The notes under the pieces were generated by a model. That model did no database searches. It was not told the origin of the DNA and saw nothing but the letters and a program-made list of their open reading frames with translations. A stretch of DNA of 64,000 nt from Neobacillus sp. SuZ13 (GTDB lineage: Bacteria > Bacillota > Bacilli > Bacillales > Cytobacillaceae): assembly GCF_030123365.1 (NCBI RefSeq), contig NZ_CP126107.1, forward strand, positions 3,991,501 through 4,055,500, read 5' to 3'. Of the stretch, positions 1-64,000 are shown in pieces; positions within the stretch are counted from its first letter, which is position 1, and every line of letters starts with the position of its first letter. The translations under genes were made by a program, and so were the position numbers.

Positions 1-95
1 ACTGTAGAAACAAAAGCAATTGGTCGGGGAAGAATTGAGCCAACTAATAATTTATATGCCTCTCTCCATTCCAGTGTTTTCGGGGAGATTTCCAT
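1..95 (-). CDS. Flavin reductase-like protein, N-terminal fragment
   Basis: Only the first 31 codons lie in the window; the gene runs off the left edge. The start ATG (93-95) follows a GAGGTGA ribosome site. The N-terminus ends in a segment containing L-x-G-S-I-x-P-R-P-I-A-x-V-S-T, which is typical of the first strand of FMN-binding split-barrel proteins of the flavin reductase-like family. It lies downstream of hppD on the same strand, so a shared transcript and a role linked to aromatic catabolism are plausible but inferred. The substrate is unknown. Confidence 0.6.
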   Translation of the reverse strand, partial: MEISPKTLEWREAYKLLVGSILPRPIAFVST

Positions 96-174
96 TACAT
101 TTATCACCTCACTTAGTTGAACTCTAAAAAAGGAAGAGAACACTCTCCCTTTTTAAACTCTAAGTCGATATTCT

Positions 175-1290
175 TTATAAATTTCCTCGTCTTTCTTGCT
201 CCCTCTCAATGGACTCAAATAGAGCTTTAAAGTTTCCTTCTCCAAAACCGCGTGCCCCTTTTCGTTGAATAATTTCAACAAATAATGTTGGACGGTCAAC
301 AATTGGCTTGGTGAAAATTTGCAGTAAATACCCTTCATCATCTCGGTCTACTAAAATATTTAGTTCACGCAGCTTTTCAATTTCTTCATCAATTTTTCCA
401 ATCCGTTCACCTAAGGATTCATAATAAGTATCAGGAGTTTTTAGGAATTCAACTCCATTTTGCCTTAAAATCGCAACCGTTGAGACAATATCCTCCGTTA
501 AGATGGCCAAATGCTGTACACCCGGACCATTATAGAATTCTAGATATTCCTGAATTTGTGATTTTCGTTTTCCGACCGCCGGTTCATTAATTGGAAACTT
601 GATTCGCCCACCGTTATGCATAACTTTTGACATAAGTGCAGAATATTCTGTCGTAATGTCCTTGTCAGAGAAATGTTTCATTTCTTTAAAGCCCATTACC
701 TTGGCATAATACTCTACCCATTCCTCCATGCGCTCTACGTTCCCAACGACATGGTCAATCCCAATTAAACCCGTATCTTTAACAGGTACTGGCGCCGAAT
801 ATGGTTCAAATCCTGGTAAGAACACTCCCTGATAATTTTTTCGTTCTATTAACGTATGGATTGTGTCTCCATATGTACCAAGAACGGCTTTTTTAACCAC
901 CCCTGCTTTATCCTTCATTTCAAATGGGGCCGCAATGGCAATCGCGCCTCGATTTACAGCCTCTTCAAACGCTTTCTCGACATCATCAACTAAAAGCGCA
1001 ATATCCTTCACACCGTCTCCATGTTTCTTAACAAATTGGGCTACTGACCCTTCCTCAGTATAAGAACCTGTTAGCAAAAGGCGGATATTTCGCTGCTTCA
1101 AACAGTAGGAAGCGGTTTCACGGTTACCTGTTTCAAGACCCGAATAAGCTACTGGTTCAAAACCAAATGCTGTACAGAAAAAGTGACATGCCTGTTTGGC
1201 ATTACCTGTATAAATCTCAATATAATCCACATCTCGAACCGGAAAGAAGTCATTAGCTAATTGGTCTGCTCTTACTCTATTTTCTTTCAT
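175..1290 (-). CDS. hppD: 4-hydroxyphenylpyruvate dioxygenase
   Basis: This enzyme converts 4-hydroxyphenylpyruvate to homogentisate, the second step of tyrosine degradation. The protein has 371 residues, the usual length, and shows two vicinal-oxygen-chelate halves. The three Fe(II) ligands of the family are visible: His in the G-I-D-H-V-V motif (about residue 180), His in V-Q-H-L-A-I (about 260) and Glu in the C-terminal F-V-E-I-I-Q-R motif (about 340). The ATG follows a GGGGG-containing ribosome site. A flavin reductase-like gene follows on the same strand. No homogentisate dioxygenase gene is in the window; it may lie beyond the left edge. Confidence 0.95.
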   Translation of the reverse strand: MKENRVRADQLANDFFPVRDVDYIEIYTGNAKQACHFFCTAFGFEPVAYSGLETGNRETASYCLKQRNIRLLLTGSYTEEGSVAQFVKKHGDGVKDIALLVDDVEKAFEEAVNRGAIAIAAPFEMKDKAGVVKKAVLGTYGDTIHTLIERKNYQGVFLPGFEPYSAPVPVKDTGLIGIDHVVGNVERMEEWVEYYAKVMGFKEMKHFSDKDITTEYSALMSKVMHNGGRIKFPINEPAVGKRKSQIQEYLEFYNGPGVQHLAILTEDIVSTVAILRQNGVEFLKTPDTYYESLGERIGKIDEEIEKLRELNILVDRDDEGYLLQIFTKPIVDRPTLFVEIIQRKGARGFGEGNFKALFESIEREQERRGNL

Positions 1291-1442
1291 TTAGAAACCC
1301 CCATTAACTAAATGTAATAATATTCAGAATTAATTCTAATTCAAAGAATCTTGTCCTATCAAGAATAGGGTGTAAAGCAATAACGCTTTTTGGTGCTAAA
1401 GAAATCAGGACTATTTTTACGATATTTCCCAAAAACACAAAA

Positions 1443-1470
1443 AGAAACTTACCCGTTTCGGGAAGTTTCT
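1443..1470 (-). terminator. Terminator of the ABC importer operon
   Basis: The arms AGAAACTT and AAGTTTCT close over a CCCG/CGGG core. On the minus strand the hairpin is followed by TTTTTGTGTTTTT. It lies downstream of the ATP-binding protein gene. Confidence 0.75.
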
Positions 1471-1532
1471 AATTAAATCATATTGGAAATATTAATCAAT
1501 AGAATAATAGACATTCACAAAATTTTTTTCGA

Positions 1533-2327
1533 TTAGGAAAGAATCGCGCGGTCGCTCGCCATATGTTCCCCACGGATCCGTTTAAACTCCGTTAACAAAC
1601 TTTCGATTGTCAGCTGCTTCTTATTTTCCTCACTGACCTCTAAAATAATCTGACCCTTATCCATCATAATTAAGCGATTTCCTAAATCAATTGCTTGCTG
1701 CATATTATGTGTAACCATTAATGTGGTCAATTTGTATTTGTGGACAATTTCTCTCGTTAAATTTGTAATTAATTCCGCTCTTGACGGATCAAGTGCCGCT
1801 GTATGTTCATCCAGTAGGAGAATGGATGGCTCTGTGAAAGTTGCCATTAATAAGGATAATGCTTGGCGTTCTCCACCGGATAAAAGCCCTACCTTTGCAC
1901 TTAGTCGGTTTTCCAGTCCTAAATGAAGTGATTCCAATACCTCACGAAAATAATCACGGCGCTTTTTTGTTACCCCTTGGCGGAGTGTCCTCATTTTGTT
2001 ACGGGAGTACGCCATCGCTAGATTTTCCTCAATTGTCATACTTGGAGCCGTTCCTGCCATTGGATCCTGAAAGACACGTCCAATCATTTTAGAGCGCTTG
2101 TACTCTGACATATTGGTAACATTTTTCCCGTTAATATGAACCTCACCGACATCTGGGATTAACACACCGGAAATGATATTCATTAATGTAGATTTCCCCG
2201 CACCATTACTGCCAATGACAGTGACAAAATCACCAGGCTGAAGGTTCAGATTCACATGATCGATGGCGATTTTTTCATCCGGAGTCCCTTCATTAAAAAT
2301 CTTATGAATTTCATTTAAGTGTAGCAT
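1533..2327 (-). CDS. ABC importer ATP-binding protein
   Basis: This is the ATPase of a three-gene importer. The 264 residues carry Walker A G-S-N-G-A-G-K-S-T (about 40-48), signature L-S-G-G-E-R (about 150), Walker B I-L-L-L-D-E and the switch His in V-T-H-N. The chosen ATG at 2327 has an AAGGGGG site just upstream and overlaps the end of the permease gene by 17 bp, which suggests translational coupling. A longer reading upstream is basic and low-complexity and would run through the permease gene in another frame. The partners are the permease and lipoprotein that follow. Confidence 0.9.
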   Translation of the reverse strand: MLHLNEIHKIFNEGTPDEKIAIDHVNLNLQPGDFVTVIGSNGAGKSTLMNIISGVLIPDVGEVHINGKNVTNMSEYKRSKMIGRVFQDPMAGTAPSMTIEENLAMAYSRNKMRTLRQGVTKKRRDYFREVLESLHLGLENRLSAKVGLLSGGERQALSLLMATFTEPSILLLDEHTAALDPSRAELITNLTREIVHKYKLTTLMVTHNMQQAIDLGNRLIMMDKGQIILEVSEENKKQLTIESLLTEFKRIRGEHMASDRAILS

Positions 2328-3333
2328 GATTGTCCCCCTTCGCTGAAGCATTCGCCTGGATGATATTCCTTCGCTCTGATCTTCGTCTGGCTTTTCGCTT
2401 TTTCTCTTTAGACCCTTCAATGATTTTTGGAGCAGTAAGTGCAATAATAACAATAAGTGCAGTAATTAGCTTCATATCACCTGGGTCTAAGAAATCTACA
2501 CGCAAGGCTAACGTTACGACGATTCGATAAATGATGGAACCGCCAATCACAGCAAAAGTTGTCCGAGCGATTGTTTTTGTACCAAACAGGGCTTCACCGA
2601 TGATAACGGAAGCAAGGCCAATGACAATCATCCCAATTCCCATACCTACGTCTGCAAATCCCCCTTGCTGGGCTATTAGAGCACCCGAAAACGCTACTAA
2701 TGCATTAGATAACCCTAAGCCAAACACAACAAGAAGATTGGTATTAGCAGAAAGGCTGCGAATCATTCGTTTATTATCTCCAGTTGCTCTAACTGCAAGA
2801 CCAATTTCCGTTTTTAGGAACAAATCCGTCAGGAATTTAATCACAAATGTAACGATTATCATAAAAAGAAGAATTCCCCATGTTTCCGGCAGGCTATCAC
2901 CGAGACCGACCATGGAAAGAATATTATTGAAGAATGAATCAATTCCTGTCTTTTCAAAAAATCCACTGATTTTCGTAAAAGCTGTATCTGTATTTAATAA
3001 AGGGATGTTGGAACGGCCCATAATTCTCAGATTTATTGAATAAAGTGCAATCATCATTAAAATACCAGAAAGCAAGTTATTAATCTTTCCAAATGTGTGC
3101 AGAAGTCCCGTCATACATCCTGCTGCAAAACCTGCAAATAGTGCCATAATTGTAGCTAAAAATGGATCAGTACCATTTGCAATCATAACTGCTGAAATCG
3201 CTGCTCCAGTGACAAAACTCCCATCAACCGTTAAATCTGGAAAATCCAGAATACGAAAGGAAAGATAGACGCCCAGTGCCATAATCGCGTAGATGATACC
3301 TGCTTCAAATGATCCAAATATGGCTGTAAACAT
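2311..3333 (-). CDS. ABC importer permease
   Basis: This integral membrane subunit has about eight to nine hydrophobic segments in 340 residues. The N-terminus (E-A-G-I-I-Y-A-I-M-A-L-G-V-Y, then F-P-D-L-T-V-D-G-S-F) and the central G-D-N-K-R-M-I-R-S coupling region match the uncharacterised permease family that pairs with PF04392-type binding proteins (TrpY-like). The ATG at 3333 follows GAAAGGATGA. The annotated tail is Lys/Arg-rich and overlaps the ATPase gene. The imported substrate is not shown by the sequence; aromatic amino acids or their derivatives would fit some relatives but this is inference. Confidence 0.85.
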   Translation of the reverse strand: MFTAIFGSFEAGIIYAIMALGVYLSFRILDFPDLTVDGSFVTGAAISAVMIANGTDPFLATIMALFAGFAAGCMTGLLHTFGKINNLLSGILMMIALYSINLRIMGRSNIPLLNTDTAFTKISGFFEKTGIDSFFNNILSMVGLGDSLPETWGILLFMIIVTFVIKFLTDLFLKTEIGLAVRATGDNKRMIRSLSANTNLLVVFGLGLSNALVAFSGALIAQQGGFADVGMGIGMIVIGLASVIIGEALFGTKTIARTTFAVIGGSIIYRIVVTLALRVDFLDPGDMKLITALIVIIALTAPKIIEGSKEKKRKARRRSERRNIIQANASAKGDNHATLK

Positions 3334-3441
3334 TGAGATCATCCTTTCTTTTATCATAAAGCATCCGTCTTAGATGCAATATTTTATGTAGTGACAAAGA
3401 GGCAGCCTTCTAAAAGAAGGCTCCTCCTTGAAAAATATCAT

Positions 3442-4440
3442 TTAATTACCTTCGTAAAACTCACCTAAACTACTCCAAGCATCATTGACTTTTAACCCTT
3501 GGGCTTCAGCAGCCTTCTTGTTAATAACAAGCTTTAAGCTGTTAGGAAGTTCGACAGGAATTTCAGAAGCTTTCTTTTTACCGCTTAAAATGTCAGCTGC
3601 CATGATACCAGATTGATAGCCAAGATCGAAATAACTAAATCCACTTGCGGCAACTGCGCCTTTTTTCATGGAATCAAGTTCACCAACGAACAACGGGATT
3701 TTCTTGCTGTTTGCAACCGCGATAACTGAATCAAGTGCAGTAACAACAGTGTTGTCAGTAGGAATGTAGATGGCATCAACGCGTCCAACTAATGATTCTG
3801 AGGCTTGCTTCACTTCTGCTGTAGTAGAAACTGATACTTTTACTAGTTTAGCACCTTTCTCTTTAGCAATCTTTTCAACTTCTGCCACCTGAACAACGGA
3901 ATTTTGTTCCCCTGAGTTATAGATGACCCCGACATTTTTCGCTTTCACTTCGTCCGTAATAAAGCTGATTGTCTTTTTCGTTGCCTCTGGATGGTTATCG
4001 GTTGTTCCAGTAATGTTCTTGCCTGGTTTATCAAAAGCCTCTACCAGTCCAGCACCAACTGGGTCTGTCACTGATGTGAAGATAATCGGAATATCTTTGG
4101 TGGCATTCAATGCCGCTGTTGCACTAGGCGTAGCATTAGCAAAGATTAGATCTACTTTGTCCCCGACAAAATTATTCGCAATTGTTTGCGTGTTGTTCAT
4201 GTCTGCCTGAGCGTTTTGTTCATCAAAGCTAACTTTAATCCCTTTATCCTTTAGGGCCTTCTTAAAGCCCTCTGTCGCAGCATCTAAAGATGGGTGTGGT
4301 GCAAATTGGGTAATACCTACTTTGAACTCCTTATCCGCTCCACCTTTTTCAGTTCCGCCCGCGGATTCTTTACTTCCACAGCCAGCTAGAAGCATCATTC
4401 CTGCTAAAGCAATAGATAATACTTTTCCATTTTTCTTCAT
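3442..4440 (-). CDS. ABC importer substrate-binding lipoprotein
   Basis: This 332-residue secreted receptor begins with a lipoprotein signal: positive N-terminus, hydrophobic core and lipobox L-L-A-G-C with Cys21, followed by a short flexible Gly/Lys linker. The mature part has the periplasmic-binding-protein type I look of PF04392 (K-V-G-I-T-Q-F near residue 41, then F-A-N-A-T-P-S and Y-I-P-T-D-N-T). It is the first gene of the importer operon, 108 bp upstream of the permease. The ligand cannot be read from sequence. Confidence 0.88.
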   Translation of the reverse strand: MKKNGKVLSIALAGMMLLAGCGSKESAGGTEKGGADKEFKVGITQFAPHPSLDAATEGFKKALKDKGIKVSFDEQNAQADMNNTQTIANNFVGDKVDLIFANATPSATAALNATKDIPIIFTSVTDPVGAGLVEAFDKPGKNITGTTDNHPEATKKTISFITDEVKAKNVGVIYNSGEQNSVVQVAEVEKIAKEKGAKLVKVSVSTTAEVKQASESLVGRVDAIYIPTDNTVVTALDSVIAVANSKKIPLFVGELDSMKKGAVAASGFSYFDLGYQSGIMAADILSGKKKASEIPVELPNSLKLVINKKAAEAQGLKVNDAWSSLGEFYEGN

Positions 4441-4908
4441 CTAGCTAAATCCCCCTCAACTACTAAAATATCAATTTTCAAAAAATTAAATATATTAGAA
4501 ATTATTCTAGTATTTTTTTGAAAGAAAATCAATAGTTATTGTAAAAATAATTTTTCGCTTTAAAGCAACATAATTTTAAATCCATAGTTCCCATGGTAAA
4601 TACGCTATATTTTGCTGCTAAAAAATAAAAATGCCTCCATTTAAGTGGAGGCATTTTGAAACTATCGAAAAACTTTCGACAGTCTTTTTCATTTACATTT
4701 CTTTAACAATTCACCGCGTTAATTTGTTTAAAATAATTATATTGTCTATCTTTTCAACAGGCCCAGTTGCATGAGCAACTTATAATATTAATCGTTTTTT
4801 GATTAAGACAAAATAAAAAACTGCCGAGAAACTACCCTTTCTCGACAAGTTTAATGCCTCCATATTAAATGGAGGCATCCTAAGAATTATTTTTTCAATA
4901 ATACTATT
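4441..4908. other. Hairpin-rich 468 bp gap without a recognised gene
   Basis: No convincing ORF is present. Two near-identical hairpins occur: one at about 4628-4658 with arms AATGCCTCCA/TGGAGGCATT, and one at about 4852-4880 with arms AATGCCTCCAT/ATGGAGGCAT. Each has a neighbour: CGAAA/TTTCG at about 4665-4680 and CGAGAAA/TTTCTCG near 4825-4845. The order A-B then B-A gives the stretch a mirrored layout. At least the first hairpin may act as a terminator. Confidence 0.5.
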
Positions 4909-5037
4909 CTACCAATCACGGGTATTTTCAAGTAAAAGGTCAATTTCAACTTTTTTAACGATATGATTATTTTTCTCAGATGTTAGATTTGACGTTGCTT
5001 CTAGTAATTTGTCGATATCGATTAGTACAGTACCCAT
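4909..5037 (-). CDS. Small protein of unknown function, 42 residues
   Basis: This short ORF has a perfect AGGAGG site eight bases before its ATG (5035-5037). The product begins M-G-T-V-L-I-D-I-D-K-L-L-E-A-T and ends N-T-R-D-W. It is soluble, has alternating charged and aliphatic residues and no Cys. I do not recognise the family. It stands alone between hairpin-rich DNA and the terminator of the antiporter gene. Confidence 0.6.
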   Translation of the reverse strand: MGTVLIDIDKLLEATSNLTSEKNNHIVKKVEIDLLLENTRDW

Positions 5038-5138
5038 TTCTAACCTCCTGAATGTTAGTTTGTTATTGTTGATAAATCATTCGACGATTTCATTGAAATA
5101 GTGGGGGTACCCCTCTAATTAATCTCAAAAAAAATAAA

Positions 5139-5168
5139 AATCCAGCCAATGCTATTTAGGCTGGATTT
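5139..5168 (-). terminator. Terminator downstream of the antiporter gene
   Basis: The arms AATCCAGCC/GGCTGGATT enclose a 12-base loop, with A and T tracts on both sides, so it can work in both directions. It lies 31 bp downstream of the antiporter stop codon. Confidence 0.8.
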
Positions 5169-5198
5169 TTTTAGTCTATTAATAAGTCTCTATTTCTA

Positions 5199-6359
5199 TC
5201 ATGCGGTGTTTTTCATCGTTGTTCGTTTATCACCTTGATTGAAAAAGTACTTCATCATTGGTGGTGTAACAATGGTTGTCACTAGGACAACTACCACTAA
5301 TACAGCAAAAAGTTCTTGGGTGATTAATTTTGTTTCTAAACCAATTGTGGCAATAATTAACGCAACCTCTCCACGAGATACCATGGCAGCGCCTATACCA
5401 AGTGAATTCTTCCAAGAAAAGCGTGCCATTTTTGCACCAGCAGCTGCACCTATTAATTTGGTTAAAATAGCAAGAATACTAAGGCCCAACATAAGCCCCA
5501 AATGTTGAGAGATTCCATCAAAACTTACTGATAAACCAATTGAAGTGAAAAATACAGGCACAAAAATAGAATAACTGATGGTCTCCACTTTCTTAAATAT
5601 TTTAGGTTTATACTCTGTCTGCCCAATAGCAACCCCAGCGATATAGGCACCAATAATACCCGCAACACCTGTTAATTCCGCTGTATAGACGAATAGGAAA
5701 CAGATAATTAATGCACCCGAGACAAGCGATTCTGTGACCTTTAATGGAACGAATTTTTTTAATAGCCATGGAACAAACTTCCAAGCAACTAAAATAGCAC
5801 ACGTGAAAAAGAGGACCTTTTTTATAATCATCATGCTTAAATTCACTTCGTCTCCAGCCATACTCATGAGAAAGGCTAAAGCAATGATCACAAGAACATC
5901 ATCAATGACAGCTGCACCTAAAATTGTTGTCCCTTCTTTGGATTGAATTTTATTTAACTCTTTAAGTGCTTGAACGGAAATACTTACACTAGTTGCGGAT
6001 AGTAATAATCCTAAAAATAATGCTTCGATGGTTGTCATATTTAGCAAAACCCCTGACAGGTAACCTGCCAATAAAGGAACGATGATTCCGCTGATCCCCA
6101 CAAAGGTTGATGCCTTCCAAGTTCGTCTAAATTCATGGATATCAGTCTCCAGTCCTGCGATAAACATTAACATGATCACACCAATTTGGCTTAGGTCAGC
6201 TATGGTTTTCGTTTCTGAAATTAGTCCCAAGACGGCTGGTCCGATAATAACCCCAATTAATAACTTTCCTAAAACTGATGGCTGGCCTAATTTAACACTA
6301 ATATCTCCTGCAACCTTTGAGGCAAATAAAATAATTGCTAATTCTAAAATTAATTCCAT
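5199..6359 (-). CDS. Na+(K+)/H+ antiporter, CPA2 family, GerN/NapA-like
   Basis: This is a membrane cation/proton exchanger of 386 residues with about 12 hydrophobic segments. The conserved Asp-Asp pair of the CPA2 ion site is in A-A-V-I-D-D-V-L-V (about residue 150), and the N-terminus (K-L-G-Q-P-S-V-L-G-K-L-L-I-G) is typical. There is no C-terminal TrkA-N regulatory domain, so it resembles the short GerN of B. cereus (387 residues, spore germination) and NapA rather than KefB. The start ATG has AAAGGAG upstream. It appears monocistronic. Ion preference and any germination role are unknown. Confidence 0.85.
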   Translation of the reverse strand: MELILELAIILFASKVAGDISVKLGQPSVLGKLLIGVIIGPAVLGLISETKTIADLSQIGVIMLMFIAGLETDIHEFRRTWKASTFVGISGIIVPLLAGYLSGVLLNMTTIEALFLGLLLSATSVSISVQALKELNKIQSKEGTTILGAAVIDDVLVIIALAFLMSMAGDEVNLSMMIIKKVLFFTCAILVAWKFVPWLLKKFVPLKVTESLVSGALIICFLFVYTAELTGVAGIIGAYIAGVAIGQTEYKPKIFKKVETISYSIFVPVFFTSIGLSVSFDGISQHLGLMLGLSILAILTKLIGAAAGAKMARFSWKNSLGIGAAMVSRGEVALIIATIGLETKLITQELFAVLVVVVLVTTIVTPPMMKYFFNQGDKRTTMKNTA

Positions 6360-6398
6360 TCAATCACGACTCCTTTTAAATATGATCTGTTAAACTTG

Positions 6399-6529
6399 CC
6401 TGTTGATTTCCGCTCCAGGCACTTCGCTTTCCGCGGTCCGGGGAGCCTCCTCGTCGCTGCGCTCCTGCGGGGTCTCCCCAGCCCCGTCCTCCCGCAGGAG
6501 TCTTCGTGCCTTCCACTCCAATCAACAGG
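6399..6529. repeat. Long copy of dispersed palindromic repeat family 1
   Basis: The ends are CCTGTTGATT and AATCAACAGG. Inside are TTCCGCTCCA near the left end and TTCCACTCCA near the right, plus GC-rich inverted repeats such as CTCCTGCGGG/CCCGCAGGAG and GGGGAG/CTCCCC. It is much more GC-rich than its surroundings. Shorter relatives lie at 11445, 20174, 27907 and 57597. Confidence 0.8.
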
Positions 6530-6570
6530 GTGCCAAATTATAAGATTAGCCTTAACATAGCCAAAAAATA

Positions 6571-6597
6571 AAAGGGTCTGTATTTAACAGACCCTTT
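6571..6597. terminator. Intrinsic terminator
   Basis: The arms AAAGGGTCTG/CAGACCCTTT are followed by a T tract on the plus strand and an A tract precedes them. It lies between the antiporter promoter side and the downstream end of the large membrane protein gene. Confidence 0.65.
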
Positions 6598-6611
6598 TTT
6601 GAATACAAAAA

Positions 6612-6654
6612 AGCCCGTCAACCAAGGGACATAGTAATCCCTTGGTGACAGGCT
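6612..6654 (-). terminator. Terminator of the giant membrane protein gene
   Basis: The inverted repeat contains CCAAGGG/CCCTTGG and outer AGCC/GGCT pairs. On the minus strand it ends in GGGCTTTTTTG, a standard terminator form. Confidence 0.8.
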
Positions 6655-6712
6655 CCTCCAAATACAACAGATATTTTATTAAATAATATTATAACATTAT
6701 TTATATTAACCT

Positions 6713-9700
6713 TCAATCCCACTTTTTCATTGTAGCAATTACTTTTTCCTTAAGGACCATAATAAAGGTGGTTTCTCCTTTGTTCGCTTTTTGCTTATTC
6801 CATTCATTAAAGCTGGCAACCGTAATTAGGATTAGTCCAGCAATTAATAAATAGAACCACCACGGCATATTCCCCCAGTACGGTCTTGTTTGCAGGAATA
6901 CGTTTAATAATAAAACGCCAGCTCCTACAAAAAAATATGATTTAATTTGTAAGAACATTCCTGCCAGCAGCGACAACAAGGAAAGCGTCCCGACAATGAT
7001 TGCATCATAAATTGTGTTGCTCGCCAAACCATCCTGAATTAATAATAAGGAAACGACGAGTAGGACTCCCCATTGAACAGCTTTCGTTATCTCCGCATAT
7101 CGCCCTTTTAAACAACGTCGAATGAAAATAATAAGAATAATAAAGGGAAGAACAATCACTTCCCGCTCCCATAATGGCGGAATATTAAGCTTAGCCATGA
7201 TTGAATAATATGGTTGTAATAAATAGGCTCCGCCAAGTATGGTCATTAGGACGGATAACCTTTCTGGTACTCTTTTTCTTTGCAGTAAAAATGAAATTGC
7301 AATCAGCACCCCCGGAATTGCATGTATCCAGATGAATGGATCCTCGAACAAATACATTAGACCGAAAAACATGAATGAAACAAATGTAAAACCGTCAATT
7401 TTTAATTGCTGAATTTTCGGCCCATATTCAACAAGCCTTTTGTAAACCAATTGTCCGATTATCGAAAGAACAATTCCTACCCCTCCAGTAACTAGCATTT
7501 TAGCAAGTTCACCTAAGTCACTCGAATAGGTGAATTCTACAGTTGCAATAAAGGCTAAAAATAAAGGAACAATTCCGAGAACATCCCATTGGATTTTATG
7601 CAAATAAAACACGGTTCCAAATCCATAAGCAAGTGTGACAAGATATGGAAGGAAATCAAATGGATAGGTAATCAACGTAAACACAATTCCAATTATCGAA
7701 AATGGGATTAAATAATAAGCAGTCCTTTTTTTATATTCATCTTTTGCAAAGAAAGCAAACAAGAGAAGTAGCGCACTAGTAAACACAAACTCATAGTTTC
7801 CAAAAGATTGATTGATTATTTGATCTAACACAGTTGTAACTATAAAGAATAAGGAAGTAAAACTACCATAAAGAAATGCTTTAATTTTCCATTCTACAGT
7901 CATCAACTTTGTGCTAATAGCATAGACAAACAACGCCAAGATAAAGCTGTAAATGCAGTCTTTCTGAAATGCGAACCATGTGAATAACAGCGTCAGTGGA
8001 TAAATGCTGTGTCCTACCCAACCAAATGCAAATGATATGTTCAAATCATTTTTCCGGCAAAGATAGGAGATTAGCAGCATAATCACTGCACCAGTAGAGG
8101 TGATTAGGGAATTCATGGTATGACTTAAAGTAAATCTATGCAAAATGGCTTGGATGATAGAAAAATACGCAATTAGTGCTGCAATACTGACTAAAAATGG
8201 TACCCACTTCGTACCAATCTTTTTATACAAATAATAATACATTCCAATTCCAACTAATAAAATAAGTGGTTGGACCCAAACAAAGTTTATTTGATTAAAC
8301 AATGCTTGGAGAATGGCCACAGTATAAAGTGCATGGGATGTATACAAAGAGATTTTATCCAACCTCTTTTCCCCTACTGCTCTCCAAACAAAACTTGATA
8401 ATAATACAAGGATGGCCGCGATAGCAAAATTAACTCCATACCCAAATTCATGAAGATAAAATGAAAAGTTACTATTCATTTCTTCTCCAAAAGCGGCAAT
8501 GGAAAGACCAAGTAAAATAGGTGCAATCCATACAGCGGCTTCTTTTAAGAAAATCCTTTCTTCCTTTTTATAAACTAAATAGGCCGCAACCATAAATAGG
8601 AATAAGAGAACACCAAGCTCCCACCATAATAAAAACGATATTGCTGTCATTATAGCAAGCACCATGATCGACAAACCGACATCTCTGGAGGCAGTCTGAA
8701 TGATCTTTACGTACTTTGAAAGGTGAGCAATACCTAACACACTAAACAGGATAAAACCTGTGATCGATAATTGTAGTGAGAAATTTATGATATCAAAAGT
8801 TTTGCTTATTAATGCAATGATTTCATAAATGCTAGAGGCTGCAAAAAATGCGCTTAAATACGGAAAAAACCTTCTTGAACCGTGATGGGACAAGTAAACA
8901 AAGTTAACTGTAATGATGAAATAAGCGAGCATAAGCACAATTGACGGATTCCCTGCACGCAGGAGAATTCCTTCGAGACTAATATAAATAAAGGCCATCC
9001 CTGATATTACTGCACTAGTATATTGAAATGCTTTATTTAATGAAAACTGGTTATTCAAAGCCATTGGAACAAAGACCATTCCAAATCCGACCAAAGCATA
9101 AATTATCGCTCCTATATAATCCAGGAAGCTGTGCTCAATTAAATGATAAGCACCATATACAATCATGATACTAAAAATGAAATGATATTCTTTTCGGCCG
9201 CTTACATACATCATTGATAAATATATAATCGCTGTTAACAGCAAATTGAAACTGTATACGACCTTGTTATCAAATAAAAACAACATAAATAATGTAGACA
9301 GGACAAGATTCACTTGGATATACGGGATAAATTCCTTCGTAAAAAGTTTAATTGATTCCTTATTCTTTACCTGATGATAAACAAAAATAGTGGCTGCATT
9401 GAAAATCATCATACCTAAGTAAAAAAAATCAATCTCGAAATGGAAACTAGCTAAAAGAAAGGCCATACCTAAAGATACCGAAACAAAGGTGAACCAAACA
9501 AATAATCTTGATGCTAAGCTCTTTGCAAATAAATAGTAAACAATAACAGGCAGCAAACTACCCAGCATTCCGAGTAAATAACGCCCCTCTCCAGTAATAG
9601 ATAAATAGGATCCTAAAAGCCCAAACCATCCCAATGAGAGAATAAAAATTGGTAAAAACAAACTTCCAAGGACACTAAAGGCAAAAGCTGTTTTCTCTAT

Positions 9701-10120
9701 TTTCAATACTTTTTTTGTTAAAAAGGCAATTCCATAAAATAAGATAGCAACAATTGCAATTGACCCACTTTTCATGAAACTTGTCATAGATTCCCAATTA
9801 CTTGTTGCAACAAACAAGCCCCCGATAAGTAAGAAGATTACTCCAATGTTTAATAACCACGTAATATTCCTTTCACGAATCTCTTCTGGTGTTCGTGTCT
9901 TCTTCACTATCGTAGTTTTTTTAGGTATTGGAGTATGGACTTGCTTAACATTTTCATGTACAGAAGGTTTTGCCTCCATTTCGTTTAAATCTAAATGGTA
10001 TTGGTGATGTGCCCTTGCAACTGTGTCAACTATTGCTTCAGAAAGGTAACCCCCCTCACGTAATGTATATAATTCTTTTCTAAAAATTTTCCGTTGCTCT
10101 TCTCGTATATTTGAATCCAT
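6713..10120 (-). CDS. Giant polytopic membrane protein (SCO7613 C-terminal-like)
   Basis: The 1135-residue protein has a roughly 90-residue cytoplasmic N-terminal part, rich in charged residues and ending in a K-K-T-T-I-V-K-K-T-R-T linker, followed by about 30 closely packed hydrophobic segments to the C-terminus. No catalytic motif is visible. Size and layout fit the proteins annotated as SCO7613 C-terminal domain membrane proteins, or DUF2157-like, in Bacillaceae; this is recall rather than a search. The start ATG at 10120 follows GGGGAG; a slightly longer reading to 10135 lacks a ribosome site. It is a single gene with its own terminator. Function is unknown. Confidence 0.75.
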   Translation of the reverse strand: MDSNIREEQRKIFRKELYTLREGGYLSEAIVDTVARAHHQYHLDLNEMEAKPSVHENVKQVHTPIPKKTTIVKKTRTPEEIRERNITWLLNIGVIFLLIGGLFVATSNWESMTSFMKSGSIAIVAILFYGIAFLTKKVLKIEKTAFAFSVLGSLFLPIFILSLGWFGLLGSYLSITGEGRYLLGMLGSLLPVIVYYLFAKSLASRLFVWFTFVSVSLGMAFLLASFHFEIDFFYLGMMIFNAATIFVYHQVKNKESIKLFTKEFIPYIQVNLVLSTLFMLFLFDNKVVYSFNLLLTAIIYLSMMYVSGRKEYHFIFSIMIVYGAYHLIEHSFLDYIGAIIYALVGFGMVFVPMALNNQFSLNKAFQYTSAVISGMAFIYISLEGILLRAGNPSIVLMLAYFIITVNFVYLSHHGSRRFFPYLSAFFAASSIYEIIALISKTFDIINFSLQLSITGFILFSVLGIAHLSKYVKIIQTASRDVGLSIMVLAIMTAISFLLWWELGVLLFLFMVAAYLVYKKEERIFLKEAAVWIAPILLGLSIAAFGEEMNSNFSFYLHEFGYGVNFAIAAILVLLSSFVWRAVGEKRLDKISLYTSHALYTVAILQALFNQINFVWVQPLILLVGIGMYYYLYKKIGTKWVPFLVSIAALIAYFSIIQAILHRFTLSHTMNSLITSTGAVIMLLISYLCRKNDLNISFAFGWVGHSIYPLTLLFTWFAFQKDCIYSFILALFVYAISTKLMTVEWKIKAFLYGSFTSLFFIVTTVLDQIINQSFGNYEFVFTSALLLLFAFFAKDEYKKRTAYYLIPFSIIGIVFTLITYPFDFLPYLVTLAYGFGTVFYLHKIQWDVLGIVPLFLAFIATVEFTYSSDLGELAKMLVTGGVGIVLSIIGQLVYKRLVEYGPKIQQLKIDGFTFVSFMFFGLMYLFEDPFIWIHAIPGVLIAISFLLQRKRVPERLSVLMTILGGAYLLQPYYSIMAKLNIPPLWEREVIVLPFIILIIFIRRCLKGRYAEITKAVQWGVLLVVSLLLIQDGLASNTIYDAIIVGTLSLLSLLAGMFLQIKSYFFVGAGVLLLNVFLQTRPYWGNMPWWFYLLIAGLILITVASFNEWNKQKANKGETTFIMVLKEKVIATMKKWD

Positions 10121-10317
10121 AAAATCTCCCCACAATCATTCCAAAATGGTAGTTGTACCAAAAATTTCTATATAGTGTAATTTTACACTATTTTTATATT
10201 TTTTCCAATATATTCTACAAAAAAGGTACTGTAATTGATCCTTTTCTTAAAGATTTTACGTTTGGGTAAAATAACTGTATGATGTATGAAGGCTTATTTA
10301 ATTTTTTGGAGGAAACT

Positions 10318-10794
10318 ATGCTTACATATAATGAAAAATTAGCAATCATCGAATCATTTCCTGAATTGGAAAGAAAAAATGTTTCACTAGGACGAGTCAA
10401 TTTTCAGTTTGAAGGCAGTATCTCTGATAAGAAAAACATTGTTTATCACTTACACCCTAACGGGAATGGATTTATTTATGCCGGACAGTTGGAAAATTAT
10501 GATACAGATGAAAAAGGAATGGTCAATATCCGTGATTACTCCGAAGACCAACTCCGTAAATTATTAAAACAATCGATTCAATCCCTATCTCCAGTCGAAA
10601 AAACGGCTGCAGAAGAAGCGATTATTGGAGATTCAAAAGAGGAACGTTGGGTTGATAGTGAAAATAATGTCCTTATTTTAGTGGAAGAAAATGAATCCTG
10701 GAATATCTATTACGGATTAAACCTGGATGCAACTTTTGATACCTATGAGGAAGCTGAGATGTTCTTACAAGAAGAGGGTTTTACTAGGCAGTAA
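10318..10794 (+). CDS. Conserved Bacillus-type protein of unknown function
   Basis: The 158-residue soluble acidic protein starts at an ATG preceded by TTGGAGGAAACT. No signal peptide or membrane segment is present. Its C-terminal half looks like a small beta-rich module (W-V-D-S-E-N-N-V-L-I-L-V-E-E-N-E-S-W-N-I-Y-Y) followed by a helix T-Y-E-E-A-E-M-F-L-Q-E-E-G. I do not recognise a named family. It is transcribed alone and ends at a strong terminator. Confidence 0.75.
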   Translation: MLTYNEKLAIIESFPELERKNVSLGRVNFQFEGSISDKKNIVYHLHPNGNGFIYAGQLENYDTDEKGMVNIRDYSEDQLRKLLKQSIQSLSPVEKTAAEEAIIGDSKEERWVDSENNVLILVEENESWNIYYGLNLDATFDTYEEAEMFLQEEGFTRQ

Positions 10795-10805
10795 ATGAAT
10801 GAAAC

Positions 10806-10830
10806 AAGGCGGTGCTTCTGCACCGCCTTT
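10806..10830. terminator. Bidirectional terminator between convergent genes
   Basis: The arms AAGGCGGTGC/GCACCGCCTT close over a TTCT loop, followed by T-rich sequence. It serves the plus-strand gene ending at 10794 and the minus-strand HD gene. Confidence 0.8.
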
Positions 10831-10833
10831 ACT

Positions 10834-11346
10834 TTATATACTTTCGTTGTCGATCCATTCATCTAAGCGAATAATGCTTTGTTTAGCTCGTTCATATTCA
10901 ATCGTCCGATAATGATGCATGCCGCCTTCTTCTTCATCCTTTTCATCGGCCCATTTAACAATTTGCTGTAAGGGTGTCCGGACAATATCGTTGGATGGCA
11001 AAAATGAGTCGGTATGAAATAAAATGGCAAGTGCGATTGTCTTTGCTTTGATTGGATTTTCACCAAGGCGAATCAAGAGCTTATGTGCCCTTTCCGCCCC
11101 TTTGATTGGGTGAATGTCATTTTGTTTGTACAAGTCATAATCCCATTTTCCGTTTTTATACCATGTATAATGACCCATGTCATGGAGGAGTCCTGCTTTT
11201 GCAGCAATGTCTACATCCAGTTGATGTTCCTTCCCTAATTGAAAGGCATGGTAGGCAACCGCAATCGCATGGGCAAGACCTGAACGATTCAAATATTTTT
11301 GGGCAATATGATGTTCAAATATATTCAATAAGGTAACGTCTCTCAT
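10834..11346 (-). CDS. HD-domain metal-dependent phosphohydrolase
   Basis: The 170-residue protein has the HD superfamily metal-binding residues: His in S-G-L-A-H-A-I-A-V-A-Y-H, the His-Asp pair in A-G-L-L-H-D-M-G-H-Y (about residue 55), a second His pair in N-D-I-H-P-I-K-G-A, His in A-I-L-F-H-T-D and Asp in V-K-W-A-D-E-K-D. Such proteins cleave phosphate esters of nucleotides or related molecules; the substrate is not known. The ATG has AGGAGAGGG upstream. It is a single gene. Confidence 0.85.
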   Translation of the reverse strand: MRDVTLLNIFEHHIAQKYLNRSGLAHAIAVAYHAFQLGKEHQLDVDIAAKAGLLHDMGHYTWYKNGKWDYDLYKQNDIHPIKGAERAHKLLIRLGENPIKAKTIALAILFHTDSFLPSNDIVRTPLQQIVKWADEKDEEEGGMHHYRTIEYERAKQSIIRLDEWIDNESI

Positions 11347-11444
11347 GCGATCCCTCTCCTAACTTTTTTAAAATAATATATTTTACCTATTATATGATAA
11401 CAATTGGTACTTGGCTATTTTTTTATTGGCCCTTTTTAGCTGGG

Positions 11445-11470
11445 ATGTTGATTTCCGCTCCAATCAACAT
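11445..11470. repeat. Minimal copy of palindromic repeat family 1
   Basis: It consists of ATGTTGATT and AATCAACAT arms flanking a TCCGCTCC centre. It looks like the long copy at 6399 with everything between the two TTCCxCTCCA direct repeats removed. Confidence 0.7.
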
Positions 11471-11517
11471 AGTTATACTATCATCATTGCCCTTCGAAAC
11501 ATCCATTATTTTTAAAA

Positions 11518-11545
11518 AGCAGCAAGCATAAAAATGCCTGCTGCT
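11518..11545 (-). terminator. Terminator of the nuclease gene
   Basis: The hairpin carries AGCAG/CTGCT outer and GCAT/ATGC inner arms. On the minus strand it is followed by TTTTTAAAAA, directly downstream of the nuclease gene. Confidence 0.75.
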
Positions 11546-11562
11546 ACCTCTAACAATTTATA

Positions 11563-12450
11563 TTATCGCTTCGATTTCCGATAGCCTTGATCCTGTGCTT
11601 CTTTTTCTGAACAAAACCAGACGATGTTGTCTTTGGTGGATTCGTAATAACTACCGCCTGGTACATGATAAATATGGGAATTGGCATTTCCTTTAATTTT
11701 CCCTTTACAATCCAAATTAGTTTCTTGATCATCATTTGGGTTATTTTCATACATATTTCCGGTTGATGTGTTTGAAATTGCACCTTTATCATCTGTGCTC
11801 TTGGCATTATCAGTATTATACCCATCCTCTAGAGCATAATTTTCAATGGACCAAATGCCTATACCCTTTTTTTGTGCTTTCTTTTGGATCGCATAAAATT
11901 CATCAACATATTGAGTATTGGGTGCATAGATATAGGCTACTCGTGCAAGACCTTCCTCAAGCAGCATTTCATTAAACATTTTTCCATTTATATAAATATA
12001 AGCAAGTAAACGGCCATATTTATCTCGACCTTCGCCAATTCCAGGTTCTATTTCGACTTTTGTACCGACAGCGAGAATCTTCTTAGTATACTCAGACGCT
12101 TCCGGTCCAAACGGTTGAACACCTAAGCGGGGGTGGTGTGTCTCTGGTGTATCCACGCAGAGCATTCTGACCTTTTCGACCCTCCCATTAAGATTAATCT
12201 CAACAGTATCCCCATCGACATTCTTTACAATGGTGGCGGGAAATAATTTCTTATTAGCAGTTTTCTGCTTTGGAACTTCTGATTTAGATGGTGAAGCATC
12301 GCTCGTTTCGTTCGTATTCACTTCTTTATTTTTATTAATAGAGGTTGTTTTTGTGTCATTCTTAGAGATTTCAGTCTCAGTACACCCAGTTAGAATAATA
12401 GGAATAATGACAAGTAATGAAATGATTAATTGATGAATTCTCTTGTTCAT
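11563..12450 (-). CDS. Thermonuclease-family lipoprotein with C-terminal Cys domain
   Basis: The 295-residue protein is secreted and lipid-anchored: signal peptide with lipobox I-L-T-G-C (Cys23), then a Ser/Thr/Asn/Lys-rich linker. Residues about 70-205 form a staphylococcal-nuclease (OB-fold) domain with V-D-G-D-T-V, V-R-M-L-C-V-D-T-P-E-T and the G-E-G-R-D-K-Y-G-R-L-L-A-Y catalytic stretch. The last 45 residues (D-C-K-G-K-I-K-G-N ... Y-H-V-P-G-G ... W-F-C-S-E-K-E-A) form the small Cys/His domain often attached to such nucleases. It resembles YncB of B. subtilis and probably degrades extracellular DNA or RNA. Confidence 0.88.
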   Translation of the reverse strand: MNKRIHQLIISLLVIIPIILTGCTETEISKNDTKTTSINKNKEVNTNETSDASPSKSEVPKQKTANKKLFPATIVKNVDGDTVEINLNGRVEKVRMLCVDTPETHHPRLGVQPFGPEASEYTKKILAVGTKVEIEPGIGEGRDKYGRLLAYIYINGKMFNEMLLEEGLARVAYIYAPNTQYVDEFYAIQKKAQKKGIGIWSIENYALEDGYNTDNAKSTDDKGAISNTSTGNMYENNPNDDQETNLDCKGKIKGNANSHIYHVPGGSYYESTKDNIVWFCSEKEAQDQGYRKSKR

Positions 12451-12499
12451 TGCAGGTTCCCCTTAATGTTATTTCCAATAATAATTGTAACAAAAGAAA

Positions 12500-12530
12500 A
12501 AGAGAGAAGTTATCGTTTCTTCTCTCTTTA
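12500..12530 (-). terminator. Terminator of the lipoteichoic acid synthase gene
   Basis: The arms AAAGAGAGAA/TTCTCTCTTT are followed on the minus strand by a T-rich tract. It lies immediately downstream of the stop codon. Confidence 0.75.
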
Positions 12531-12536
12531 ACAGTG

Positions 12537-14486
12537 TTATTCTTCTGATGTCTCAGTATCACCTTTTGGACCTAAATATTCATAATCATTAGGGTTAATT
12601 GGTGTATAACCTTCTGGCTTATAGAAACGTAGTAAGTCTTTGTAAACAATTTCATCAGACATATTTAGTTCCATATTGACTTTGCTATCAACATCCTTAC
12701 AACTCGTATTATCCTCTAATAATTCACCTGTTGCAGAGGAGTAACATTTCTCATTAATCTGGATGGCATCTGATGTTACAAAGTCACCGTTTCTAAATAA
12801 TGCCCAATTCCGGTGTTGTTTGGAAAGTAAATCTGATCCAAATTCCATATAATCTTTCGTATCAATACCTAATAAATGAAGAACAGTTGGACGAACATCG
12901 ACTTCCCCGCCAACTTGGTGTTGAACTCCGCCTTTTACACCAGGTACATGAATAAATAATGGTACACGCTGTAGTTTTGCATTGATTGCAGGAGTGATTT
13001 CGTCCACACCCATAACCTTTGCCATTGCATCGTTATGGTTTTCAGAAATGCCGTAATGGTCGCCATACATAACAATGATGGTATTATCATACAAACCGTT
13101 TGCTTTTAGATCATTAAAGAACTGCTGGAACGCCTGATCCATATAGTTTGCAGATTGGAAATATTGGTTTACAACCGTATCACCGTAATCACCGGCAGGA
13201 AAATTTGTATCCTCCGGATCCATTTCAAATGGGAAGTGATTAGACAGAGATATAAATTTTGTATAAAACGGCTGCTTTAAGCTTTCAAGTAATGGAATAG
13301 ATTCCTTAAAGAAAGGTTTATCCTTCATTCCATAGTTTTTTGTATTTTCATCTGACATGCTATAGTACTCTGCATCAAAGAATTGATCGTAGCCAAATGC
13401 TTTGTAGATCACATTTCGATTCCAGAATGTTTTATAGTTCCCATGTAACACTGCAGAACTATATCCTTGTCCTTTTAGAATCGACGGCATAGCTTGATAG
13501 GTGTTTTGGGCTTTGTTAACAAAAACCGCACCCTGTGCCATTGGATAAAGTGAGTTTTCCATTAAGAATTCGGCATCCGATGTTTTTCCTTGGCCTGTTT
13601 GATGATAAAAATTATCAAAATAGAAGGTATTATTGTCATGTGCCAGTGAATTTAAAAATGGTGTTACCTCTTGTCCGTTAGGCATCTTATAATCAATCAT
13701 AAAACTTTGGAAGGATTCCATCGAAATATAAATTACGTTCATTCCCTTAGCTTTACCAAAGTATTTTGGATTGGGGGCAGCATAATTTGCTTTACGATAG
13801 TTCTCAACATCGGTAATATCACTGCTATCAGCCAACGCACGCTGACTGGATGACTTAATATTTTGGATAACATCATAAATGGTAAAGTTGTACGCACCAA
13901 GGTATTTTACTAAATAATTTCGGTCAAAAGAACGTGACAGTAGTTGTGGACGATCCTTTTCCGCTAAACCTAGATTAAATAGAAAAGTAGTGATTGAAAA
14001 TAATAGAACAATTTTATAGGTTTTTCTGTTCGATACCGTTACTTTTTTAAAGATTGTTAATGCTAATGCAACTAAAATAATCGTATCTGTAAAATATAAA
14101 ATATCAAAAGGAGACATTAACGAAAGTGCACTGTCACCTAGCTGTCCAGCATTCGTTTTGGTTTGCATCAAAACTGGCACCGTTATGAAATCATTAAAGA
14201 AGCGATAATAGGCGATATTCGCATACAATAAAAATGATAAAAGGAAGTTAATTAATATCATTATTAACTTTGAATGCTTCTTAAACAGCAACGCTATACC
14301 AAAGAAAAATAAAGCTGAACTTAAAGGATTTATCAAAAGCAGAAACTTTTGTAGGTTATTTTCAATACCTAAATTGAATTCAATTTGATATGCAGCATAG
14401 GTCTTGATCCAAAATAAAACAACTGCTGCTGCAAAGAATGTAATATGACTATTTTTTAATGTTTTAGTTAGTCTAATTTTATTCAT
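12537..14486 (-). CDS. ltaS: Lipoteichoic acid synthase
   Basis: The enzyme polymerises glycerol phosphate from phosphatidylglycerol onto the lipid anchor at the outer face of the membrane. At 649 residues it equals the length of B. subtilis LtaS (YflE). Five N-terminal membrane segments (about 15-185) precede an extracellular sulfatase-like domain with metal ligand Glu in S-M-E-S-F, the catalytic Thr in G-Q-G-K-T-S-D-A-E-F (about residue 295), and the Y-G-D-H-Y-G-I metal site (about 475). A ribosome site GGGAG precedes the ATG. It is monocistronic. Paralogues such as YfnI or YqgS cannot be fully excluded. Confidence 0.92.
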   Translation of the reverse strand: MNKIRLTKTLKNSHITFFAAAVVLFWIKTYAAYQIEFNLGIENNLQKFLLLINPLSSALFFFGIALLFKKHSKLIMILINFLLSFLLYANIAYYRFFNDFITVPVLMQTKTNAGQLGDSALSLMSPFDILYFTDTIILVALALTIFKKVTVSNRKTYKIVLLFSITTFLFNLGLAEKDRPQLLSRSFDRNYLVKYLGAYNFTIYDVIQNIKSSSQRALADSSDITDVENYRKANYAAPNPKYFGKAKGMNVIYISMESFQSFMIDYKMPNGQEVTPFLNSLAHDNNTFYFDNFYHQTGQGKTSDAEFLMENSLYPMAQGAVFVNKAQNTYQAMPSILKGQGYSSAVLHGNYKTFWNRNVIYKAFGYDQFFDAEYYSMSDENTKNYGMKDKPFFKESIPLLESLKQPFYTKFISLSNHFPFEMDPEDTNFPAGDYGDTVVNQYFQSANYMDQAFQQFFNDLKANGLYDNTIIVMYGDHYGISENHNDAMAKVMGVDEITPAINAKLQRVPLFIHVPGVKGGVQHQVGGEVDVRPTVLHLLGIDTKDYMEFGSDLLSKQHRNWALFRNGDFVTSDAIQINEKCYSSATGELLEDNTSCKDVDSKVNMELNMSDEIVYKDLLRFYKPEGYTPINPNDYEYLGPKGDTETSEE

Positions 14487-14932
14487 TTAAAAATTTCTCC
14501 CCTCACTTACCAATTAAGCTACGGTAAACGAACCTCAATTACTATATCACATTTCTTTTCAAAATAAAAACAAAACTCATGTTATATCTTCCATTTCTTA
14601 TCAACATAAATCTACATTCTTTGCTAATTCTTTAGCCCTTTTTATAATTTGGTCATTTCTATTTCTATGTCATTTAATTGTTGGACATGACTATTTTCGA
14701 ACCCTCAATAATATAAGACGAATATGTTTTATTTTAGTTTCAAATTTTTATTAATAAGTGATACGTTCCATTAATCACCATTTCTACATATATTAAACCC
14801 GAATGTATGAGGGAGCAATATGAATTTAGCCTTATCTTTAACAAAAATGGAGTCACCTTTGCTTGAATGAACTATGTAAACATTGGAAAGTATATACACA
14901 GAGGAAAGAAGAAAATTTCAAAGGAGAATCTT
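14487..14932. other. 446 bp gap without a recognised gene
   Basis: This is AT-rich sequence upstream of ltaS and of a small plus-strand gene. I see no convincing ORF, repeat or strong hairpin. Confidence 0.5.
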
Positions 14933-15115
14933 ATGCCCAGAATAAGGCCTGAATTTACAAAGAGTCCCTATTTTGTTGATGAACCAGGAAATTGGCATTT
15001 AAAACCTGGTGCACCAAAGGAAATGCAGGTAGAGCTCAATAATTATCTAAATAGCATGGAAGATGTTGATGAGCCAGGTACGATCAATGGGGTACATATT
15101 GACTACCCTTATTAA
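14933..15115 (+). CDS. Small protein of unknown function, 60 residues
   Basis: The ATG at 14933 follows AAAGGAGAATCTT. The product begins M-P-R-I-R-P-E-F-T-K-S and is rich in Pro, Glu and Asp, with the related phrases V-D-E-P-G-N-W and V-D-E-P-G-T-I repeated about 40 residues apart. It has no Cys, signal peptide or membrane segment. Its position 79 bp ahead of the spore protein gene hints at sporulation expression, but this is only context. Confidence 0.65.
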   Translation: MPRIRPEFTKSPYFVDEPGNWHLKPGAPKEMQVELNNYLNSMEDVDEPGTINGVHIDYPY

Positions 15116-15194
15116 TGAGAAATTGCAATTATATAATAGAAGAAAGCGATTACAAATCCTTTGCAAAACCAAAATTTGACTAGGAGTGAAAAGA

Positions 15195-15374
15195 ATGAAT
15201 GTTAATCGAGTAAAACAGATTTTATCCTCATCTGCTGATATTGAGGTCAAGTATAATGGTGTATCTGTATGGATTGACCAACTACATGAAGATGGGCAAA
15301 CTGCTACAGTTCATTTACGTGGGCCACTAGAAGAACGATCCAATGTTGATATAGGCGAATTGGTGGAAGAATAA
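15195..15374 (+). CDS. sspH: H-type small acid-soluble spore protein
   Basis: The 59-residue protein matches the SspH family: it starts M-N-V-N-R-V-K-Q-I-L-S-S-S, has E-V-K-Y-N-G-V-S-V-W-I in the middle and an acidic end. Family members are made in the forespore and are carried in the spore core. The ATG at 15195 sits eight bases from TAGGAG; a GTG at 15186 overlaps the ribosome site and is rejected. A hairpin terminator follows 45 bp downstream. Confidence 0.85.
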   Translation: MNVNRVKQILSSSADIEVKYNGVSVWIDQLHEDGQTATVHLRGPLEERSNVDIGELVEE

Positions 15375-15419
15375 TTCAACTTCTGTTAAAAATGTAACCA
15401 CTGATTTAACCATAATAAA

Positions 15420-15442
15420 AAGGCAGGATTATGATCCTGCCT
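15420..15442. terminator. Bidirectional terminator
   Basis: The arms AAGGCAGGAT/ATCCTGCCTT close over a four-base loop, with an A tract upstream. It lies between sspH and the convergent small gene at 15442. Confidence 0.75.
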
Positions 15443-15603
15443 TACACCATATCTTCATTTTCCTTTTCAATTTCACTTGGTTGAGGTTGTTCTCCTTGGA
15501 CGATTCCACCAAGAACCTCTCTGTTATTCCTATTAGCATCATTTCCTGCTCCAGGCGCAATATTAGCCATAGGGAGTTGTTCTAATTCTTTACCTCTTGG
15601 CAT
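15442..15603 (-). CDS. Small hydrophilic protein of unknown function, 53 residues
   Basis: The ORF starts at an ATG preceded by AAGGAGTGAGG. The product begins M-P-R-G-K-E-L-E-Q-L-P and contains many Asn, Gly, Glu and Gln residues, with a low-complexity middle (G-A-G-N-D-A-N-R-N-N-R-E). It looks like the small hydrophilic proteins often made during sporulation, and its convergent neighbour is sspH, but I cannot name a family. Confidence 0.6.
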   Translation of the reverse strand: MPRGKELEQLPMANIAPGAGNDANRNNREVLGGIVQGEQPQPSEIEKENEDMV

Positions 15604-15666
15604 GTTTCCTCACTCCTTACAGTTAAGGTATCCAAAAAGTTTGAATTTAAGTTATCCAACTTTTGG

Positions 15667-16815
15667 TTAGTTGTTGTTAATACTATACTTAGCTAATAAT
15701 TGCAAAGTCATGTCATCCATTGGAGGATTATGAAGTCCGGCGCGTACGTCCCGATAATATCTTTGTAATGGATTGCCTAATGACAAACTTTTTGCCCCAA
15801 CGATTCGCATCGCTAAGTCAACAATAGCAATAGCCAAATTGGTCACGGTTAATTTGGCTGCCCCTAAGTGTGCCCCCATTTTTTCTCTATCCTCATCATT
15901 TGATACATCCCACTGTTTGGCAGCCCCATATAAAAAGTACTCTGACTGCATTATCTTTAGTTCAATTTCACCCAGTTTTTGTTGTACATTTGGTAAATCG
16001 ATGATCGGTCCTACGATACTATTAGGAGAATACTCCTTTGCAAACTGAATGGCATATCTTTGGGCGGCTTTTGCTATGCCAAGATAACAAGCAGGTATAT
16101 GTAAGAGCCATCCATTTGCTTTTTTCCCAGCGGAACTAATCTCTTCGACAAGATGGTCGTTAGGGACAAAACAATGATCCAGTATTAAGTCATGGCTGCC
16201 GGTGCCTCTTAATGCAATACTGTCCCAAGTTTCCTCGATAACAAGTCCTTTAGTGTTCCGTGGGATTAGAAAATTTGCCACCTCAGCGGTTTCATTTATT
16301 GTTGCACTAACGATAAAAAAATCAAGGACGGGTGACATGGTCGTAAATGTTTTTCTTCCTGTTATTACCCAGCCATTTTGACATTTTTCTGCCGTGGTCT
16401 CCGGTCTTCCTCCCCGAGTAGGACTACCAGTTTTCGGCTCACTTTGAGCGCTGTTTATTAATGAACCATTTATTATTTGTTCACAAAGATACTTAAAAAC
16501 AGGCTCCTTCCATGTTCTTTTCTCATTAAGATTCATTATAATACCCATATGCCACCCAATCGAAAGTGCCGTTGCCCCATCACCCTCCGCTATTGTTTCT
16601 TGGAGACGAATTAATTCATAAAGCTCTATCTCCTTACCCCCATACCTAGAAGGTACAGTTAATGTAGTGTATCCAGTATTTTTAAGGTCACTTATATTCT
16701 CATAAGGAAAACTGCCTTCAATGTCTATTTGATGTGCTCTTAATAGGAATTTTTTCGACAGATTACTCATAAGTTCGATTCGTTCATTCACAGTCTGTTG
16801 TTCTAGAAAATTCAT
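15667..16815 (-). CDS. Acyl-CoA dehydrogenase family flavoprotein, YdbM-like
   Basis: The 382-residue protein has the acyl-CoA dehydrogenase layout: N-terminal helical part with A-I-A-E-G-D-G-A-T-A-L-S, the FAD-contact region W-V-I-T-G-R-K-T-F-T-T, a substrate-loop G-T-G-S-H-D-L, and the C-terminal helical bundle ending with R-Y-Y-R-D-V-R-A-G. Length and N-terminus fit the YdbM group of Bacillus. The ATG at 16815 follows GGAGAG; the longer reading to 16830 lacks a site. No other fatty-acid genes are next to it, so its substrate is open; relatives include desulfurisation-type monooxygenases. Confidence 0.82.
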   Translation of the reverse strand: MNFLEQQTVNERIELMSNLSKKFLLRAHQIDIEGSFPYENISDLKNTGYTTLTVPSRYGGKEIELYELIRLQETIAEGDGATALSIGWHMGIIMNLNEKRTWKEPVFKYLCEQIINGSLINSAQSEPKTGSPTRGGRPETTAEKCQNGWVITGRKTFTTMSPVLDFFIVSATINETAEVANFLIPRNTKGLVIEETWDSIALRGTGSHDLILDHCFVPNDHLVEEISSAGKKANGWLLHIPACYLGIAKAAQRYAIQFAKEYSPNSIVGPIIDLPNVQQKLGEIELKIMQSEYFLYGAAKQWDVSNDEDREKMGAHLGAAKLTVTNLAIAIVDLAMRIVGAKSLSLGNPLQRYYRDVRAGLHNPPMDDMTLQLLAKYSINNN

Positions 16816-16978
16816 TATATATCTCTCCAATCCAAATCGTAAAAAATTAAACCAGAATACTACCCAATTGTAATTTTTCCCTTAGGGTACCAGAAGGAAT
16901 AATTAGTCCAAAACCCAATTTTTACGCAGCATTGTTTTCTTCCTTCCTCCTAAAAAATTAATTTGTTTGTGTCAAAAG

Positions 16979-17022
16979 TGTGTCATACCTCACTGAAAGT
17001 CAATTACTTATTACTCTATAAT
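16979..17022 (+). promoter_or_regulatory. Putative Fnr-dependent promoter of the NarK-PAS gene
   Basis: A degenerate Fnr-type site (16979-16994, TGTGTCATACCTCACT, 8 of 10 half-site bases) is followed by a TATAAT -10 box at 17017-17022. The inferred start point near 17029 places the site centre at about -42, the class II activation position. There is no -35 match, as expected for an activator-dependent promoter. Confidence 0.5.
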
Positions 17023-17112
17023 ACAAGAAGAATGCTAATGAACAGATTTCTAAATATATAACGTAAGATTGAGGAAATAATAAATTGGCTTGGGAATTAA
17101 AGGGGGATTTTT

Positions 17113-18609
17113 ATGAAACAAGGATCAAAACAACTTTTTATACAAACTGGAAGCCTTGTTGCTGGTTTTATGGTTTGGGTACTTATATCATCACTAATGC
17201 CTTTTATAAAAGCAGATATTCAACTTACTGCTTCACAAATTGCATGGGCCACAGCCGTCCCTGTGATCCTTGGCTCCCTGCTTCGTGTTCCGATTGGCTA
17301 TTGGACGAATCGCTATGGTGCTCGTCTTTTATTTTCAATTAGTTTCATTATACTACTTATTCCTATTGCATTGTTAAGCTATGCTGATTCCTTGCTTACG
17401 CTTATCATAGGCGGATTATTACTTGGGATTGGCGGTGCTATTTTTTCGGTTGGTGTAACGTCCCTTCCAAAATATTATGAAAAATCAAAGCATGGATTTA
17501 TTAATGGCATATACGGTGCAGGTAACATCGGAACGGCCATTACTTCTTTTTCAGCACCTGTTCTTGCTACCGCATATGGTTGGAGAAATACGATAAAAAT
17601 CTTCTTGTTAGTTGTACTTCTCTTTGCAATTTTAAATTTTATATTAGGGGACAGAAAGGAACAAAAAGTTAGCATTTCCTTACTTGACCAAATCAAGGAG
17701 GTATATAAAAATCCAAAACTATGGTTTCTAAGTTTATTTTATTTTATCACGTTTGGTTCCTTCGTGGCCTTCACCATTTATTTACCATCGTTCTTAGTCA
17801 ATCACTTTGAATTGGATAAAGTGGATGCAGGACTCCGGACCGCTGGTTTTATTGCCTTGGCCACAATTTTTAGACCAATCGGGGGATGGATGGGCGATAA
17901 AATTAATCCTTTTCTTATTTTAATGGCTGTTTTCTTTAGCCTAACGTTTGCAGGATTTCTATTGTCGTTTACTCCATCTCTTCCAATTTATTCCTTCGGC
18001 TGCTTATTAGTTGCTTTCTTTGCGGGGATTGGTAATGGTGCGATTTTTAAACTAGTCCCATTATATTTTTCAAAGCAAGCTGGTATTGTGAATGGTATTG
18101 TTTCAGCCATTGGGGGGCTTGGTGGTTTTTTCCCTCCAGTTATTCTTACCATTCTCTTTAATTGGACTGGACATTATGCAATTGGGTTTATGTCCCTCTC
18201 TGAGTTTTCTTTAGCTAGCCTAGTTATTGTAGTTTGGCTGTATTACCAAGGTAAGTTAGATATTTCTGCTAAGATCGTAAACCATGCCTTAGATGGCATT
18301 TGTGTAACCGATGTCCATGGAATCATTCAAAGTGTAAATCCTGCATTTACGAAAATTACCGGATATTCTCAAGCAGAAGTTATAGGTAAAACCCCAAGTG
18401 TACTTCAATCTGGAGAACATGGGAACCAATTTTACAAACAAATGTGGGAGAGCCTTAAGACCAACGGAGTTTGGGAAGGCTACATTTGGAATAAACGCAA
18501 AAATAATGAGGTTTACAGAGAATGGCTTTCCATTACCGCCATTAAAGATGACGGTGGAGAAACAAAAAACTATGTAGGCATGTTTTATGAGGATAACGAA
18601 AAATCTTAA
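17113..18609 (+). CDS. NarK-type nitrate/nitrite transporter fused to a PAS domain
   Basis: The 498-residue protein is a 12-segment major facilitator (about residues 1-385) with a cytoplasmic PAS domain added at the C-terminus (about 390-495). The transporter part shows NarK family glycine-rich stretches (G-I-Y-G-A-G-N-I-G-T-A, G-L-G-G-F-F-P-P) and the loop R-P-I-G-G-W-M-G-D-K. The PAS part reads D-G-I-C-V-T-D-V-H-G, N-P-A-F-T-K-I-T-G-Y and ends F-Y-E-D-N; no kinase, GGDEF or EAL domain follows. It resembles the PAS repeats of the kinase at 22506. The ATG has GGGGG upstream. The next gene is a second NarK. Redox or ligand gating of transport is inference. Confidence 0.85.
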   Translation: MKQGSKQLFIQTGSLVAGFMVWVLISSLMPFIKADIQLTASQIAWATAVPVILGSLLRVPIGYWTNRYGARLLFSISFIILLIPIALLSYADSLLTLIIGGLLLGIGGAIFSVGVTSLPKYYEKSKHGFINGIYGAGNIGTAITSFSAPVLATAYGWRNTIKIFLLVVLLFAILNFILGDRKEQKVSISLLDQIKEVYKNPKLWFLSLFYFITFGSFVAFTIYLPSFLVNHFELDKVDAGLRTAGFIALATIFRPIGGWMGDKINPFLILMAVFFSLTFAGFLLSFTPSLPIYSFGCLLVAFFAGIGNGAIFKLVPLYFSKQAGIVNGIVSAIGGLGGFFPPVILTILFNWTGHYAIGFMSLSEFSLASLVIVVWLYYQGKLDISAKIVNHALDGICVTDVHGIIQSVNPAFTKITGYSQAEVIGKTPSVLQSGEHGNQFYKQMWESLKTNGVWEGYIWNKRKNNEVYREWLSITAIKDDGGETKNYVGMFYEDNEKS

Positions 18610-18611
18610 AT

Positions 18612-18663
18612 AAGCATAACGAAAGGAGACCTTTCCACTTGGAAGGTCTCCTTTCGTTATGCT
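18612..18663. repeat. Very long near-perfect hairpin between two narK genes
   Basis: The left arm AAGCATAACGAAAGGAGACC and its mirrored right arm form about 25 base pairs with one bulged T and a four-base loop. No clear T tract follows, so it is not a standard terminator. It starts four bases after the NarK-PAS stop codon. Confidence 0.75.
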
Positions 18664-18726
18664 TATGGATCAAATTATTACAACTTTTTGTCATCTGACT
18701 TGAGTTCACAGTTCGTTCACCATTTT

Positions 18727-18770
18727 TGTGACGTACGTCACAAAATTCATGTTACCATCTGATTTATAGT
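18727..18770 (+). promoter_or_regulatory. Fnr-dependent promoter of narK
   Basis: A perfect palindrome TGTGACGTACGTCACA (18727-18742) matches the Bacillus Fnr consensus TGTGA-N6-TCACA. A -10 box TATAGT lies at 18765-18770, giving a start point near 18776 and the site centre at about -41.5. This is the class II geometry used by Fnr in B. subtilis narK. Confidence 0.85.
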
Positions 18771-18832
18771 AATAACACAAACACCAAATACTTTTGAAAA
18801 TAAAATTTAAAACACTTTAGGGGGAATAAATA

Positions 18833-20134
18833 ATGGCCCGAATTAATTACTGGAACCCAGAAGATGAAAAATTCTGGAAAGCAGAAGGAAAAAAACATGC
18901 ACGACGAAATTTATGGATTTCCGTACCATCATTGATGATCGCATTTATTGTCTGGCAAATTTGGTCTGTAGTTGCTGTTCGACTTAACGACATCGGCTTC
19001 CATTTTACTGAAGAACAACTCTTTACACTTGCAGCCATTCCAGGCTTGGTTGGTGCTACACTACGTTTTGTTTATACATTTGCAGTTGGCTCGATTGGTG
19101 GTAAGAACTGGACCGTCATTTCCACAGCAGTCTTAGCGATTCCTGCGATTGGAATTGGATTTGCCGTTCAGAATCCGGAGACACCATTTTCAATTATGCT
19201 AACTCTAGCAGCTCTTTGTGGTCTAGGCGGCGGTAATTTCTCATCCTCATCAGCGAATATCAGCTTTTTCTTTCCAAAAAAAGAAAAAGGAACAGCTCTT
19301 GGTATTAATGGCGGTTTAGGTAACATGGGGGTATCTGTTGTTCAATTCGTTACACCATTAATTGTTACTTCAGGAACTTTTGCACTTGTTGGCGGCAATC
19401 AAGTGTTAGCAAATGGTCAGAAAGTTTGGCTACAAAATGCAGCATTTATCTGGGTTATCCCAATTATAATCTTAACAATCCTAGCGATGTTTAAAATGGA
19501 TAATGTTCCTGGAGCAAAACAATCCGTTGCGGATCAATTTGTAATCGTAAAACGTAAACACACTTGGATTATGACAGCTCTTTATGTAGCAACATTTGGT
19601 TCATTCATTGGTTATTCAGCGGCCTTCCCGCTCCTTTTAAGATCACAATTTCCTGAGCATATTTCACTTGCCTTCCTTGGAGCCTTAGTGGCAGCGGCAG
19701 CTAGACCTGTAGGTGGTTGGTTGGCTGACAAACTTGGCGGTGCTAAAGTCACTGCATATGTTTTAGTTATTATGGGAATTGGTGCAGCGGGGGTTATTTA
19801 CTTCCTAAATGGAAAACAATTTGCTGGGTTCCTAATTTCTTTCTTAGTTCTTTTCGTAGCATCTGGTATTGGTTCAGGCTCAACATTCCAAATGATTCCA
19901 AACCTTTTTATTCCTAAGGAAGCCGCACCTGTCATCGGATTCTCGGCAGCATTTGCAGCTTATGGTTCATTCTTTATTCCAAAGTTGTTCGGATGGTCTG
20001 TTAAAGCTACTGGCACACCAGTTACTGCTTTTTACTTCTTTATCGGTTTTTATGTTATATCCTTTGCGCTTAACTGGTATTATTATCAAAGAAAAGCAAC
20101 TGCAGCTAAAGCTCTTACACAGCAGGTCGGGTAA
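18833..20134 (+). CDS. narK: Nitrate/nitrite transporter NarK
   Basis: This 433-residue, 12-segment major facilitator has the two nitrate signature regions: G-G-G-N-F-S-S-S-S-A-N-I-S-F-F-F-P (about residue 140) and G-I-G-S-G-S-T-F-Q-M-I-P (about 345), plus R-P-V-G-G-W-L-A-D-K-L-G-G. The extended charged N-terminus (Y-W-N-P-E-D-E-K-F-W) is common in the NarK2/NarT group. It would import nitrate or exchange it for nitrite at the cytoplasmic membrane during anaerobic respiration. The upstream perfect Fnr site points to oxygen control. No nitrate reductase genes are in the window. Confidence 0.92.
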   Translation: MARINYWNPEDEKFWKAEGKKHARRNLWISVPSLMIAFIVWQIWSVVAVRLNDIGFHFTEEQLFTLAAIPGLVGATLRFVYTFAVGSIGGKNWTVISTAVLAIPAIGIGFAVQNPETPFSIMLTLAALCGLGGGNFSSSSANISFFFPKKEKGTALGINGGLGNMGVSVVQFVTPLIVTSGTFALVGGNQVLANGQKVWLQNAAFIWVIPIIILTILAMFKMDNVPGAKQSVADQFVIVKRKHTWIMTALYVATFGSFIGYSAAFPLLLRSQFPEHISLAFLGALVAAAARPVGGWLADKLGGAKVTAYVLVIMGIGAAGVIYFLNGKQFAGFLISFLVLFVASGIGSGSTFQMIPNLFIPKEAAPVIGFSAAFAAYGSFFIPKLFGWSVKATGTPVTAFYFFIGFYVISFALNWYYYQRKATAAKALTQQVG

Positions 20135-20151
20135 TCCCGGCTTGTTTTTTT
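20124..20151 (+). terminator. Terminator of narK
   Basis: The stem GTCGGG/CCCGGC overlaps the stop codon and is followed by CTTGTTTTTTT. Confidence 0.75.
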
Positions 20152-20173
20152 ATTTTAAGCACTATTAAACTAG

Positions 20174-20211
20174 GCTGTTGATCTCCGTTCCAGGCACTTC
20201 AATCAACTTGG
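20174..20211. repeat. Short copy of palindromic repeat family 1
   Basis: It begins GCTGTTGATCTCCGTTCCAG, continues GCACTTC and ends AATCAACTTGGC. It matches the left end of the 6399 copy joined to its right tip, and carries several point changes. Confidence 0.6.
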
Positions 20212-20256
20212 CTATAAAATCAACACTAATCTTTAACAGATCCTTTTTTTATAAAA

Positions 20257-20282
20257 AGAACGCAGTTACGAAACTGCGTTCT
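20257..20282 (-). terminator. Terminator of fdhF
   Basis: The arms AGAACGCAGTT/AACTGCGTTCT are followed on the minus strand by TTTTTATAAAAAAA, 20 bases downstream of the fdhF stop codon. Confidence 0.85.
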
Positions 20283-20302
20283 AAAAGATGAATATTAGTC
20301 GT

Positions 20303-22363
20303 TTATACCTTTTTGATTGCCACTGCGCATGCCTTGTATTCGGCGGTTCCTGAAATAGGGTCGTATTCATTTAATGTTAAAACATTTGTTGGTGTTTCAC
20401 TCCAGTGAAAACTCATAAAGACTAAACCTGGTACCACTTGGTCTGTAACCTTTGCCTTCACCTCAAGCTCCCCTCTTCGTGAACGAACCCAGACCACTTC
20501 TCCATCAATAATTCCTAGAGCTGCTGCATCAGCGGGAGAGATATCTAGGGTCTCTTCCGTTTGTTTCACCTTTACACCCGAGGCATAATGACGAGTCTGA
20601 GAATGGGTATTATAGGATTCATAGCGACGGCCTGTCGTTAGGGTAAATGGATAATCATGATCTGGTAACTCTAACGGAGCTGTGTAATCTACCGGAACAA
20701 ATGGTGATTTTTTCGTTGGTACTTCTTGCTGATGGAACCTCTCATGCATAATAAAAGTACCTGGATGATTTTCGTCTGGACATGGGTAGTGGATGCTATA
20801 CTCTTTCTCGAGCCGCCCGTAAGATATGCCGCCATACATCTCCCAAGCAAGTTTCCTCACTTCATCCCAAATTTGTTCACTATTATTATAGGTCATAGGA
20901 TAACCCATTAAAGTCGATAATTCACAAAGGATTTCCCAATCCTCTTTCACATTTGGATGTGCCTCAATTGCTTTGCGGACCCTTTGAATTCTTCGATCTG
21001 TGTTGGTATAAGTACCATCTACCTCTCCCCATGATCGCGCTGGTAAAACAACATCTGCCATTCTGGCTGTTTCTGTCATAAAAATGTCTTGAACAACTAA
21101 CAAATCCAGTTTCTCAAGCAATTTTTTCGTATGGTTCATATGAACATCGGCAAGCAGAGGATTTTCACCAATAATATAAAGAGCCTTTAATTCACCCATT
21201 TCTAAGCGGTCAAATGTACGAGTTTGTGTATCGCCTGCTTGCGGGTTTAATTCGACTTTCCATTCTTTTTCATAACGGGCACGGAATTCGTCATTTGCTA
21301 AACTCATTGCTCCAGCTAATTGGTTGGGCAGGCATCCCATATCCCCGGCACCTTGGACATTGTTCTGGCCCCTTAATGGCATAATTCCAGTTCCTGGTTT
21401 TCCAATATTTCCAGTCAATAAAGCAAGGTTGGCGATATCAAATACATTATTAACGCCACAGTGATGCTCTGTAATACCAAGTGTATACGCAATCATTGAA
21501 CAGCTTGCTGAAGCATACTCCCTAGCTGTAGCGACAATATCTTCTGCTTGCAAACCAGTAATGTTTGCAGCAAATTCAGGAGTATATGATTCAACTTGTT
21601 TTTCAAGTTTCTCAAAGTCGACCGTAAATTGTTTAATAAACTCAGGGTTATATAACCCTTCTTTCAAGATAATCCGAATGAAAGCATTGATCAGTGCAAT
21701 ATCTGAACCGACATTTAATTGAAGATGACGATGAGCAACTTTCACCATATCAATTTTTCTTGGATCAATAACGATTATTTTTAGGCCGGCTTTTGCCGCC
21801 TTTTTGATGCGATTAGCGATAATTGGGTGTGCCTCTGTCGTATTCGAGCCCATCAAAAGCAGCACTTCTGCCCGCTCAAAATCTTCCAGAGTGTTTGTTG
21901 GGAAACCGCTTCCAAAAACAGTTGCCAGACCGGCAACACTAGGAGCGTGTCAGGTTCGATTGCAGCCATCAATATTATTACTGTGAATGACCGTTCTCAT
22001 GAATTTTTGTGTTATATAATTGGATTCATTTGTACTCCGTGCACAAGCAAACATAGATATTGCATTTGGTCCCCATGATGATTTGATGCTTGATAATTTA
22101 GTGGCAATGTATTGATAGGCTTCATCCCACGTCGTTTCAACCAACTTACCTGCTTTACGAATTAATGGGGATGTTAATCTATTCTTAGCATGTACATATT
22201 CATAGGCAAATGCACCTTTTACACATGTTTGTCCTTTGTTGACAGGTGCTTCCTTGTCACCACGGATTTTCATGATTCGGTTATCTTGAACTTCAAGGAC
22301 TAGGCCACATCCCGTTCCACAATATCCGCAGATCGTTTTGACTAAATTAGATTCTCCCAACAT
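20303..22363 (-). CDS. fdhF: Formate dehydrogenase alpha subunit, selenocysteine-containing (UGA recoded)
   Basis: This molybdopterin/[4Fe-4S] oxidoreductase would oxidise formate to CO2. Read through one in-frame UGA (21950-21952, codon 138) the ORF gives 686 residues, close to E. coli FdhF (715, Sec140). Cluster ligands are Cys12, Cys15, Cys19 and Cys47, then Lys49. UGA lies in G-C-N-R-T-[UGA]-H-A-P-S-V-A-G-L, exactly the Sec/Cys position, and His follows. The frame is the same on both sides and no other defect occurs. There is no N-terminal NuoG-like extension, unlike YrhE/YjgC. The start ATG follows GAGGAGTG. Conventional calling would split it into 22363..21950 and a piece beginning inside at 21865. 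No electron-acceptor subunit adjoins it; the kinase at 22506 lies upstream. Confidence 0.88.
21913..21952 (-). promoter_or_regulatory. Putative bacterial SECIS element in fdhF
   Basis: Directly after the UGA the mRNA folds as GUUGCC-GGUCU-GGCAAC (21937 down to 21921), a perfect 6-bp stem with a five-base loop. The GGUCU loop and its distance from the UGA equal those recalled for E. coli fdhF, where SelB binds. The helix uses a CTG leucine codon, uncommon in this AT-rich DNA. The element also encodes S-V-A-G-L-A-T, so protein constraint explains part of it. Confidence 0.8.
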
Positions 22364-22479
22364 GTTCACTCCTCTATAAAAACATTTGTAACTATATAAT
22401 AATAATAATCTATTTATTTTAATTGTAGATTCTTTTTTCACAATATATGTGTCTATTTATTGAAAAATGGAGTAATAAA

Positions 22480-22506
22480 AAAACGAGAGAATCGTTCTCC
22501 CGTTTT
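22480..22506 (-). terminator. Terminator of the histidine kinase gene
   Basis: The arms AACGAGAGAA/TTCTCCCGTT overlap the kinase stop codon, with T tracts on both sides. Confidence 0.7.
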
Positions 22507-24662
22507 TAAGCAGTTTTGGCAGGCAATAAGATATTAAAGGTGGTACCTTTATTTGGTTCGCTTTCTACAAAGACCTTCCCATTATGACTTTCAATGATTT
22601 TGAAGCTTACCATCAATCCTAAGCCGTTCCCGTTCTTCTTAGTTGTGTAAAAGGGCTCGCCAAGTTTCTTTAATTTCTCCTTAGAAATGCCCACACCTGT
22701 ATCTTGAATAGAAATTTGAACATTATTATCGTGAATGATTGTTTTAACATGTAGTTCTCCGCCGTTTGGCATAGCTTCAATTCCATTTTTGATGAAATTT
22801 AAAAATACCTGTTTTAAACGGTTCTCATCACATTCAATTTGAATAATCTCCTGATTGCAATCAAAAGTTAAACGTACATTTTTCTTCCTTGCTTCAAATT
22901 CAAGCAAGGAGACAACATTTTTTATCAGTGGAACAACATTCTTTTCTTCTAATTCAACTGCCTTTGGTTTTGCTAATACCATAAAGTCCTCAACAATAGT
23001 ATTAACTCGTTCAATTTCATCGAGGATAATGCTCAAAAACTCGATCCGCTCCGGGTCCTTTTCATCTAGCTGTAAAAATTCCGCGTATCCTTTCATTGAA
23101 GTGAGTGGATTACGGATTTCGTGGGCAACACCCGCAGCTAATTGACCAACTGCGGCCAATTTATCCTGCCGATGCAGGACTTCCTCTGTTTTCTTCCGTT
23201 CGGTTATGTCATTACGGATGGCAAGATATTGGTATGGCTTGCCCTGATCATTTAAAAAGGGAACAATCGTGGTATCCACCCAATAATAGGTGCCATCCTT
23301 TGCTTTATTTCTTATTTCACCCTTCCACACATTTCCAGAACCAATTGTCTTCCAAAGATCCTTGAAAAATTCTTTTGAATGGAAACCTGAATTTAAAATA
23401 TTGTGATCTCTGCCAAGTAATTCTTCCCGATTATATTTTGAAATTTCACAGAATTTTTCATTTACACTGGTGATAACTCCTTTTGCATCCGTAAATGCAA
23501 CAATCGAGGATTGATCAAGTGCAAATTTAATATCAATATTCTCTTTAATGGTTTCTTTTAGATGACCTTCAGCCTTTTTTCTGTCCGAAATATCTGAGCG
23601 AATCGCAATATATTGGACAGGCTTTCCTTTTTTATTTAAAAATGGCACAATCGTGGTATCAACCCAATAAAATGACCCATCCTTCGCTTTATTGCGAATT
23701 TCTCCCCGCCAAATCTTTCCTGATTGAATCGTGAACCATAAATCCTTGAAAAATTCTTTAGAATGGTACCCAGAATTTAAAATCCGATGATTCTGACCGA
23801 TAATTTCTTCCTTTGTATACTTGGAAATCTCCTCGAATTTATCATTAACAAAAATGATATTTCCTTTAGGGTCTGTTATAGCAACAATGGTAGAGGCATC
23901 AAGTGCTGCTTTAATGTCCTTCAGGTTTGAATCAGATGTTACTAATTGTTTACTAATTAATGTACTTGATGCAATTAGTCCCCCAATAATTAGAATAGAT
24001 AAGAATAATACCAAATAAATAAAAAAGGGACTATCCGCGCTTGATCCATTCAGCCTTTCACTAAAAGACGTGACTAAAGCCCGCCTCAATAGAAAATGTC
24101 CTTCAATAATGGCAAACGACATAATGATCGCACTAATTGGTTTTAACCAAACCTGGTTATTTCGAGTAAAACTTTTCGATGAAAAAATAATCCATAAAGA
24201 GAACAAAAAGGAAGCAAAGATTAATAACCCTGAAAAAATAAGCAATATTACATGATATTTAATAACAACATTCATAGCATATAAACCAATTAGATGGATT
24301 GCAAAAACGGCCAAAGTTAGAAATAAACTACCTAAGATTAAATGATAAAACGTCATTCGTTTTGCTAATAAAGACAGGAAGGCCATTCCTGTAAATGCTA
24401 TTCCGATAATTATTGAAAGAATCGTAAGTGGAATATGATAGCTGGCAAACCTGTTTGTATCTACGGAAATGAGTCCAATAAAATTCATGATCCAAATGCC
24501 GATGCCAATTGAAAATGTGCCACCTAGAAACAGATGCGGCTTATTTTTTTCTGTAGACTTTATTAAAGTAAACATATCTAATGCTGTATATGATGCCATG
24601 ATGGTTAAACCAATGGCAATTACGATGAAAAAAGGTTGAAAAGTACCTATCATTGCATTCAT
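22506..24662 (-). CDS. MHYT-PAS-PAS sensor histidine kinase
   Basis: The 718-residue membrane kinase has an N-terminal seven-segment MHYT-like sensor (residues 1-225) with degenerate motifs such as A-S-Y-T-A-L-D-M and A-I-H-L-I-G-L-Y-A-M. Two PAS/PAC modules (about 247-362 and 372-485) are close duplicates: both contain S-K-E-F-F-K-D-L-W and Y-W-V-D-T-T-I-V-P-F-L-N. The HisKA box A-H-E-I-R-N-P-L-T (about 514) and an ATPase with N-G-I-E-A-M, D-T-G-V-G-I and G-N-G-L-G-L follow. It is an orphan with no response regulator nearby; relatives include sporulation kinases of the KinA/KinB type. Sda (44123) inhibits that class in B. subtilis. Its MHYT histidines could bind copper or sense gases, but this is inference. 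Confidence 0.88.
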   Translation of the reverse strand: MNAMIGTFQPFFIVIAIGLTIMASYTALDMFTLIKSTEKNKPHLFLGGTFSIGIGIWIMNFIGLISVDTNRFASYHIPLTILSIIIGIAFTGMAFLSLLAKRMTFYHLILGSLFLTLAVFAIHLIGLYAMNVVIKYHVILLIFSGLLIFASFLFSLWIIFSSKSFTRNNQVWLKPISAIIMSFAIIEGHFLLRRALVTSFSERLNGSSADSPFFIYLVLFLSILIIGGLIASSTLISKQLVTSDSNLKDIKAALDASTIVAITDPKGNIIFVNDKFEEISKYTKEEIIGQNHRILNSGYHSKEFFKDLWFTIQSGKIWRGEIRNKAKDGSFYWVDTTIVPFLNKKGKPVQYIAIRSDISDRKKAEGHLKETIKENIDIKFALDQSSIVAFTDAKGVITSVNEKFCEISKYNREELLGRDHNILNSGFHSKEFFKDLWKTIGSGNVWKGEIRNKAKDGTYYWVDTTIVPFLNDQGKPYQYLAIRNDITERKKTEEVLHRQDKLAAVGQLAAGVAHEIRNPLTSMKGYAEFLQLDEKDPERIEFLSIILDEIERVNTIVEDFMVLAKPKAVELEEKNVVPLIKNVVSLLEFEARKKNVRLTFDCNQEIIQIECDENRLKQVFLNFIKNGIEAMPNGGELHVKTIIHDNNVQISIQDTGVGISKEKLKKLGEPFYTTKKNGNGLGLMVSFKIIESHNGKVFVESEPNKGTTFNILLPAKTA

Positions 24663-24957
24663 TTACCAGCATCCCCCCATATCTATTGCTTTTCTACTAT
24701 GATTGTAATGGAAAGAGAAATGTTATGGAAGTATAAAATTCTTAGAGACGTCGATTTCCTATTATTTTAACCTACACAACACCAATCCATGAATGAATAT
24801 AAAGATCTAATGAACACTTATATGATAAAAGACTTATATTTTAAAAAAAAGGCTAAATTTTTTAAAAAAAGTCTACACATTTTAATTTATTTCGTCTATA
24901 CTGTACTATAACAAGAACGATATAAATAAACTGTATTAATAAAGGAGGAGTTTTATT

Positions 24958-25092
24958 ATGTTAATTAGTCCAGTTGAGTTTTTCCGTACTTTACCAAAGA
25001 AGCAATGTTCAGAATGTGGTCAGCACATGGAGGAACAAGCAGAAAGCTATTTTATGGAATGTGAAAAATGTTTAGCAAAAAAAGAAGAATAG
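24958..25092 (+). CDS. yhfH: YhfH family small zinc-finger-like protein
   Basis: The 44-residue product has two Cys pairs, C-S-E-C-G near residue 17 and C-E-K-C-L near residue 36, that could bind one zinc. The N-terminus M-L-I-S-P-V-E-F-F-R-T-L-P-K-K matches the YhfH family of Bacillus as I recall it. A strong AAAGGAGGAG site precedes the ATG and a terminator follows. Function is not established. Confidence 0.8.
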   Translation: MLISPVEFFRTLPKKQCSECGQHMEEQAESYFMECEKCLAKKEE

Positions 25093-25100
25093 CTTGAAAA

Positions 25101-25127
25101 AACTCTCCGCTTTGGAGAGTTTTTTTG
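25101..25127 (+). terminator. Terminator of yhfH
   Basis: The arms AACTCTCC/GGAGAGTT close over a five-base loop and run into seven T residues. Confidence 0.9.
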
Positions 25128-25237
25128 TTATTTTAAATGTCGTGTGAAGATTATTAAATTTTTTCCTTTTAGGAGAGATTTAGGAAGGCATAATCCTTTT
25201 TCTTGACGCAAATCCTTTATATAAGGAGATGATATGC

Positions 25238-25411
25238 ATGGTTAAAAAGGTTGATACCCGTAGTTATCGAACAAGAAACAATATAAAAGAGACTGTTATT
25301 AATAATACGAAAACAGTTTCAGGGGATTCTGTAGATGAACTTAGAAATCTGGAGGAAGCAAATACCTTAATTAGCGGTGATGAAATCCAACAGCAAAATG
25401 AAAATCTATAG
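25238..25411 (+). CDS. Small hydrophilic protein of unknown function, 57 residues
   Basis: The ATG at 25238 lies nine bases after AAGGAG; an ATG nine bases earlier overlaps that site and is rejected. The product begins M-V-K-K-V-D-T-R-S-Y-R-T-R-N-N and is rich in Asn, Glu, Asp and Thr with no hydrophobic core. I do not recognise a family. A terminator follows. Confidence 0.6.
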   Translation: MVKKVDTRSYRTRNNIKETVINNTKTVSGDSVDELRNLEEANTLISGDEIQQQNENL

Positions 25412-25421
25412 AAGGAGAAAA

Positions 25422-25451
25422 AAAGACTGTCAATGATCCATGACAGTCTTT
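25422..25451. terminator. Bidirectional terminator
   Basis: The arms AAAGACTGTCA/TGACAGTCTTT separate the small gene at 25238 from the convergent YdjO-like gene. Confidence 0.8.
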
Positions 25452-25466
25452 AGTGAATAGTGTTTT

Positions 25467-25652
25467 CTAAATTTGCGGAAGTTCTCTCATTTCTTGAAGC
25501 ATTTCATTACCACACATTGGGCATAGTAAGTCATCTGCAACGAAGTCCTTTCTCATCCATCCAATACAGGCTTCGGCAATGCATGAATAGATTTCAGTAT
25601 TAACCAGGACCGTTTCAATTTCTTCTTCTTTAGCTCTTTTACCGTAAAAAAT
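25467..25652 (-). CDS. Cold-inducible YdjO-like protein, probable ATT start
   Basis: The 61-residue product has a C-x4-C pair (C-I-A-E-A-C-I-G-W-M-R-K-D-F) and a C-P-M-C pair, the pattern of the YdjO family of small zinc-type proteins. A perfect AAAGGAGG site (25661-25668) sits eight bases before ATT (25650-25652); translation then begins F-Y-G-K-R, like family members. No ATG, GTG or TTG lies at that place. The only upstream ATG (25685) would read through the ribosome site. A paralogue lies at 59221. Confidence 0.65.
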   Translation of the reverse strand: MFYGKRAKEEEIETVLVNTEIYSCIAEACIGWMRKDFVADDLLCPMCGNEMLQEMRELPQI

Positions 25653-25731
25653 GGGAACCGCCTCCTTTTTTATTAGTATGCACAAAAAAGTGGGTTTTCA
25701 TTTCCAGAATTCTTTAGGAGTTGTTAAAAAG

Positions 25732-25869
25732 ATGCTCAATCAAAAAAGATATACAAAAGTGGGAACGGATATTAATGAAGTAAAACGGTTAAATAGCCAA
25801 TCTGGCTTGAGCTATAATGAAGTAAAAAAATTACTTGCTGAAAGATATCTTGCTATTAAAAAGGAATAG
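25732..25869 (+). CDS. Small basic protein of unknown function, 45 residues
   Basis: The ATG at 25732 follows TTAGGAG by 11 bases. The product M-L-N-Q-K-R-Y-T-K-V-G-T-D-I-N-E-V-K-R continues S-G-L-S-Y-N-E-V-K-K-L-L-A. The two N-E-V-K motifs suggest a helix-turn-helix-like or coiled helix pair. Similar short proteins exist in Bacillus but I cannot give a reliable family name. A terminator follows. Confidence 0.65.
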   Translation: MLNQKRYTKVGTDINEVKRLNSQSGLSYNEVKKLLAERYLAIKKE

Positions 25870-25878
25870 AAAAAGACT

Positions 25879-25908
25879 AACCCTCAAGCCATTGGGCTTG
25901 AGGGTTTG
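25879..25908. terminator. Bidirectional terminator
   Basis: The arms AACCCTCAAGCC/GGGCTTGAGGGTT lie between the small plus-strand gene and the MutS2-like gene, with T-rich sequence on the plus strand. Confidence 0.85.
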
Positions 25909-25915
25909 ATTTTTG

Positions 25916-27853
25916 TTAATGATTTCCTTCTTCTTTATGTTCAATTGTTATATTTTCCTGATGTCCTTTTGAGAGCAGTTTATCTTTTTTACGGTTTTCT
26001 TTGGATTGAAAAATTATGTCGAAATCGTAATCATCAGGGTATAGTTCTTTTGCTGCGATATATAAAGTGATTCTCTTGTGGTTGATTGTTTGCTTTTCCC
26101 CCTTTATTTGTACGACATATTTTCCTAGAGGGTCCGGACCTGTAAAGATAATCCCAAACTCATTAGCAGGTGAAATTTTCACATTGTCTCCCTGTTGGAA
26201 GAGAGGGATTTTTACCTCTATTTTTGTTCTTTTGGTCATCTCCTTATATTTATTAATAATCACCTGTTTTTCCAATTCCTTTAGCTTCCAGACATCTGTT
26301 ACATCTGTTGTATATTGCTTTTCTTCTTTATAGGTGATGATATGAGCCCTTTCAAGAATTCGCGGATGTATTCCCAGCTTTAACGCAATTGCAAAGGCCT
26401 GACTCTCTCCTCCTCTTCCAATGTGTAAGCGATAGGTTGGACTTAAGCTGGTTAAATCAAACTCCATCGATCCATTAATAAATCCTGGATGTGTTTCAGC
26501 AAAAACTTTAATTTCACTGTAATGGGTTGTTGCCAGGATAGTTGCCCCCTTTTCATACAAAGTTTCTAAAATAGCTGTAGCGAGCCCCATTCCTTCACCA
26601 GGGTCGGTGCCCGAACCTAATTCATCTAATAAAACCAAGGTGCAGTGCTGGGTTTCTTTTAAAATTTCAATAATATTAACTATCCGTGAGCTAAATGTAC
26701 TTAAATTTTCAGTAATACTTTGCCCATCCCCAATATCAACTAGAATGCGCTCAAATATATTCATACTACTTTCTGGTGCAGCCGGAATATGAAGCCCGCA
26801 TTGGACCATTAAGGTTAAGAGACCCACTGTTTTAATCGTTACAGTTTTCCCGCCTGTATTTGGTCCGGTAATGACTAATGCATGCTGTTCATTACTTAAA
26901 GTAAAGGAAAGAGGGACAGCTTTTTCCCCTAAAAGCGGGTGTTTTGCAGAAATTAAATTTAACTCACCCGATTTGTTTATACTTACCTTTGAGCCATTGA
27001 TCGACCGTGCATACTTTGCTTTTGCAAATAAAAAATCATAATGAACCATTGTTTCAATCGCAATACGAATTTGCTGCTCCTTTTCTTCAACCAATCCCGT
27101 TAAATAATTTAAAACCCTTTGAACTTCGACCTCTTCATCTCCGAATAACCAATTTAATTGATCTTGAAACATCGCAATCTCTTCAGGTTCCATAAAAAGA
27201 GTTGAACCAGAAGCAGAAGTATCTAAGACCACTCCCTTTATTTTGTTCCGATATTCTTTTTTAATAGGGATCACATAGCGGCCATTTCGCTGACTGACTA
27301 CATTCTCCTGTAAATAATTTTTATATTTATTGGATCGAATCAACTGAAGTGTTTTTTCTTTTAGCCTTTCCTCTTGAATCGCTATTTGTTTCCTCAATTT
27401 TAATAACTCTTTACTAGCATAATCATCAACTCGGCCATTTCGGATACAGCGGATAATCTCACTTGCAAGATCCGGTAATTCATCAATTCCATCAACGTAG
27501 GAAGATACTCTTGGGGCATAATATACTTTATCCTTCATATATCTGCGCATCTTTCCACAGCAGTCCAAGAAATCATAAAGCTTAGCCAACTGGTCAGCCC
27601 TAAGTGCAACTCCCTTATTCATATTATTTAACAATGCATCCATCCCATCCAAACCGTGAACAGGAACACTAGCACTCTTTTTTAAAATCTCGACAGCCTC
27701 AGACACTTCTTCAAGCCATGCTTCAATTTGCTTCAAATTGGTCGATGGTGTCAGGCACTCGATTTTTTCTTTTCCTTCTTTCGTTAAGGCAAAATTCGCA
27801 ATGGTCTCTTTGATTTGCTGAAACTCCAACGTATTAAAAGTATGTGAATTCAC
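25916..27853 (-). CDS. MutS2-like ATPase lacking the Smr nuclease domain
   Basis: The 645-residue protein begins like MutS2 (F-N-T-L-E-F-Q-Q-I-K, L-T-P-S-T-N-L), has the clamp region, then the MutS ATPase with Walker A G-P-N-T-G-G-K-T-V (about residue 325), L-S-T-F-S-S, Walker B V-L-L-D-E-L-G-S-G-T-D-P and T-T-H-Y. True MutS2 is about 785 residues and ends in an Smr endonuclease domain; here the sequence stops in a Lys/Glu-rich tail of about 100 residues after a small KOW-like segment. The start is GTG behind AGGAGG. It is probably a paralogue of mutS2, acting on ribosomes or DNA; the role is open. Confidence 0.85.
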   Translation of the reverse strand: MNSHTFNTLEFQQIKETIANFALTKEGKEKIECLTPSTNLKQIEAWLEEVSEAVEILKKSASVPVHGLDGMDALLNNMNKGVALRADQLAKLYDFLDCCGKMRRYMKDKVYYAPRVSSYVDGIDELPDLASEIIRCIRNGRVDDYASKELLKLRKQIAIQEERLKEKTLQLIRSNKYKNYLQENVVSQRNGRYVIPIKKEYRNKIKGVVLDTSASGSTLFMEPEEIAMFQDQLNWLFGDEEVEVQRVLNYLTGLVEEKEQQIRIAIETMVHYDFLFAKAKYARSINGSKVSINKSGELNLISAKHPLLGEKAVPLSFTLSNEQHALVITGPNTGGKTVTIKTVGLLTLMVQCGLHIPAAPESSMNIFERILVDIGDGQSITENLSTFSSRIVNIIEILKETQHCTLVLLDELGSGTDPGEGMGLATAILETLYEKGATILATTHYSEIKVFAETHPGFINGSMEFDLTSLSPTYRLHIGRGGESQAFAIALKLGIHPRILERAHIITYKEEKQYTTDVTDVWKLKELEKQVIINKYKEMTKRTKIEVKIPLFQQGDNVKISPANEFGIIFTGPDPLGKYVVQIKGEKQTINHKRITLYIAAKELYPDDYDFDIIFQSKENRKKDKLLSKGHQENITIEHKEEGNH

Positions 27854-27906
27854 TTTTTAACCTCCTAAATAATTGACTATGTTAATGATTGTTGAATTGG
27901 CACTAT

Positions 27907-27932
27907 TGTTGATTGGAGCGGAAATCAACAGC
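27907..27932. repeat. Minimal copy of palindromic repeat family 1, reverse orientation
   Basis: It reads TGTTGATTGGAGCGGAAATC followed by AACAG, the exact reverse complement of the core found at 11445. It sits just upstream of the MutS2-like gene. Confidence 0.7.
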
Positions 27933-27953
27933 CTAGTTAAACAGAAATAAAAA

Positions 27954-27983
27954 TAGCCGCAATGAACAATGTCATTGCGGCTA
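27954..27983. terminator. Hairpin terminator
   Basis: The arms TAGCCGCAATGA/TCATTGCGGCTA form a strong 12-bp stem. On the minus strand a TTTTTATTTC tract follows. There is no obvious gene whose transcript it would end, unless one is hidden in 27984-28339. Confidence 0.6.
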
Positions 27984-28097
27984 CATGAAATAAACTCATT
28001 CACTCATCCTACATACAAAATATTTACCCAAAATAAAAACTGTCTACACGGATGTACACAGCTACATTGGTAAAGATGTATGCTAATGATGCCCATT

Positions 28098-28202
28098 GTT
28101 CTTAACTCCATTCCTAAGCATATCTAAATAAGCCTTCATTCAAGAAAAATTGAAAAAGGTTTTAGGAATGAACATATCCAATTGATTGGATTAGTTAAGA
28201 AC
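28098..28202. repeat. Nested inverted-repeat element in a 356 bp gap
   Basis: Terminal arms GTTCTTAACT (28098) and AGTTAAGAAC (28193) are perfect. Inside them CATTCCTAA pairs with TTAGGAATG, and ATCCAATTGATTGGAT is a local palindrome. Together these can form a three-way junction. The rest of 27984-28339 shows no convincing ORF. It could be a structured RNA, a small mobile element remnant or an operator region of lrgAB. Confidence 0.55.
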
Positions 28203-28339
28203 GACACCTAACATAAAACATACTCCTTTAAACACCTAAGTTTTTAGAAAAGTTTAATTCTTATTAAGAATATGATAAATGGGAACACTTGTCAATTTCT
28301 TCATTTTATAGAATATGCAAATAAAAATCCATTGTTACA

Positions 28340-29017
28340 CTATAGTAAGATTGGAATGATATAAGGAATGACAAACGATATTAACAATGCTGCGATACCC
28401 ATGGCGGCGCCGGCAACGGCTCCCTGGATCTCCCCTTCTCTGATAGCTTCAGCCGTACCAATGCCATGAGCGATTGTTCCGATTGATAAGCCACGGGCAA
28501 ACGGGTGATCAATTTTAAACAGATTCATGAGCCTTGGCCCAAACATTGCGCCAATCATTCCTGTAATTATCACAAATGCAGCGATGAGAGAAACATTACC
28601 CTTTATTATTTTGCCAACTTCCGTTGCTACCGGAACAGTTACTGATTTAAACGTTAATGGCAGTAGTAACATTTTTGAAAAAAAGAAACATTTAGCAATA
28701 ATGAGGGCCGATAAAATCGTTGTAATCGTCCCTATTAATAACCCTACACATGCTGCAGCCAAATATTGAGCTAACAAGGTCCGATTCTTATAAATCGGGA
28801 CAGCTAATGCAACCGTTGCAGGTCCGAGCAGATAAGTCAGAAACTTTTTAGCAGGCGAATATTCATGATATGAAATATGTGAACCTACTAACAGAACAAT
28901 AATAATTAATGTGCTTAAAAATACAGGGCTGGTAAGAGGCGATGAATATCTTTGCCCAAATTTCCGTGAAAATATATAGACAGTTATCGTTAGAAAAATG
29001 CTATACACTGTGATCAT
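28340..29017 (-). CDS. lrgB: LrgB/CidB family membrane protein
   Basis: This 225-residue integral membrane protein with about six to seven segments has the LrgB core: L-G-P-A-T-V-A-L-A-V-P, K-S-V-T-V-P-V-A and G-T-I-A-H-G-I-G-T-A. It pairs with LrgA in a system proposed to act in murein hydrolase control, programmed lysis or pyruvate uptake. Its start overlaps the end of lrgA by 17 bp, so the two are cotranscribed. No LytS/LytT pair is in the window. Confidence 0.88.
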   Translation of the reverse strand: MITVYSIFLTITVYIFSRKFGQRYSSPLTSPVFLSTLIIIVLLVGSHISYHEYSPAKKFLTYLLGPATVALAVPIYKNRTLLAQYLAAACVGLLIGTITTILSALIIAKCFFFSKMLLLPLTFKSVTVPVATEVGKIIKGNVSLIAAFVIITGMIGAMFGPRLMNLFKIDHPFARGLSIGTIAHGIGTAEAIREGEIQGAVAGAAMGIAALLISFVIPYIIPILL

Positions 29018-29393
29018 GATAATTCACTTTTACCTTTTCTTTTTTCATTATTATAGATTGTGTTGCTTTACCCGCAGATATGAGTCCAATAAAGGCACTA
29101 ATAATCAAGACAATTAAAATGAGGATGCCCTTATTTAGAAACATAGGTCCCAATGTCATTAAGCCAACTGCGATTGGTATGAAAAAAAAGCTTAAATGCT
29201 TTAATAGCCATGTTGCTGCCAAGTCTATTTGTTCTACTTTGATTACACGGGTCCAGAGTAGGATTAATAGGATAAGAATACCGATAACATTTCCAGGAAC
29301 TTGTAAATGAAAAAAACGTACCAGTAGACTGCCCATTTGATAAATTACAATTAAAGTGGCAAGTTGAAAAGAAAAAATTAACACTTTTTTCAC
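29001..29393 (-). CDS. lrgA: LrgA/CidA family holin-like protein
   Basis: The 130-residue protein has four hydrophobic segments and the LrgA/CidA pattern: Y-Q-M-G-S-L-L-V near residue 20, P-G-N-V-I-G-I-L-I-L, L-L-K-H-L-S-F-F-F-I-P-I-A-V-G-L-M. It is the first gene of the pair, starting with GTG behind a GGGGGGAG site. It was compared with antiholin LrgA and holin-like CidA; sequence alone does not decide between them. Confidence 0.87.
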   Translation of the reverse strand: MKKVLIFSFQLATLIVIYQMGSLLVRFFHLQVPGNVIGILILLILLWTRVIKVEQIDLAATWLLKHLSFFFIPIAVGLMTLGPMFLNKGILILIVLIISAFIGLISAGKATQSIIMKKEKVKVNYHDHSV

Positions 29394-29555
29394 TATACTC
29401 CCCCCTTTTCTAGGAAATATTTAAATATTCAAAAAATATAATCGATAATATTAAAATATAAAAGAACAGCATTTTAAATGCACGAAATTTTGTTCACAAA
29501 TTATCCATATCTTTTTTCAACTAACTTCTTTATCTTAAATGTAGGAGGGATACAT

Positions 29556-30158
29556 ATGAAAAAGATCTATTTAATTTGCAGTCTTGCTGTGTTTATCGGT
29601 ATAGCAGCAGGAATTTCTTTTTTTCTCATTCGTGATTCAAATGCTAAAATACCTGCAGAGGTAACGTTGATAGACCAAAATGGTGATTCCTATAACTTTG
29701 GTAAGGATAAAACTAAATTAAAACTGGTTGAGTTTATCTATACCCATTGCCCTGATATTTGTCCAACCACAACACAAAAGATGATTGACTTGAAAAAGGA
29801 TTTTGAGAAGGTTGGCGTTTTTGGGAAGGATATTGAGTTTTTGACAATTACCATCGATCCCTATCGTGACACCCCAGAGATATTATCAGACTATATGCAA
29901 GGATTTGAGATTCAAAATAATAAGGATTGGTTATTCCTAACAGGAGATAAACAAAACATTAAAAGAGACCGGGCAGAGATTAAAAAAGTGACCGATGCAA
30001 TGCAGTTTCAGTTTAAAGATCCTGGCAACGGACAATTCATACATTCCACTTTTACCTTTTTGATAGATGAAAACAATAAATTTATTGACAAGTTTCCAAT
30101 GGGAGAAGACTTTGACAAACAAGAAGTATACGATCAAGTAATGGATGAATTAGAGTAA
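29556..30158 (+). CDS. SCO1/SenC family copper chaperone for cytochrome oxidase
   Basis: The 200-residue protein has an N-terminal membrane anchor (about 4-26) without a lipobox Cys, then a thioredoxin-like domain. The copper ligands C-P-D-I-C (about residues 67-71) and the distal His in G-Q-F-I-H-S-T-F are present. The ATG at 29556 follows TAGGAGGG; the longer reading from 29478 lacks a site. It would deliver copper to the CuA centre of the aa3/caa3 oxidase on the outer face, as YpmQ does in B. subtilis. Confidence 0.9.
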   Translation: MKKIYLICSLAVFIGIAAGISFFLIRDSNAKIPAEVTLIDQNGDSYNFGKDKTKLKLVEFIYTHCPDICPTTTQKMIDLKKDFEKVGVFGKDIEFLTITIDPYRDTPEILSDYMQGFEIQNNKDWLFLTGDKQNIKRDRAEIKKVTDAMQFQFKDPGNGQFIHSTFTFLIDENNKFIDKFPMGEDFDKQEVYDQVMDELE

Positions 30159-30161
30159 CAA

Positions 30162-30195
30162 AAAAGCGATTAGTCCGTTTGGATTAATCGCTTTT
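30162..30195 (+). terminator. Terminator of the SCO1 gene
   Basis: The arms AAAGCGATTAGTCC/GGATTAATCGCTTT are followed by TTTATTTT. Confidence 0.85.
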
Positions 30196-30232
30196 TATTT
30201 TCTAGATTTTGTCCCTTTCAAATGCTTGTTAT

Positions 30233-30367
30233 TTAGTTCACAGAAGAAGGGTAATTTTTTATTTTCTGCAGTGACAAGAGGTAATTGGATTTTGGTTTGG
30301 TTAAGCTCGCTTTAATACCAGCCTTTTTTAACTTGTTAACAAGTTCGGTTAGTTGATTTTTTGTCAT
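30233..30367 (-). CDS. Small basic protein of unknown function, 44 residues
   Basis: The ATG (30365-30367) follows AAGAAGGTGTGAG. The product begins M-T-K-N-Q-L-T-E-L-V-N-K-L-K-K-A-G-I-K and is strongly basic; a second half continues S-N-Y-L-L-S-L-Q-K-I-K. No Cys or membrane segment is present. I do not recognise a family; support is the ribosome site, codon pattern and the clean gap it fills. Confidence 0.45.
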   Translation of the reverse strand: MTKNQLTELVNKLKKAGIKASLTKPKSNYLLSLQKIKNYPSSVN

Positions 30368-30487
30368 CCATCTCACACCTTCTTTTACTTGCTTCTTTAC
30401 CCCAATTCTACAACAAAAATATGAATAAAGTGTGAAATCAAAGAAATTTTTTTAGAAAATTTTTCTTATACACTTTTTATTGACTAA

Positions 30488-32176
<1,689 letters not shown>

Positions 32177-32186
32177 TTAATTGGAC

Positions 32187-32219
32187 AAAAGGGGCACCTC
32201 GATTGAGGTGACCCTTTTT
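32187..32219. terminator. Bidirectional terminator between ykpA and the YuzL-like gene
   Basis: The arms AAAGGGGCACCTC/GAGGTGACCCTTT close over a GATT loop and are followed by a T tract. Confidence 0.8.
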
Positions 32220-32221
32220 CA

Positions 32222-32353
32222 TTAACTTCTCTTCTGTTTTCTTCTTGATGAAGGTTCTGTTCTAGAACCTGTCTCAGTTGTTGTTGTTCCTTGTCCTTCC
32301 ACTTGCGGGGAAGCCAAGCCTATTGTTGATGGATCCTTTTTACGTTTTCCCAT
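32222..32353 (-). CDS. YuzL-like small protein
   Basis: The 43-residue product [20 protein letters not shown] ends in a Ser/Arg/Lys-rich tail. The basic start, the D-P-S-x-x-G-L motif and V-E-G-Q-G-T-T agree with the YuzL family of Bacillus as I recall it. The ATG follows GGGGAGGTG. Function is unknown. Confidence 0.65.
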
Positions 32354-32455
32354 GTTTGTACACCTCCCCTATTAGTTTTTGGAGGATTAATGCTAGTTAT
32401 TCCGAATAATTCAGATAAAATGAGGCAAGATAATCTAGAAGAGGAGGTGTTTTGT

Positions 32456-32698
32456 ATGGCAAAAATTGGTGTAGAACAATCTCTTACACAAGTTCAACAA
32501 GCCCTACGTGAAAAGGGACATGATGTAGTTGAATTAAAGCAGGAGTCGGACGCCCAGAATTGTGACTGTTGTGTTGTTACAGGACTAGATTCCAACGTAA
32601 TGGGTATGCAGGATACCAGTACAAAGGGTTCAGTTATTGACGCAAACGGTCTATCCGCTGACGAAGTATGTCAACAAGTAGAAAGCAGACTACAATAA
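32456..32698 (+). CDS. ykuS: YkuS family (UPF0180) protein
   Basis: The 80-residue soluble protein begins [10 protein letters not shown] and has the family features [16 protein letters not shown] and N-V-M-G-M-Q-D. The ATG at 32456 follows GAGGAGGTG; the earlier ATG at 32390 would read through that site. The three Cys residues could bind metal or form disulfides. Function is unknown. Confidence 0.82.
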
Positions 32699-32711
32699 TT
32701 AATCCAACTCT

Positions 32712-32740
32712 CAAAGACTAAAGGATACACTTTAGTCTTT
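32712..32740 (+). terminator. Terminator of ykuS
   Basis: The arms AAAGACTAAAG/CTTTAGTCTTT are followed by TTTTG. Confidence 0.85.
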
Positions 32741-32802
32741 TTTGTTTTCATCTTTTTGTCTATTTCCTATAATATTATTTGTTACAAATATTAAACAAAA
32801 AT

Positions 32803-32833
32803 AAGCCATGATAAGGTCTAACTTATCATGGCT
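32803..32833 (-). terminator. Terminator of the D,D-carboxypeptidase gene
   Basis: The arms AAGCCATGATAAG/CTTATCATGGCTT are flanked by A and T tracts and lie 12 bp downstream of the stop codon on the minus strand. Confidence 0.85.
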
Positions 32834-32844
32834 TTTTCATTTTT

Positions 32845-34017
32845 CTAAAACTTCCTAGTGAGTTTATTTCTTAAACCAATAATAATCCCTGCTAATGCAA
32901 TAATTATAACACCATATATGAGATTAATATTGAATAACTGCTTTTCTTGTTGTTGTTTATTTTTAGAGGTTGTTACATTTTTTACTTGGAGCTTCACAGG
33001 AGCTGGCTCTTTGTATTTAAGTGGAACGAACTGAACTACTTGTCCATTATTATTACTTTTAATCGCAAGTACTCCCTGATTATTTAATACCCTCATACTC
33101 CCTTTGGTGGATTCTGTAATTAAGGTATTCTTTTCAGGGAAGTATTCTTTATTGCCTAATTTATAAATATCACTTTGCAAAAGTGTTGCATGTTGAAAGT
33201 TTTTAAATCCATAATCAAACAAACTTGCCGTATCATCATATTTATCTTTTGGTAGATCAGAGTTTAGAACCACAGCAGTCAGCCTTATTTTCGGATTGGC
33301 TGCAGTGGTAGCCAGGGTTTGTTTTGCTTTAACTGTATATCCTGTTTTCCCTCCGGTTACTCCTGGGTAGGCAAACTCCCCTTTTAGCATGCGGTGGTGG
33401 GTTACGATGTTCGTTTTCCATGATTTCCCCTTCCACTTAAGTACTTTCGTTCCAAAGATTTCTGCAAAGACAGGATTCTTGATGGCATAATTAGTTATGA
33501 TCCCCATATCCCTTGCCGTGGTATAATGGTTCTTATCAAACAAACCATTGGGATTGATAAAATGGGTGTGATTTACACCTATTGTTGTTTTTAAATAGGT
33601 ATTCAAATGCATTGCAAACTGTTCGACACTTCCATCTAAGTGTTCTGCAATGGCTACCGCAGCATCATTTCCAGAATTAACTAACATTCCTTCGATCAAT
33701 TGCTTTAAAGTAATTTTTTCCCCTTCGTCTAAATAAACCCTTGTTCCATCTTGCCTCACAGCATTGGCACTAACAGTAACCAGGCTATTCAAATTGCCCT
33801 TTTCAATCGCATAAATGGCTGTGGCTATTTTCGTTAGACTAGCAGGATACATCTTTTTATCTGCATTTTTTTGAAACAGAACGGCACCTGTATCAGAATC
33901 TAAAAGAATAGCCCCTTTACTTTTTAGGTTAGGTTGTCCATTATTAGCTGCTAAAGGAGTTAAATGGTTCGAACAAACGAGTAAGATTACGAAGATAAGT
34001 GACACTAACTTTTTCAT
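32845..34017 (-). CDS. D-alanyl-D-alanine carboxypeptidase (penicillin-binding protein, DacF-like)
   Basis: This enzyme trims the terminal D-Ala from peptidoglycan stem peptides outside the membrane. The 390 residues start with a signal peptide (1-24). The active-site motifs are S60-L-T-K63, S-G-N in L-V-N-S-G-N-D and K-T-G in G-G-K-T-G-Y-T. A C-terminal hydrophobic segment (about 363-382) with a basic end replaces the usual amphipathic anchor. No spoIIA genes adjoin it, so it may not be DacF itself; DacB or a vegetative relative is possible. Confidence 0.88.
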   Translation of the reverse strand: MKKLVSLIFVILLVCSNHLTPLAANNGQPNLKSKGAILLDSDTGAVLFQKNADKKMYPASLTKIATAIYAIEKGNLNSLVTVSANAVRQDGTRVYLDEGEKITLKQLIEGMLVNSGNDAAVAIAEHLDGSVEQFAMHLNTYLKTTIGVNHTHFINPNGLFDKNHYTTARDMGIITNYAIKNPVFAEIFGTKVLKWKGKSWKTNIVTHHRMLKGEFAYPGVTGGKTGYTVKAKQTLATTAANPKIRLTAVVLNSDLPKDKYDDTASLFDYGFKNFQHATLLQSDIYKLGNKEYFPEKNTLITESTKGSMRVLNNQGVLAIKSNNNGQVVQFVPLKYKEPAPVKLQVKNVTTSKNKQQQEKQLFNINLIYGVIIIALAGIIIGLRNKLTRKF

Positions 34018-34130
34018 TAAATAACACCCAACTTTTACATTATTTCCTATTAAATCTTAACAGATTGTATTGCAAAATAATAGATTAATTTAGGAAATCT
34101 ATTGGAAAGTCATTTATAGATATAGAAAAA

Positions 34131-34151
34131 CCGGCTGGTCACACCAACCGG
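34131..34151 (-). terminator. Terminator of mprF
   Basis: The arms CCGGCTGGT/ACCAACCGG run on the minus strand into TTTTTC, just downstream of the mprF stop codon. Confidence 0.8.
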
Positions 34152-34159
34152 AAATTGGA

Positions 34160-36688
34160 CTAATTTCTTTTTTTCGATATAAGCATAGTAATTTGCGCCA
34201 TGATTATTGGTAATGATGATTTTCTTCGATAGGCCAAGTATTTGGGTTCCCAAATATTTGTATATTTTTCTTTAAATTTTCGCAGACCTTGGAAGTGGTA
34301 AAAAAAATGGCCATTCAGGAAAATTTGTGCAGCAATTTTTTCGCTTAAAAATGAGAACCTTGACAGTCCTACATTTGCCAATGGGGCCATTCCCATATTA
34401 AACCGATCATACCCTTGTTCTTTTGCCCAATCAAATAAACACAAGAAAAGAAAATCAACTGCACCTGATGCGGCTTCTGGTTTAAACCTCATTAAATCAA
34501 CAGAAATTGTTTGATAATCATCATATACATGCATGATGCTCATAAAACCAAGAATCTGCTTACGTTCATTTCTTACAATCGCAATTGGCGCCTTATTTAA
34601 ATAATCCTCAGAAAAGAAACCTAGTGAAAAACCTTTTTCCTCTCTCCCTTGCAGCCATTCATTTGATATCTCTCTTAATTCTTCTAAAAGGTCTTTTGAA
34701 TATGGAGGGGTAATGATCTCATAAGAATAATCAGCACGAACAAATTTATTTCGTAATGCTCGCAACCCTTTCATTTTGGACCCTGTTAAGGAGAAGTATT
34801 TCAGATCAACAAATGCCTCTTCACCTAACTTAAAAAAAGCAAAGCCATGCCCATGTAGATATGGAAGCATATCATCACTTACTTGATAAAATACGGGCGT
34901 AAAACCATGTAAATCAGCGATTTCCTGAAATTCCTCTATTGCATTTGATATTTCATCTTTTTCCCCAATGGGATCTCCAAGGATGACCAGCTTGTCTGCA
35001 AATTGCTGAAAGGAAATTAATACATTCTTTTTACTGTTCCAAAATATGAATTTATCATGTAAAAAAATTAAATGCGATAACACCTTCCCTTGATACTTCG
35101 ATAAATGGTCAACAATATCTTTTTCACGGTTTGCAGATCTCTCTAAATTCCAACTTTTCGGCAGACTGATTAAATATCCAAACATAAGAATGAATAGAGC
35201 AATAACAAGCCCAATTGCTGCACTCATAAATAAATCGTGATAATCAACTATTACATAGGGCAAAAGTTTAGGTGGTATTTCTATTTTAGAAATCGGTAAA
35301 TTCAGATAACCAATCACGAGATACATAGAAGTGATTACAAGAATAATCATTATATCAAAAATCGTTTTACCCCAAGTTAACACATAACTCTCTCGATAAA
35401 ATTGACCTTTTGACATCCGGAGCAACAAAGCGACAATAATTAAAAAGATTGCCTCTTCATAATCAATTCCTTTAAAGATAGAAAACAGTGCGGCCAATAT
35501 TAAAGCGAACATCGTTAGCTCGTAGGCCCTCTTTACGCTATATTCAATCCCCCGAGATAAACCTAATAATAAAAACCCAGCTGCAACAGATAATTGGTGC
35601 GATACATTAATAATTGGAAAGGATAAAAGTTCTTGTGCAACCTTCAACCGGGACATAATTCCAGGCACACTAGCTGATAACAGTAGGATTAAACCAGAAA
35701 GGAAAACCAGCATGGTTAAAATGACATGGCTTAATCTTTGAACCACGGCTTTAGGAAGATCATTCCAAGTTTGATTCCACTTTTTCCAATATAGCTTAAC
35801 AAAGAAAACTAGGCTAATAAAAAATGGGAGAAAGTAATAGCCAATCCGATAAAATAGTAATAATACAAGTACCTTTTCTTCAGGGATATGTAAATCTTGC
35901 ATCCCCCAAATAAATACCAAATCAAAAGAACCTAATCCGCCTGGGATCATACTAATGATCCCGGCACATGCAGCAACAATGTAGACAGGGAAAAGATTTG
36001 CAGCAGAGATAGAAATTCCTAAGGTGCGGCATAAAATCCAAATGGCTAAAAATACTGCAAACCATTCGATTATGGATATCAAAATTAGCTTCAAGGTACT
36101 ATTGGCACTAACTAGAGAAGGACTTCCTTTTTTTGACCTTATTATATGTAAAATTAAAAATAGTGGTAAATATAAACCAACACCCACCACTGCAAAATAG
36201 AGCCATTTTGTGTCAACAAACAACGGGAAGTTACGAAAATTGTTTGTGACGATCCATGATAGCACTGAAATACCTGTTAAATAAAATAATGATACGGATG
36301 CAATAACCCCTAAAAGTTTACGTTTGTCCGGTTCGTGCTTATGAAAGAAATACGTTCTTAACATTGCCCCGATTATTCCACCAAAGCCAATTAAATTTGA
36401 AAACGAATTAGCAATAAATGATTGTTCTAATAAATCTCTGGTTGGAACTTTTAATTTTAAAATTCGTACTAATACCACATCGTAAAGCAACATGGGTAAG
36501 ACAGCTATAAAAGTGATGAATAATATAAATAGAAGACGCCCCATATCAAGTTGACTAAGTTCTTCCTTGAGTAAGTGCATATTTATGTTTTGAGTAAATT
36601 TTTTGATTTCGTTAATTGCAAAGATTAACAGTAACAACGGAAAAATAAATTTTAGTGTCTTTAATATTCTTTCTTTTCTAATCCCCAA
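34160..36688 (-). CDS. mprF: Phosphatidylglycerol lysyltransferase and flippase MprF
   Basis: MprF adds lysine from Lys-tRNA to phosphatidylglycerol and flips the product, lowering surface negative charge and raising resistance to cationic peptides. The protein of about 842 residues has roughly 14 membrane segments (to about 510) then a cytoplasmic GNAT-like synthase domain with D-L-M-R-F-K and F-N-M-G-M-A-P-L. Start choice is uncertain: no ATG exists, and either TTG at 36688 (eight bases after AGGTGG) or GTG at 36700 is possible; I prefer the former. It is a single gene. Confidence 0.92.
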   Translation of the reverse strand: MGIRKERILKTLKFIFPLLLLIFAINEIKKFTQNINMHLLKEELSQLDMGRLLFILFITFIAVLPMLLYDVVLVRILKLKVPTRDLLEQSFIANSFSNLIGFGGIIGAMLRTYFFHKHEPDKRKLLGVIASVSLFYLTGISVLSWIVTNNFRNFPLFVDTKWLYFAVVGVGLYLPLFLILHIIRSKKGSPSLVSANSTLKLILISIIEWFAVFLAIWILCRTLGISISAANLFPVYIVAACAGIISMIPGGLGSFDLVFIWGMQDLHIPEEKVLVLLLFYRIGYYFLPFFISLVFFVKLYWKKWNQTWNDLPKAVVQRLSHVILTMLVFLSGLILLLSASVPGIMSRLKVAQELLSFPIINVSHQLSVAAGFLLLGLSRGIEYSVKRAYELTMFALILAALFSIFKGIDYEEAIFLIIVALLLRMSKGQFYRESYVLTWGKTIFDIMIILVITSMYLVIGYLNLPISKIEIPPKLLPYVIVDYHDLFMSAAIGLVIALFILMFGYLISLPKSWNLERSANREKDIVDHLSKYQGKVLSHLIFLHDKFIFWNSKKNVLISFQQFADKLVILGDPIGEKDEISNAIEEFQEIADLHGFTPVFYQVSDDMLPYLHGHGFAFFKLGEEAFVDLKYFSLTGSKMKGLRALRNKFVRADYSYEIITPPYSKDLLEELREISNEWLQGREEKGFSLGFFSEDYLNKAPIAIVRNERKQILGFMSIMHVYDDYQTISVDLMRFKPEAASGAVDFLFLCLFDWAKEQGYDRFNMGMAPLANVGLSRFSFLSEKIAAQIFLNGHFFYHFQGLRKFKEKYTNIWEPKYLAYRRKSSLPIIMAQITMLISKKRN

Positions 36689-36976
36689 CAAGCTAACCAC
36701 CTAATTATTTGCGAATTAATTAGCAACTTCTAATTTACATAGAAACACATTTCCTGTTTTTACTATAAACTTTTCTAATAGAAAAACAAAGAAAAATTAT
36801 CTCACTCTATAGGGTGTTACTACTTATTCTAGACATTTTTATTTATGTTCAACCATGTTTGAAGGTATAAGTGTTAACAAAAACAAAACAAATCAAAATC
36901 TTGCAAAAAAATAGACAAGTTTTCTCCCCCCCTTAGCATAAGTATAAAGTAGGACAAATTTACGAGGGGGTACGAA

Positions 36977-37429
36977 ATGAAATTTTTAGTCTTTAAAAAA
37001 GAAACACTCCTATTCTTTGTTGCAATAGGGGTTGTACTTTTCTCCCTGTCAGCCTGGTTCATGTTAAAGGCTGGGGATATAACTGTTTTTAATCAGCAAG
37101 GCTCGAAAGATATCCGTGAAATTCACATGGTTACTGCAGAATTCAGTACGAAATTGAAAAATGGAAAAGAAATGGAGGCTTATCGCTGGGATCCTGGGAC
37201 AGTATTTTTAGAGAAAGGTGAAAAAGTAAGGTTATTTATTAGCGGAATAAACGGTGAAGAGCACCCATTTTATATAGAAGGAACAAAAATAAAAGGGACT
37301 GTCAAAAAAGGAGAAGAGACAGTTGTTCCCTTACAATTTGAAAAAGAAGGTACGTATCGGTTAATTTGTGAAGTCCACTCCGATCGCTCACATAATGGTC
37401 CAATGATTGCTTATATAGTAGTAGATTAA
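36977..37429 (+). CDS. Membrane-anchored cupredoxin-domain protein
   Basis: The 150-residue protein has one N-terminal membrane segment (about 10-30) and an outer cupredoxin fold. Type I copper ligands are visible: His in E-E-H-P-F-Y (about 95), Cys and His in L-I-C-E-V-H-S (about 134-137) and Met in N-G-P-M-I-A-Y (about 145). It could carry electrons or copper at the outer membrane face; the SCO1 gene 7 kb away is the only other copper gene seen. The ATG follows ACGAGGGGG. It is a single gene. Confidence 0.82.
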   Translation: MKFLVFKKETLLFFVAIGVVLFSLSAWFMLKAGDITVFNQQGSKDIREIHMVTAEFSTKLKNGKEMEAYRWDPGTVFLEKGEKVRLFISGINGEEHPFYIEGTKIKGTVKKGEETVVPLQFEKEGTYRLICEVHSDRSHNGPMIAYIVVD

Positions 37430-37430
37430 A

Positions 37431-37457
37431 ACAGGAGATCTTTCTCCTGTTTTTTTC
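37431..37457 (+). terminator. Terminator of the cupredoxin gene
   Basis: The arms ACAGGAG/CTCCTGT are followed by TTTTTTT. Confidence 0.85.
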
Positions 37458-37765
37458 ATGAGAAAAGAATTGCTGTTTCATTCTTTTTTCACTATTAACA
37501 CCTTGTTTTTATTAACTTCTTCATATATAACAGTTTCGCAACCCATCCGAATAATTATAGTACAGTTCCAAAAATGAATCTAAAAACCTTTATTAACAAT
37601 CTGAAAATAATGCTAATTATCCCCATTAAATAAGACTTCACAAAACGTTAACAATTAGATACTAATATACGTGCCTTTTTTCACAAGAAATCTGTTATAC
37701 TCGATTTATAGAAAGAACAACCAAACTGTTATATTGTTTTATACAAAAATATGAGGTGATTAATC
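37458..37765 (+). promoter_or_regulatory. pflB upstream region with extended -10 promoter
   Basis: This 308 bp gap holds no ORF. TGTTATACT at 37693-37701 is a TGn extended -10 box about 65 bp before the pflB start. I found no TGTGA-N6-TCACA Fnr site and no convincing Rex palindrome in it. Confidence 0.5.
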
Positions 37766-39991
37766 ATGGAACAATGGACTGGATTTACAAAAGGTGCTTG
37801 GTCAAAAGAAGTTAACGTTCGCGATTTTATCCTTAATAACTTTACTCCTTTCGAAGGAGATGATTCATTTTTAGAAGGACCTACAGATGCAACCACTAAA
37901 CTTTGGGCACAGGTAATGGAATTAACCAAACAAGAGCGTGAAAAGGGCGGCGTATTAGATATGGACACAGAAACCGTATCTACGATTACTTCCCATGGAC
38001 CTGGTTACCTTAACGAAGACCTTGAAAAAATTGTTGGGGTACAAACCGATAAACCGTTTAATCGTTCAATGCAGCCATTTGGTGGGATCCGTATGGCGAA
38101 AGCAGCTTGTGAAGCTTATGGTTACCAATTAAACCCTGAAATTGAAAAAATCTTTACTGAGTTCCGTAAAACTCACAATCAAGGTGTTTTCGATGCCTAT
38201 ACAGATGAAATGATGCTCGCTCGTAAAGCTGCGATTATTACCGGTCTTCCTGATGCTTATGGCCGCGGCCGTATTATTGGGGATTATCGCCGCGTTGCTC
38301 TCTACGGTGTTGATTTCTTAATCCAAGAAAAGCAAAAAGACCAAAAGAACACAAGCAAAGTAATGACTGAAGAAAATATGCGCCTTCGTGAAGAACTTGC
38401 CGAACAAATTCGTGCTTTAAAAGAATTAAAAGAAATGGCAAACAGCTATGGATTTGATATTAGTCAACCAGCTAAAAATACTGCTGAAGCATTCCAATTC
38501 GTGTACTTTGGATACTTAGCAGCGATTAAGGAACAAAACGGTGCGGCAATGAGCCTTGGCCGTGTGTCAACATTCTTAGATATTTACGTAGAAAGAGATT
38601 TACAAAACGGAACAATAACGGAAAAAGAAGTACAAGAAATAGTTGACCATTTTATTATGAAGCTTCGTCTTGTAAAATTTGCCCGCACACCAGATTATAA
38701 TGAACTATTCAGTGGAGACCCTACTTGGGTAACAGAATCAATTGGCGGTATGGCAAATGATGGTCGGTCCCTTGTAACGAAAAACTCATTCCGCTTCTTG
38801 CATACATTGGATAACTTAGGTGCTGCACCAGAACCAAACTTAACAGTTTTATGGTCACCACAGTTACCTGAAAACTTTAAAAAATATTGTGCGAAAATGT
38901 CCATCAAAACTAGCTCGATTCAATATGAAAACGACGATATTATGCGACCAGAATATGGCGATGACTATGGAATTGCTTGCTGTGTATCAGCAATGGAGAT
39001 TGGTAAGCAAATGCAGTTCTTTGGTGCCCGCGCCAACCTTGCAAAAGCACTTCTATACGCTATTAACGGCGGTGTAGATGAAAAATTAAAAATTCAAGTA
39101 GGTCCACAATATCAGCCAATTACATCTGAAGTATTAAACTATGAAGAAGTAATGCAAAAATTCGATCTTGTGATGGAATGGCTTGCTGGTCTTTACATCA
39201 ATACCTTAAATGTCATTCACTATATGCATGATAAATACAGTTATGAAAGAATTGAAATGGCGTTGCATGATACGAAGATTCTTCGGACAATGGCCACTGG
39301 TATTGCCGGCCTATCCGTTGTTGCTGATTCACTGAGCGCTATTAAATACGGAGAAGTTAAAGTAATCCGTGATGAAAACGGTCTTGCGGTTGATTTTGAA
39401 ACTACTGGGGACTTCCCTAAATACGGAAACAACGATGACCGAGTCGATGCAATTGCGGTAGAAGTGCTTAAAACCTTTATGAAAAAGCTTCGTAAACACC
39501 AAACTTACCGTGATTCTGTTCACACACTATCTATCTTAACGATTACATCTAATGTAGTCTATGGAAAGAAAACCGGTAATACACCTGATGGACGTCGTAT
39601 GGGAGAACCATTTGCACCAGGCGCTAACCCAATGCACGGCCGTGACACAAAAGGAACACTAGCTTCACTATCTTCGGTTGCGAAGCTTCCATACAACTAT
39701 GCGATGGATGGAATTTCAAATACCTTCTCAATCGTACCTAAAGCATTAGGTAAAGAAGAAGTAAGCCAAACCCGTAACCTGGTATCAATCCTAGATGGAT
39801 ATGCTATTAAATCAGGTCATCACTTAAATGTTAACGTCTTTAATCGTGAAACATTAATTGATGCAATGGAACACCCAGAGCTTTACCCACAATTAACAAT
39901 CCGTGTTTCTGGATATGCAGTTAACTTCATTAAATTAACAAAAGAACAACAGTTAGACGTTATTAATCGAACATTCCATGAATCACTATAA
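37766..39991 (+). CDS. pflB: Pyruvate formate-lyase (formate acetyltransferase)
   Basis: This glycyl-radical enzyme cleaves pyruvate with CoA to acetyl-CoA and formate under anaerobic conditions. The 741 residues include the catalytic Cys-Cys pair in G-I-A-C-C-V-S-A-M (about residue 411) and the C-terminal glycyl-radical loop R-V-S-G-Y-A-V-N-F (Gly near 715). Codon use is regular and the ATG follows ATGAGGTGA. The activase gene follows 58 bp downstream, so both form an operon. Formate made here is the likely substrate of FdhF. Confidence 0.97.
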
Positions 39992-40049
39992 TTAAACCAA
40001 CAGAGGCCCTTTTATTGGGGCTCCTAGTAAACTTAGGGGGATCATCATC

Positions 40050-40802
40050 ATGAACGGAAATATTCATTCAATCGAAACATTAGGTACAGTCGACGGACCA
40101 GGTATCCGCTATGTTATTTTTACACAAGGCTGCCTATTGCGGTGCCAGTTTTGCCATAATGCTGATACATGGGAAATTGGCAGCGGCAAAGAAATGACCG
40201 TTTCCGAAATCATGGATGATCTTATGTCCTATCTGCCTTTCATTCAGTCTTCTGGCGGTGGAATTACAGTGAGCGGTGGTGAACCCCTGCTGCAAATCCC
40301 CTTCCTAACAGAATTGTTTAAGGAATGTAAAAAGAAAGGGATTCATACGACCATTGATTCTTCAGGTGGCTGCTTCTCTCATTCAAAGCTTTTTGTAGAC
40401 CAGTTAGAGGAGCTGCTCCAGTATACTGACCTAATCCTGTTGGATTTGAAACATATTAACCGGAAAAAACATATTCAATTAACAGGAATGGCCAATGACC
40501 ATATTCTTGAGTTTGCGACATTCTTATCCGACCATCACGTTCCTATCTGGGTTCGCCACGTGCTCGTCCCTACGGTAACAGATAATCCCGAAGATTTAAC
40601 CAAACTTGGTGAATTCATCGGAACACTTAAAAACGTCCAAAAGATTGAAATTCTTCCCTACCACAAACTCGGTGTTTATAAATGGGAAGTACTTGGAAAT
40701 GAATATCAACTCCATTCTGTTGAGCCACCCACAGAAGAAAACGTTGAGTTTGCCTATAAGAAAATAACTGCTCACTGGAATGTACCCATCCAAAAACACT
40801 GA
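40050..40802 (+). CDS. pflA: Pyruvate formate-lyase-activating enzyme
   Basis: This radical-SAM enzyme installs the glycyl radical on PflB. The 250-residue protein has the C-x3-C-x2-C cluster motif in C-L-L-R-C-Q-F-C-H-N (about residues 28-36), G-G-G-I-T-V-S-G-G-E-P-L-L and the family start N-I-H-S-I-E-T-L-G-T-V-D-G-P-G-I-R. The ATG follows TTAGGGGGATC. It overlaps its own terminator at the stop codon. Confidence 0.96.
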   Translation: MNGNIHSIETLGTVDGPGIRYVIFTQGCLLRCQFCHNADTWEIGSGKEMTVSEIMDDLMSYLPFIQSSGGGITVSGGEPLLQIPFLTELFKECKKKGIHTTIDSSGGCFSHSKLFVDQLEELLQYTDLILLDLKHINRKKHIQLTGMANDHILEFATFLSDHHVPIWVRHVLVPTVTDNPEDLTKLGEFIGTLKNVQKIEILPYHKLGVYKWEVLGNEYQLHSVEPPTEENVEFAYKKITAHWNVPIQKH

Positions 40803-40821
40803 TTCGATTGAATCAGTGTTT
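40794..40821 (+). terminator. Terminator of the pfl operon
   Basis: The arms AAACACTGATTC/GAATCAGTGTTT close over GATT; the left arm contains the pflA stop codon and a T tract follows. Confidence 0.9.
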
Positions 40822-40914
40822 TTAGATATTGGGCATAATTTGGCAACTTTGATACTTACCCTATTGGGCAATAAGTAAATATCTTCATAATCTGGCATTT
40901 TGGCAAGTATTAAA

Positions 40915-40943
40915 TTGATTCTTTACCCTATCTCCTATATACT
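40915..40943 (+). promoter_or_regulatory. Sigma-A promoter of the mifM-like/yidC2 operon
   Basis: TTGATT at 40915-40920 and TATACT at 40938-40943 are separated by 17 bases. They lie just upstream of the TTG start at 40977. Confidence 0.65.
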
Positions 40944-40976
40944 CATATCATTGACATTTAAGTGAGGTGATAATAT

Positions 40977-41267
40977 TTGTTTCAATTGCTTATCGACAGT
41001 TCAGATATCAATGCACTTAACGCTCTTTATGTAAGTATTTTTTTAGGAATTGCTTTAAAATTATTATGGGCATGGAGTGTGGAATATTCTTTTGTTGGTT
41101 CCTTATCTGATCCGGCAAGGACAAATATTATTCACCCATTGGTACTTTACCTTAAGAAAAGTTGTTTAAATGGCAGCTTTATTCTGAAAAGAATTGTTAT
41201 ATATTTTCGTAGAAAAGAATATTCACAGGATGATTCTGAAGAACCTGTTTCCTCCCTTTTTTCTTAA
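40977..41267 (+). CDS. MifM-like translation-arrest leader peptide (candidate)
   Basis: The 96-residue product starts at TTG behind GAGGTGA. One membrane segment (about 13-34) is followed by a C-terminal tail with R72-I-V-I-Y-F-R-R-K80, then the acidic cluster D85-D-S-E-E89. B. subtilis MifM is 95 residues, has one N-terminal membrane segment, sits directly upstream of yidC2 and arrests its own translation through an R-I-x-x-W-I-R-K region and a following acidic cluster. Primary sequence is otherwise divergent. The last codons can pair with the yidC2 ribosome site. It would sense membrane-insertion capacity: insertion releases arrest, failure keeps yidC2 open. Alternatively it is an unrelated small membrane protein. 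Confidence 0.7.
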   Translation: MFQLLIDSSDINALNALYVSIFLGIALKLLWAWSVEYSFVGSLSDPARTNIIHPLVLYLKKSCLNGSFILKRIVIYFRRKEYSQDDSEEPVSSLFS

Positions 41268-41297
41268 TAAATATTTATAAACCATTCTAGGAGGAAA
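41248..41297 (+). promoter_or_regulatory. Hairpin hiding the yidC2 ribosome binding site
   Basis: UUUCCUCC (41248-41255, codons 91-93 of the leader ORF) is perfectly complementary to GGAGGAAA (41290-41297), the yidC2 Shine-Dalgarno. The 34-base loop holds the leader stop codon. A ribosome stalled on codons 85-89 would cover the left arm and free the site, the mechanism known for mifM-yidC2. Confidence 0.75.
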
Positions 41298-41298
41298 T

Positions 41299-42093
41299 AT
41301 GAAAAACAAACGATCTTCATTAATTATTGTTACAATGTTGGCTTTAACGACTTTATTATTATCTGCATGTTCATCACAAGCACAAAATGGAAACAACAAT
41401 AGTGGATTTTTCCATACTTATTTTGTCGAACCTTTTTCAACTTTTATCCATTATTTAGCTGAACTTTTTAATGGAAACTATGGTTTGTCCATTATTCTTG
41501 TAACGTTGATTATCAGGCTTGCTCTAATGCCGCTTATGTTAAGGCAGTATAAAAATCAAATGGCCATGAAGGAAAAAATGGATGTGTTAAAGCCTGAAAT
41601 GGATGTCATTCAGACTAAAATGAAAACCGAAAAGGATCCAAAGAAAAAGCAGGAACTTCAAGCAGAGATGATGGGTCTTTATAAAAAGCATGGGGTTAAT
41701 CCATTAAATATGGGCTGTTTACCATTGCTTATCCAAATGCCTATTCTAACTGGTTTCTATTATGCGATTCGCGGTTCCGAAGAGATTAAAACTCATGAGT
41801 TTTTATGGTTCAGTCTAGGAAATCCTGACATCATTATTACGATTATTGCTGGGGTTATTTACTACTTCCAGTTTAAAGTTTCTCAGTCGAATATGCCTAG
41901 CGCACAGGCAGACCAAATGAAATATATGGGTTTACTCTCCCCATTAATGATTGTTATGTTTTCATTTAACGCACCAGCAGCCCTTCCTCTTTATTGGGTA
42001 GTCGGTGGTACGTTCTTGATTATTCAAACAATGATTAGTAAAAGTCTTTATCAAACTAATAAGACACCGAAAGTTCAAGTCAAACAAAAATAA
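41299..42093 (+). CDS. yidC2: Membrane protein insertase YidC2 (OxaA/YqjG-type lipoprotein)
   Basis: This lipoprotein inserts and folds membrane proteins. The 264 residues have a lipobox L-L-S-A-C (Cys24) and five membrane segments, with the conserved Arg in I-I-R-L-A-L-M-P-L (about residue 74), the charged loop K-M-K-T-E-K-D-P-K-K-K-Q-E-L and Q-M-P-I-L-T-G-F-Y. In B. subtilis SpoIIIJ is the main insertase and YqjG/YidC2 the inducible one; the arrest-peptide-like ORF upstream supports YidC2. The ATG has GGAGGAAAT, probably masked by a hairpin. Confidence 0.9.
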   Translation: MKNKRSSLIIVTMLALTTLLLSACSSQAQNGNNNSGFFHTYFVEPFSTFIHYLAELFNGNYGLSIILVTLIIRLALMPLMLRQYKNQMAMKEKMDVLKPEMDVIQTKMKTEKDPKKKQELQAEMMGLYKKHGVNPLNMGCLPLLIQMPILTGFYYAIRGSEEIKTHEFLWFSLGNPDIIITIIAGVIYYFQFKVSQSNMPSAQADQMKYMGLLSPLMIVMFSFNAPAALPLYWVVGGTFLIIQTMISKSLYQTNKTPKVQVKQK

Positions 42094-42104
42094 TCAGACT
42101 GAAA

Positions 42105-42128
42105 AAGAAGCGTCCTTGGATGCTTCTT
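42105..42128 (+). terminator. Terminator of yidC2
   Basis: The arms AAAGAAGC/GCTTCTTT run into further T residues. Confidence 0.85.
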
Positions 42129-42199
42129 TTTTTGGATAGTTTTTTACAATTATGGCAACCTAATTTTGTAGAATTCAGATAAAGGAGTGATATGACAAC

Positions 42200-42775
42200 A
42201 TGAAATTCAACTTATTCATCATTGCTTCCCTTATTCCAAGTCTTTATTTAACTGGTTGCGCTAATAATGATATGAATAATGAAGTTGCTACACGTCAACG
42301 AAATGCAACTGACATAACCCGTGTAAATTATAATCCCCATCAAGTCGGACCTGCGATTTCAAGCGCTGATACCAGTGATCCCGAATTAGACCGCACGAGA
42401 AAGCATAATAATAGGAATAACGTAGGAAATAACAATCCAACCAACACAAGACTAGCGGATAAGGCAGTTGATAAAGTAATCAACTTGTCCGAAGTCGATG
42501 ATGCAGTTATCATTGTAAATGATAATAATGCTTATGTTGCTGCTAAATTGAACCGTTCATCACGGAATGAATTGACCTCAGATATTAAAGATAAGATTGC
42601 TCATGCAGTCAAATCCGTTGATGAAAATATTGACAACGTTTATATTTCAGTTAACCCTGATTTTTATGACCGCATGAATACATATTCCAGAGATATTCGA
42701 AATGGACGACCTGTTTCAGGTTTCATGGATGAGTTTTCTGATATTATCCGTCGAGTCTTCCCAAATGCAAAATAG
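42200..42775 (+). CDS. YhcN/YlaJ family spore lipoprotein
   Basis: The 191-residue protein has a signal peptide with lipobox Y-L-T-G-C (Cys19), an Asn-rich linker with N-N-R-N-N-V-G-N-N-N, and the YhcN/YlaJ domain (about 88-185) seen in L-A-D-K-A-V-D-K-V, V-D-D-A-V-I-I-V-N-D-N-N-A-Y-V-A and I-D-N-V-Y-I-S-V-N-P. Family members are made in the forespore and sit in the inner spore membrane, affecting germination. The ATG follows AAAGGAGTG. Confidence 0.85.
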   Translation: MKFNLFIIASLIPSLYLTGCANNDMNNEVATRQRNATDITRVNYNPHQVGPAISSADTSDPELDRTRKHNNRNNVGNNNPTNTRLADKAVDKVINLSEVDDAVIIVNDNNAYVAAKLNRSSRNELTSDIKDKIAHAVKSVDENIDNVYISVNPDFYDRMNTYSRDIRNGRPVSGFMDEFSDIIRRVFPNAK

Positions 42776-42789
42776 TCAAAATAAATAAA

Positions 42790-42817
42790 AAATGCCTGGC
42801 GCATCAGCCTGGCATTT
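42790..42817. terminator. Bidirectional terminator
   Basis: AATGCC/GGCATT arms with inner GGC/GCC pairs, A tract before and T tract after, lie between the convergent spore lipoprotein and acetyltransferase genes. Confidence 0.75.
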
Positions 42818-42820
42818 TTA

Positions 42821-43411
42821 TTATTTATACAACTTGTCTTTTAATTGGGTGCTTACGCCTTCCCATTCATCATGAAGGATACTAAAAAATACCGTATCCC
42901 TTACGTATCCATCAGAAATTATCCGATCTTTCCGTAGTACTCCTTCTTTCACGGCACCGATTCTAGCAATCGCGTTTTGGGATCTTATATTTCGAGCGTC
43001 TGTTTTTAATTGGACACGTGTAAGATTCCAAACATCAAATGCATGGCTTAATAGAAGAAATTTACACTCGGTATTTACTTTGGTCCGCCATACAGTCGGA
43101 TGATACCACGTCGAGCCAATTTCTGCACTATTATGGTTTGGGAGTATATCTAAGAATCGTGTGCTTCCAATGATATGATTATTGTTGTCCACAACCGTAA
43201 AGGTATAATCTGTTCCATGTTCACGTGCTTTAATGGCAGCGTTTATCATTTGTTCCATATCATCTTTTGAGCGAATTTTTGTCGCCATATACGTCCATAT
43301 TTCTTCTGGTTCCGCTGCTTCCCACAAACCGTCTAAGTGGTCCATACTGACAGGAATTAACTTTACCGTTTCCCCTTGTAACGAAAATAGATCGTTCCAT
43401 AATTTAACCAT
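42821..43411 (-). CDS. GNAT family N-acetyltransferase (RimJ/RimL-like)
   Basis: The 196-residue protein has the Acetyltransf_3 layout: V-K-L-I-P-V-S-M-D-H-L near the start, I-I-G-S-T-R-F-L-D-I, E-I-G-S-T-W-Y-H-P and the helix L-L-S-H-A-F-D-V-W-N-L-T-R-V-Q-L-K-T-D-A-R-N with N-A-I-A-R-I-G-A. It uses acetyl-CoA to modify an amine of unknown identity, perhaps a protein N-terminus. The ATG follows AAAAGGGAG. Repeat family 2 begins 23 bp upstream of its start. Confidence 0.85.
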   Translation of the reverse strand: MVKLWNDLFSLQGETVKLIPVSMDHLDGLWEAAEPEEIWTYMATKIRSKDDMEQMINAAIKAREHGTDYTFTVVDNNNHIIGSTRFLDILPNHNSAEIGSTWYHPTVWRTKVNTECKFLLLSHAFDVWNLTRVQLKTDARNIRSQNAIARIGAVKEGVLRKDRIISDGYVRDTVFFSILHDEWEGVSTQLKDKLYK

Positions 43412-43433
43412 AAATCATTCTCCCTTTTTCATA

Positions 43434-43670
43434 AGAAAAGCGCAAGCGCCCTGCTCAGCGGCGTATGGCCTCCTCGAAAGAGCTAACGCTCTTTCTTCGT
43501 GCGATGCTTATGCTGCCGAAGCCTTCCTTGTGGAGCGCTCCAACTGAGATAAAGGAAACACGAAGAGCCGGAGGCGCATTCGTGCTTGACTTATCGCAGG
43601 GCGGAGAGCGAAGGACACTAGCCGCTAGGGCCGCTTGCGCTAGACAGTAATATAAGTTCAAAAACTTTTA
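43434..43670. repeat. Dispersed repeat family 2, copy A (~237 bp)
   Basis: This copy is almost identical to 58930..59166. It contains GCGCAAGCG near the left end and CGCTTGCGC near the right end, and an internal perfect hairpin GAAAGAGC/GCTCTTTC. It is more GC-rich than its surroundings. Several chance ORFs cross it; none has a ribosome site, and the two copies do not keep one frame. Confidence 0.85.
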
Positions 43671-43719
43671 CTTTCTTACCATAAGAAAAGACTGCGGGCT
43701 ATGCTCCACAGTCCTCCTA

Positions 43720-43923
43720 TTATGCATCCTGAAAATATTCTTTGTAAAAGCCGCCTACTTTTCCTGTATTATCAACAATGTAATAAAATTCTTCTGTCTC
43801 ATTTTTTACATCATAGACTTTCCCAGCCGTTAAGGCATTATTGACAAGATATTTTTTGGCATCCGTATGAACGCATTTTATTTTTTTTATTGTTTCCCGA
43901 TCACGCCATGATAGATGAATCAT
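43720..43923 (-). CDS. DUF6501-like small protein, 67 residues
   Basis: The product M-I-H-L-S-W-R-D-R-E-T-I-K-K-I-K-C-V-H-T-D-A has a small beta-rich core with G-K-V-Y-D-V-K-N-E-T-E-E-F-Y-Y-I-V-D and ends G-G-F-Y-K-E-Y-F. This matches a Bacillaceae family that I recall as DUF6501. The ATG at 43923 follows GAAAGGAAGGG; upstream codons of the longer reading are not supported. Function is unknown. Confidence 0.7.
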   Translation of the reverse strand: MIHLSWRDRETIKKIKCVHTDAKKYLVNNALTAGKVYDVKNETEEFYYIVDNTGKVGGFYKEYFQDA

Positions 43924-44122
43924 TGGTGCACCCTTCCTTTCGTTCTTTGTCCCACTCCTAGTATAATCAAAATGGCTGGTGGTGCGCAACAAAATCAATA
44001 CATTAAGAAATTGTGAACTATTTTAAAATTTTATTAATTTTGGGTTCTCAAATGACCAAAAAAACATTACAATTATAAAAACTGAATATTCAATCCATTT
44101 TCTTGAGGAGGCATTCATAAGT

Positions 44123-44257
44123 ATGAAAATTATGAGTAATGAGCAATTAGTTGTTTCGTATCGGGATGCATTAAAGTCTGACAAGGAAAAAGAATGGATT
44201 AAGATATTAAAAGATGAAATCAAACGCCGTGGCCTAAGACCATTTAAAAATCGTTAA
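44123..44257 (+). CDS. sda: Sda-like inhibitor of sporulation kinases
   Basis: The 44-residue product M-K-I-M-S-N-E-Q-L-V-V-S-Y-R-D-A continues E-W-I-K-I-L-K-D-E-I-K-R-R-G-L. It shares the helical hairpin pattern of B. subtilis Sda (L-S-D-E-L-L-I-E-S-Y, then F-I-E-L-I-E-N-E-I-K-R-R-S-L), which blocks KinA/KinB autophosphorylation when replication is disturbed. The ATG at 44123 follows GAGGAGG by 11 bases; a second ATG at 44132 is possible. No clear DnaA box was found upstream. The PAS kinase at 22506 is a conceivable target. Confidence 0.78.
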   Translation: MKIMSNEQLVVSYRDALKSDKEKEWIKILKDEIKRRGLRPFKNR

Positions 44258-44264
44258 CTCGAAA

Positions 44265-44290
44265 AAACCGCTGAAAGGATTCAGCGGTTT
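44265..44290. terminator. Bidirectional terminator between sda and mnmH
   Basis: The arms AAACCGCTGA/TCAGCGGTTT are followed by a T tract and preceded by an A tract. Confidence 0.85.
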
Positions 44291-44291
44291 T

Positions 44292-45386
44292 TCAATTTAA
44301 TCTCAATTTAATTTCATTACTTGTTAAATCATTAGGATAAAGGGATAATTCAGTAAGTTTTCCTGCAATCTTGTCAGCCGCATCCACCGGATTATCAGCA
44401 AAGATCTCAAAGAATTCCCCTTCATACTCTTGTTTCGCATGGTCATAACGCGGATCATAATAGTATTCAAGTAAAAGGTGAATCATATCCGGGTAATTTC
44501 GCTCCGATAACGCTTGGATAAGTGAATTTCTGATATCAATAGCTTTAATACGCCTTAACACCTTTTCAATCCCATCTGATATCTTATCAAAATACCATGG
44601 CTCATTCTGGTAAGGAAGTACATATTCCGCCACAAGATGTGTTACTCTTTGTTCAATCGGGGTATTTAGATTGATATTTATCCCTCTCATCTTTTTATCC
44701 ATTAATTCCTCGGTTTGGACGGCTTTTCCGATTCTTTTGCTTTCTGCTTCCACGAGAAAGTAATCAGCACCCTTGATTTCGGTAAGTCCTTTAAATAGTA
44801 AGGAGTCAAATGTTTTTTGATTATGACCATCCCCAAGTCCGATTGTTCCGAATATAGAACCGCGATGCCCTGCCATCTCTTCAAGGTCTAAAATTGGATA
44901 TCCTCTTTTTTTCAAGACCTTTAAGACCTCTGTTTTCCCAACCCCTGTTAGTCCATGAAGGACAATAGCTTTGCCGGGAAGCATTTTTGGTAACTGTTCA
45001 AGAATATAGTGGCGGTACTCTTTATATCCACCTACTAGCCTACTAGCATAAATACCTGCAAACTCGAGAAACGTGACCACAGCTTTACTTCTCATCCCAC
45101 CTCGCCAGCAATGGATAATCAGCTCCGAATCGTTAGAAATGGCCTTCTTTATTGTTTGTAATAAGACAGGAATCTTAGGGGAAACGATTTCCATTGCTTT
45201 CCACTTAGCGTGCGATGGTCCTTCTTGTTTATAAATTGTTCCAATTATCTGACGTTCTTCATCTGTAAATAAGGGAACATTGATCGCTCCAGGAATTGCA
45301 CCATCATTAAACTCAATTGGTGAGCGTATATCAATGATTATAGGATTCTTAATCGTAAAAAGTTCTTCGACAGTCATTTCTTTCAT
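44292..45386 (-). CDS. mnmH: tRNA 2-selenouridine synthase
   Basis: MnmH (SelU/YbbB) replaces the sulfur of 2-thiouridine at wobble position 34 of tRNAs with selenium from selenophosphate, through a geranyl intermediate. The 364 residues equal the E. coli length. An N-terminal rhodanese domain has the catalytic Cys93 in H-C-W-R-G-G-M-R-S and a C-terminal P-loop domain has G-L-T-G-V-G-K-T (145-152). The ATG at 45386 follows GAGGAGC; upstream codons to 45461 are rejected. It implies SelD elsewhere in the genome and agrees with the UGA-containing fdhF. Confidence 0.92.
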   Translation of the reverse strand: MKEMTVEELFTIKNPIIIDIRSPIEFNDGAIPGAINVPLFTDEERQIIGTIYKQEGPSHAKWKAMEIVSPKIPVLLQTIKKAISNDSELIIHCWRGGMRSKAVVTFLEFAGIYASRLVGGYKEYRHYILEQLPKMLPGKAIVLHGLTGVGKTEVLKVLKKRGYPILDLEEMAGHRGSIFGTIGLGDGHNQKTFDSLLFKGLTEIKGADYFLVEAESKRIGKAVQTEELMDKKMRGININLNTPIEQRVTHLVAEYVLPYQNEPWYFDKISDGIEKVLRRIKAIDIRNSLIQALSERNYPDMIHLLLEYYYDPRYDHAKQEYEGEFFEIFADNPVDAADKIAGKLTELSLYPNDLTSNEIKLRLN

Positions 45387-45566
45387 ATCATCTACGCTCC
45401 TCTTAAAAATTCTTATTGAATAAATCAAATATCTATTAGAAAACAAACAAAACTTCCACAATGGGAAGTTTCGAAAAAAGTCAACTAGTGTAAATTAGAA
45501 TTTCCTACGTATCTATTATACAGGAAACATCCCTTGCATTCAAGGAGAGACAGTTACCCTGTGTGC

Positions 45567-46352
45567 TTATACCATTTTTGATATTGGTTTAAAAACAGAC
45601 ATTAACTTTTCCATCTCAACCAGTTTTCCATTATGAAATTGATCGACAATTTTGCTGCCAACTATAACTCCATCACAGTACTTTGTTAAGTCTGCAATCT
45701 GTTCTTGGCTTGAAATGCCGAAGCCCGCCAAGACAGGAATTGGACTTTGAGCTTTTACATTCTGTAAGAATTGATTCAATTCCGAATCATATTCATTTCT
45801 CACACCTGTAATCCCCTTAATTGTTACCGTGTATAAAAATCCCCTGCCCTTATTTGCAATCGTTTTGATTCGCTCAATAGGTGTTGTGAGCGTGACAAGA
45901 CGAATTAATTCTATTTCAGCTTCATCTAGCTGCGGTGTAATAATCCCTTCTTCTTCTATCGGTAAATCGGGAATAATACACCCGTCTACACCTGCATTCC
46001 GTATATCTTGGACAAATTCATTGATCCCATAGCGATATATTGGATTTAAATAAGTCATAAGCAGGATTGGAACATTAATTTCCTTTCGTGCCTTTCCTAA
46101 TTCTGTAATAATGCTCTTAAGCGTTGTGCCATTTCCAAGTGCTCTAATTCCCGCTTGCTGGATGGTTGGTCCATCAGCCACTGGATCCGAAAATGGAACC
46201 CCCACCTCAATGGCCGTTGCACCGAATTTCTCTAATAATTGAAGACGATCAACCAAACATTCCAGTCCGCCATCTCCTGCCATGATGTATGGAACAAACG
46301 CTTTTGTATTATTCTCTTTCAATGCTGCAAAAGTTTTTTCAAAACGGTTCAT
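45567..46352 (-). CDS. trpA: Tryptophan synthase alpha subunit
   Basis: TrpA cleaves indole-3-glycerol phosphate to indole and glyceraldehyde 3-phosphate in complex with TrpB. The 261-residue TIM barrel has the catalytic Glu in A-T-A-I-E-V-G-V-P-F-S-D-P (about residue 46) and catalytic Asp in G-C-I-I-P-D-L-P-I (about 130 after the G-V-D start), plus the phosphate loop G-F-G-I-S. It starts three bases after trpB and is the last gene of the operon; no aroH, hisC or tyrA follows, unlike the B. subtilis supraoperon. Confidence 0.97.
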   Translation of the reverse strand: MNRFEKTFAALKENNTKAFVPYIMAGDGGLECLVDRLQLLEKFGATAIEVGVPFSDPVADGPTIQQAGIRALGNGTTLKSIITELGKARKEINVPILLMTYLNPIYRYGINEFVQDIRNAGVDGCIIPDLPIEEEGIITPQLDEAEIELIRLVTLTTPIERIKTIANKGRGFLYTVTIKGITGVRNEYDSELNQFLQNVKAQSPIPVLAGFGISSQEQIADLTKYCDGVIVGSKIVDQFHNGKLVEMEKLMSVFKPISKMV

Positions 46353-46355
46353 TTT

Positions 46356-47555
46356 TTATCTCTCCTCTCCTAAACGTGTTTTCACCGTATCAACATCTTT
46401 GTCACCGCGCCCTGATAAACAAACTACTATTTTTTGCGATTCGTCCATTTCTGCGGCCAGCTTTACTGCAAAAGCAATGGCATGTGCACTTTCAAGAGCT
46501 GGGATGATTCCTTCCAGTCTAGATAAAAGCTGAAAAGCGTCCAGCGCCTCTTTATCGGTAATCGAATGATATTTTGCACGACCAATGTCATGTAAATAGC
46601 TATGCTCAGGTCCGATACCAGGATAATCTAATCCGGCCGAGATAGAATGTGCTTCCTGAACTTGACCATCTTGGTCTTGCAAAAGATACATGAGTGCTCC
46701 ATGTAATACCCCTGGACTTCCCTTAGTTAAGGAGGCTGCATGGTACTTTGTATCAACACCCTGTCCAGCTGCTTCTACCCCGTAGAGACTGACCTCTTCA
46801 TCTTCGATAAATGGATAGAACATCCCCATTGCATTACTCCCTCCGCCAATACAGGCTACCACGGCATCTGGAAGTGTCCCTTCGCTTAATTGGAATTGGT
46901 GTTTTGTTTCCTTACCGATCACACTTTGGAAATCCCTGACCATCTGAGGAAATGGATGCGGCCCCATTACAGAACCCAATAAATAGTGAGTATCATCAAC
47001 ATTTTCGACCCAGTATCTTAACGCCTCATTTACTGCATCTTTCAATGTAGCGCTCCCAGAGGTAACACTAACAACCTTTGCACCCAGCAATTCCATTCTA
47101 AAAACATTAAGGGCCTGCCTTTTGATGTCCTCTTCACCCATGAACACGATACAATCAAGATTTAATAAAGCACAAACGGTCGCGGTTGCCACACCATGCT
47201 GGCCAGCTCCCGTTTCAGCGACGATTTTTTTCTTTCCCATACGTACGGCTAATAGTGCTTGCCCAATAGCATTATTAATTTTATGGGCACCTGTATGGTT
47301 TAAATCTTCTCTTTTAAGAAAAATCTTAGCTCCTCTGGCATGTCTTGTAAGATTATCTGCATAATACAACGGCGTTTCTCTACCAACATAGTTTTTTAAT
47401 AACTCTTGAATTTCCACATGAAAGGAAGGATCCTTTTTCGCGCTTTCATACGCTTCACCAAGTTCTATTACTGCTTTCATCAATGTTTCAGGGACAAATC
47501 TTCCTCCGAAAATGCCGAAGTGGCCTTTCTCATTTGGTAATGTATAAGTGTTCAT
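46356..47555 (-). CDS. trpB: Tryptophan synthase beta subunit
   Basis: TrpB joins indole and serine using pyridoxal phosphate. The 399-residue protein shows the PLP-binding Lys in [10 protein letters not shown] (about residue 93), E-T-G-A-G-Q-H-G, the phosphate loop G-G-G-S-N-A-M-G and C-L-S-G-R-G-D-K-D near the end. The ATG follows GGAGGTAAAGGGA and lies five bases after trpF. Confidence 0.97.
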
Positions 47556-47560
47556 TCCCT

Positions 47561-48178
47561 TTACCTCCCTACAGGTGTGCTTTTCGCTTTTTCTATAAAT
47601 GTTTTAATCTTATCTAAATCCTTTTTCCCATCGGTTTCTACACCCGAGCTAACATCTACCATATATGGTCGAATAATATTAATCGCTTCTTCCACATTGT
47701 TTGCATGCAAACCACCGGCAAGGATAATTTTGTGATTATTAATCAGGTTAGGGTCAACCTCATTCCAATTAAATACAGTTCCATTTCCGCCTCTGTATTT
47801 GCCCTTAGGACTATCTAATAAAATAAACTCGTTTGGATAATCAGCTAATGCTGCTAAGCCTTCATTTCCTTGAAAACTTATTGATTTTATAACTGGCAAG
47901 GACAGCGATTCACTAAATCGTCCTGTTTCGTCTCCGTGTAATTGAATATGTGTAAGTCCTACAATAGAAGCAATTTTCTCAATTTCTTCACGTGATTCAT
48001 TTACAAAGACACCGACCTTATGAACCTCAGCTGGTAAATAACCAATAATTTCTTGCGCTTTCTCAATGGTGACTCTGCGCTTACTTTCTGCAAAGACAAA
48101 CCCAATAGCATCAGCACCATAACGAACGGCTTCGATCCCAGTTTCTACATCAGTGATTCCACAAATTTTCACTTTCAT
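47561..48178 (-). CDS. trpF: Phosphoribosylanthranilate isomerase
   Basis: TrpF carries out the Amadori rearrangement of phosphoribosylanthranilate. The 205-residue barrel has the catalytic Cys in V-K-I-C-G-I-T (about residue 5) and Asp in [10 protein letters not shown] (about 175). Its start overlaps the trpC stop by four bases (ATGA) with a GGAGGTG site inside trpC. Confidence 0.95.
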
Positions 48179-48966
48179 TTAATGACACCTCCAATAAGCG
48201 GCAAGCGAAAGTCTAAAAAGGATTGTTTCACATCTGAACTTTTCATTAATGCTTCGCCCACTAATATTCCATTAGCTCCTGCATTTCTAACGCGTGCTAC
48301 ATCCTCTTGGTGATGAATTCCACTTTCACTAATGAGATAAGCACCAGAGTTTTTAACAATCAATGCTAAGGTCTCCGTCACTTCCAGGGAGACGTGAAAT
48401 GTCTTTAAGTCACGATTATTTACCCCAATCAACTTTGCGCCGGTCTTTAGTCCTATTTCCAATTCTTCCTGATTATGAACTTCAACCAATACTTCTAGAC
48501 CTAGCTCCTTAGCGTATTGAAAAAGTTCAATCAATCTCTGTTCATCTAAGGCAGCTACTATCAATAAAATGATATCCGCACCATTTGAGGCAGCAAGCTT
48601 TATTTGCAATTCGTCTATGATAAAATCTTTACAGAGAATCGGCAGGTTTACTTTACTCCGAACTGCTCTTAAATCGGAGAAAGATCCTTTAAAAAAAGTT
48701 TGGTCCGTTAAAACGGAAATAGCTGACGCGCCATATGCTTCATATAGTCCCGCCTGATAGGCAGGATCAATCGAGTTATTAATGATACCTTTCGAAGGCG
48801 ATGCCCGCTTAAACTCTGAGATAATCGATATTTGATCGGTTGTTTTTAGCTTTTGAATAAATGATCTTCTCGGCTGGTTTGTTTCTTCGAATAGTTGGTT
48901 CCCTTCTCGAAGGAATAGAACTTCTTTTTTCTTTTGTTCAATAATTTTATCTAAAATGGTTGCCAC
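48175..48966 (-). CDS. trpC: Indole-3-glycerol phosphate synthase
   Basis: TrpC closes the indole ring with loss of CO2. The 263 residues contain the family motifs I-S-E-F-K-R-A-S-P-S-K-G (about 50-61), I-L-C-K-D-F-I-I-D and L-I-G-V-N-N-R-D-L-K-T-F. The start is GTG directly after the trpD stop codon, with AGAGGCG upstream. Confidence 0.96.
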   Translation of the reverse strand: MATILDKIIEQKKKEVLFLREGNQLFEETNQPRRSFIQKLKTTDQISIISEFKRASPSKGIINNSIDPAYQAGLYEAYGASAISVLTDQTFFKGSFSDLRAVRSKVNLPILCKDFIIDELQIKLAASNGADIILLIVAALDEQRLIELFQYAKELGLEVLVEVHNQEELEIGLKTGAKLIGVNNRDLKTFHVSLEVTETLALIVKNSGAYLISESGIHHQEDVARVRNAGANGILVGEALMKSSDVKQSFLDFRLPLIGGVIK

Positions 48967-49995
48967 TTATATCGCCTCTTTCTGCCCTGCAGCTTGAGAT
49001 TTTTCAATCAGAGTGGTTAATTTTTCATAAGCAGCACCAGAATCAATGACCTCTCTTGCTACGTGGATACCTTCCTTAATGGAACTTGCTTTTCCAGCTG
49101 TAAAGATTCCGAGCCCCGAATTAAGTATTACCGTGTCACGGTAAGCGCCCTTTTCCCCTTTTAACACATTGATCAAAATTTCTGCGTTTTCCTTGGAGTC
49201 ACCACCCTTAATACAACTGTTATCATATTGTGGAAGATTGACTTCTTCTGGGAAGAATGACTGATTAGTAATGATACCATCCTCTAAAATGGTTAAATGG
49301 TTTTCCCCTTGAAGCGATGCTTCATCCATAAAGCCTGCTCCATTGATGACAATGGCCCGCTTGCGTCCTAACTTTAAAAGTACTTCAGCAAACACATTCA
49401 ATAAATCTCTCCGATACACACCCAACAATTGATAGTCCAACTCAATTGGGTTTGTAAGTGGTCCAATAAAGTTAAATATCGTTGGAATCTTTAATTGTTT
49501 TCGGACGGTCATGACTTTCTTTAATTTTGGATGAACATTTGGTGCAAATAAAAAAGATAAGCCAATTTCCTGTAGAATTTCTTCTGTTCTTTCTGCTGAT
49601 AGATTTAAATTAATCCCTAAATATTCGAGTACATCGGCACTGCCCGTTTTACTCGAAACACTTCGATTGCCATGCTTGGCAACAGGAATTCCAGCACTAG
49701 CAATCACAAAAGCAGAAGTAGTACTTACATTGAAACTTGAAGAACCATCTCCTCCGGTCCCACAATTATCGATAACGCCTGAAAATTTCTCTTTAAATTT
49801 CAGTGTATTTGCTTTCATTGCTTTTACTATTCCGGTAATTTCTTCGACTGTTTCTCCTTTTGACTTCAAGCCCATTAAGAAGGCAGCAATTTCAGATTCT
49901 GAAACCTCTTCACCCAAAATGCAACTAACCGCTTCTTTCATCTGGTTTTCAGAAAATGATTCACGTTTAGCTAATTGGAGTAAATAATTCTTCAT
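48967..49995 (-). CDS. trpD: Anthranilate phosphoribosyltransferase
   Basis: TrpD couples anthranilate to phosphoribosyl pyrophosphate. The 342-residue protein has the PRPP loop D-N-C-G-T-G-G-D-G-S-S-S-F-N-V-S-T, K-H-G-N-R-S-V-S-S-K-T-G-S-A-D and R-T-E-E-I-L-Q motifs. It overlaps trpG by 29 bp. Confidence 0.96.
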   Translation of the reverse strand: MKNYLLQLAKRESFSENQMKEAVSCILGEEVSESEIAAFLMGLKSKGETVEEITGIVKAMKANTLKFKEKFSGVIDNCGTGGDGSSSFNVSTTSAFVIASAGIPVAKHGNRSVSSKTGSADVLEYLGINLNLSAERTEEILQEIGLSFLFAPNVHPKLKKVMTVRKQLKIPTIFNFIGPLTNPIELDYQLLGVYRRDLLNVFAEVLLKLGRKRAIVINGAGFMDEASLQGENHLTILEDGIITNQSFFPEEVNLPQYDNSCIKGGDSKENAEILINVLKGEKGAYRDTVILNSGLGIFTAGKASSIKEGIHVAREVIDSGAAYEKLTTLIEKSQAAGQKEAI

Positions 49996-50578
49996 TTTTC
50001 TTCATCCTCTCTATCTCATTTAAAAAGTTATTTAGGATTTGTTTGCCGGAAGGAGTACCGATCGACTCCGGATGAAACTGAAGCCCAAAAACAGGATAGT
50101 CACGATGTCTGATCGCCATAATTTCCTGATCCTCGTCAGAATGAGCGATGCACTCGAGCACTTCAGGAATACTACACTTTTCAATAATTAATGAATGATA
50201 GCGCATGACTTCTAAAGGGTTGGGCAGCTCTGCAAATAATCCATCGCACTGATGCGAAATGAATGATGTTTTACCATGCTTGATTAGGGCTGCTCTTTTT
50301 ATCTCACCACCGAATGCTGCACCGATCGCTTGATGGCCAAGACAAATTCCTAAAATTGGTATTTTATTAAAAAATGTTTGAATTAATTCAATGCAAATTC
50401 CGGCATCCTCTGGCTTTCCTGGTCCCGGAGAAAGAATGATTGCTTTAGGGTTTAATTCCTTGATTTGTTCCATGTTTAGCTGATTATTCCTAAAAACTGT
50501 TATCTGTTCCCCTAGTTCCCCTAGATATTGATAGAGGTTGAATGTGAACGAATCAAAATTATCAATCAGTAAAATCAT
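49967..50578 (-). CDS. trpG: Anthranilate synthase glutaminase subunit (TrpG/PabA)
   Basis: This class I glutaminase supplies ammonia to TrpE. The 203-residue protein has the nucleophile Cys in G-I-C-L-G-H-Q-A (about residue 79), the oxyanion motif S-P-G-P-G-K-P, and the His/Glu pair in F-H-P-E-S-I. Lying inside the trp operon and overlapping trpE by four bases makes it a trp-dedicated or shared subunit; in B. subtilis the equivalent sits in the folate operon. Confidence 0.95.
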   Translation of the reverse strand: MILLIDNFDSFTFNLYQYLGELGEQITVFRNNQLNMEQIKELNPKAIILSPGPGKPEDAGICIELIQTFFNKIPILGICLGHQAIGAAFGGEIKRAALIKHGKTSFISHQCDGLFAELPNPLEVMRYHSLIIEKCSIPEVLECIAHSDEDQEIMAIRHRDYPVFGLQFHPESIGTPSGKQILNNFLNEIERMKKNEELFTPIS

Positions 50579-51963
50579 TTCTCACCCTCCAAGAAAGAGT
50601 TTAGTTTGTTTATCGTCTCTTGATATTCGGACTCTGGATTTGAATCATACACGATCCCAGCTCCGGCTTGAATATAAGCCGAACCCTCTTTTAAAATCAT
50701 CGTCCGAATGGCAAGGGCAAAATCCATATTTCCATCGGCGGATATATATCCAACAGCTCCTGAATATAACCCTCGTTTTGACTTTTCCAAAGAGTTAATA
50801 ATCTCCATCGCTCGAACCTTAGGAGCTCCTGAAACAGTCCCGGCAGGCAGACAGGCAGCAAGCGCATCTATGGCTGTCTTGTCAGAATTTAAATGACCGC
50901 TTACTTCTGAGACAAGGTGCATCACATGTCGATATTTCTCCACTGCCATATACTTATCGACTTGAACGGACCCAAATTCGCAAATTTTTCCGAGGTCATT
51001 TCTGCCAAGATCGACTAGCATCTTATGTTCTGCTAATTCCTTTTCATCATTTTTCAATTCTTGTTCAATTAACAAATCTTCTTCATTTGTTTTCCCGCGT
51101 CTTTTTGTACCAGCGATAGGATTCGAAATAACTGTCTGTGCTCTTGTTTTAATTAAGCTCTCAGGAGATGAGCCAATCACGGTATAGCCGTCAAAATCAA
51201 TATAAAACATATAGGGTGTTGGATTATTTGCACGGTGTTTGCGATAAAGTGATAATGGATCTCCATTAAATGCTGATTTCATCCTCCTCGAAAGAACCAC
51301 CTGAAAAATATCACCAGCTAAAATATGTTCCTTGGCAATTTCTACATTTTTGATAAAGGTTTCTTTTGTTGTTTCAGAGTTAAAGCCTGAAAAATTAAAA
51401 GGCTCTTCTGTTGGGTAAAAAGTAGGCTGTTTGAGTTCTTCTATTCTGCGATCGATTCTTTTTTCAATTACAGCGGTGTCGCTCTCCTTCATTAAAGGAC
51501 AACCACAAATCAAAACCTTGTCTTGAAGATGATCAAAGACTATTACTTCTTCATAAAACATTAAGTGTACATCCGGCATTTCCATACCGTTTGGAAATTC
51601 CTCTCCTATCACTTCATACTGCCTAATAATGTCATAGCCTACAAATCCAACTGCCCCTCCAATAAACGGGAAGGGATACTCTTCAAAGCCCATTGGCGGG
51701 ATAAGTCTCTTTAACACTTCTAGAGGATTACCCGTTAAAACTTCTTTTTCACCATTCCGCTTAAGAATCTCATTCCGATCGCCCCTCGAAATAAGTTCAA
51801 AGGCCGGATCTGCACCAATAAAGGAATATCGGCCAGAATCATTATACTTATGTGAACTTTCTAAGAGGAATTTCTTTTTCCCGTTTATTTTTTTTAAGAT
51901 GGAAATGGGTGTAAGCGTGTCTCCTTTGATTTCCTTTATGAAAAAATCCATTTTAGTTTTCAT
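50575..51963 (-). CDS. trpE: Anthranilate synthase component I
   Basis: TrpE makes anthranilate from chorismate and ammonia. The 462-residue protein has the Trp-feedback motif L-L-E-S-S (about residue 33), I-G-S-S-P-E-S and the C-terminal chorismate-binding motifs G-R-N-D-L-G, L-P-A-G-T-V-S-G-A-P-K-V-R-A-M and Q-A-G-A-G-I-V. It is the first gene of trpEGDCFBA, behind a T-box leader; the ATG follows GAAGGGAG. Confidence 0.97.
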   Translation of the reverse strand: MKTKMDFFIKEIKGDTLTPISILKKINGKKKFLLESSHKYNDSGRYSFIGADPAFELISRGDRNEILKRNGEKEVLTGNPLEVLKRLIPPMGFEEYPFPFIGGAVGFVGYDIIRQYEVIGEEFPNGMEMPDVHLMFYEEVIVFDHLQDKVLICGCPLMKESDTAVIEKRIDRRIEELKQPTFYPTEEPFNFSGFNSETTKETFIKNVEIAKEHILAGDIFQVVLSRRMKSAFNGDPLSLYRKHRANNPTPYMFYIDFDGYTVIGSSPESLIKTRAQTVISNPIAGTKRRGKTNEEDLLIEQELKNDEKELAEHKMLVDLGRNDLGKICEFGSVQVDKYMAVEKYRHVMHLVSEVSGHLNSDKTAIDALAACLPAGTVSGAPKVRAMEIINSLEKSKRGLYSGAVGYISADGNMDFALAIRTMILKEGSAYIQAGAGIVYDSNPESEYQETINKLNSFLEGEK

Positions 51964-51993
51964 GTTAGGACTCCCTTCTAAATAAAAAAAAAA

Positions 51994-52289
51994 AATCGTC
52001 CTCTATATGCGCAAAAATTTACGCATATAGAGGACGATTCTATGGTCGTGGTGCCACCTCTGTTTGAAGCTGTTTAATCAACCTGCTTCCTCTTCAGATA
52101 CGGAACAATCTGTTCGATATCCTATCCTTTTAACGGTGGAGACCCGTGCATCCCTACTTAGATTCAAGACGCCTCTCACAAGTCCATTCCACAAATCCTT
52201 TCTTATCGGGCTCCCACCTACCCCGACTCTCTTGAAAGAAATAAATTAGTGTACTCCTCTTGTTCAACGAGTTAATTATTTAACTTTGA
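51994..52289 (-). promoter_or_regulatory. Tryptophan T-box leader of the trp operon
   Basis: On the minus strand the leader ends with the T-box antiterminator core AGAGGTGGCACCACGAC (52061 to 52045), then a strong terminator (51994-52039, arms AATCGTCCTCTATATGCG/CGCATATAGAGGACGATT) with a long T tract. Upstream is a Stem I-like region with GGAATGGACT; the UGG triplet (52186-52184) is the likely specifier for tryptophan. Uncharged tRNA-Trp would favour antitermination. This replaces TRAP control known in B. subtilis. Confidence 0.92.
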
Positions 52290-52294
52290 TTTAT

Positions 52295-52323
52295 ATCCTA
52301 CGCAAATTTCACACTGAAGTCAA
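52295..52323 (-). promoter_or_regulatory. Sigma-A promoter of the trp operon
   Basis: TTGACT (52323 to 52318) and TAGGAT (52300 to 52295) are separated by exactly 17 bases and lie directly upstream of the T-box leader. Confidence 0.75.
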
Positions 52324-52497
52324 GGAAAATATTCAGAAATTTTTTAATTAGTTTGAAAATTAATTTTCCTCCTCCACGGTCTTTAAATCATTGGCCTAAT
52401 TATTAATTCCATTTAAAGGATGTTCCAACTATGTTTTTTTAAAAGTGAATAAGCGAATAGTAATAGTAGCAAATAACGAAGGCGGGATTGAAGATTA

Positions 52498-53784
52498 ATG
52501 GAGCATATTGAACATTTAAGCCAAAATCCAAAAGCTGCGAAAAAGAAACAATCGGCAGCAGGACAAAAGCGATCGAATGAAATAGCTAATCAGAAGTGGG
52601 CAATTATCTCACTGTCTTCCATTCCTCTAGTCATGACGTTGGGCAATTCGATGTTAATACCAGTTCTACCTTCAATGGAAAAAAAATTATCGATTTCTTC
52701 CTTTCAAACCAGTATGGTTATAACCGTTTATTCAATTGTTGCTATTTTCCTAATACCTGTTGCAGGATACTTATCAGACCATATTGGTCGAAAAAAGGTC
52801 ATTATTCCAAGCCTTATCATTGCTGGCATTGGCGGGCTGATCTCAGGTTTTGCTGCATGGAAAATGGATGATGCTTATTGGATTATTTTAGCGGGCCGAG
52901 CCCTTCAGGGGGTCGGTGCAGCTGGAGCAGCTCCAATCGTTATGCCATTGGTTGGTGATATGTTTAAAAATGAGGACGATGTTAGCTGTTGTCTGGGTCT
53001 AATAGAAACTTCGAATACATTCGGAAAGGTATTAAGTCCTATTTTAGGGTCTTTTCTTGCGGGATTCATTTGGTTTATGCCATTTTTTTCCTTCCCGGTA
53101 TTTTGTGTCATTTCTGTTTTGATGATTATGTTCCTGGTCAAAAGTCCAAAATCAACAGAGAAACCCATTCCATTTAAAGCTTTTTTCATCAATGTGAAGA
53201 AAACCTTTACTGAAAAGGGCCGCTGGCTATATGCCATTTTTTTTATTGGCGGAATCTTAATGTTTGTCCTTTTTGGAATTTTGTTTTATCTGTCTGAGCT
53301 TTTTGAAAAAGAATATGGTATTAAGGATATCAAGAAAGGATTCTTTCTAGCTTTACCACTTGGTGCTCTTTGTTTATCTTCGTTTATCAGCGGAAAAGTG
53401 ATTAAGAAAAATAAAGTTCTAATGAAGTGGATTACATTTGGCGGTGTGATTGCTACAGCCCTATCGATTGGCGCCTTATGGTTTTCGATAAAACTTTGGT
53501 ACGTAATTACCATGTTTCTTATTAGCGGTGTAGGTATTGGTTTAGGGCTTCCTTGTCTAGACGCCTTGATTACTGAGGGAGTTGAAAAGGAAGAAAGAGG
53601 CACCATCACATCCATTTATAGTTCGATGAGATTTATTGGGGTGGCGGCAGGGCCACCAATTATTGCATTGTTACTTAAGCAAGATACTCATTGGATTTTT
53701 ATCCTTTTAGGTAGTGTAAGCATTATTGCAGCCTTTGTTGCATTGATGGCGATAAAACCAAATTCACAAGACCAAAAGAGCTGA
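52498..53784 (+). CDS. Major facilitator multidrug-type exporter
   Basis: The 428-residue protein has a basic, Gln/Lys-rich cytoplasmic N-terminus (about 35 residues) and about 12 membrane segments. The drug:H+ antiporter motifs are visible: G-Y-L-S-D-H-I-G-R-K-K between segments 2 and 3, and the motif C-like G-K-V-L-S-P-I-L-G-S in segment 5, with R-A-L-Q-G-V-G-A-A in segment 4. It is likely a proton-coupled exporter; its substrate cannot be read. The ribosome site is weak (AAGGCGGG, about 12 bases away). No regulator adjoins it. Confidence 0.85.
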   Translation: MEHIEHLSQNPKAAKKKQSAAGQKRSNEIANQKWAIISLSSIPLVMTLGNSMLIPVLPSMEKKLSISSFQTSMVITVYSIVAIFLIPVAGYLSDHIGRKKVIIPSLIIAGIGGLISGFAAWKMDDAYWIILAGRALQGVGAAGAAPIVMPLVGDMFKNEDDVSCCLGLIETSNTFGKVLSPILGSFLAGFIWFMPFFSFPVFCVISVLMIMFLVKSPKSTEKPIPFKAFFINVKKTFTEKGRWLYAIFFIGGILMFVLFGILFYLSELFEKEYGIKDIKKGFFLALPLGALCLSSFISGKVIKKNKVLMKWITFGGVIATALSIGALWFSIKLWYVITMFLISGVGIGLGLPCLDALITEGVEKEERGTITSIYSSMRFIGVAAGPPIIALLLKQDTHWIFILLGSVSIIAAFVALMAIKPNSQDQKS

Positions 53785-53802
53785 GGTTAGTCCTCAGCTC
53801 TT
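53776..53802. terminator. Bidirectional terminator between MFS and fruA genes
   Basis: The arms AAGAGCTGAGG/CCTCAGCTCTT overlap the end of the MFS gene and lie 13 bp from the fruA stop. Confidence 0.75.
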
Positions 53803-53814
53803 AATATATTCTTA

Positions 53815-55683
53815 TTATTTTACAGGTTTTTTTAGAAAACCGATTAATAATGCTGAAACAACAGAGCCCACTAAAATGGCAAGGGCATAAAGAAGGGCAC
53901 CATTTTCTACCAATGGAACAACGAATATTCCGCCATGTGGGGCACGGAGACCAATTCCGAATGCCATCGATAGTGCACCTGCGATGGCAGAACCAGCCAT
54001 AACAGAAGGAATGACACGTAATGGATCAGCTGCTGCAAAAGGAATCGCACCTTCGGTAATGAAGGATAAGCCCATGACATAACATGCTTTTCCTGCGTCC
54101 CTGTCCTGATCATTAAATTTATTTTTGAAGAATGTCGTTGCAAGAGCAATTGCTAGCGGTGGAACCATACCTGCAGCCATAATTGCCGCCATCGGCTCAT
54201 AGACACCACTTGATAATAATCCTGTTCCAAATACATAGGCAGCCTTGTTAACTGGTCCCCCCATATCAAAAGACATCATAAGTCCAAGAACAATACCTAA
54301 TAAAACTGCATTACCTGTCCCAAGTCCTGTTAACCAATCAGCAATCGTTCCATTTAACCAAGCAACTGGTTTGTTGACTACATATAGCATGATAAAGCCT
54401 GTAATCGCGATACCAAAAAGCGGGTAAAGTAAGATGCTCTTAATACCTTCTAAAGATCTAGGAAGTCCAGCAAATACTTTTTTAAGAAGAAGGACAACAT
54501 ATCCTGCTAGAAAACCTGCGACCAAACCGCCAAGGAAACCAGCTCCACCACTTGCTGCCATCATACCGCCAACCATACCAGGTGCAAAACCAGGACGGTC
54601 TGCAATACTTAAAGCAATGAACCCTGCTAAAACAGGAACAATGAGTCCAAATGCATTACCGCCGCCAATCGTCATTAAGGCTTCAGAAATAGGATTATAA
54701 GTAGCATCATCCGGCTTAAATGAGTTATAACCAAACATAAAGCATATCGCAATTAAAATCCCGCCTCCAACAACAAACGGAAGCATGTTAGATACACCAT
54801 TCATTAAATGCTTATAAAATCCTGTACGTGAACCTTTTTGGTCGGCTGCTTTTTCGCTTTGGCTGCCATTCCCTTTAAATATCGGGGCATCCTGATTTTG
54901 TGCCTTGTTAATTAATTGTTCCGGACGACGAATTCCTTCAGCCACTGCTGCCTGAATCACATGCTTACCTTTGAACCTATCCATTTCAACGTTTATATCT
55001 GCGGCAATTATAACGGCTGTTGCATTTTCAATTTCTTCTTTTGTCAGGACATTTTTTGCACCGCCAGAACCATTTGTCTCAACCTTAATGTCCACACCCA
55101 TTTCAGCTGCTTTTGCTTTTAAAGAATCAGCCGCCATATAAGTATGGGCAATACCCGTTGGACAACCAGTCACAGCAACGATTAAGTTTTTCTTAGTTTC
55201 TGTAGTAGTTACTTTTTCCTGTTTTTCTTCTTTGTCGTAGCGGTTAATAGTATCAAGAATTTCTTCAGGAGTTGTTGCCTTTAATAGCTCGTAACGGACT
55301 TCCGCCTTCATTAACAAACCAGAGAGCCGTGCTAATGCTTCTAAATGTGTATTATTCGCACCATCTGGAGCAGCAATCATAAAAAATAAATGTGCTGGTT
55401 TTCCGTCCAATGATTCATAATTCACACCTGCAGCTGATTTTCCAAAGACAATCGCTGCTTCTTTCACTACCTTTGTTTTAGCATGCGGGATGGCGATTCC
55501 ATCTCCAATTCCCGTTGTACTTTGCTCTTCACGTTTTAAAATGGCTGCTTTAAATTCAGCACGATCAGATATTTTGCCAGCATTATAAAGAACATTTACT
55601 AGTTGATCAATCGTTGCCTCTTTTTGATTGCCCTCAATATTTAATAGAATCGTATTTTTCGATAACAATTCAGTAATTTTCAT
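53815..55683 (-). CDS. fruA: Fructose-specific PTS enzyme IIABC
   Basis: The 622-residue transporter phosphorylates fructose during uptake to fructose 1-phosphate. Domain order is EIIA (about 1-150, phosphorylated His in I-A-I-P-H-A-K-T), EIIB (about 165-265, Cys in A-V-T-G-C-P-T-G-I-A-H-T) and EIIC (about 285-620, about nine membrane segments). It is the third gene of fruR-fruK-fruA, 13 bp after fruK, with an AAGGGAG site. Confidence 0.97.
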   Translation of the reverse strand: MKITELLSKNTILLNIEGNQKEATIDQLVNVLYNAGKISDRAEFKAAILKREEQSTTGIGDGIAIPHAKTKVVKEAAIVFGKSAAGVNYESLDGKPAHLFFMIAAPDGANNTHLEALARLSGLLMKAEVRYELLKATTPEEILDTINRYDKEEKQEKVTTTETKKNLIVAVTGCPTGIAHTYMAADSLKAKAAEMGVDIKVETNGSGGAKNVLTKEEIENATAVIIAADINVEMDRFKGKHVIQAAVAEGIRRPEQLINKAQNQDAPIFKGNGSQSEKAADQKGSRTGFYKHLMNGVSNMLPFVVGGGILIAICFMFGYNSFKPDDATYNPISEALMTIGGGNAFGLIVPVLAGFIALSIADRPGFAPGMVGGMMAASGGAGFLGGLVAGFLAGYVVLLLKKVFAGLPRSLEGIKSILLYPLFGIAITGFIMLYVVNKPVAWLNGTIADWLTGLGTGNAVLLGIVLGLMMSFDMGGPVNKAAYVFGTGLLSSGVYEPMAAIMAAGMVPPLAIALATTFFKNKFNDQDRDAGKACYVMGLSFITEGAIPFAAADPLRVIPSVMAGSAIAGALSMAFGIGLRAPHGGIFVVPLVENGALLYALAILVGSVVSALLIGFLKKPVK

Positions 55684-55696
55684 GACATTCTCTCCC

Positions 55697-56611
55697 TTAT
55701 CGAATTTCTTTTATATGAACTTGTGGAAGAAGTTCTTCTACTTTATCCTTCGTACATAAACCAAGTGAAAAGGCTGTTGCACTTCCTGATGCCACACTAT
55801 AGCGAAAAGATTCTTCAATATTTCTAGTTTTCATGTAAGCTGCTAAGAAACCTGCGACCATCGAGTCACCTGCACCTACTGAATTTTTCACTTCTCCTTT
55901 TGGAACTTCTGCCAAAAGTGTTGTTTCACTATTTATCAGAACCGCCCCGGCGCCAGCAAGCGAAACAATTACATTTTTTGCCCCCATATCAACGAGTTTC
56001 TTCCCGTATGGAACGACCTCTTCAGCGGTTGTAATAGTTGTTTCAAATAGTTCCCCAAGCTCGTGATGATTTGGTTTGATTAATAATGGTTGATAAGGGA
56101 GAACTTTTTTCAATAAATCTCCTTCTGCATCTACTACAAATTGTGCGTTGCTTTCACTACAAATTTTGACCAGTTCCTCATAGGTAGTTTCCGGTAAACT
56201 ACTAGGAATACTCCCAGCCAGTACCAATAAATCATTGGCACCTAATTGCTTAATTTTTTGCTTTAGCAATGAGAAGTTTTCTTCGGTAATTTTCGGTCCT
56301 TTTGCATTAATCTCCGACTCTTGACCCGTTTTTAGTTTTACATTGATTCTCGTATCTTCATCGACTTGAACAAAATCTGTTTCAATCTTTTCCTTTTGAA
56401 GATATTGCTCAATGTAAGCACCAGTAAAACCACCAACAAAACCTAGTGCTATACTGCTTGTGTCAAATTGCTTCAAAACTGTTGACACATTAATTCCTTT
56501 CCCGCCTGGAAATTTCGCCTCATCGACTGTTCGATTTAACTCACCAATCTGAAAGCTCTCTAGCTTAACGATATAATCAACAGAGGGGTTTAACGTCAAT
56601 GTATAAATCAT
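55697..56611 (-). CDS. fruK: 1-phosphofructokinase
   Basis: FruK phosphorylates fructose 1-phosphate to the 1,6-bisphosphate. The 304-residue protein has the PfkB family signatures G-G-K-G-I-N-V-S (about residue 38) and V-G-A-G-D-S-M-V-A-G-F (catalytic Asp near 250), and the family start T-L-T-L-N-P-S-V-D. Its ATG overlaps the fruR stop by four bases. Confidence 0.96.
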   Translation of the reverse strand: MIYTLTLNPSVDYIVKLESFQIGELNRTVDEAKFPGGKGINVSTVLKQFDTSSIALGFVGGFTGAYIEQYLQKEKIETDFVQVDEDTRINVKLKTGQESEINAKGPKITEENFSLLKQKIKQLGANDLLVLAGSIPSSLPETTYEELVKICSESNAQFVVDAEGDLLKKVLPYQPLLIKPNHHELGELFETTITTAEEVVPYGKKLVDMGAKNVIVSLAGAGAVLINSETTLLAEVPKGEVKNSVGAGDSMVAGFLAAYMKTRNIEESFRYSVASGSATAFSLGLCTKDKVEELLPQVHIKEIR

Positions 56612-57360
56612 GCTGTCACAACCTTTATTGTAGTTCTATTTAAGTATTGCTTTTTTGATTCGTCATCCAATTCATTCGTAATAATGGATGCTTCGTGTAT
56701 ATCTGCAATTTTGGCAAATGAGATTTCAGCAAATTTTGAATGATCAGCTAATACATATGTCTCTCTAGAAAGAGAAATAGCCTTTTGCTTTACCATGGCT
56801 TCCTCCTGATCTGGCGTGGTAAACCCAAATTGTGGATGAATGCCATTTACTCCTATGAAACATTTATCAAAACGGTAAAGGTCTAAGCATGCTATGGCTC
56901 CTCTTCCGATGAAAGCATTAGTATTAGGCTTCACCAAGCCGCCAATTAAATAAGTGGTTATTCCCTTGTCTAATAATGGTTTTAAATGCATAAACCCATT
57001 CGTGACAACAACGATATCCTTAAAAGGGAGGAATTCAATCATTTCAATTACAGTTGACCCTGCGTCAAGATAAATGCTATCTCCTTCTTCCACTAAACTG
57101 GCTGCGTATTTTGCAATCAGTCGCTTTTCTTGAAGGTTTTTGGAAGATTTCTCAATCATACTAGGCTCTTGAAGTTTCCCTTGTAATCTTGAGGCACCTC
57201 CGTGTATTCTCTTTAAAAACTTTTGGTCCTCTAATTGTGAGAGGTCACGACGTATAGTTGACTCCGAGGACTCGGTTAACTCCATAATTTCGGTAATTTT
57301 AACGACATTTTTCTCTTTTAATAATTGCAGGATCACTCGATGACGTTCTGGTGTTAACAT
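56608..57360 (-). CDS. fruR: Fructose operon repressor, DeoR family
   Basis: The 250-residue regulator has an N-terminal helix-turn-helix (T-E-S-S-E-S-T-I-R-R-D-L-S-Q-L, about 26-40) and a C-terminal sugar-phosphate sensor domain with Y-L-D-A-G-S-T-V-I-E-M, F-I-G-V-N-G-I and A-D-H-S-K-F. Fructose 1-phosphate is the usual ligand. It is the first gene of the operon it should control; repeated TTCAAAAA sequences at about 57435-57475 may be its operators. Confidence 0.94.
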   Translation of the reverse strand: MLTPERHRVILQLLKEKNVVKITEIMELTESSESTIRRDLSQLEDQKFLKRIHGGASRLQGKLQEPSMIEKSSKNLQEKRLIAKYAASLVEEGDSIYLDAGSTVIEMIEFLPFKDIVVVTNGFMHLKPLLDKGITTYLIGGLVKPNTNAFIGRGAIACLDLYRFDKCFIGVNGIHPQFGFTTPDQEEAMVKQKAISLSRETYVLADHSKFAEISFAKIADIHEASIITNELDDESKKQYLNRTTIKVVTA

Positions 57361-57395
57361 GTCATCACCACCTAGATTTTTTATTCTATAACTAC

Positions 57396-57424
57396 ATAAT
57401 ACTGAAAACGATTGCAGAAATCAA
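57396..57424 (-). promoter_or_regulatory. fru operon promoter with embedded cre site
   Basis: TTGATT (57424 to 57419), 17 bases and TATTAT (57401 to 57396) form a sigma-A promoter. TGAAAACGATTGCA (57403-57416) within the spacer closely matches the CcpA cre consensus TGWAANCGNTNWCA, so glucose repression by CcpA is likely. Confidence 0.75.
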
Positions 57425-57596
57425 TCGTTTTCTTTCAAAAACAATCAATTTTTGAATGTTTTTGAACGTTTTATGAAAATTTTTAAATTATCACAGTTTA
57501 ATAAATAGGTTGTCCTGTTTTTCAATATATAAAAAACATCAGAGATTTCGATGGCACTGAAAAAGTCTCTTTAAATTAGGTTGTTTGTTTAAATTG

Positions 57597-57646
57597 GCTG
57601 TTTATTTCCGCTCCATGGGGTTTCGCCTTCCGCTCCAATCAACAGG
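57597..57646. repeat. Mid-length copy of palindromic repeat family 1
   Basis: It reads GCTGTTTATTTCCGCTCCAT, GGGGTTTCGCC, then TTCCGCTCCAATCAACAGG. Both direct repeats TTCCGCTCCA are present with only 12 bases between them, an intermediate between the long and minimal copies. Confidence 0.7.
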
Positions 57647-57668
57647 TTTTTTTATTAGGGTAAAATAA

Positions 57669-57712
57669 AAAAAGGTAAAATTCCTCATTATTAAGGGATT
57701 ATACCTTTTTTA
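57669..57712 (-). terminator. Terminator downstream of the ferredoxin pseudogene
   Basis: The arms begin AAAAAAGGTA and end TACCTTTTTT, with imperfect inner pairs; A/T tracts flank both sides. Confidence 0.7.
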
Positions 57713-57727
57713 AATTTTTCAAGTATA

Positions 57728-58218
57728 TTATTGATAGGGGCTTAACCATCCAGGATCTCTGTTCATGCAAATCGGACATTTCTCTCTTTCTGTTTGGAAG
57801 GAGGAAAAGGACTGTCCACAATCCTAACATTTTTTACAAGTTTGATAACTTTTACCCAATGTAGATTAAGTGGAGTTTGCTCCATTTTAACCGATTTCAG
57901 TCCCCGACTTTTATAAATCAACAATTCTTTTACGGTTAGTGTATAGGTATCATCTTATATGAGGGACCGATTTTCGAATTCCCTCGTCACAGCGGGGCCC
58001 TCGATTGCTGACAAAGGACAGGTAATAACACAATCCCCACAGCAATAACATTTTTCTAAATTTATTTCTATTGTTTGATGATTAATCGATATTGCCGCAA
58101 AAGGGCAAGTTTCTAAACAAACAGCGCACGTGGTATGTACATTTCTCTTCCTCGAGCACTTATTAGTAATATCCAAATCAACATGCATGCTTTCAAGCCA
58201 CTTTACTAAAAGAGACAT
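57728..58218 (-). pseudogene. Decayed 4Fe-4S ferredoxin/zinc-ribbon gene
   Basis: The N-terminal part (57955..58218, 87 codons, ATG with GTAGGTGAG site) encodes two 4Fe-4S motifs: C-S-R-K-R ... C-A-V-C-L-E-T-C-P and C-Y-C-C-G-D-C-V-I-T-C-P. After a TAA at 57955 the same frame continues in a protein-like way (D-D-T-Y-T-L-T-V-K-E-L-L-I-Y-K-S-R-G-L-K). The tail is then found in another frame: G-K-S-Y-Q-T-C-K-K-C-[TAG at 57824]-D-C-G-Q-S-F and C-P-I-C-M-N-R-D-P-G-W-L. So a gene of about 163 codons seems broken by two stops and a frameshift. Alternatively the 87-residue ferredoxin alone is still made. Its Fnr-type promoter looks intact. Confidence 0.65.
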
Positions 58219-58367
58219 AGGCTCACCTACAATAAAGAGCTGCACTGCAGGGTTGTGTGCTCCATGCCTCGCTCCATGAAGGCTCAAAAAATAATAAATG
58301 AAGAAGTTGATAATATTTTTTTCTTGCTACTAGTAAGGACTGCAGCTGAATATGTACTGGGTCGTTC

Positions 58368-58410
58368 ATAGTAATCATTTATCTCCCACCTTTTTGTGAC
58401 GTATTTCACA
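58368..58410 (-). promoter_or_regulatory. Fnr-dependent promoter of the ferredoxin gene
   Basis: TGTGACGTATTTCACA (58395-58410) fits TGTGA-N6-TCACA with both half-sites perfect. On the minus strand a TACTAT -10 box lies at 58373-58368; the inferred start near 58361 puts the site centre at about -41, class II position. Confidence 0.75.
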
Positions 58411-58646
58411 AATATACTTATAACCAATCACCTACTTCTCAAAAATAATCACTATTAAACAAACTAATCTTACCTATGCATGGAAACCATTTTTCTAAAT
58501 TATTCACATTAAATTAAAAATGGTGTGAAATTAATATGTAAAAAATCAAAAATACGCTAAAAATATCAAAAACGATTCAATTTTTTCTTGTTGAAACAAA
58601 TATGTGTATAATAGTATGGATGAATATTTTGTAGAGGATGATACAC

Positions 58647-58931
58647 TTGAACATTACTGGACACACAGTTGAAAAATTAGAAGATCCATTCGGTTTATTA
58701 TCAGGTGACCGTTATGAGTTTTTCCTAGAACTAGAAGTTGATGAAGAAGATGAGCTATTTTCAGATAAAGGAATTGGTCTAAGAACCATCTTCGTTAGTG
58801 ATGAAAATAGTGAAAAAATCACCAATTTTTATCTTTATGAACAAGGGAGTGAAACTGTCCTAGATTTTGCTCTTGAAGAAGATGAAGAGGCATTGGTCCT
58901 TGCCTATTGCAAAGAGCATGCAAAAGAATAA
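58647..58931 (+). CDS. DUF6509-like acidic protein
   Basis: The 94-residue very acidic soluble protein begins M-N-I-T-G-H-T-V-E-K-L, continues L-S-G-D-R-Y-E-F-F-L-E-L-E-V-D-E-E-D-E-L and ends A-L-E-E-D-E-E-A-L-V. This fits a Bacillaceae family that I recall as DUF6509. I prefer the TTG start at 58647, nine bases after AGAGG; an ATG at 58638 lies inside the ribosome site region. A copy of repeat family 2 begins at its stop codon. Function is unknown. Confidence 0.68.
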   Translation: MNITGHTVEKLEDPFGLLSGDRYEFFLELEVDEEDELFSDKGIGLRTIFVSDENSEKITNFYLYEQGSETVLDFALEEDEEALVLAYCKEHAKE

Positions 58932-59166
58932 GAAAAGCCAAGCGCCCTGGTCAGCGGCGTATGGCCTCCTCGAAAGAGCTAACGCTCTTTCTTCGTGCGA
59001 TGCATATGCCGCCGAAGCCTTCCTTGTGGAGCGCTCCAACTGAGATAAAGGAAACACGAAGAGCCAGGGTGCATTCGTGCTTGACTTATCGTAGGGCGGA
59101 GAGCGAAGGACACTAGCCGCTAGGGCCGCTTGCGCTAGACAGTAATCTAAGTTCAAAAACTTATAC
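58930..59166. repeat. Dispersed repeat family 2, copy B (~237 bp)
   Basis: It aligns over its whole length with 43434..43670 with only about a dozen differences, including the shared hairpin GAAAGAGC/GCTCTTTC and the right-end CGCTTGCGC. Its left end has lost one copy of the GCGCAAGCG pattern (now GCCAAGCG). It starts within the stop codon region of the acidic protein gene. Confidence 0.85.
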
Positions 59167-59183
59167 ATTCTTATCAGATTAAA

Positions 59184-59215
59184 AAACAGGGAGTGATTAT
59201 AATCACTCCCTGTTT
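59184..59215. terminator. Bidirectional terminator
   Basis: The arms AAACAGGGAGTGAT/ATCACTCCCTGTTT form a 14-bp stem with a four-base loop, immediately downstream of the YdjO-like gene on the minus strand. Confidence 0.85.
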
Positions 59216-59220
59216 GTTTA

Positions 59221-59424
59221 TTACATAAAGTTTTTACTATGGTTATGAATCACTTGTAATTCTTTAGTTGTTAAACTCATTTCACTTTTACAAATCGGGC
59301 ATAATGGCACATCTGTGCTTTTAAAATTGTCACGTACCCAGCATTTACAAGTTGCTGAATTACATACCCATATTTTCGTTTCTTCTAATTTGATTTCCTC
59401 ATCATTTTTTCTACCAAACGCCAA
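59221..59424 (-). CDS. ydjO: Cold-inducible YdjO-like protein, TTG start
   Basis: The 67-residue product begins M-A-F-G-R-K-N-D-E-E and has C-N-S-A-T-C-K-C-W-V-R-D-N-F and C-P-I-C, the Cys pattern of YdjO. The TTG at 59424 lies eight bases after AAGGGG; the upstream GTG overlaps that site. It follows the cold-shock gene on the same strand, separated by a terminator-like hairpin, so partial read-through may link them. It is a paralogue of 25467..25652. Confidence 0.78.
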   Translation of the reverse strand: MAFGRKNDEEIKLEETKIWVCNSATCKCWVRDNFKSTDVPLCPICKSEMSLTTKELQVIHNHSKNFM

Positions 59425-59560
59425 AACGATCACCCCTTATAATTAGTGCATGACTGTTTTTACTATTTTGTTTGTTAGCTAAATAATATGGAAATACATC
59501 ATTTAGCAGTGTCCCATTGCCACCTAAAACTAGTTTTTCATATATAAAACTTTATAGATA

Positions 59561-59595
59561 AAAAGGTGATGCTAAATCTAGTGCATCACCTTTTT
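59561..59595 (-). terminator. Terminator between csp and ydjO
   Basis: The arms AAAAGGTGATGC/GCATCACCTTTT flank an 11-base loop, with T tracts in both directions. Confidence 0.8.
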
Positions 59596-59607
59596 ATTTT
59601 AATAGAA

Positions 59608-59808
59608 TTAAACTGCTTTAACGTTAGAAGCTTGTGGTCCACGAGCACCTTCAACGATTTCGAAAGATACTGATTGGCCTTCTTCTAAAGTTTTAAATCC
59701 TTCTGATTGAATTGCTGAAAAGTGAACAAATACGTCTTGACCGCCATCTGCTTCGATAAATCCAAAACCTTTTTCTGCATTAAACCATTTAACTTTACCG
59801 TTATTCAT
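59608..59808 (-). CDS. Cold-shock protein, CspA/CspB family
   Basis: The 66-residue single-stranded nucleic acid chaperone has the RNP1 motif K-G-F-G-F-I (about 16-21) and RNP2 V-F-V-H-F (about 27-31), starting M-N-N-G-K-V-K-W-F. The ATG at 59808 follows TTTTGGAGG; the reading from 59835 lacks a site. A 150-base structured leader and a strong promoter lie upstream. Which Bacillus paralogue (B, C or D) it equals is not decidable here. Confidence 0.95.
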
Positions 59809-59865
59809 GAAATAACCTCCAAAATAATTGTTCACTTTAATTTTCAGTTAAAAAAATAAAAAAGA

Positions 59866-59917
59866 CGTACTGACACGTTTGGGTTATAGACATCACCCAC
59901 ATCTTCGTGCAGTTACG
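59866..59917 (-). promoter_or_regulatory. Structured 5' leader of the cold-shock gene
   Basis: In the transcript CGUAACUGCACG (59917 to 59906) pairs with CGUGUCAGUACG (59877 to 59866) around an inner GGGU/ACCC hairpin, followed at once by UCUUUUUUAUUUUUUU. It could be a cold-responsive RNA thermometer or an attenuator. Confidence 0.6.
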
Positions 59918-59963
59918 GCTACCTAAACAAATAAATATTTAACTAACTTAAAAGCGTATCTTC

Positions 59964-59992
59964 ATTTTAACAGATTTTGGCCATATCGTCAA
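59964..59992 (-). promoter_or_regulatory. Sigma-A promoter of the cold-shock gene
   Basis: TTGACG (59992 to 59987), a 17-base spacer and TAAAAT (59969 to 59964). The transcript would carry a leader of about 150 bases. Confidence 0.8.
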
Positions 59993-60096
59993 TTGAATTT
60001 CAAAAACTAGGAAATTCAGAGAATATATTTCAGTATAATAATAACTTGGCAAACTTGTCTCATTCTAGCAGATAATGAAACTCAAAACGAGGTTCA

Positions 60097-61059
60097 TTAT
60101 TCTTTATTAAAATTACCTTGTAAGAAAATTTCCATGAAATTGACGGTGAATTTTTGAATATCAATTTCCATGCCAATGTGATCAAGTGAATCTGCAGGCT
60201 CCTTATCTGGTTTTGGCCGAAAATCTGCAATACTTTTACCTTGGGCATTACCGAATCCCTCGACTCTTACTCGTCTTGGAATATATTTTACCAATTCATG
60301 CTCTGTTAACGCCATGAGTGGGACGACATCATGAAGTGGTGCTCCCTTAATACCCGGGACATTTTTCTGATATGCTTTATAGTAATAATCAAATGCTGGT
60401 TTTAGTAATGGGCGAAAAGGTGTAGGACTGTTTTTGCTGAGAAAGTCAATAATTTCGGGTGTGATGAGGGCTTTATTGGTGACATTGAGCGGATATAAAA
60501 AAATATTATGTGCTTTTTCCATAACGGTATGTGCCGCAATTGAATCCACATAAAAATTCGCTTCAGCCTCAGAGGTAATATTCCCGGGAACCAAAAAAGC
60601 TCCGCCCATAATATAAAAAGCGTTTACTCCCTTTAACGCTTCATTCCCATATAAGATAAACATCAATGCTAACTCGGTCAATCTTCCCACAGATACAATG
60701 ACAAGATTTCCTTTATACTGCGTAACAATTTCAAGAATTTTGTTAATATCATATACCTTTACATTCTGGAGCGTATCTGGAGGCTTGATTGGTCCTAACC
60801 CCTCTTTACCATGTATCTCCGGGTAATAGGTTATCGGTTCACCTAATAGGGGTCCTGCGGCCCCTGCAATAACTGGAATATCTGCTCTTCCTCCTAAAGT
60901 TAACAGATAAGCTGTGTTCTTAACCGATTTCTCTTTTGGGGTATTACCATAACCACTGACAATACCAACCAGGTTAATTTTGGGATTTAGTAAGGCATAC
61001 ATTATGGCAAAAGAATCATCGATACCTGGATCAGCAATCATGAGCACATTAATAGCCAT
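60097..61059 (-). CDS. Nucleoside hydrolase
   Basis: The enzyme hydrolyses the N-glycosidic bond of nucleosides. The 320-residue protein has the calcium-binding Asp cluster near the N-terminus (A-D-P-G-I-D-D-S-F-A, about residues 9-17; the usual first Asp pair is seen as D-P-G-I-D-D), V-S-V-G-R-L-T-E-L-A, Y-I-M-G-G-A-F and the catalytic His in L-H-D-V-V-P-L (about 240). The ATG follows GGGGGAG. It is a single gene; purine or pyrimidine preference is unknown. Confidence 0.9.
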   Translation of the reverse strand: MAINVLMIADPGIDDSFAIMYALLNPKINLVGIVSGYGNTPKEKSVKNTAYLLTLGGRADIPVIAGAAGPLLGEPITYYPEIHGKEGLGPIKPPDTLQNVKVYDINKILEIVTQYKGNLVIVSVGRLTELALMFILYGNEALKGVNAFYIMGGAFLVPGNITSEAEANFYVDSIAAHTVMEKAHNIFLYPLNVTNKALITPEIIDFLSKNSPTPFRPLLKPAFDYYYKAYQKNVPGIKGAPLHDVVPLMALTEHELVKYIPRRVRVEGFGNAQGKSIADFRPKPDKEPADSLDHIGMEIDIQKFTVNFMEIFLQGNFNKE

Positions 61060-61126
61060 TGTATCTCCCCCAATACATAATATTTCTAAAAAATATGCAA
61101 TTTAATTGTGTGAAAGAACAATTATA

Positions 61127-61156
61127 AAAACCGATTCGTGTATTCGAATCGGTTTT
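61127..61156 (-). terminator. Terminator of ku
   Basis: The arms AAAACCGATTCG/CGAATCGGTTTT are followed on the minus strand by TATAATTG; T residues inside the stem end serve as the tract. Confidence 0.75.
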
Positions 61157-61165
61157 GAAACCTTC

Positions 61166-61996
61166 CTATGCTCGTTTTTTGACTCTTGGTGCTGCTTTCT
61201 TTCTTGGCGCAGCTGTTTTTGGAGGTTTAGTCCTGTCAATGGATGCTTGTAATGCCGCCATTAAGTCCGTGACATTTGAAGCAACTTCCTTCGTAGCTGC
61301 GGATACGGTTTCTTGTCCATTTCGTTTCGATTCAATTAATTCAAGCAATGCAGTTCTGTAATCATCCTTATATTTTTCAGGATTAAAATCTGTTGTCAAT
61401 TGGTCAATCAACATGATGGCAGTATCAAGTTCTCTTTCCGTCACCTTATCTTCAGCAGGCACACTTGGTACATCACCCGCTTTTCGAACTTCATCTGGAA
61501 AGTGGATGGTTTCCATGACTAAAACATTTTCATACACACGTATGACTGCTAATTGCTCTTTTGAACGAATGATAATTTTAGCAAGACCTACTTTTTGTGA
61601 CTCCAGTAAGGCTTTTCTTAGCAAGGAATATGCCTTGCCTCCTCCCTCACTTGGAGACATATAATAACTGCGATCGTAGTAAATGGGATCAATTTGGTCC
61701 ATTTTAACAAAATCAATAATTTCAACTGCTTTATCTTCGTTTTCTTTACGTAACTTCTCAAGCTCTTCATTATCTAAGACGACAAATTTTCCCTTTGTAT
61801 ATTCATACGCTTTAACAATATCCTCTGGTTTCACTTCTTCCTCACAGACAGAACATATCTTCTCATATTTAATCGGAGCATGACATTTGTTATGCAGGGT
61901 TCGAAGTTTGATATCTTTATCTTCTGTTGCCGTATGGAGTTTGATGGGTATATTTACAAGCCCAAAACTGATACTGCCCTTCCACATCGTATGCAT
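61166..61996 (-). CDS. ku: Ku protein for non-homologous end joining
   Basis: Bacterial Ku forms a homodimeric ring on DNA ends and recruits LigD. The 276-residue protein starts M-H-T-M-W-K-G-S-I-S-F-G-L-V-N-I-P and carries the Ku core with C-x3-P ... C-S-V-C-E-E-E and Y-Y-M-S-P; the last 40 residues are Lys/Pro/Ala-rich, a typical DNA-binding tail. The ATG at 61996 has TTGGAG nine bases away. It is divergent from ligD, 130 bp apart. Confidence 0.95.
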   Translation of the reverse strand: MHTMWKGSISFGLVNIPIKLHTATEDKDIKLRTLHNKCHAPIKYEKICSVCEEEVKPEDIVKAYEYTKGKFVVLDNEELEKLRKENEDKAVEIIDFVKMDQIDPIYYDRSYYMSPSEGGGKAYSLLRKALLESQKVGLAKIIIRSKEQLAVIRVYENVLVMETIHFPDEVRKAGDVPSVPAEDKVTERELDTAIMLIDQLTTDFNPEKYKDDYRTALLELIESKRNGQETVSAATKEVASNVTDLMAALQASIDRTKPPKTAAPRKKAAPRVKKRA

Positions 61997-62125
61997 TGTG
62001 TATTTCTCCAATCTTTTTGTTATTATTTTGCGTTTCTTAGACATTCACATTCCTAAAAACATTTGGTAAAGAATGAATCTAAGTATTTTTAAACAAAATA
62101 TATGAAAAAGAAGGGACCAATTTCC

Positions 62126-63964
62126 ATGAAGCCGATGCTGCCCAGCCTTACATTTGATCTCCCTGTTCATCCTGAATGGCTCTATGAAGTAAAATATGAT
62201 GGATTTCGCGCCCTTTTAGAATGGAGTTCTCATGGAATTGAACTAATTAGCCGGAATGAAAAATCTCTTCTCCCCCAATTCCCAGAAATTAAGGAATTCT
62301 TATTAGAACACGAAGAGCAATTTAAACCGTTTCTACCTTTACAATTAGACGGCGAACTAGTCTTATTAGAAAACACACACAAGGCCAATTTCTCGATGAT
62401 TCAAGTACGCGGGCGATTAAAATCAGAAAAAAAGATCAGCGAGCAAGCCAGAAAATCCCCTTGTCGCCTAATGGTGTTTGACATACTGATGAGCACTGGA
62501 AAATCTTTACGTTCACTTAATTTTCAAAAACGCAAAAAGGAACTCATCAAATTGTTCGAAAAAGTCGGTTTTGCACTCGATGCTGACCCTTACAACGAAC
62601 AACTTCTTCAACTTGTCCAGGCACATGAAGAATTTGAGCCGCTTTGGGAAAAGGTTGTATTATCTGACGGGGAAGGAATTATTGCCAAACAAAAAAACAG
62701 TCTTTGGGAGGAAGGAAAACGCTCCTTACAGTGGTTAAAGTATAAAAATTGGAAATATGTAAGTTGTTTTATCAACGCCTATGATAAAACAAATGGATAT
62801 TTTTATGTAAGTGTTTATAAGGACAAAAAAATCCATCCAATTGGTCAGGTCCTTTTCGGATTTAAACCAGAAGAAAAGCAAGCACTCCAGCAAACGATTA
62901 AACAAAATATGCTCCGTGAAGAAGGACAACTAATGATTGTGGAACCGGCCATATGCCTCGAGGTAAAGTATTTAGAGCTATATGAAAACCAACTGCGTGA
63001 GCCCCATTTTGATCGATTTCGCTTTGATTTAGAACCCGCTGAGTGTACATATGATCGTTTTATCTTTGCACAAAAAAACCTGCCCGGAGACCTAGATATA
63101 ACCCACCCTGATAAACCATTATGGGAAAAATTAGCGATTAAAAAAGCAGACTATATTCATTACTTGCGAGAAATCTCGCCCTATATGCTGCCCTTTTTAA
63201 ACAATCGCTTATTAACCGTCATCCGCTATCCGCACGGGATGTTCGGTGAAGCGTTTTATCAAAAAAACTGTCCAGATTATGCGCCAGAATTTGTACAAAC
63301 ACACACAGATGATGGGATTGACTATATCCTCTGCAATAATTTAAAAACACTCGTTTGGCTTGGCAATCAATTAGCGATTGAGTTCCACATCCCCTTTCAA
63401 ACCACCGATAGCAGGGGACCAAGTGAGATTGTATTTGATTTAGATCCGCCCTCTATTGAGCACTTTCAATTGGCGGTAAAAGCAGCACTGTTAATCAAAG
63501 AAGTCCTTGATCAATTAAATTTAATCGGTTTCATTAAGACGTCTGGAAACAAAGGATTACAAATCTACCTGCCTTTGCCGGAGAATGAATTTACTTATGA
63601 CGATACAAGATTATTTACAAGTTTTATTGCTGAATATTTGATTTCAAAAGATCCTGATTCCTTCACGATTGAACGAATGAAGAAAAACCGCGGTAACAGG
63701 CTTTATGTTGATTATGTTCAACATAGCGAAGGGAAAACAATCGTTGCCCCCTATTCGATGCGGGGAAACGAACATGCTGGTGTTGCCACGCCCCTTTATT
63801 GGGAGGAAGTAACTGAAAAACTCAAACCTGTTTCGTTTAATATGGAAAATGCATTAAAGCGAATTCGCCAACAAGGAGATCCTTTTTCAGATTATTTTCA
63901 ATCAAAATCGATACAACCATTCGGACCTGTGTTGGAGGTGTTAAAAAAAGGGGCGAAAAAATGA
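62126..63964 (+). CDS. ligD: ATP-dependent DNA ligase D (ligase-polymerase)
   Basis: LigD fills and seals double-strand breaks with Ku, important in dormant spores. The 612-residue protein has an N-terminal ligase domain with the adenylated Lys in Y-E-V-K-Y-D-G-F-R-A (about residue 24) and an OB fold, then a primase-polymerase domain with V-I-R-Y-P-H-G and the metal Asps in V-F-D-L-D-P-P (about 445). There is no phosphoesterase domain, as in B. subtilis YkoU (611). The ATG at 62126 follows GAAGGGA; the ATG at 62102 lacks a site. Confidence 0.94.
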   Translation: MKPMLPSLTFDLPVHPEWLYEVKYDGFRALLEWSSHGIELISRNEKSLLPQFPEIKEFLLEHEEQFKPFLPLQLDGELVLLENTHKANFSMIQVRGRLKSEKKISEQARKSPCRLMVFDILMSTGKSLRSLNFQKRKKELIKLFEKVGFALDADPYNEQLLQLVQAHEEFEPLWEKVVLSDGEGIIAKQKNSLWEEGKRSLQWLKYKNWKYVSCFINAYDKTNGYFYVSVYKDKKIHPIGQVLFGFKPEEKQALQQTIKQNMLREEGQLMIVEPAICLEVKYLELYENQLREPHFDRFRFDLEPAECTYDRFIFAQKNLPGDLDITHPDKPLWEKLAIKKADYIHYLREISPYMLPFLNNRLLTVIRYPHGMFGEAFYQKNCPDYAPEFVQTHTDDGIDYILCNNLKTLVWLGNQLAIEFHIPFQTTDSRGPSEIVFDLDPPSIEHFQLAVKAALLIKEVLDQLNLIGFIKTSGNKGLQIYLPLPENEFTYDDTRLFTSFIAEYLISKDPDSFTIERMKKNRGNRLYVDYVQHSEGKTIVAPYSMRGNEHAGVATPLYWEEVTEKLKPVSFNMENALKRIRQQGDPFSDYFQSKSIQPFGPVLEVLKKGAKK

Positions 63965-64000
63965 GGATAGGGTCTGTCTTTTTTTATTCAATCGCTTCAA
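63961..64000 (+). CDS. Possible start of the next gene, truncated at window end
   Basis: An ATG overlapping the ligD stop (ATGA) follows AGGGGCG by eight bases and opens a frame M-R-I-G-S-V-F-F-Y-S-I-A-S to the edge. Only 13 codons are visible, hydrophobic in part. It could be a small membrane protein coupled to ligD, or chance. Confidence 0.3.
   Translation, partial: MRIGSVFFYSIAS

Follow-up and report, generated by a model that had tools for sequence, protein, structure and literature searches.

The closest described system to the locus considered here is MifM (YqzJ) of B. subtilis, an arrest peptide encoded upstream of yidC2 (yqjG). According to the accessible text of PMC4423224, its landmark residues are H68, R69, I70, W73, I74, F78, R79, M80, N81, D86-D89, A90, G91 and S92; R79 is located at A751 and uL4, and a Shine-Dalgarno (SD)-like helix of 8 base pairs lies behind the MifM-stalled ribosome. 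The same text assigns to residue 90 of uL22 a governing role in the strength of MifM stalling in B. subtilis, and names Q among the residues unlikely to support it. The motif RIxxWIxxxxxMNxxxxDEED has been published for MifM (accessible text of PMC7897499), and a MifM class (572 sequences, 592 Firmicutes genomes) has been described by Fujiwara et al. 2024 (main text of PMC10987492). In the papers cited here, knowledge of which residues MifM requires for arrest rests on B. subtilis.

We analysed a window of 64,000 nucleotides from the soil bacterium Neobacillus sp. SuZ13, whose genome is represented by one contig of 6.09 Mb (listed contamination 12%); the second YidC of this genome is encoded where the chromosome record ends. 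Upstream of yidC2, the window carries an ORF (Table 1) that can be assigned from the sequence, on the basis of its location, profile matches, anatomy and RNA, as the MifM orthologue of Neobacillus. Its product most likely jams its own ribosome on failure of membrane insertion, which would switch on a backup insertase. The computational analysis showed the orthology, together with a membrane segment, selection at the synonymous sites of a conserved hairpin, a narrow spacing between the arrest site and the SD, and an association with a second YidC.

Table 1. Features of the mifM-type locus (positions are those of the window)
Feature	Position	Strand	Basis
mifM-type arrest peptide ORF, 96 codons, TTG start	40977..41267	+	sequence, genus comparison, profiles
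Shine-Dalgarno GAGGTGAT serving the mifM-type ORF	40964..40971	+	sequence
membrane segment, approximately residues 12-35 of the mifM-type peptide	41010..41081	+	hydropathy maximum at residues 17-35
putative arrest core, codons 68-89 (FILKRIVIYFRRKEYSQDDSEE)	41178..41243	+	alignment to MifM
internal SD-like AGGATGAT, 6 nt 5' of codon 89	41227..41234	+	codon bias, 16S-tail duplex; role inferred
hairpin left arm	41246..41255	+	41248-41255 complements 41290-41297 exactly
hairpin right arm: yidC2 Shine-Dalgarno GGAGGAAA and A of ATG	41290..41299	+	sequence, predicted fold
yidC2, putative regulated target	41299..42093	+	60KD_IMP, E 4.7e-45
promoter-like site TTGATT-17-TATACT, 5' of the mifM-type ORF	40915..40943	+	9/12 match
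terminator-like hairpin ending the upstream pflA-type gene	40795..40825	+	11 pairs and T run, -13.9 kcal/mol, z -5.66
terminator-like hairpin 3' of yidC2	42101..42133	+	-16.9 kcal/mol, T run
gene for a YhcN/YlaJ-type sporulation lipoprotein, 3' of yidC2	42200-42775		

The earlier note had placed before yidC2 a 96-codon ORF with one membrane segment and the stretch RIVIYFRRK followed by DDSEE, and all of this was recovered at the codons it gave. The translation contains a basic and aromatic R72-I-V-I-Y-F-R-R-K80, then an acidic D85-D-S-E-E89, and simple hydropathy yields a single strong hydrophobic segment with its peak at residues 17-35. The TTG start is shared by 58 of the 59 genus sequences (GTG in the remaining one), and translation of the sensor may be limited by this weak start. 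The ORF has a good SD and is separated from yidC2 by 31 bases. Since the pflA-type gene ends in a terminator-like hairpin, the ORF probably begins its own transcript, and the presence of such hairpins both before it and after yidC2 suggests that it is probably cotranscribed with yidC2; neither hairpin was listed by a consensus terminator scan. Promoter-like matches around the ORF were no commoner than in shuffles (consensus scan), and the TATACTC block is identical throughout an alignment of the window with 11 relatives from the genus and with G033, the one genus genome that lacks the ORF. Searches of positions 40600-42300 against Rfam and of 38000-46000 for tRNAs gave no match, no model of Pfam or NCBIfam matched the peptide, and its only match in a PDB sequence search was meaningless (E 1.6).

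BLAST detected no similarity between the window peptide and B. subtilis-type MifM (E 0.63), and with the genus profile alone the hhalign probability against the latter was only 3%. Over the arrest core, hhalign aligned the wide profile A2 with the MifM sequence L214 in 25 gapless columns at E 0.0012 and a probability of only 19%, and a HMMER search limited to two sequences gave E 1.1e-4. L214 (95 aa, counted from the ATG that places R at 69) was taken as the B. subtilis-type MifM because it carries the landmark residues given in the accessible text of PMC4423224. The kinship is carried by intermediates, since L187, a sequence from the B. subtilis-type genus matched by profile A2 at E 1.4e-5, is itself 60% identical to L214 over 87 columns. 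The family profile detects putative MifM relatives that are missed by pairwise comparison, and the MifM-type reading proposed in the earlier note, now backed by the profile and the intermediates, gains support beyond analogy. The description of a strongly diverged peptide can be refined, as the peptide is widely shared and not a lone diverged copy.

The alignment places R72, I73, R78, R79 and K80 of the window peptide on W73, I74, R79, M80 and N81 of MifM, and D85, D86, S87 and E88 on D86, E87, E88 and D89. Of the six non-acidic positions of the published motif only I70 and I74 are matched, with the acids D-D-S-E in register. Among 64 relatives, the W73 column contains W (41), R (18), H (2), F (2) or K (1) and the M80 column mainly R (37) or K (17), while R occupies the R79 column in 62 and K the N81 column in 58. 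These counts indicate that W73, M80 and N81, which are important in B. subtilis, are not kept in that form by the family, and that R79 is nearly invariant. Another register, with R72-I73 on R69-I70, was dropped, because W stands at that column in 41 of the 64 relatives and the acids align without gaps only when R72 is placed on W73. The strict B. subtilis motif pattern, with one mismatch allowed, was found in 1 of 398 class genomes, the window genome not being among the matches; a version with a relaxed acid position and two mismatches occurred in 16 of 44 genomes from the B. subtilis-type genus. The 54 residues between the end of the hydrophobic segment (residue 35) and residue 89 equal the median given for this spacing in the MifM class in the main text of PMC10987492, and D85-D-S-E-E89 lies within the range (residues 70-100) in which the same text expects the acidic stretch of that class.

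The mifM-type ORF is present in 59 of 60 genomes of the genus, its own included, and in 58 of these 59 sequences the downstream ATG opens a frame encoding YidC2. The closest relatives of the window genome are Bacillus sp. AFS073361 (98%) and several strains at 93-94%, including N. drentensis NBRC 102427. Of 193 family genomes, 132 were matched by a profile of 34 genus members, and the matches were spread over 20 of 25 genera; one of them (G189, inside a 580-aa frame) is spurious, leaving 131. The earlier note had staked its reading on the conservation of the ORF in relatives, which is evident at both levels. Among genomes drawn from the order, the same profile matched 21 of 299, and a profile of 64 sequences matched 23 of 398 drawn from the class, with a YidC frame behind the match in 16 of these 23 loci and 7 not located before a YidC. 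For the loci L110-L179, a YidC frame lies at most 120 nt away in 69 of 70, the exception (L179) being a chance match in G033 (E 0.47). In some distant loci of the order and class (L185, L190, L191, L198, L199 and L200), the upstream ORF seems to extend beyond the arrest core and to enter the yidC2 frame.

YidC is encoded in all 193 family genomes, 14 of which have a single one and 179 two or more. Matches to the profile were obtained in 131 of the 179 genomes with at least two YidC versus none of the 14 with one (the spurious match in G189 aside), some of the 14 assemblies being incomplete. There was no match in 48 of the 179, and inspection of the region 5' of yidC2 in six profile-missed genomes revealed a diverged ORF in four (G093, G094, G105 and G107), an ORF split by a frameshift in G064, and no ORF in G033. 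The frameshift in G064 (L247) is situated near a run of eight A, with the arrest core intact in the other frame; the split may be a sequencing error or real.

Across the family the C-terminal core is kept while the N terminus and the middle of the peptide diverge; within the genus, the N terminus and the membrane segment are conserved too. The genus pattern would suit a small membrane protein working in trans, for example a partner of YidC2, to which the SD complement would be secondary. The family pattern, in which the core persists, argues against this explanation, as do two observations described below (the synonymous sites and the state of G033), and we consider it very improbable.

Codons 91-93 of the ORF carry UUUCCUCC, the exact complement of the yidC2 SD GGAGGAAA at 41290-41297. 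This match had been pointed out in the earlier note and proved correct, TTTCCTCC at 41248-41255 pairing exactly with the SD. The predicted stem joins 41246-41255 with 41290-41299, and the minimum free energy of the 91-nt stretch is -14.5 kcal/mol. Taken alone, the hairpin of the window is only moderately unusual (z -1.63, with folds as stable in 12 of 200 shuffles), which leaves some room for the view that the ORF and the complement arose by chance; its conservation in 59 of 60 genus genomes, together with the codon evidence, makes this scarcely credible. An SD complement was found in the 59 genus sequences (own included) as an exact 8-mer in 23, a 9-mer with one bulge in 27 and a shorter core in 9, the search pattern for the last class having been picked after the sequences were viewed, and its expected conservation in relatives was thereby borne out. 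The codon for Ser92 is TCC in 54 of 55 cases, compared with 9.2% of the serines in the yidC2 parts analysed, and that for Phe93 is TTC in 26 of 26, compared with 32%; these counts are not phylogenetically independent, and their binomial values ignore shared descent.

Because there is scarcely any variation in the SD arm, the hairpin was assessed by synonymous shuffles in place of covariation. In 56 sequences (the 59 of the genus minus two duplicates and one containing N), the mean unpaired probability of the SD was 0.013 versus 0.26 in the shuffles, and the arm duplex was at or beyond the 5% tail in 51. Masking in the wider family is weaker than in the genus: the SD is less than 0.3 unpaired in 48 of 51 sequences (one of 52 gave no SD), and 31 of the 51 are within the lowest tenth of shuffles, for which genus codon usage was applied. 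According to these predictions, the masking of the RNA is maintained beyond what the peptide requires, and such tracking of the pairing by synonymous sites is difficult to reconcile with a protein that works in trans.

With codon 89 in the P site, the usual footprint of a ribosome reaches approximately 41256 and covers the left arm. For the window, the energy predicted to be needed to open the SD then falls from 5.8-9.8 to 3.2-3.8 kcal/mol, depending on the context length, and is reduced to 2.2-2.6 kcal/mol with codons 90-92 in the P site. In the genus comparison, when the arm is covered by a ribosome positioned at codon 89, the predicted cost drops from 8.8 to 3.9 kcal/mol, being lower in 58 of 58 sequences and by at least 3 kcal/mol in 41. 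Contrary to a simple picture, the SD is predicted to be still partly paired in this state, weakly so in most sequences (mean unpaired probability 0.23 in 56 sequences, 0.05 in the window, above 0.7 in 1 of the 56). The geometry put forward in the earlier note fits, as far as the modelling indicates.

In the genus, codon 89 lies 44-55 nt (sd 2.3) and the stop codon 2-30 nt (sd 7.0) from the SD. A narrow spacing of the arrest codon combined with a variable stop is what one would predict if expression is governed by the arrest codon rather than by the stop. Plain translational coupling, in which the hairpin would be opened by ribosomes terminating on the upstream ORF, which would then serve yidC2 with neither stalling nor sensing, would be expected to fix the stop, and would leave the conservation of specifically the C-terminal core across the family without a reason. 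It is compatible with the short intergenic gap, with the overlap of the upstream stop and the SD in 5 of 59 sequences (stop to SD 2 nt), and with the ORFs of L190, L191 and L198-L200 that appear to enter yidC2. On balance we regard coupling as improbable and favour regulation by arrest.

Another element that may contribute to arrest is AGGATGAT, whose distance from codon 89 approximates the spacing found at initiation sites. In the genus, Gln84 is encoded by CAG in 35 of 44 cases, compared with 27% in yidC2, and Lys84 by AAG in 8 of 10, compared with 38%. AGGATGAT can also form a duplex with the 16S tail. The element may help to hold the ribosome.

It is very probable, in our opinion, that in this Neobacillus MifM orthologue stalling released by YidC frees the hidden SD of yidC2; the stalling, its codons, the release by YidC and the induction are what we infer from the evidence presented above. 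The N-terminal membrane segment would make the nascent chain a substrate of YidC. If YidC capacity is sufficient, insertion would pull the chain, translation would be completed, and the hairpin 41246-41255/41290-41299 would shut the ribosome site of yidC2. If capacity is low, I73 and R78-K80 in the tunnel, together with D85-E89 near the peptidyl transferase centre, would stall the ribosome at approximately codons 88-92. The stalled ribosome would cover the left arm, GGAGGAAA would be freed and YidC2 would be made.

The single genus genome without the ORF provides a natural deletion. In G033 (C44, L246) pflA is followed by yidC2 and the peptide is gone: the TATACTC block, GAGGTGA, and a TTG with F-Q codons run in frame into the body of YidC2, whose signal peptide is missing, and none of the frames of at least 60 aa located 5' of yidC2 corresponds to a mifM-type peptide. 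From this arrangement, synthesis of YidC2 is expected to be free of the switch, in line with a peptide acting in cis; a trans-acting partner is hard to square with a genome that retains YidC2 and not the peptide. The fusion lies on a contig of 4516 bases and may be an assembly error.

The window genome and the B. subtilis-type genome have the same uL22 hairpin, including M90. Among 37 genomes, which were not randomly chosen, residue 90 is associated with the intact ORF (Fisher p 0.016): Q is present in three (G033, G064 and G075) and M in four (G068, G069, G070 and G092) of the seven genomes without it, and M in 29 and Q in one (G074) of the 30 with it. This link was rejected as a finding and kept as a lead, because G074 breaks a strict rule and G064, with its ORF split at the A run, is perhaps a sequencing error; G075, for which one YidC was found in a fragmented assembly, shares its genus with G074. 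In G066, uL22 was not found in the 15 stretches searched.

A further proposal, which we consider evenly balanced between right and wrong, is that Neobacillus and its near relatives have remodelled the contacts that MifM makes in mid-tunnel. W73, a tryptophan of importance in B. subtilis, would have been replaced by R72, and M80-N81 at the constriction by R79-K80, with the acids close to the peptidyl transferase centre and the uL22 hairpin kept and AGGATGAT placed to hold the ribosome at codon 89. Basic side chains would then bring about the same arrest in place of aromatic ones; G033 would then be a case in which the switch was dismantled by fusion. The natural variants (59 in one genus, with W-to-R and MN-to-RK changes, the same uL22 hairpin, and one loss) make the residue question directly testable.

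Neobacillus is not named in the main text of PMC10987492, and among open-licence papers we found none that combines MifM with Neobacillus. In a broader sense, the locus resembles SecM, VemP, ApcA and the RAPP-type systems, where a stalled ribosome exposes a hidden downstream site, but it differs from ApcA and the RAPP type in that RAPP, RAPG and RAGP are all absent from the peptide. It shares with CliM (uC_KYxIW) of Clostridia, encoded upstream of yidC, the putative role of an arrest peptide monitoring YidC (accessible texts of PMC13183943 and PMC10987492), and differs from it in lacking K-Y-x-I-W in the window translation. The MifM class, as presented in the main text of PMC10987492, has in common with the locus an ORF upstream of yidC, an N-terminal localisation signal and acids between residues 70 and 100. 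The resemblance to B. subtilis MifM extends to the genetic location, the length (96 versus 95 aa), the N-terminal membrane segment, the register of the acids, the retention of R79 as R78, the identical uL22 hairpin, and the position of the left arm of the SD-masking hairpin, shortly after the arrest codons. The two differ in that R69, W73, M80 and N81 are replaced by F68, R72, R79 and K80, and DEED by DDSE(E), as well as in the TTG start, the distance between codon 89 and the SD (49 versus 40 nt) and the shorter stem in Neobacillus. To conclude, this type of switch is already known; the Neobacillus MifM adds changes at key residues and a naturally occurring deletion, both of use in testing its mechanism.
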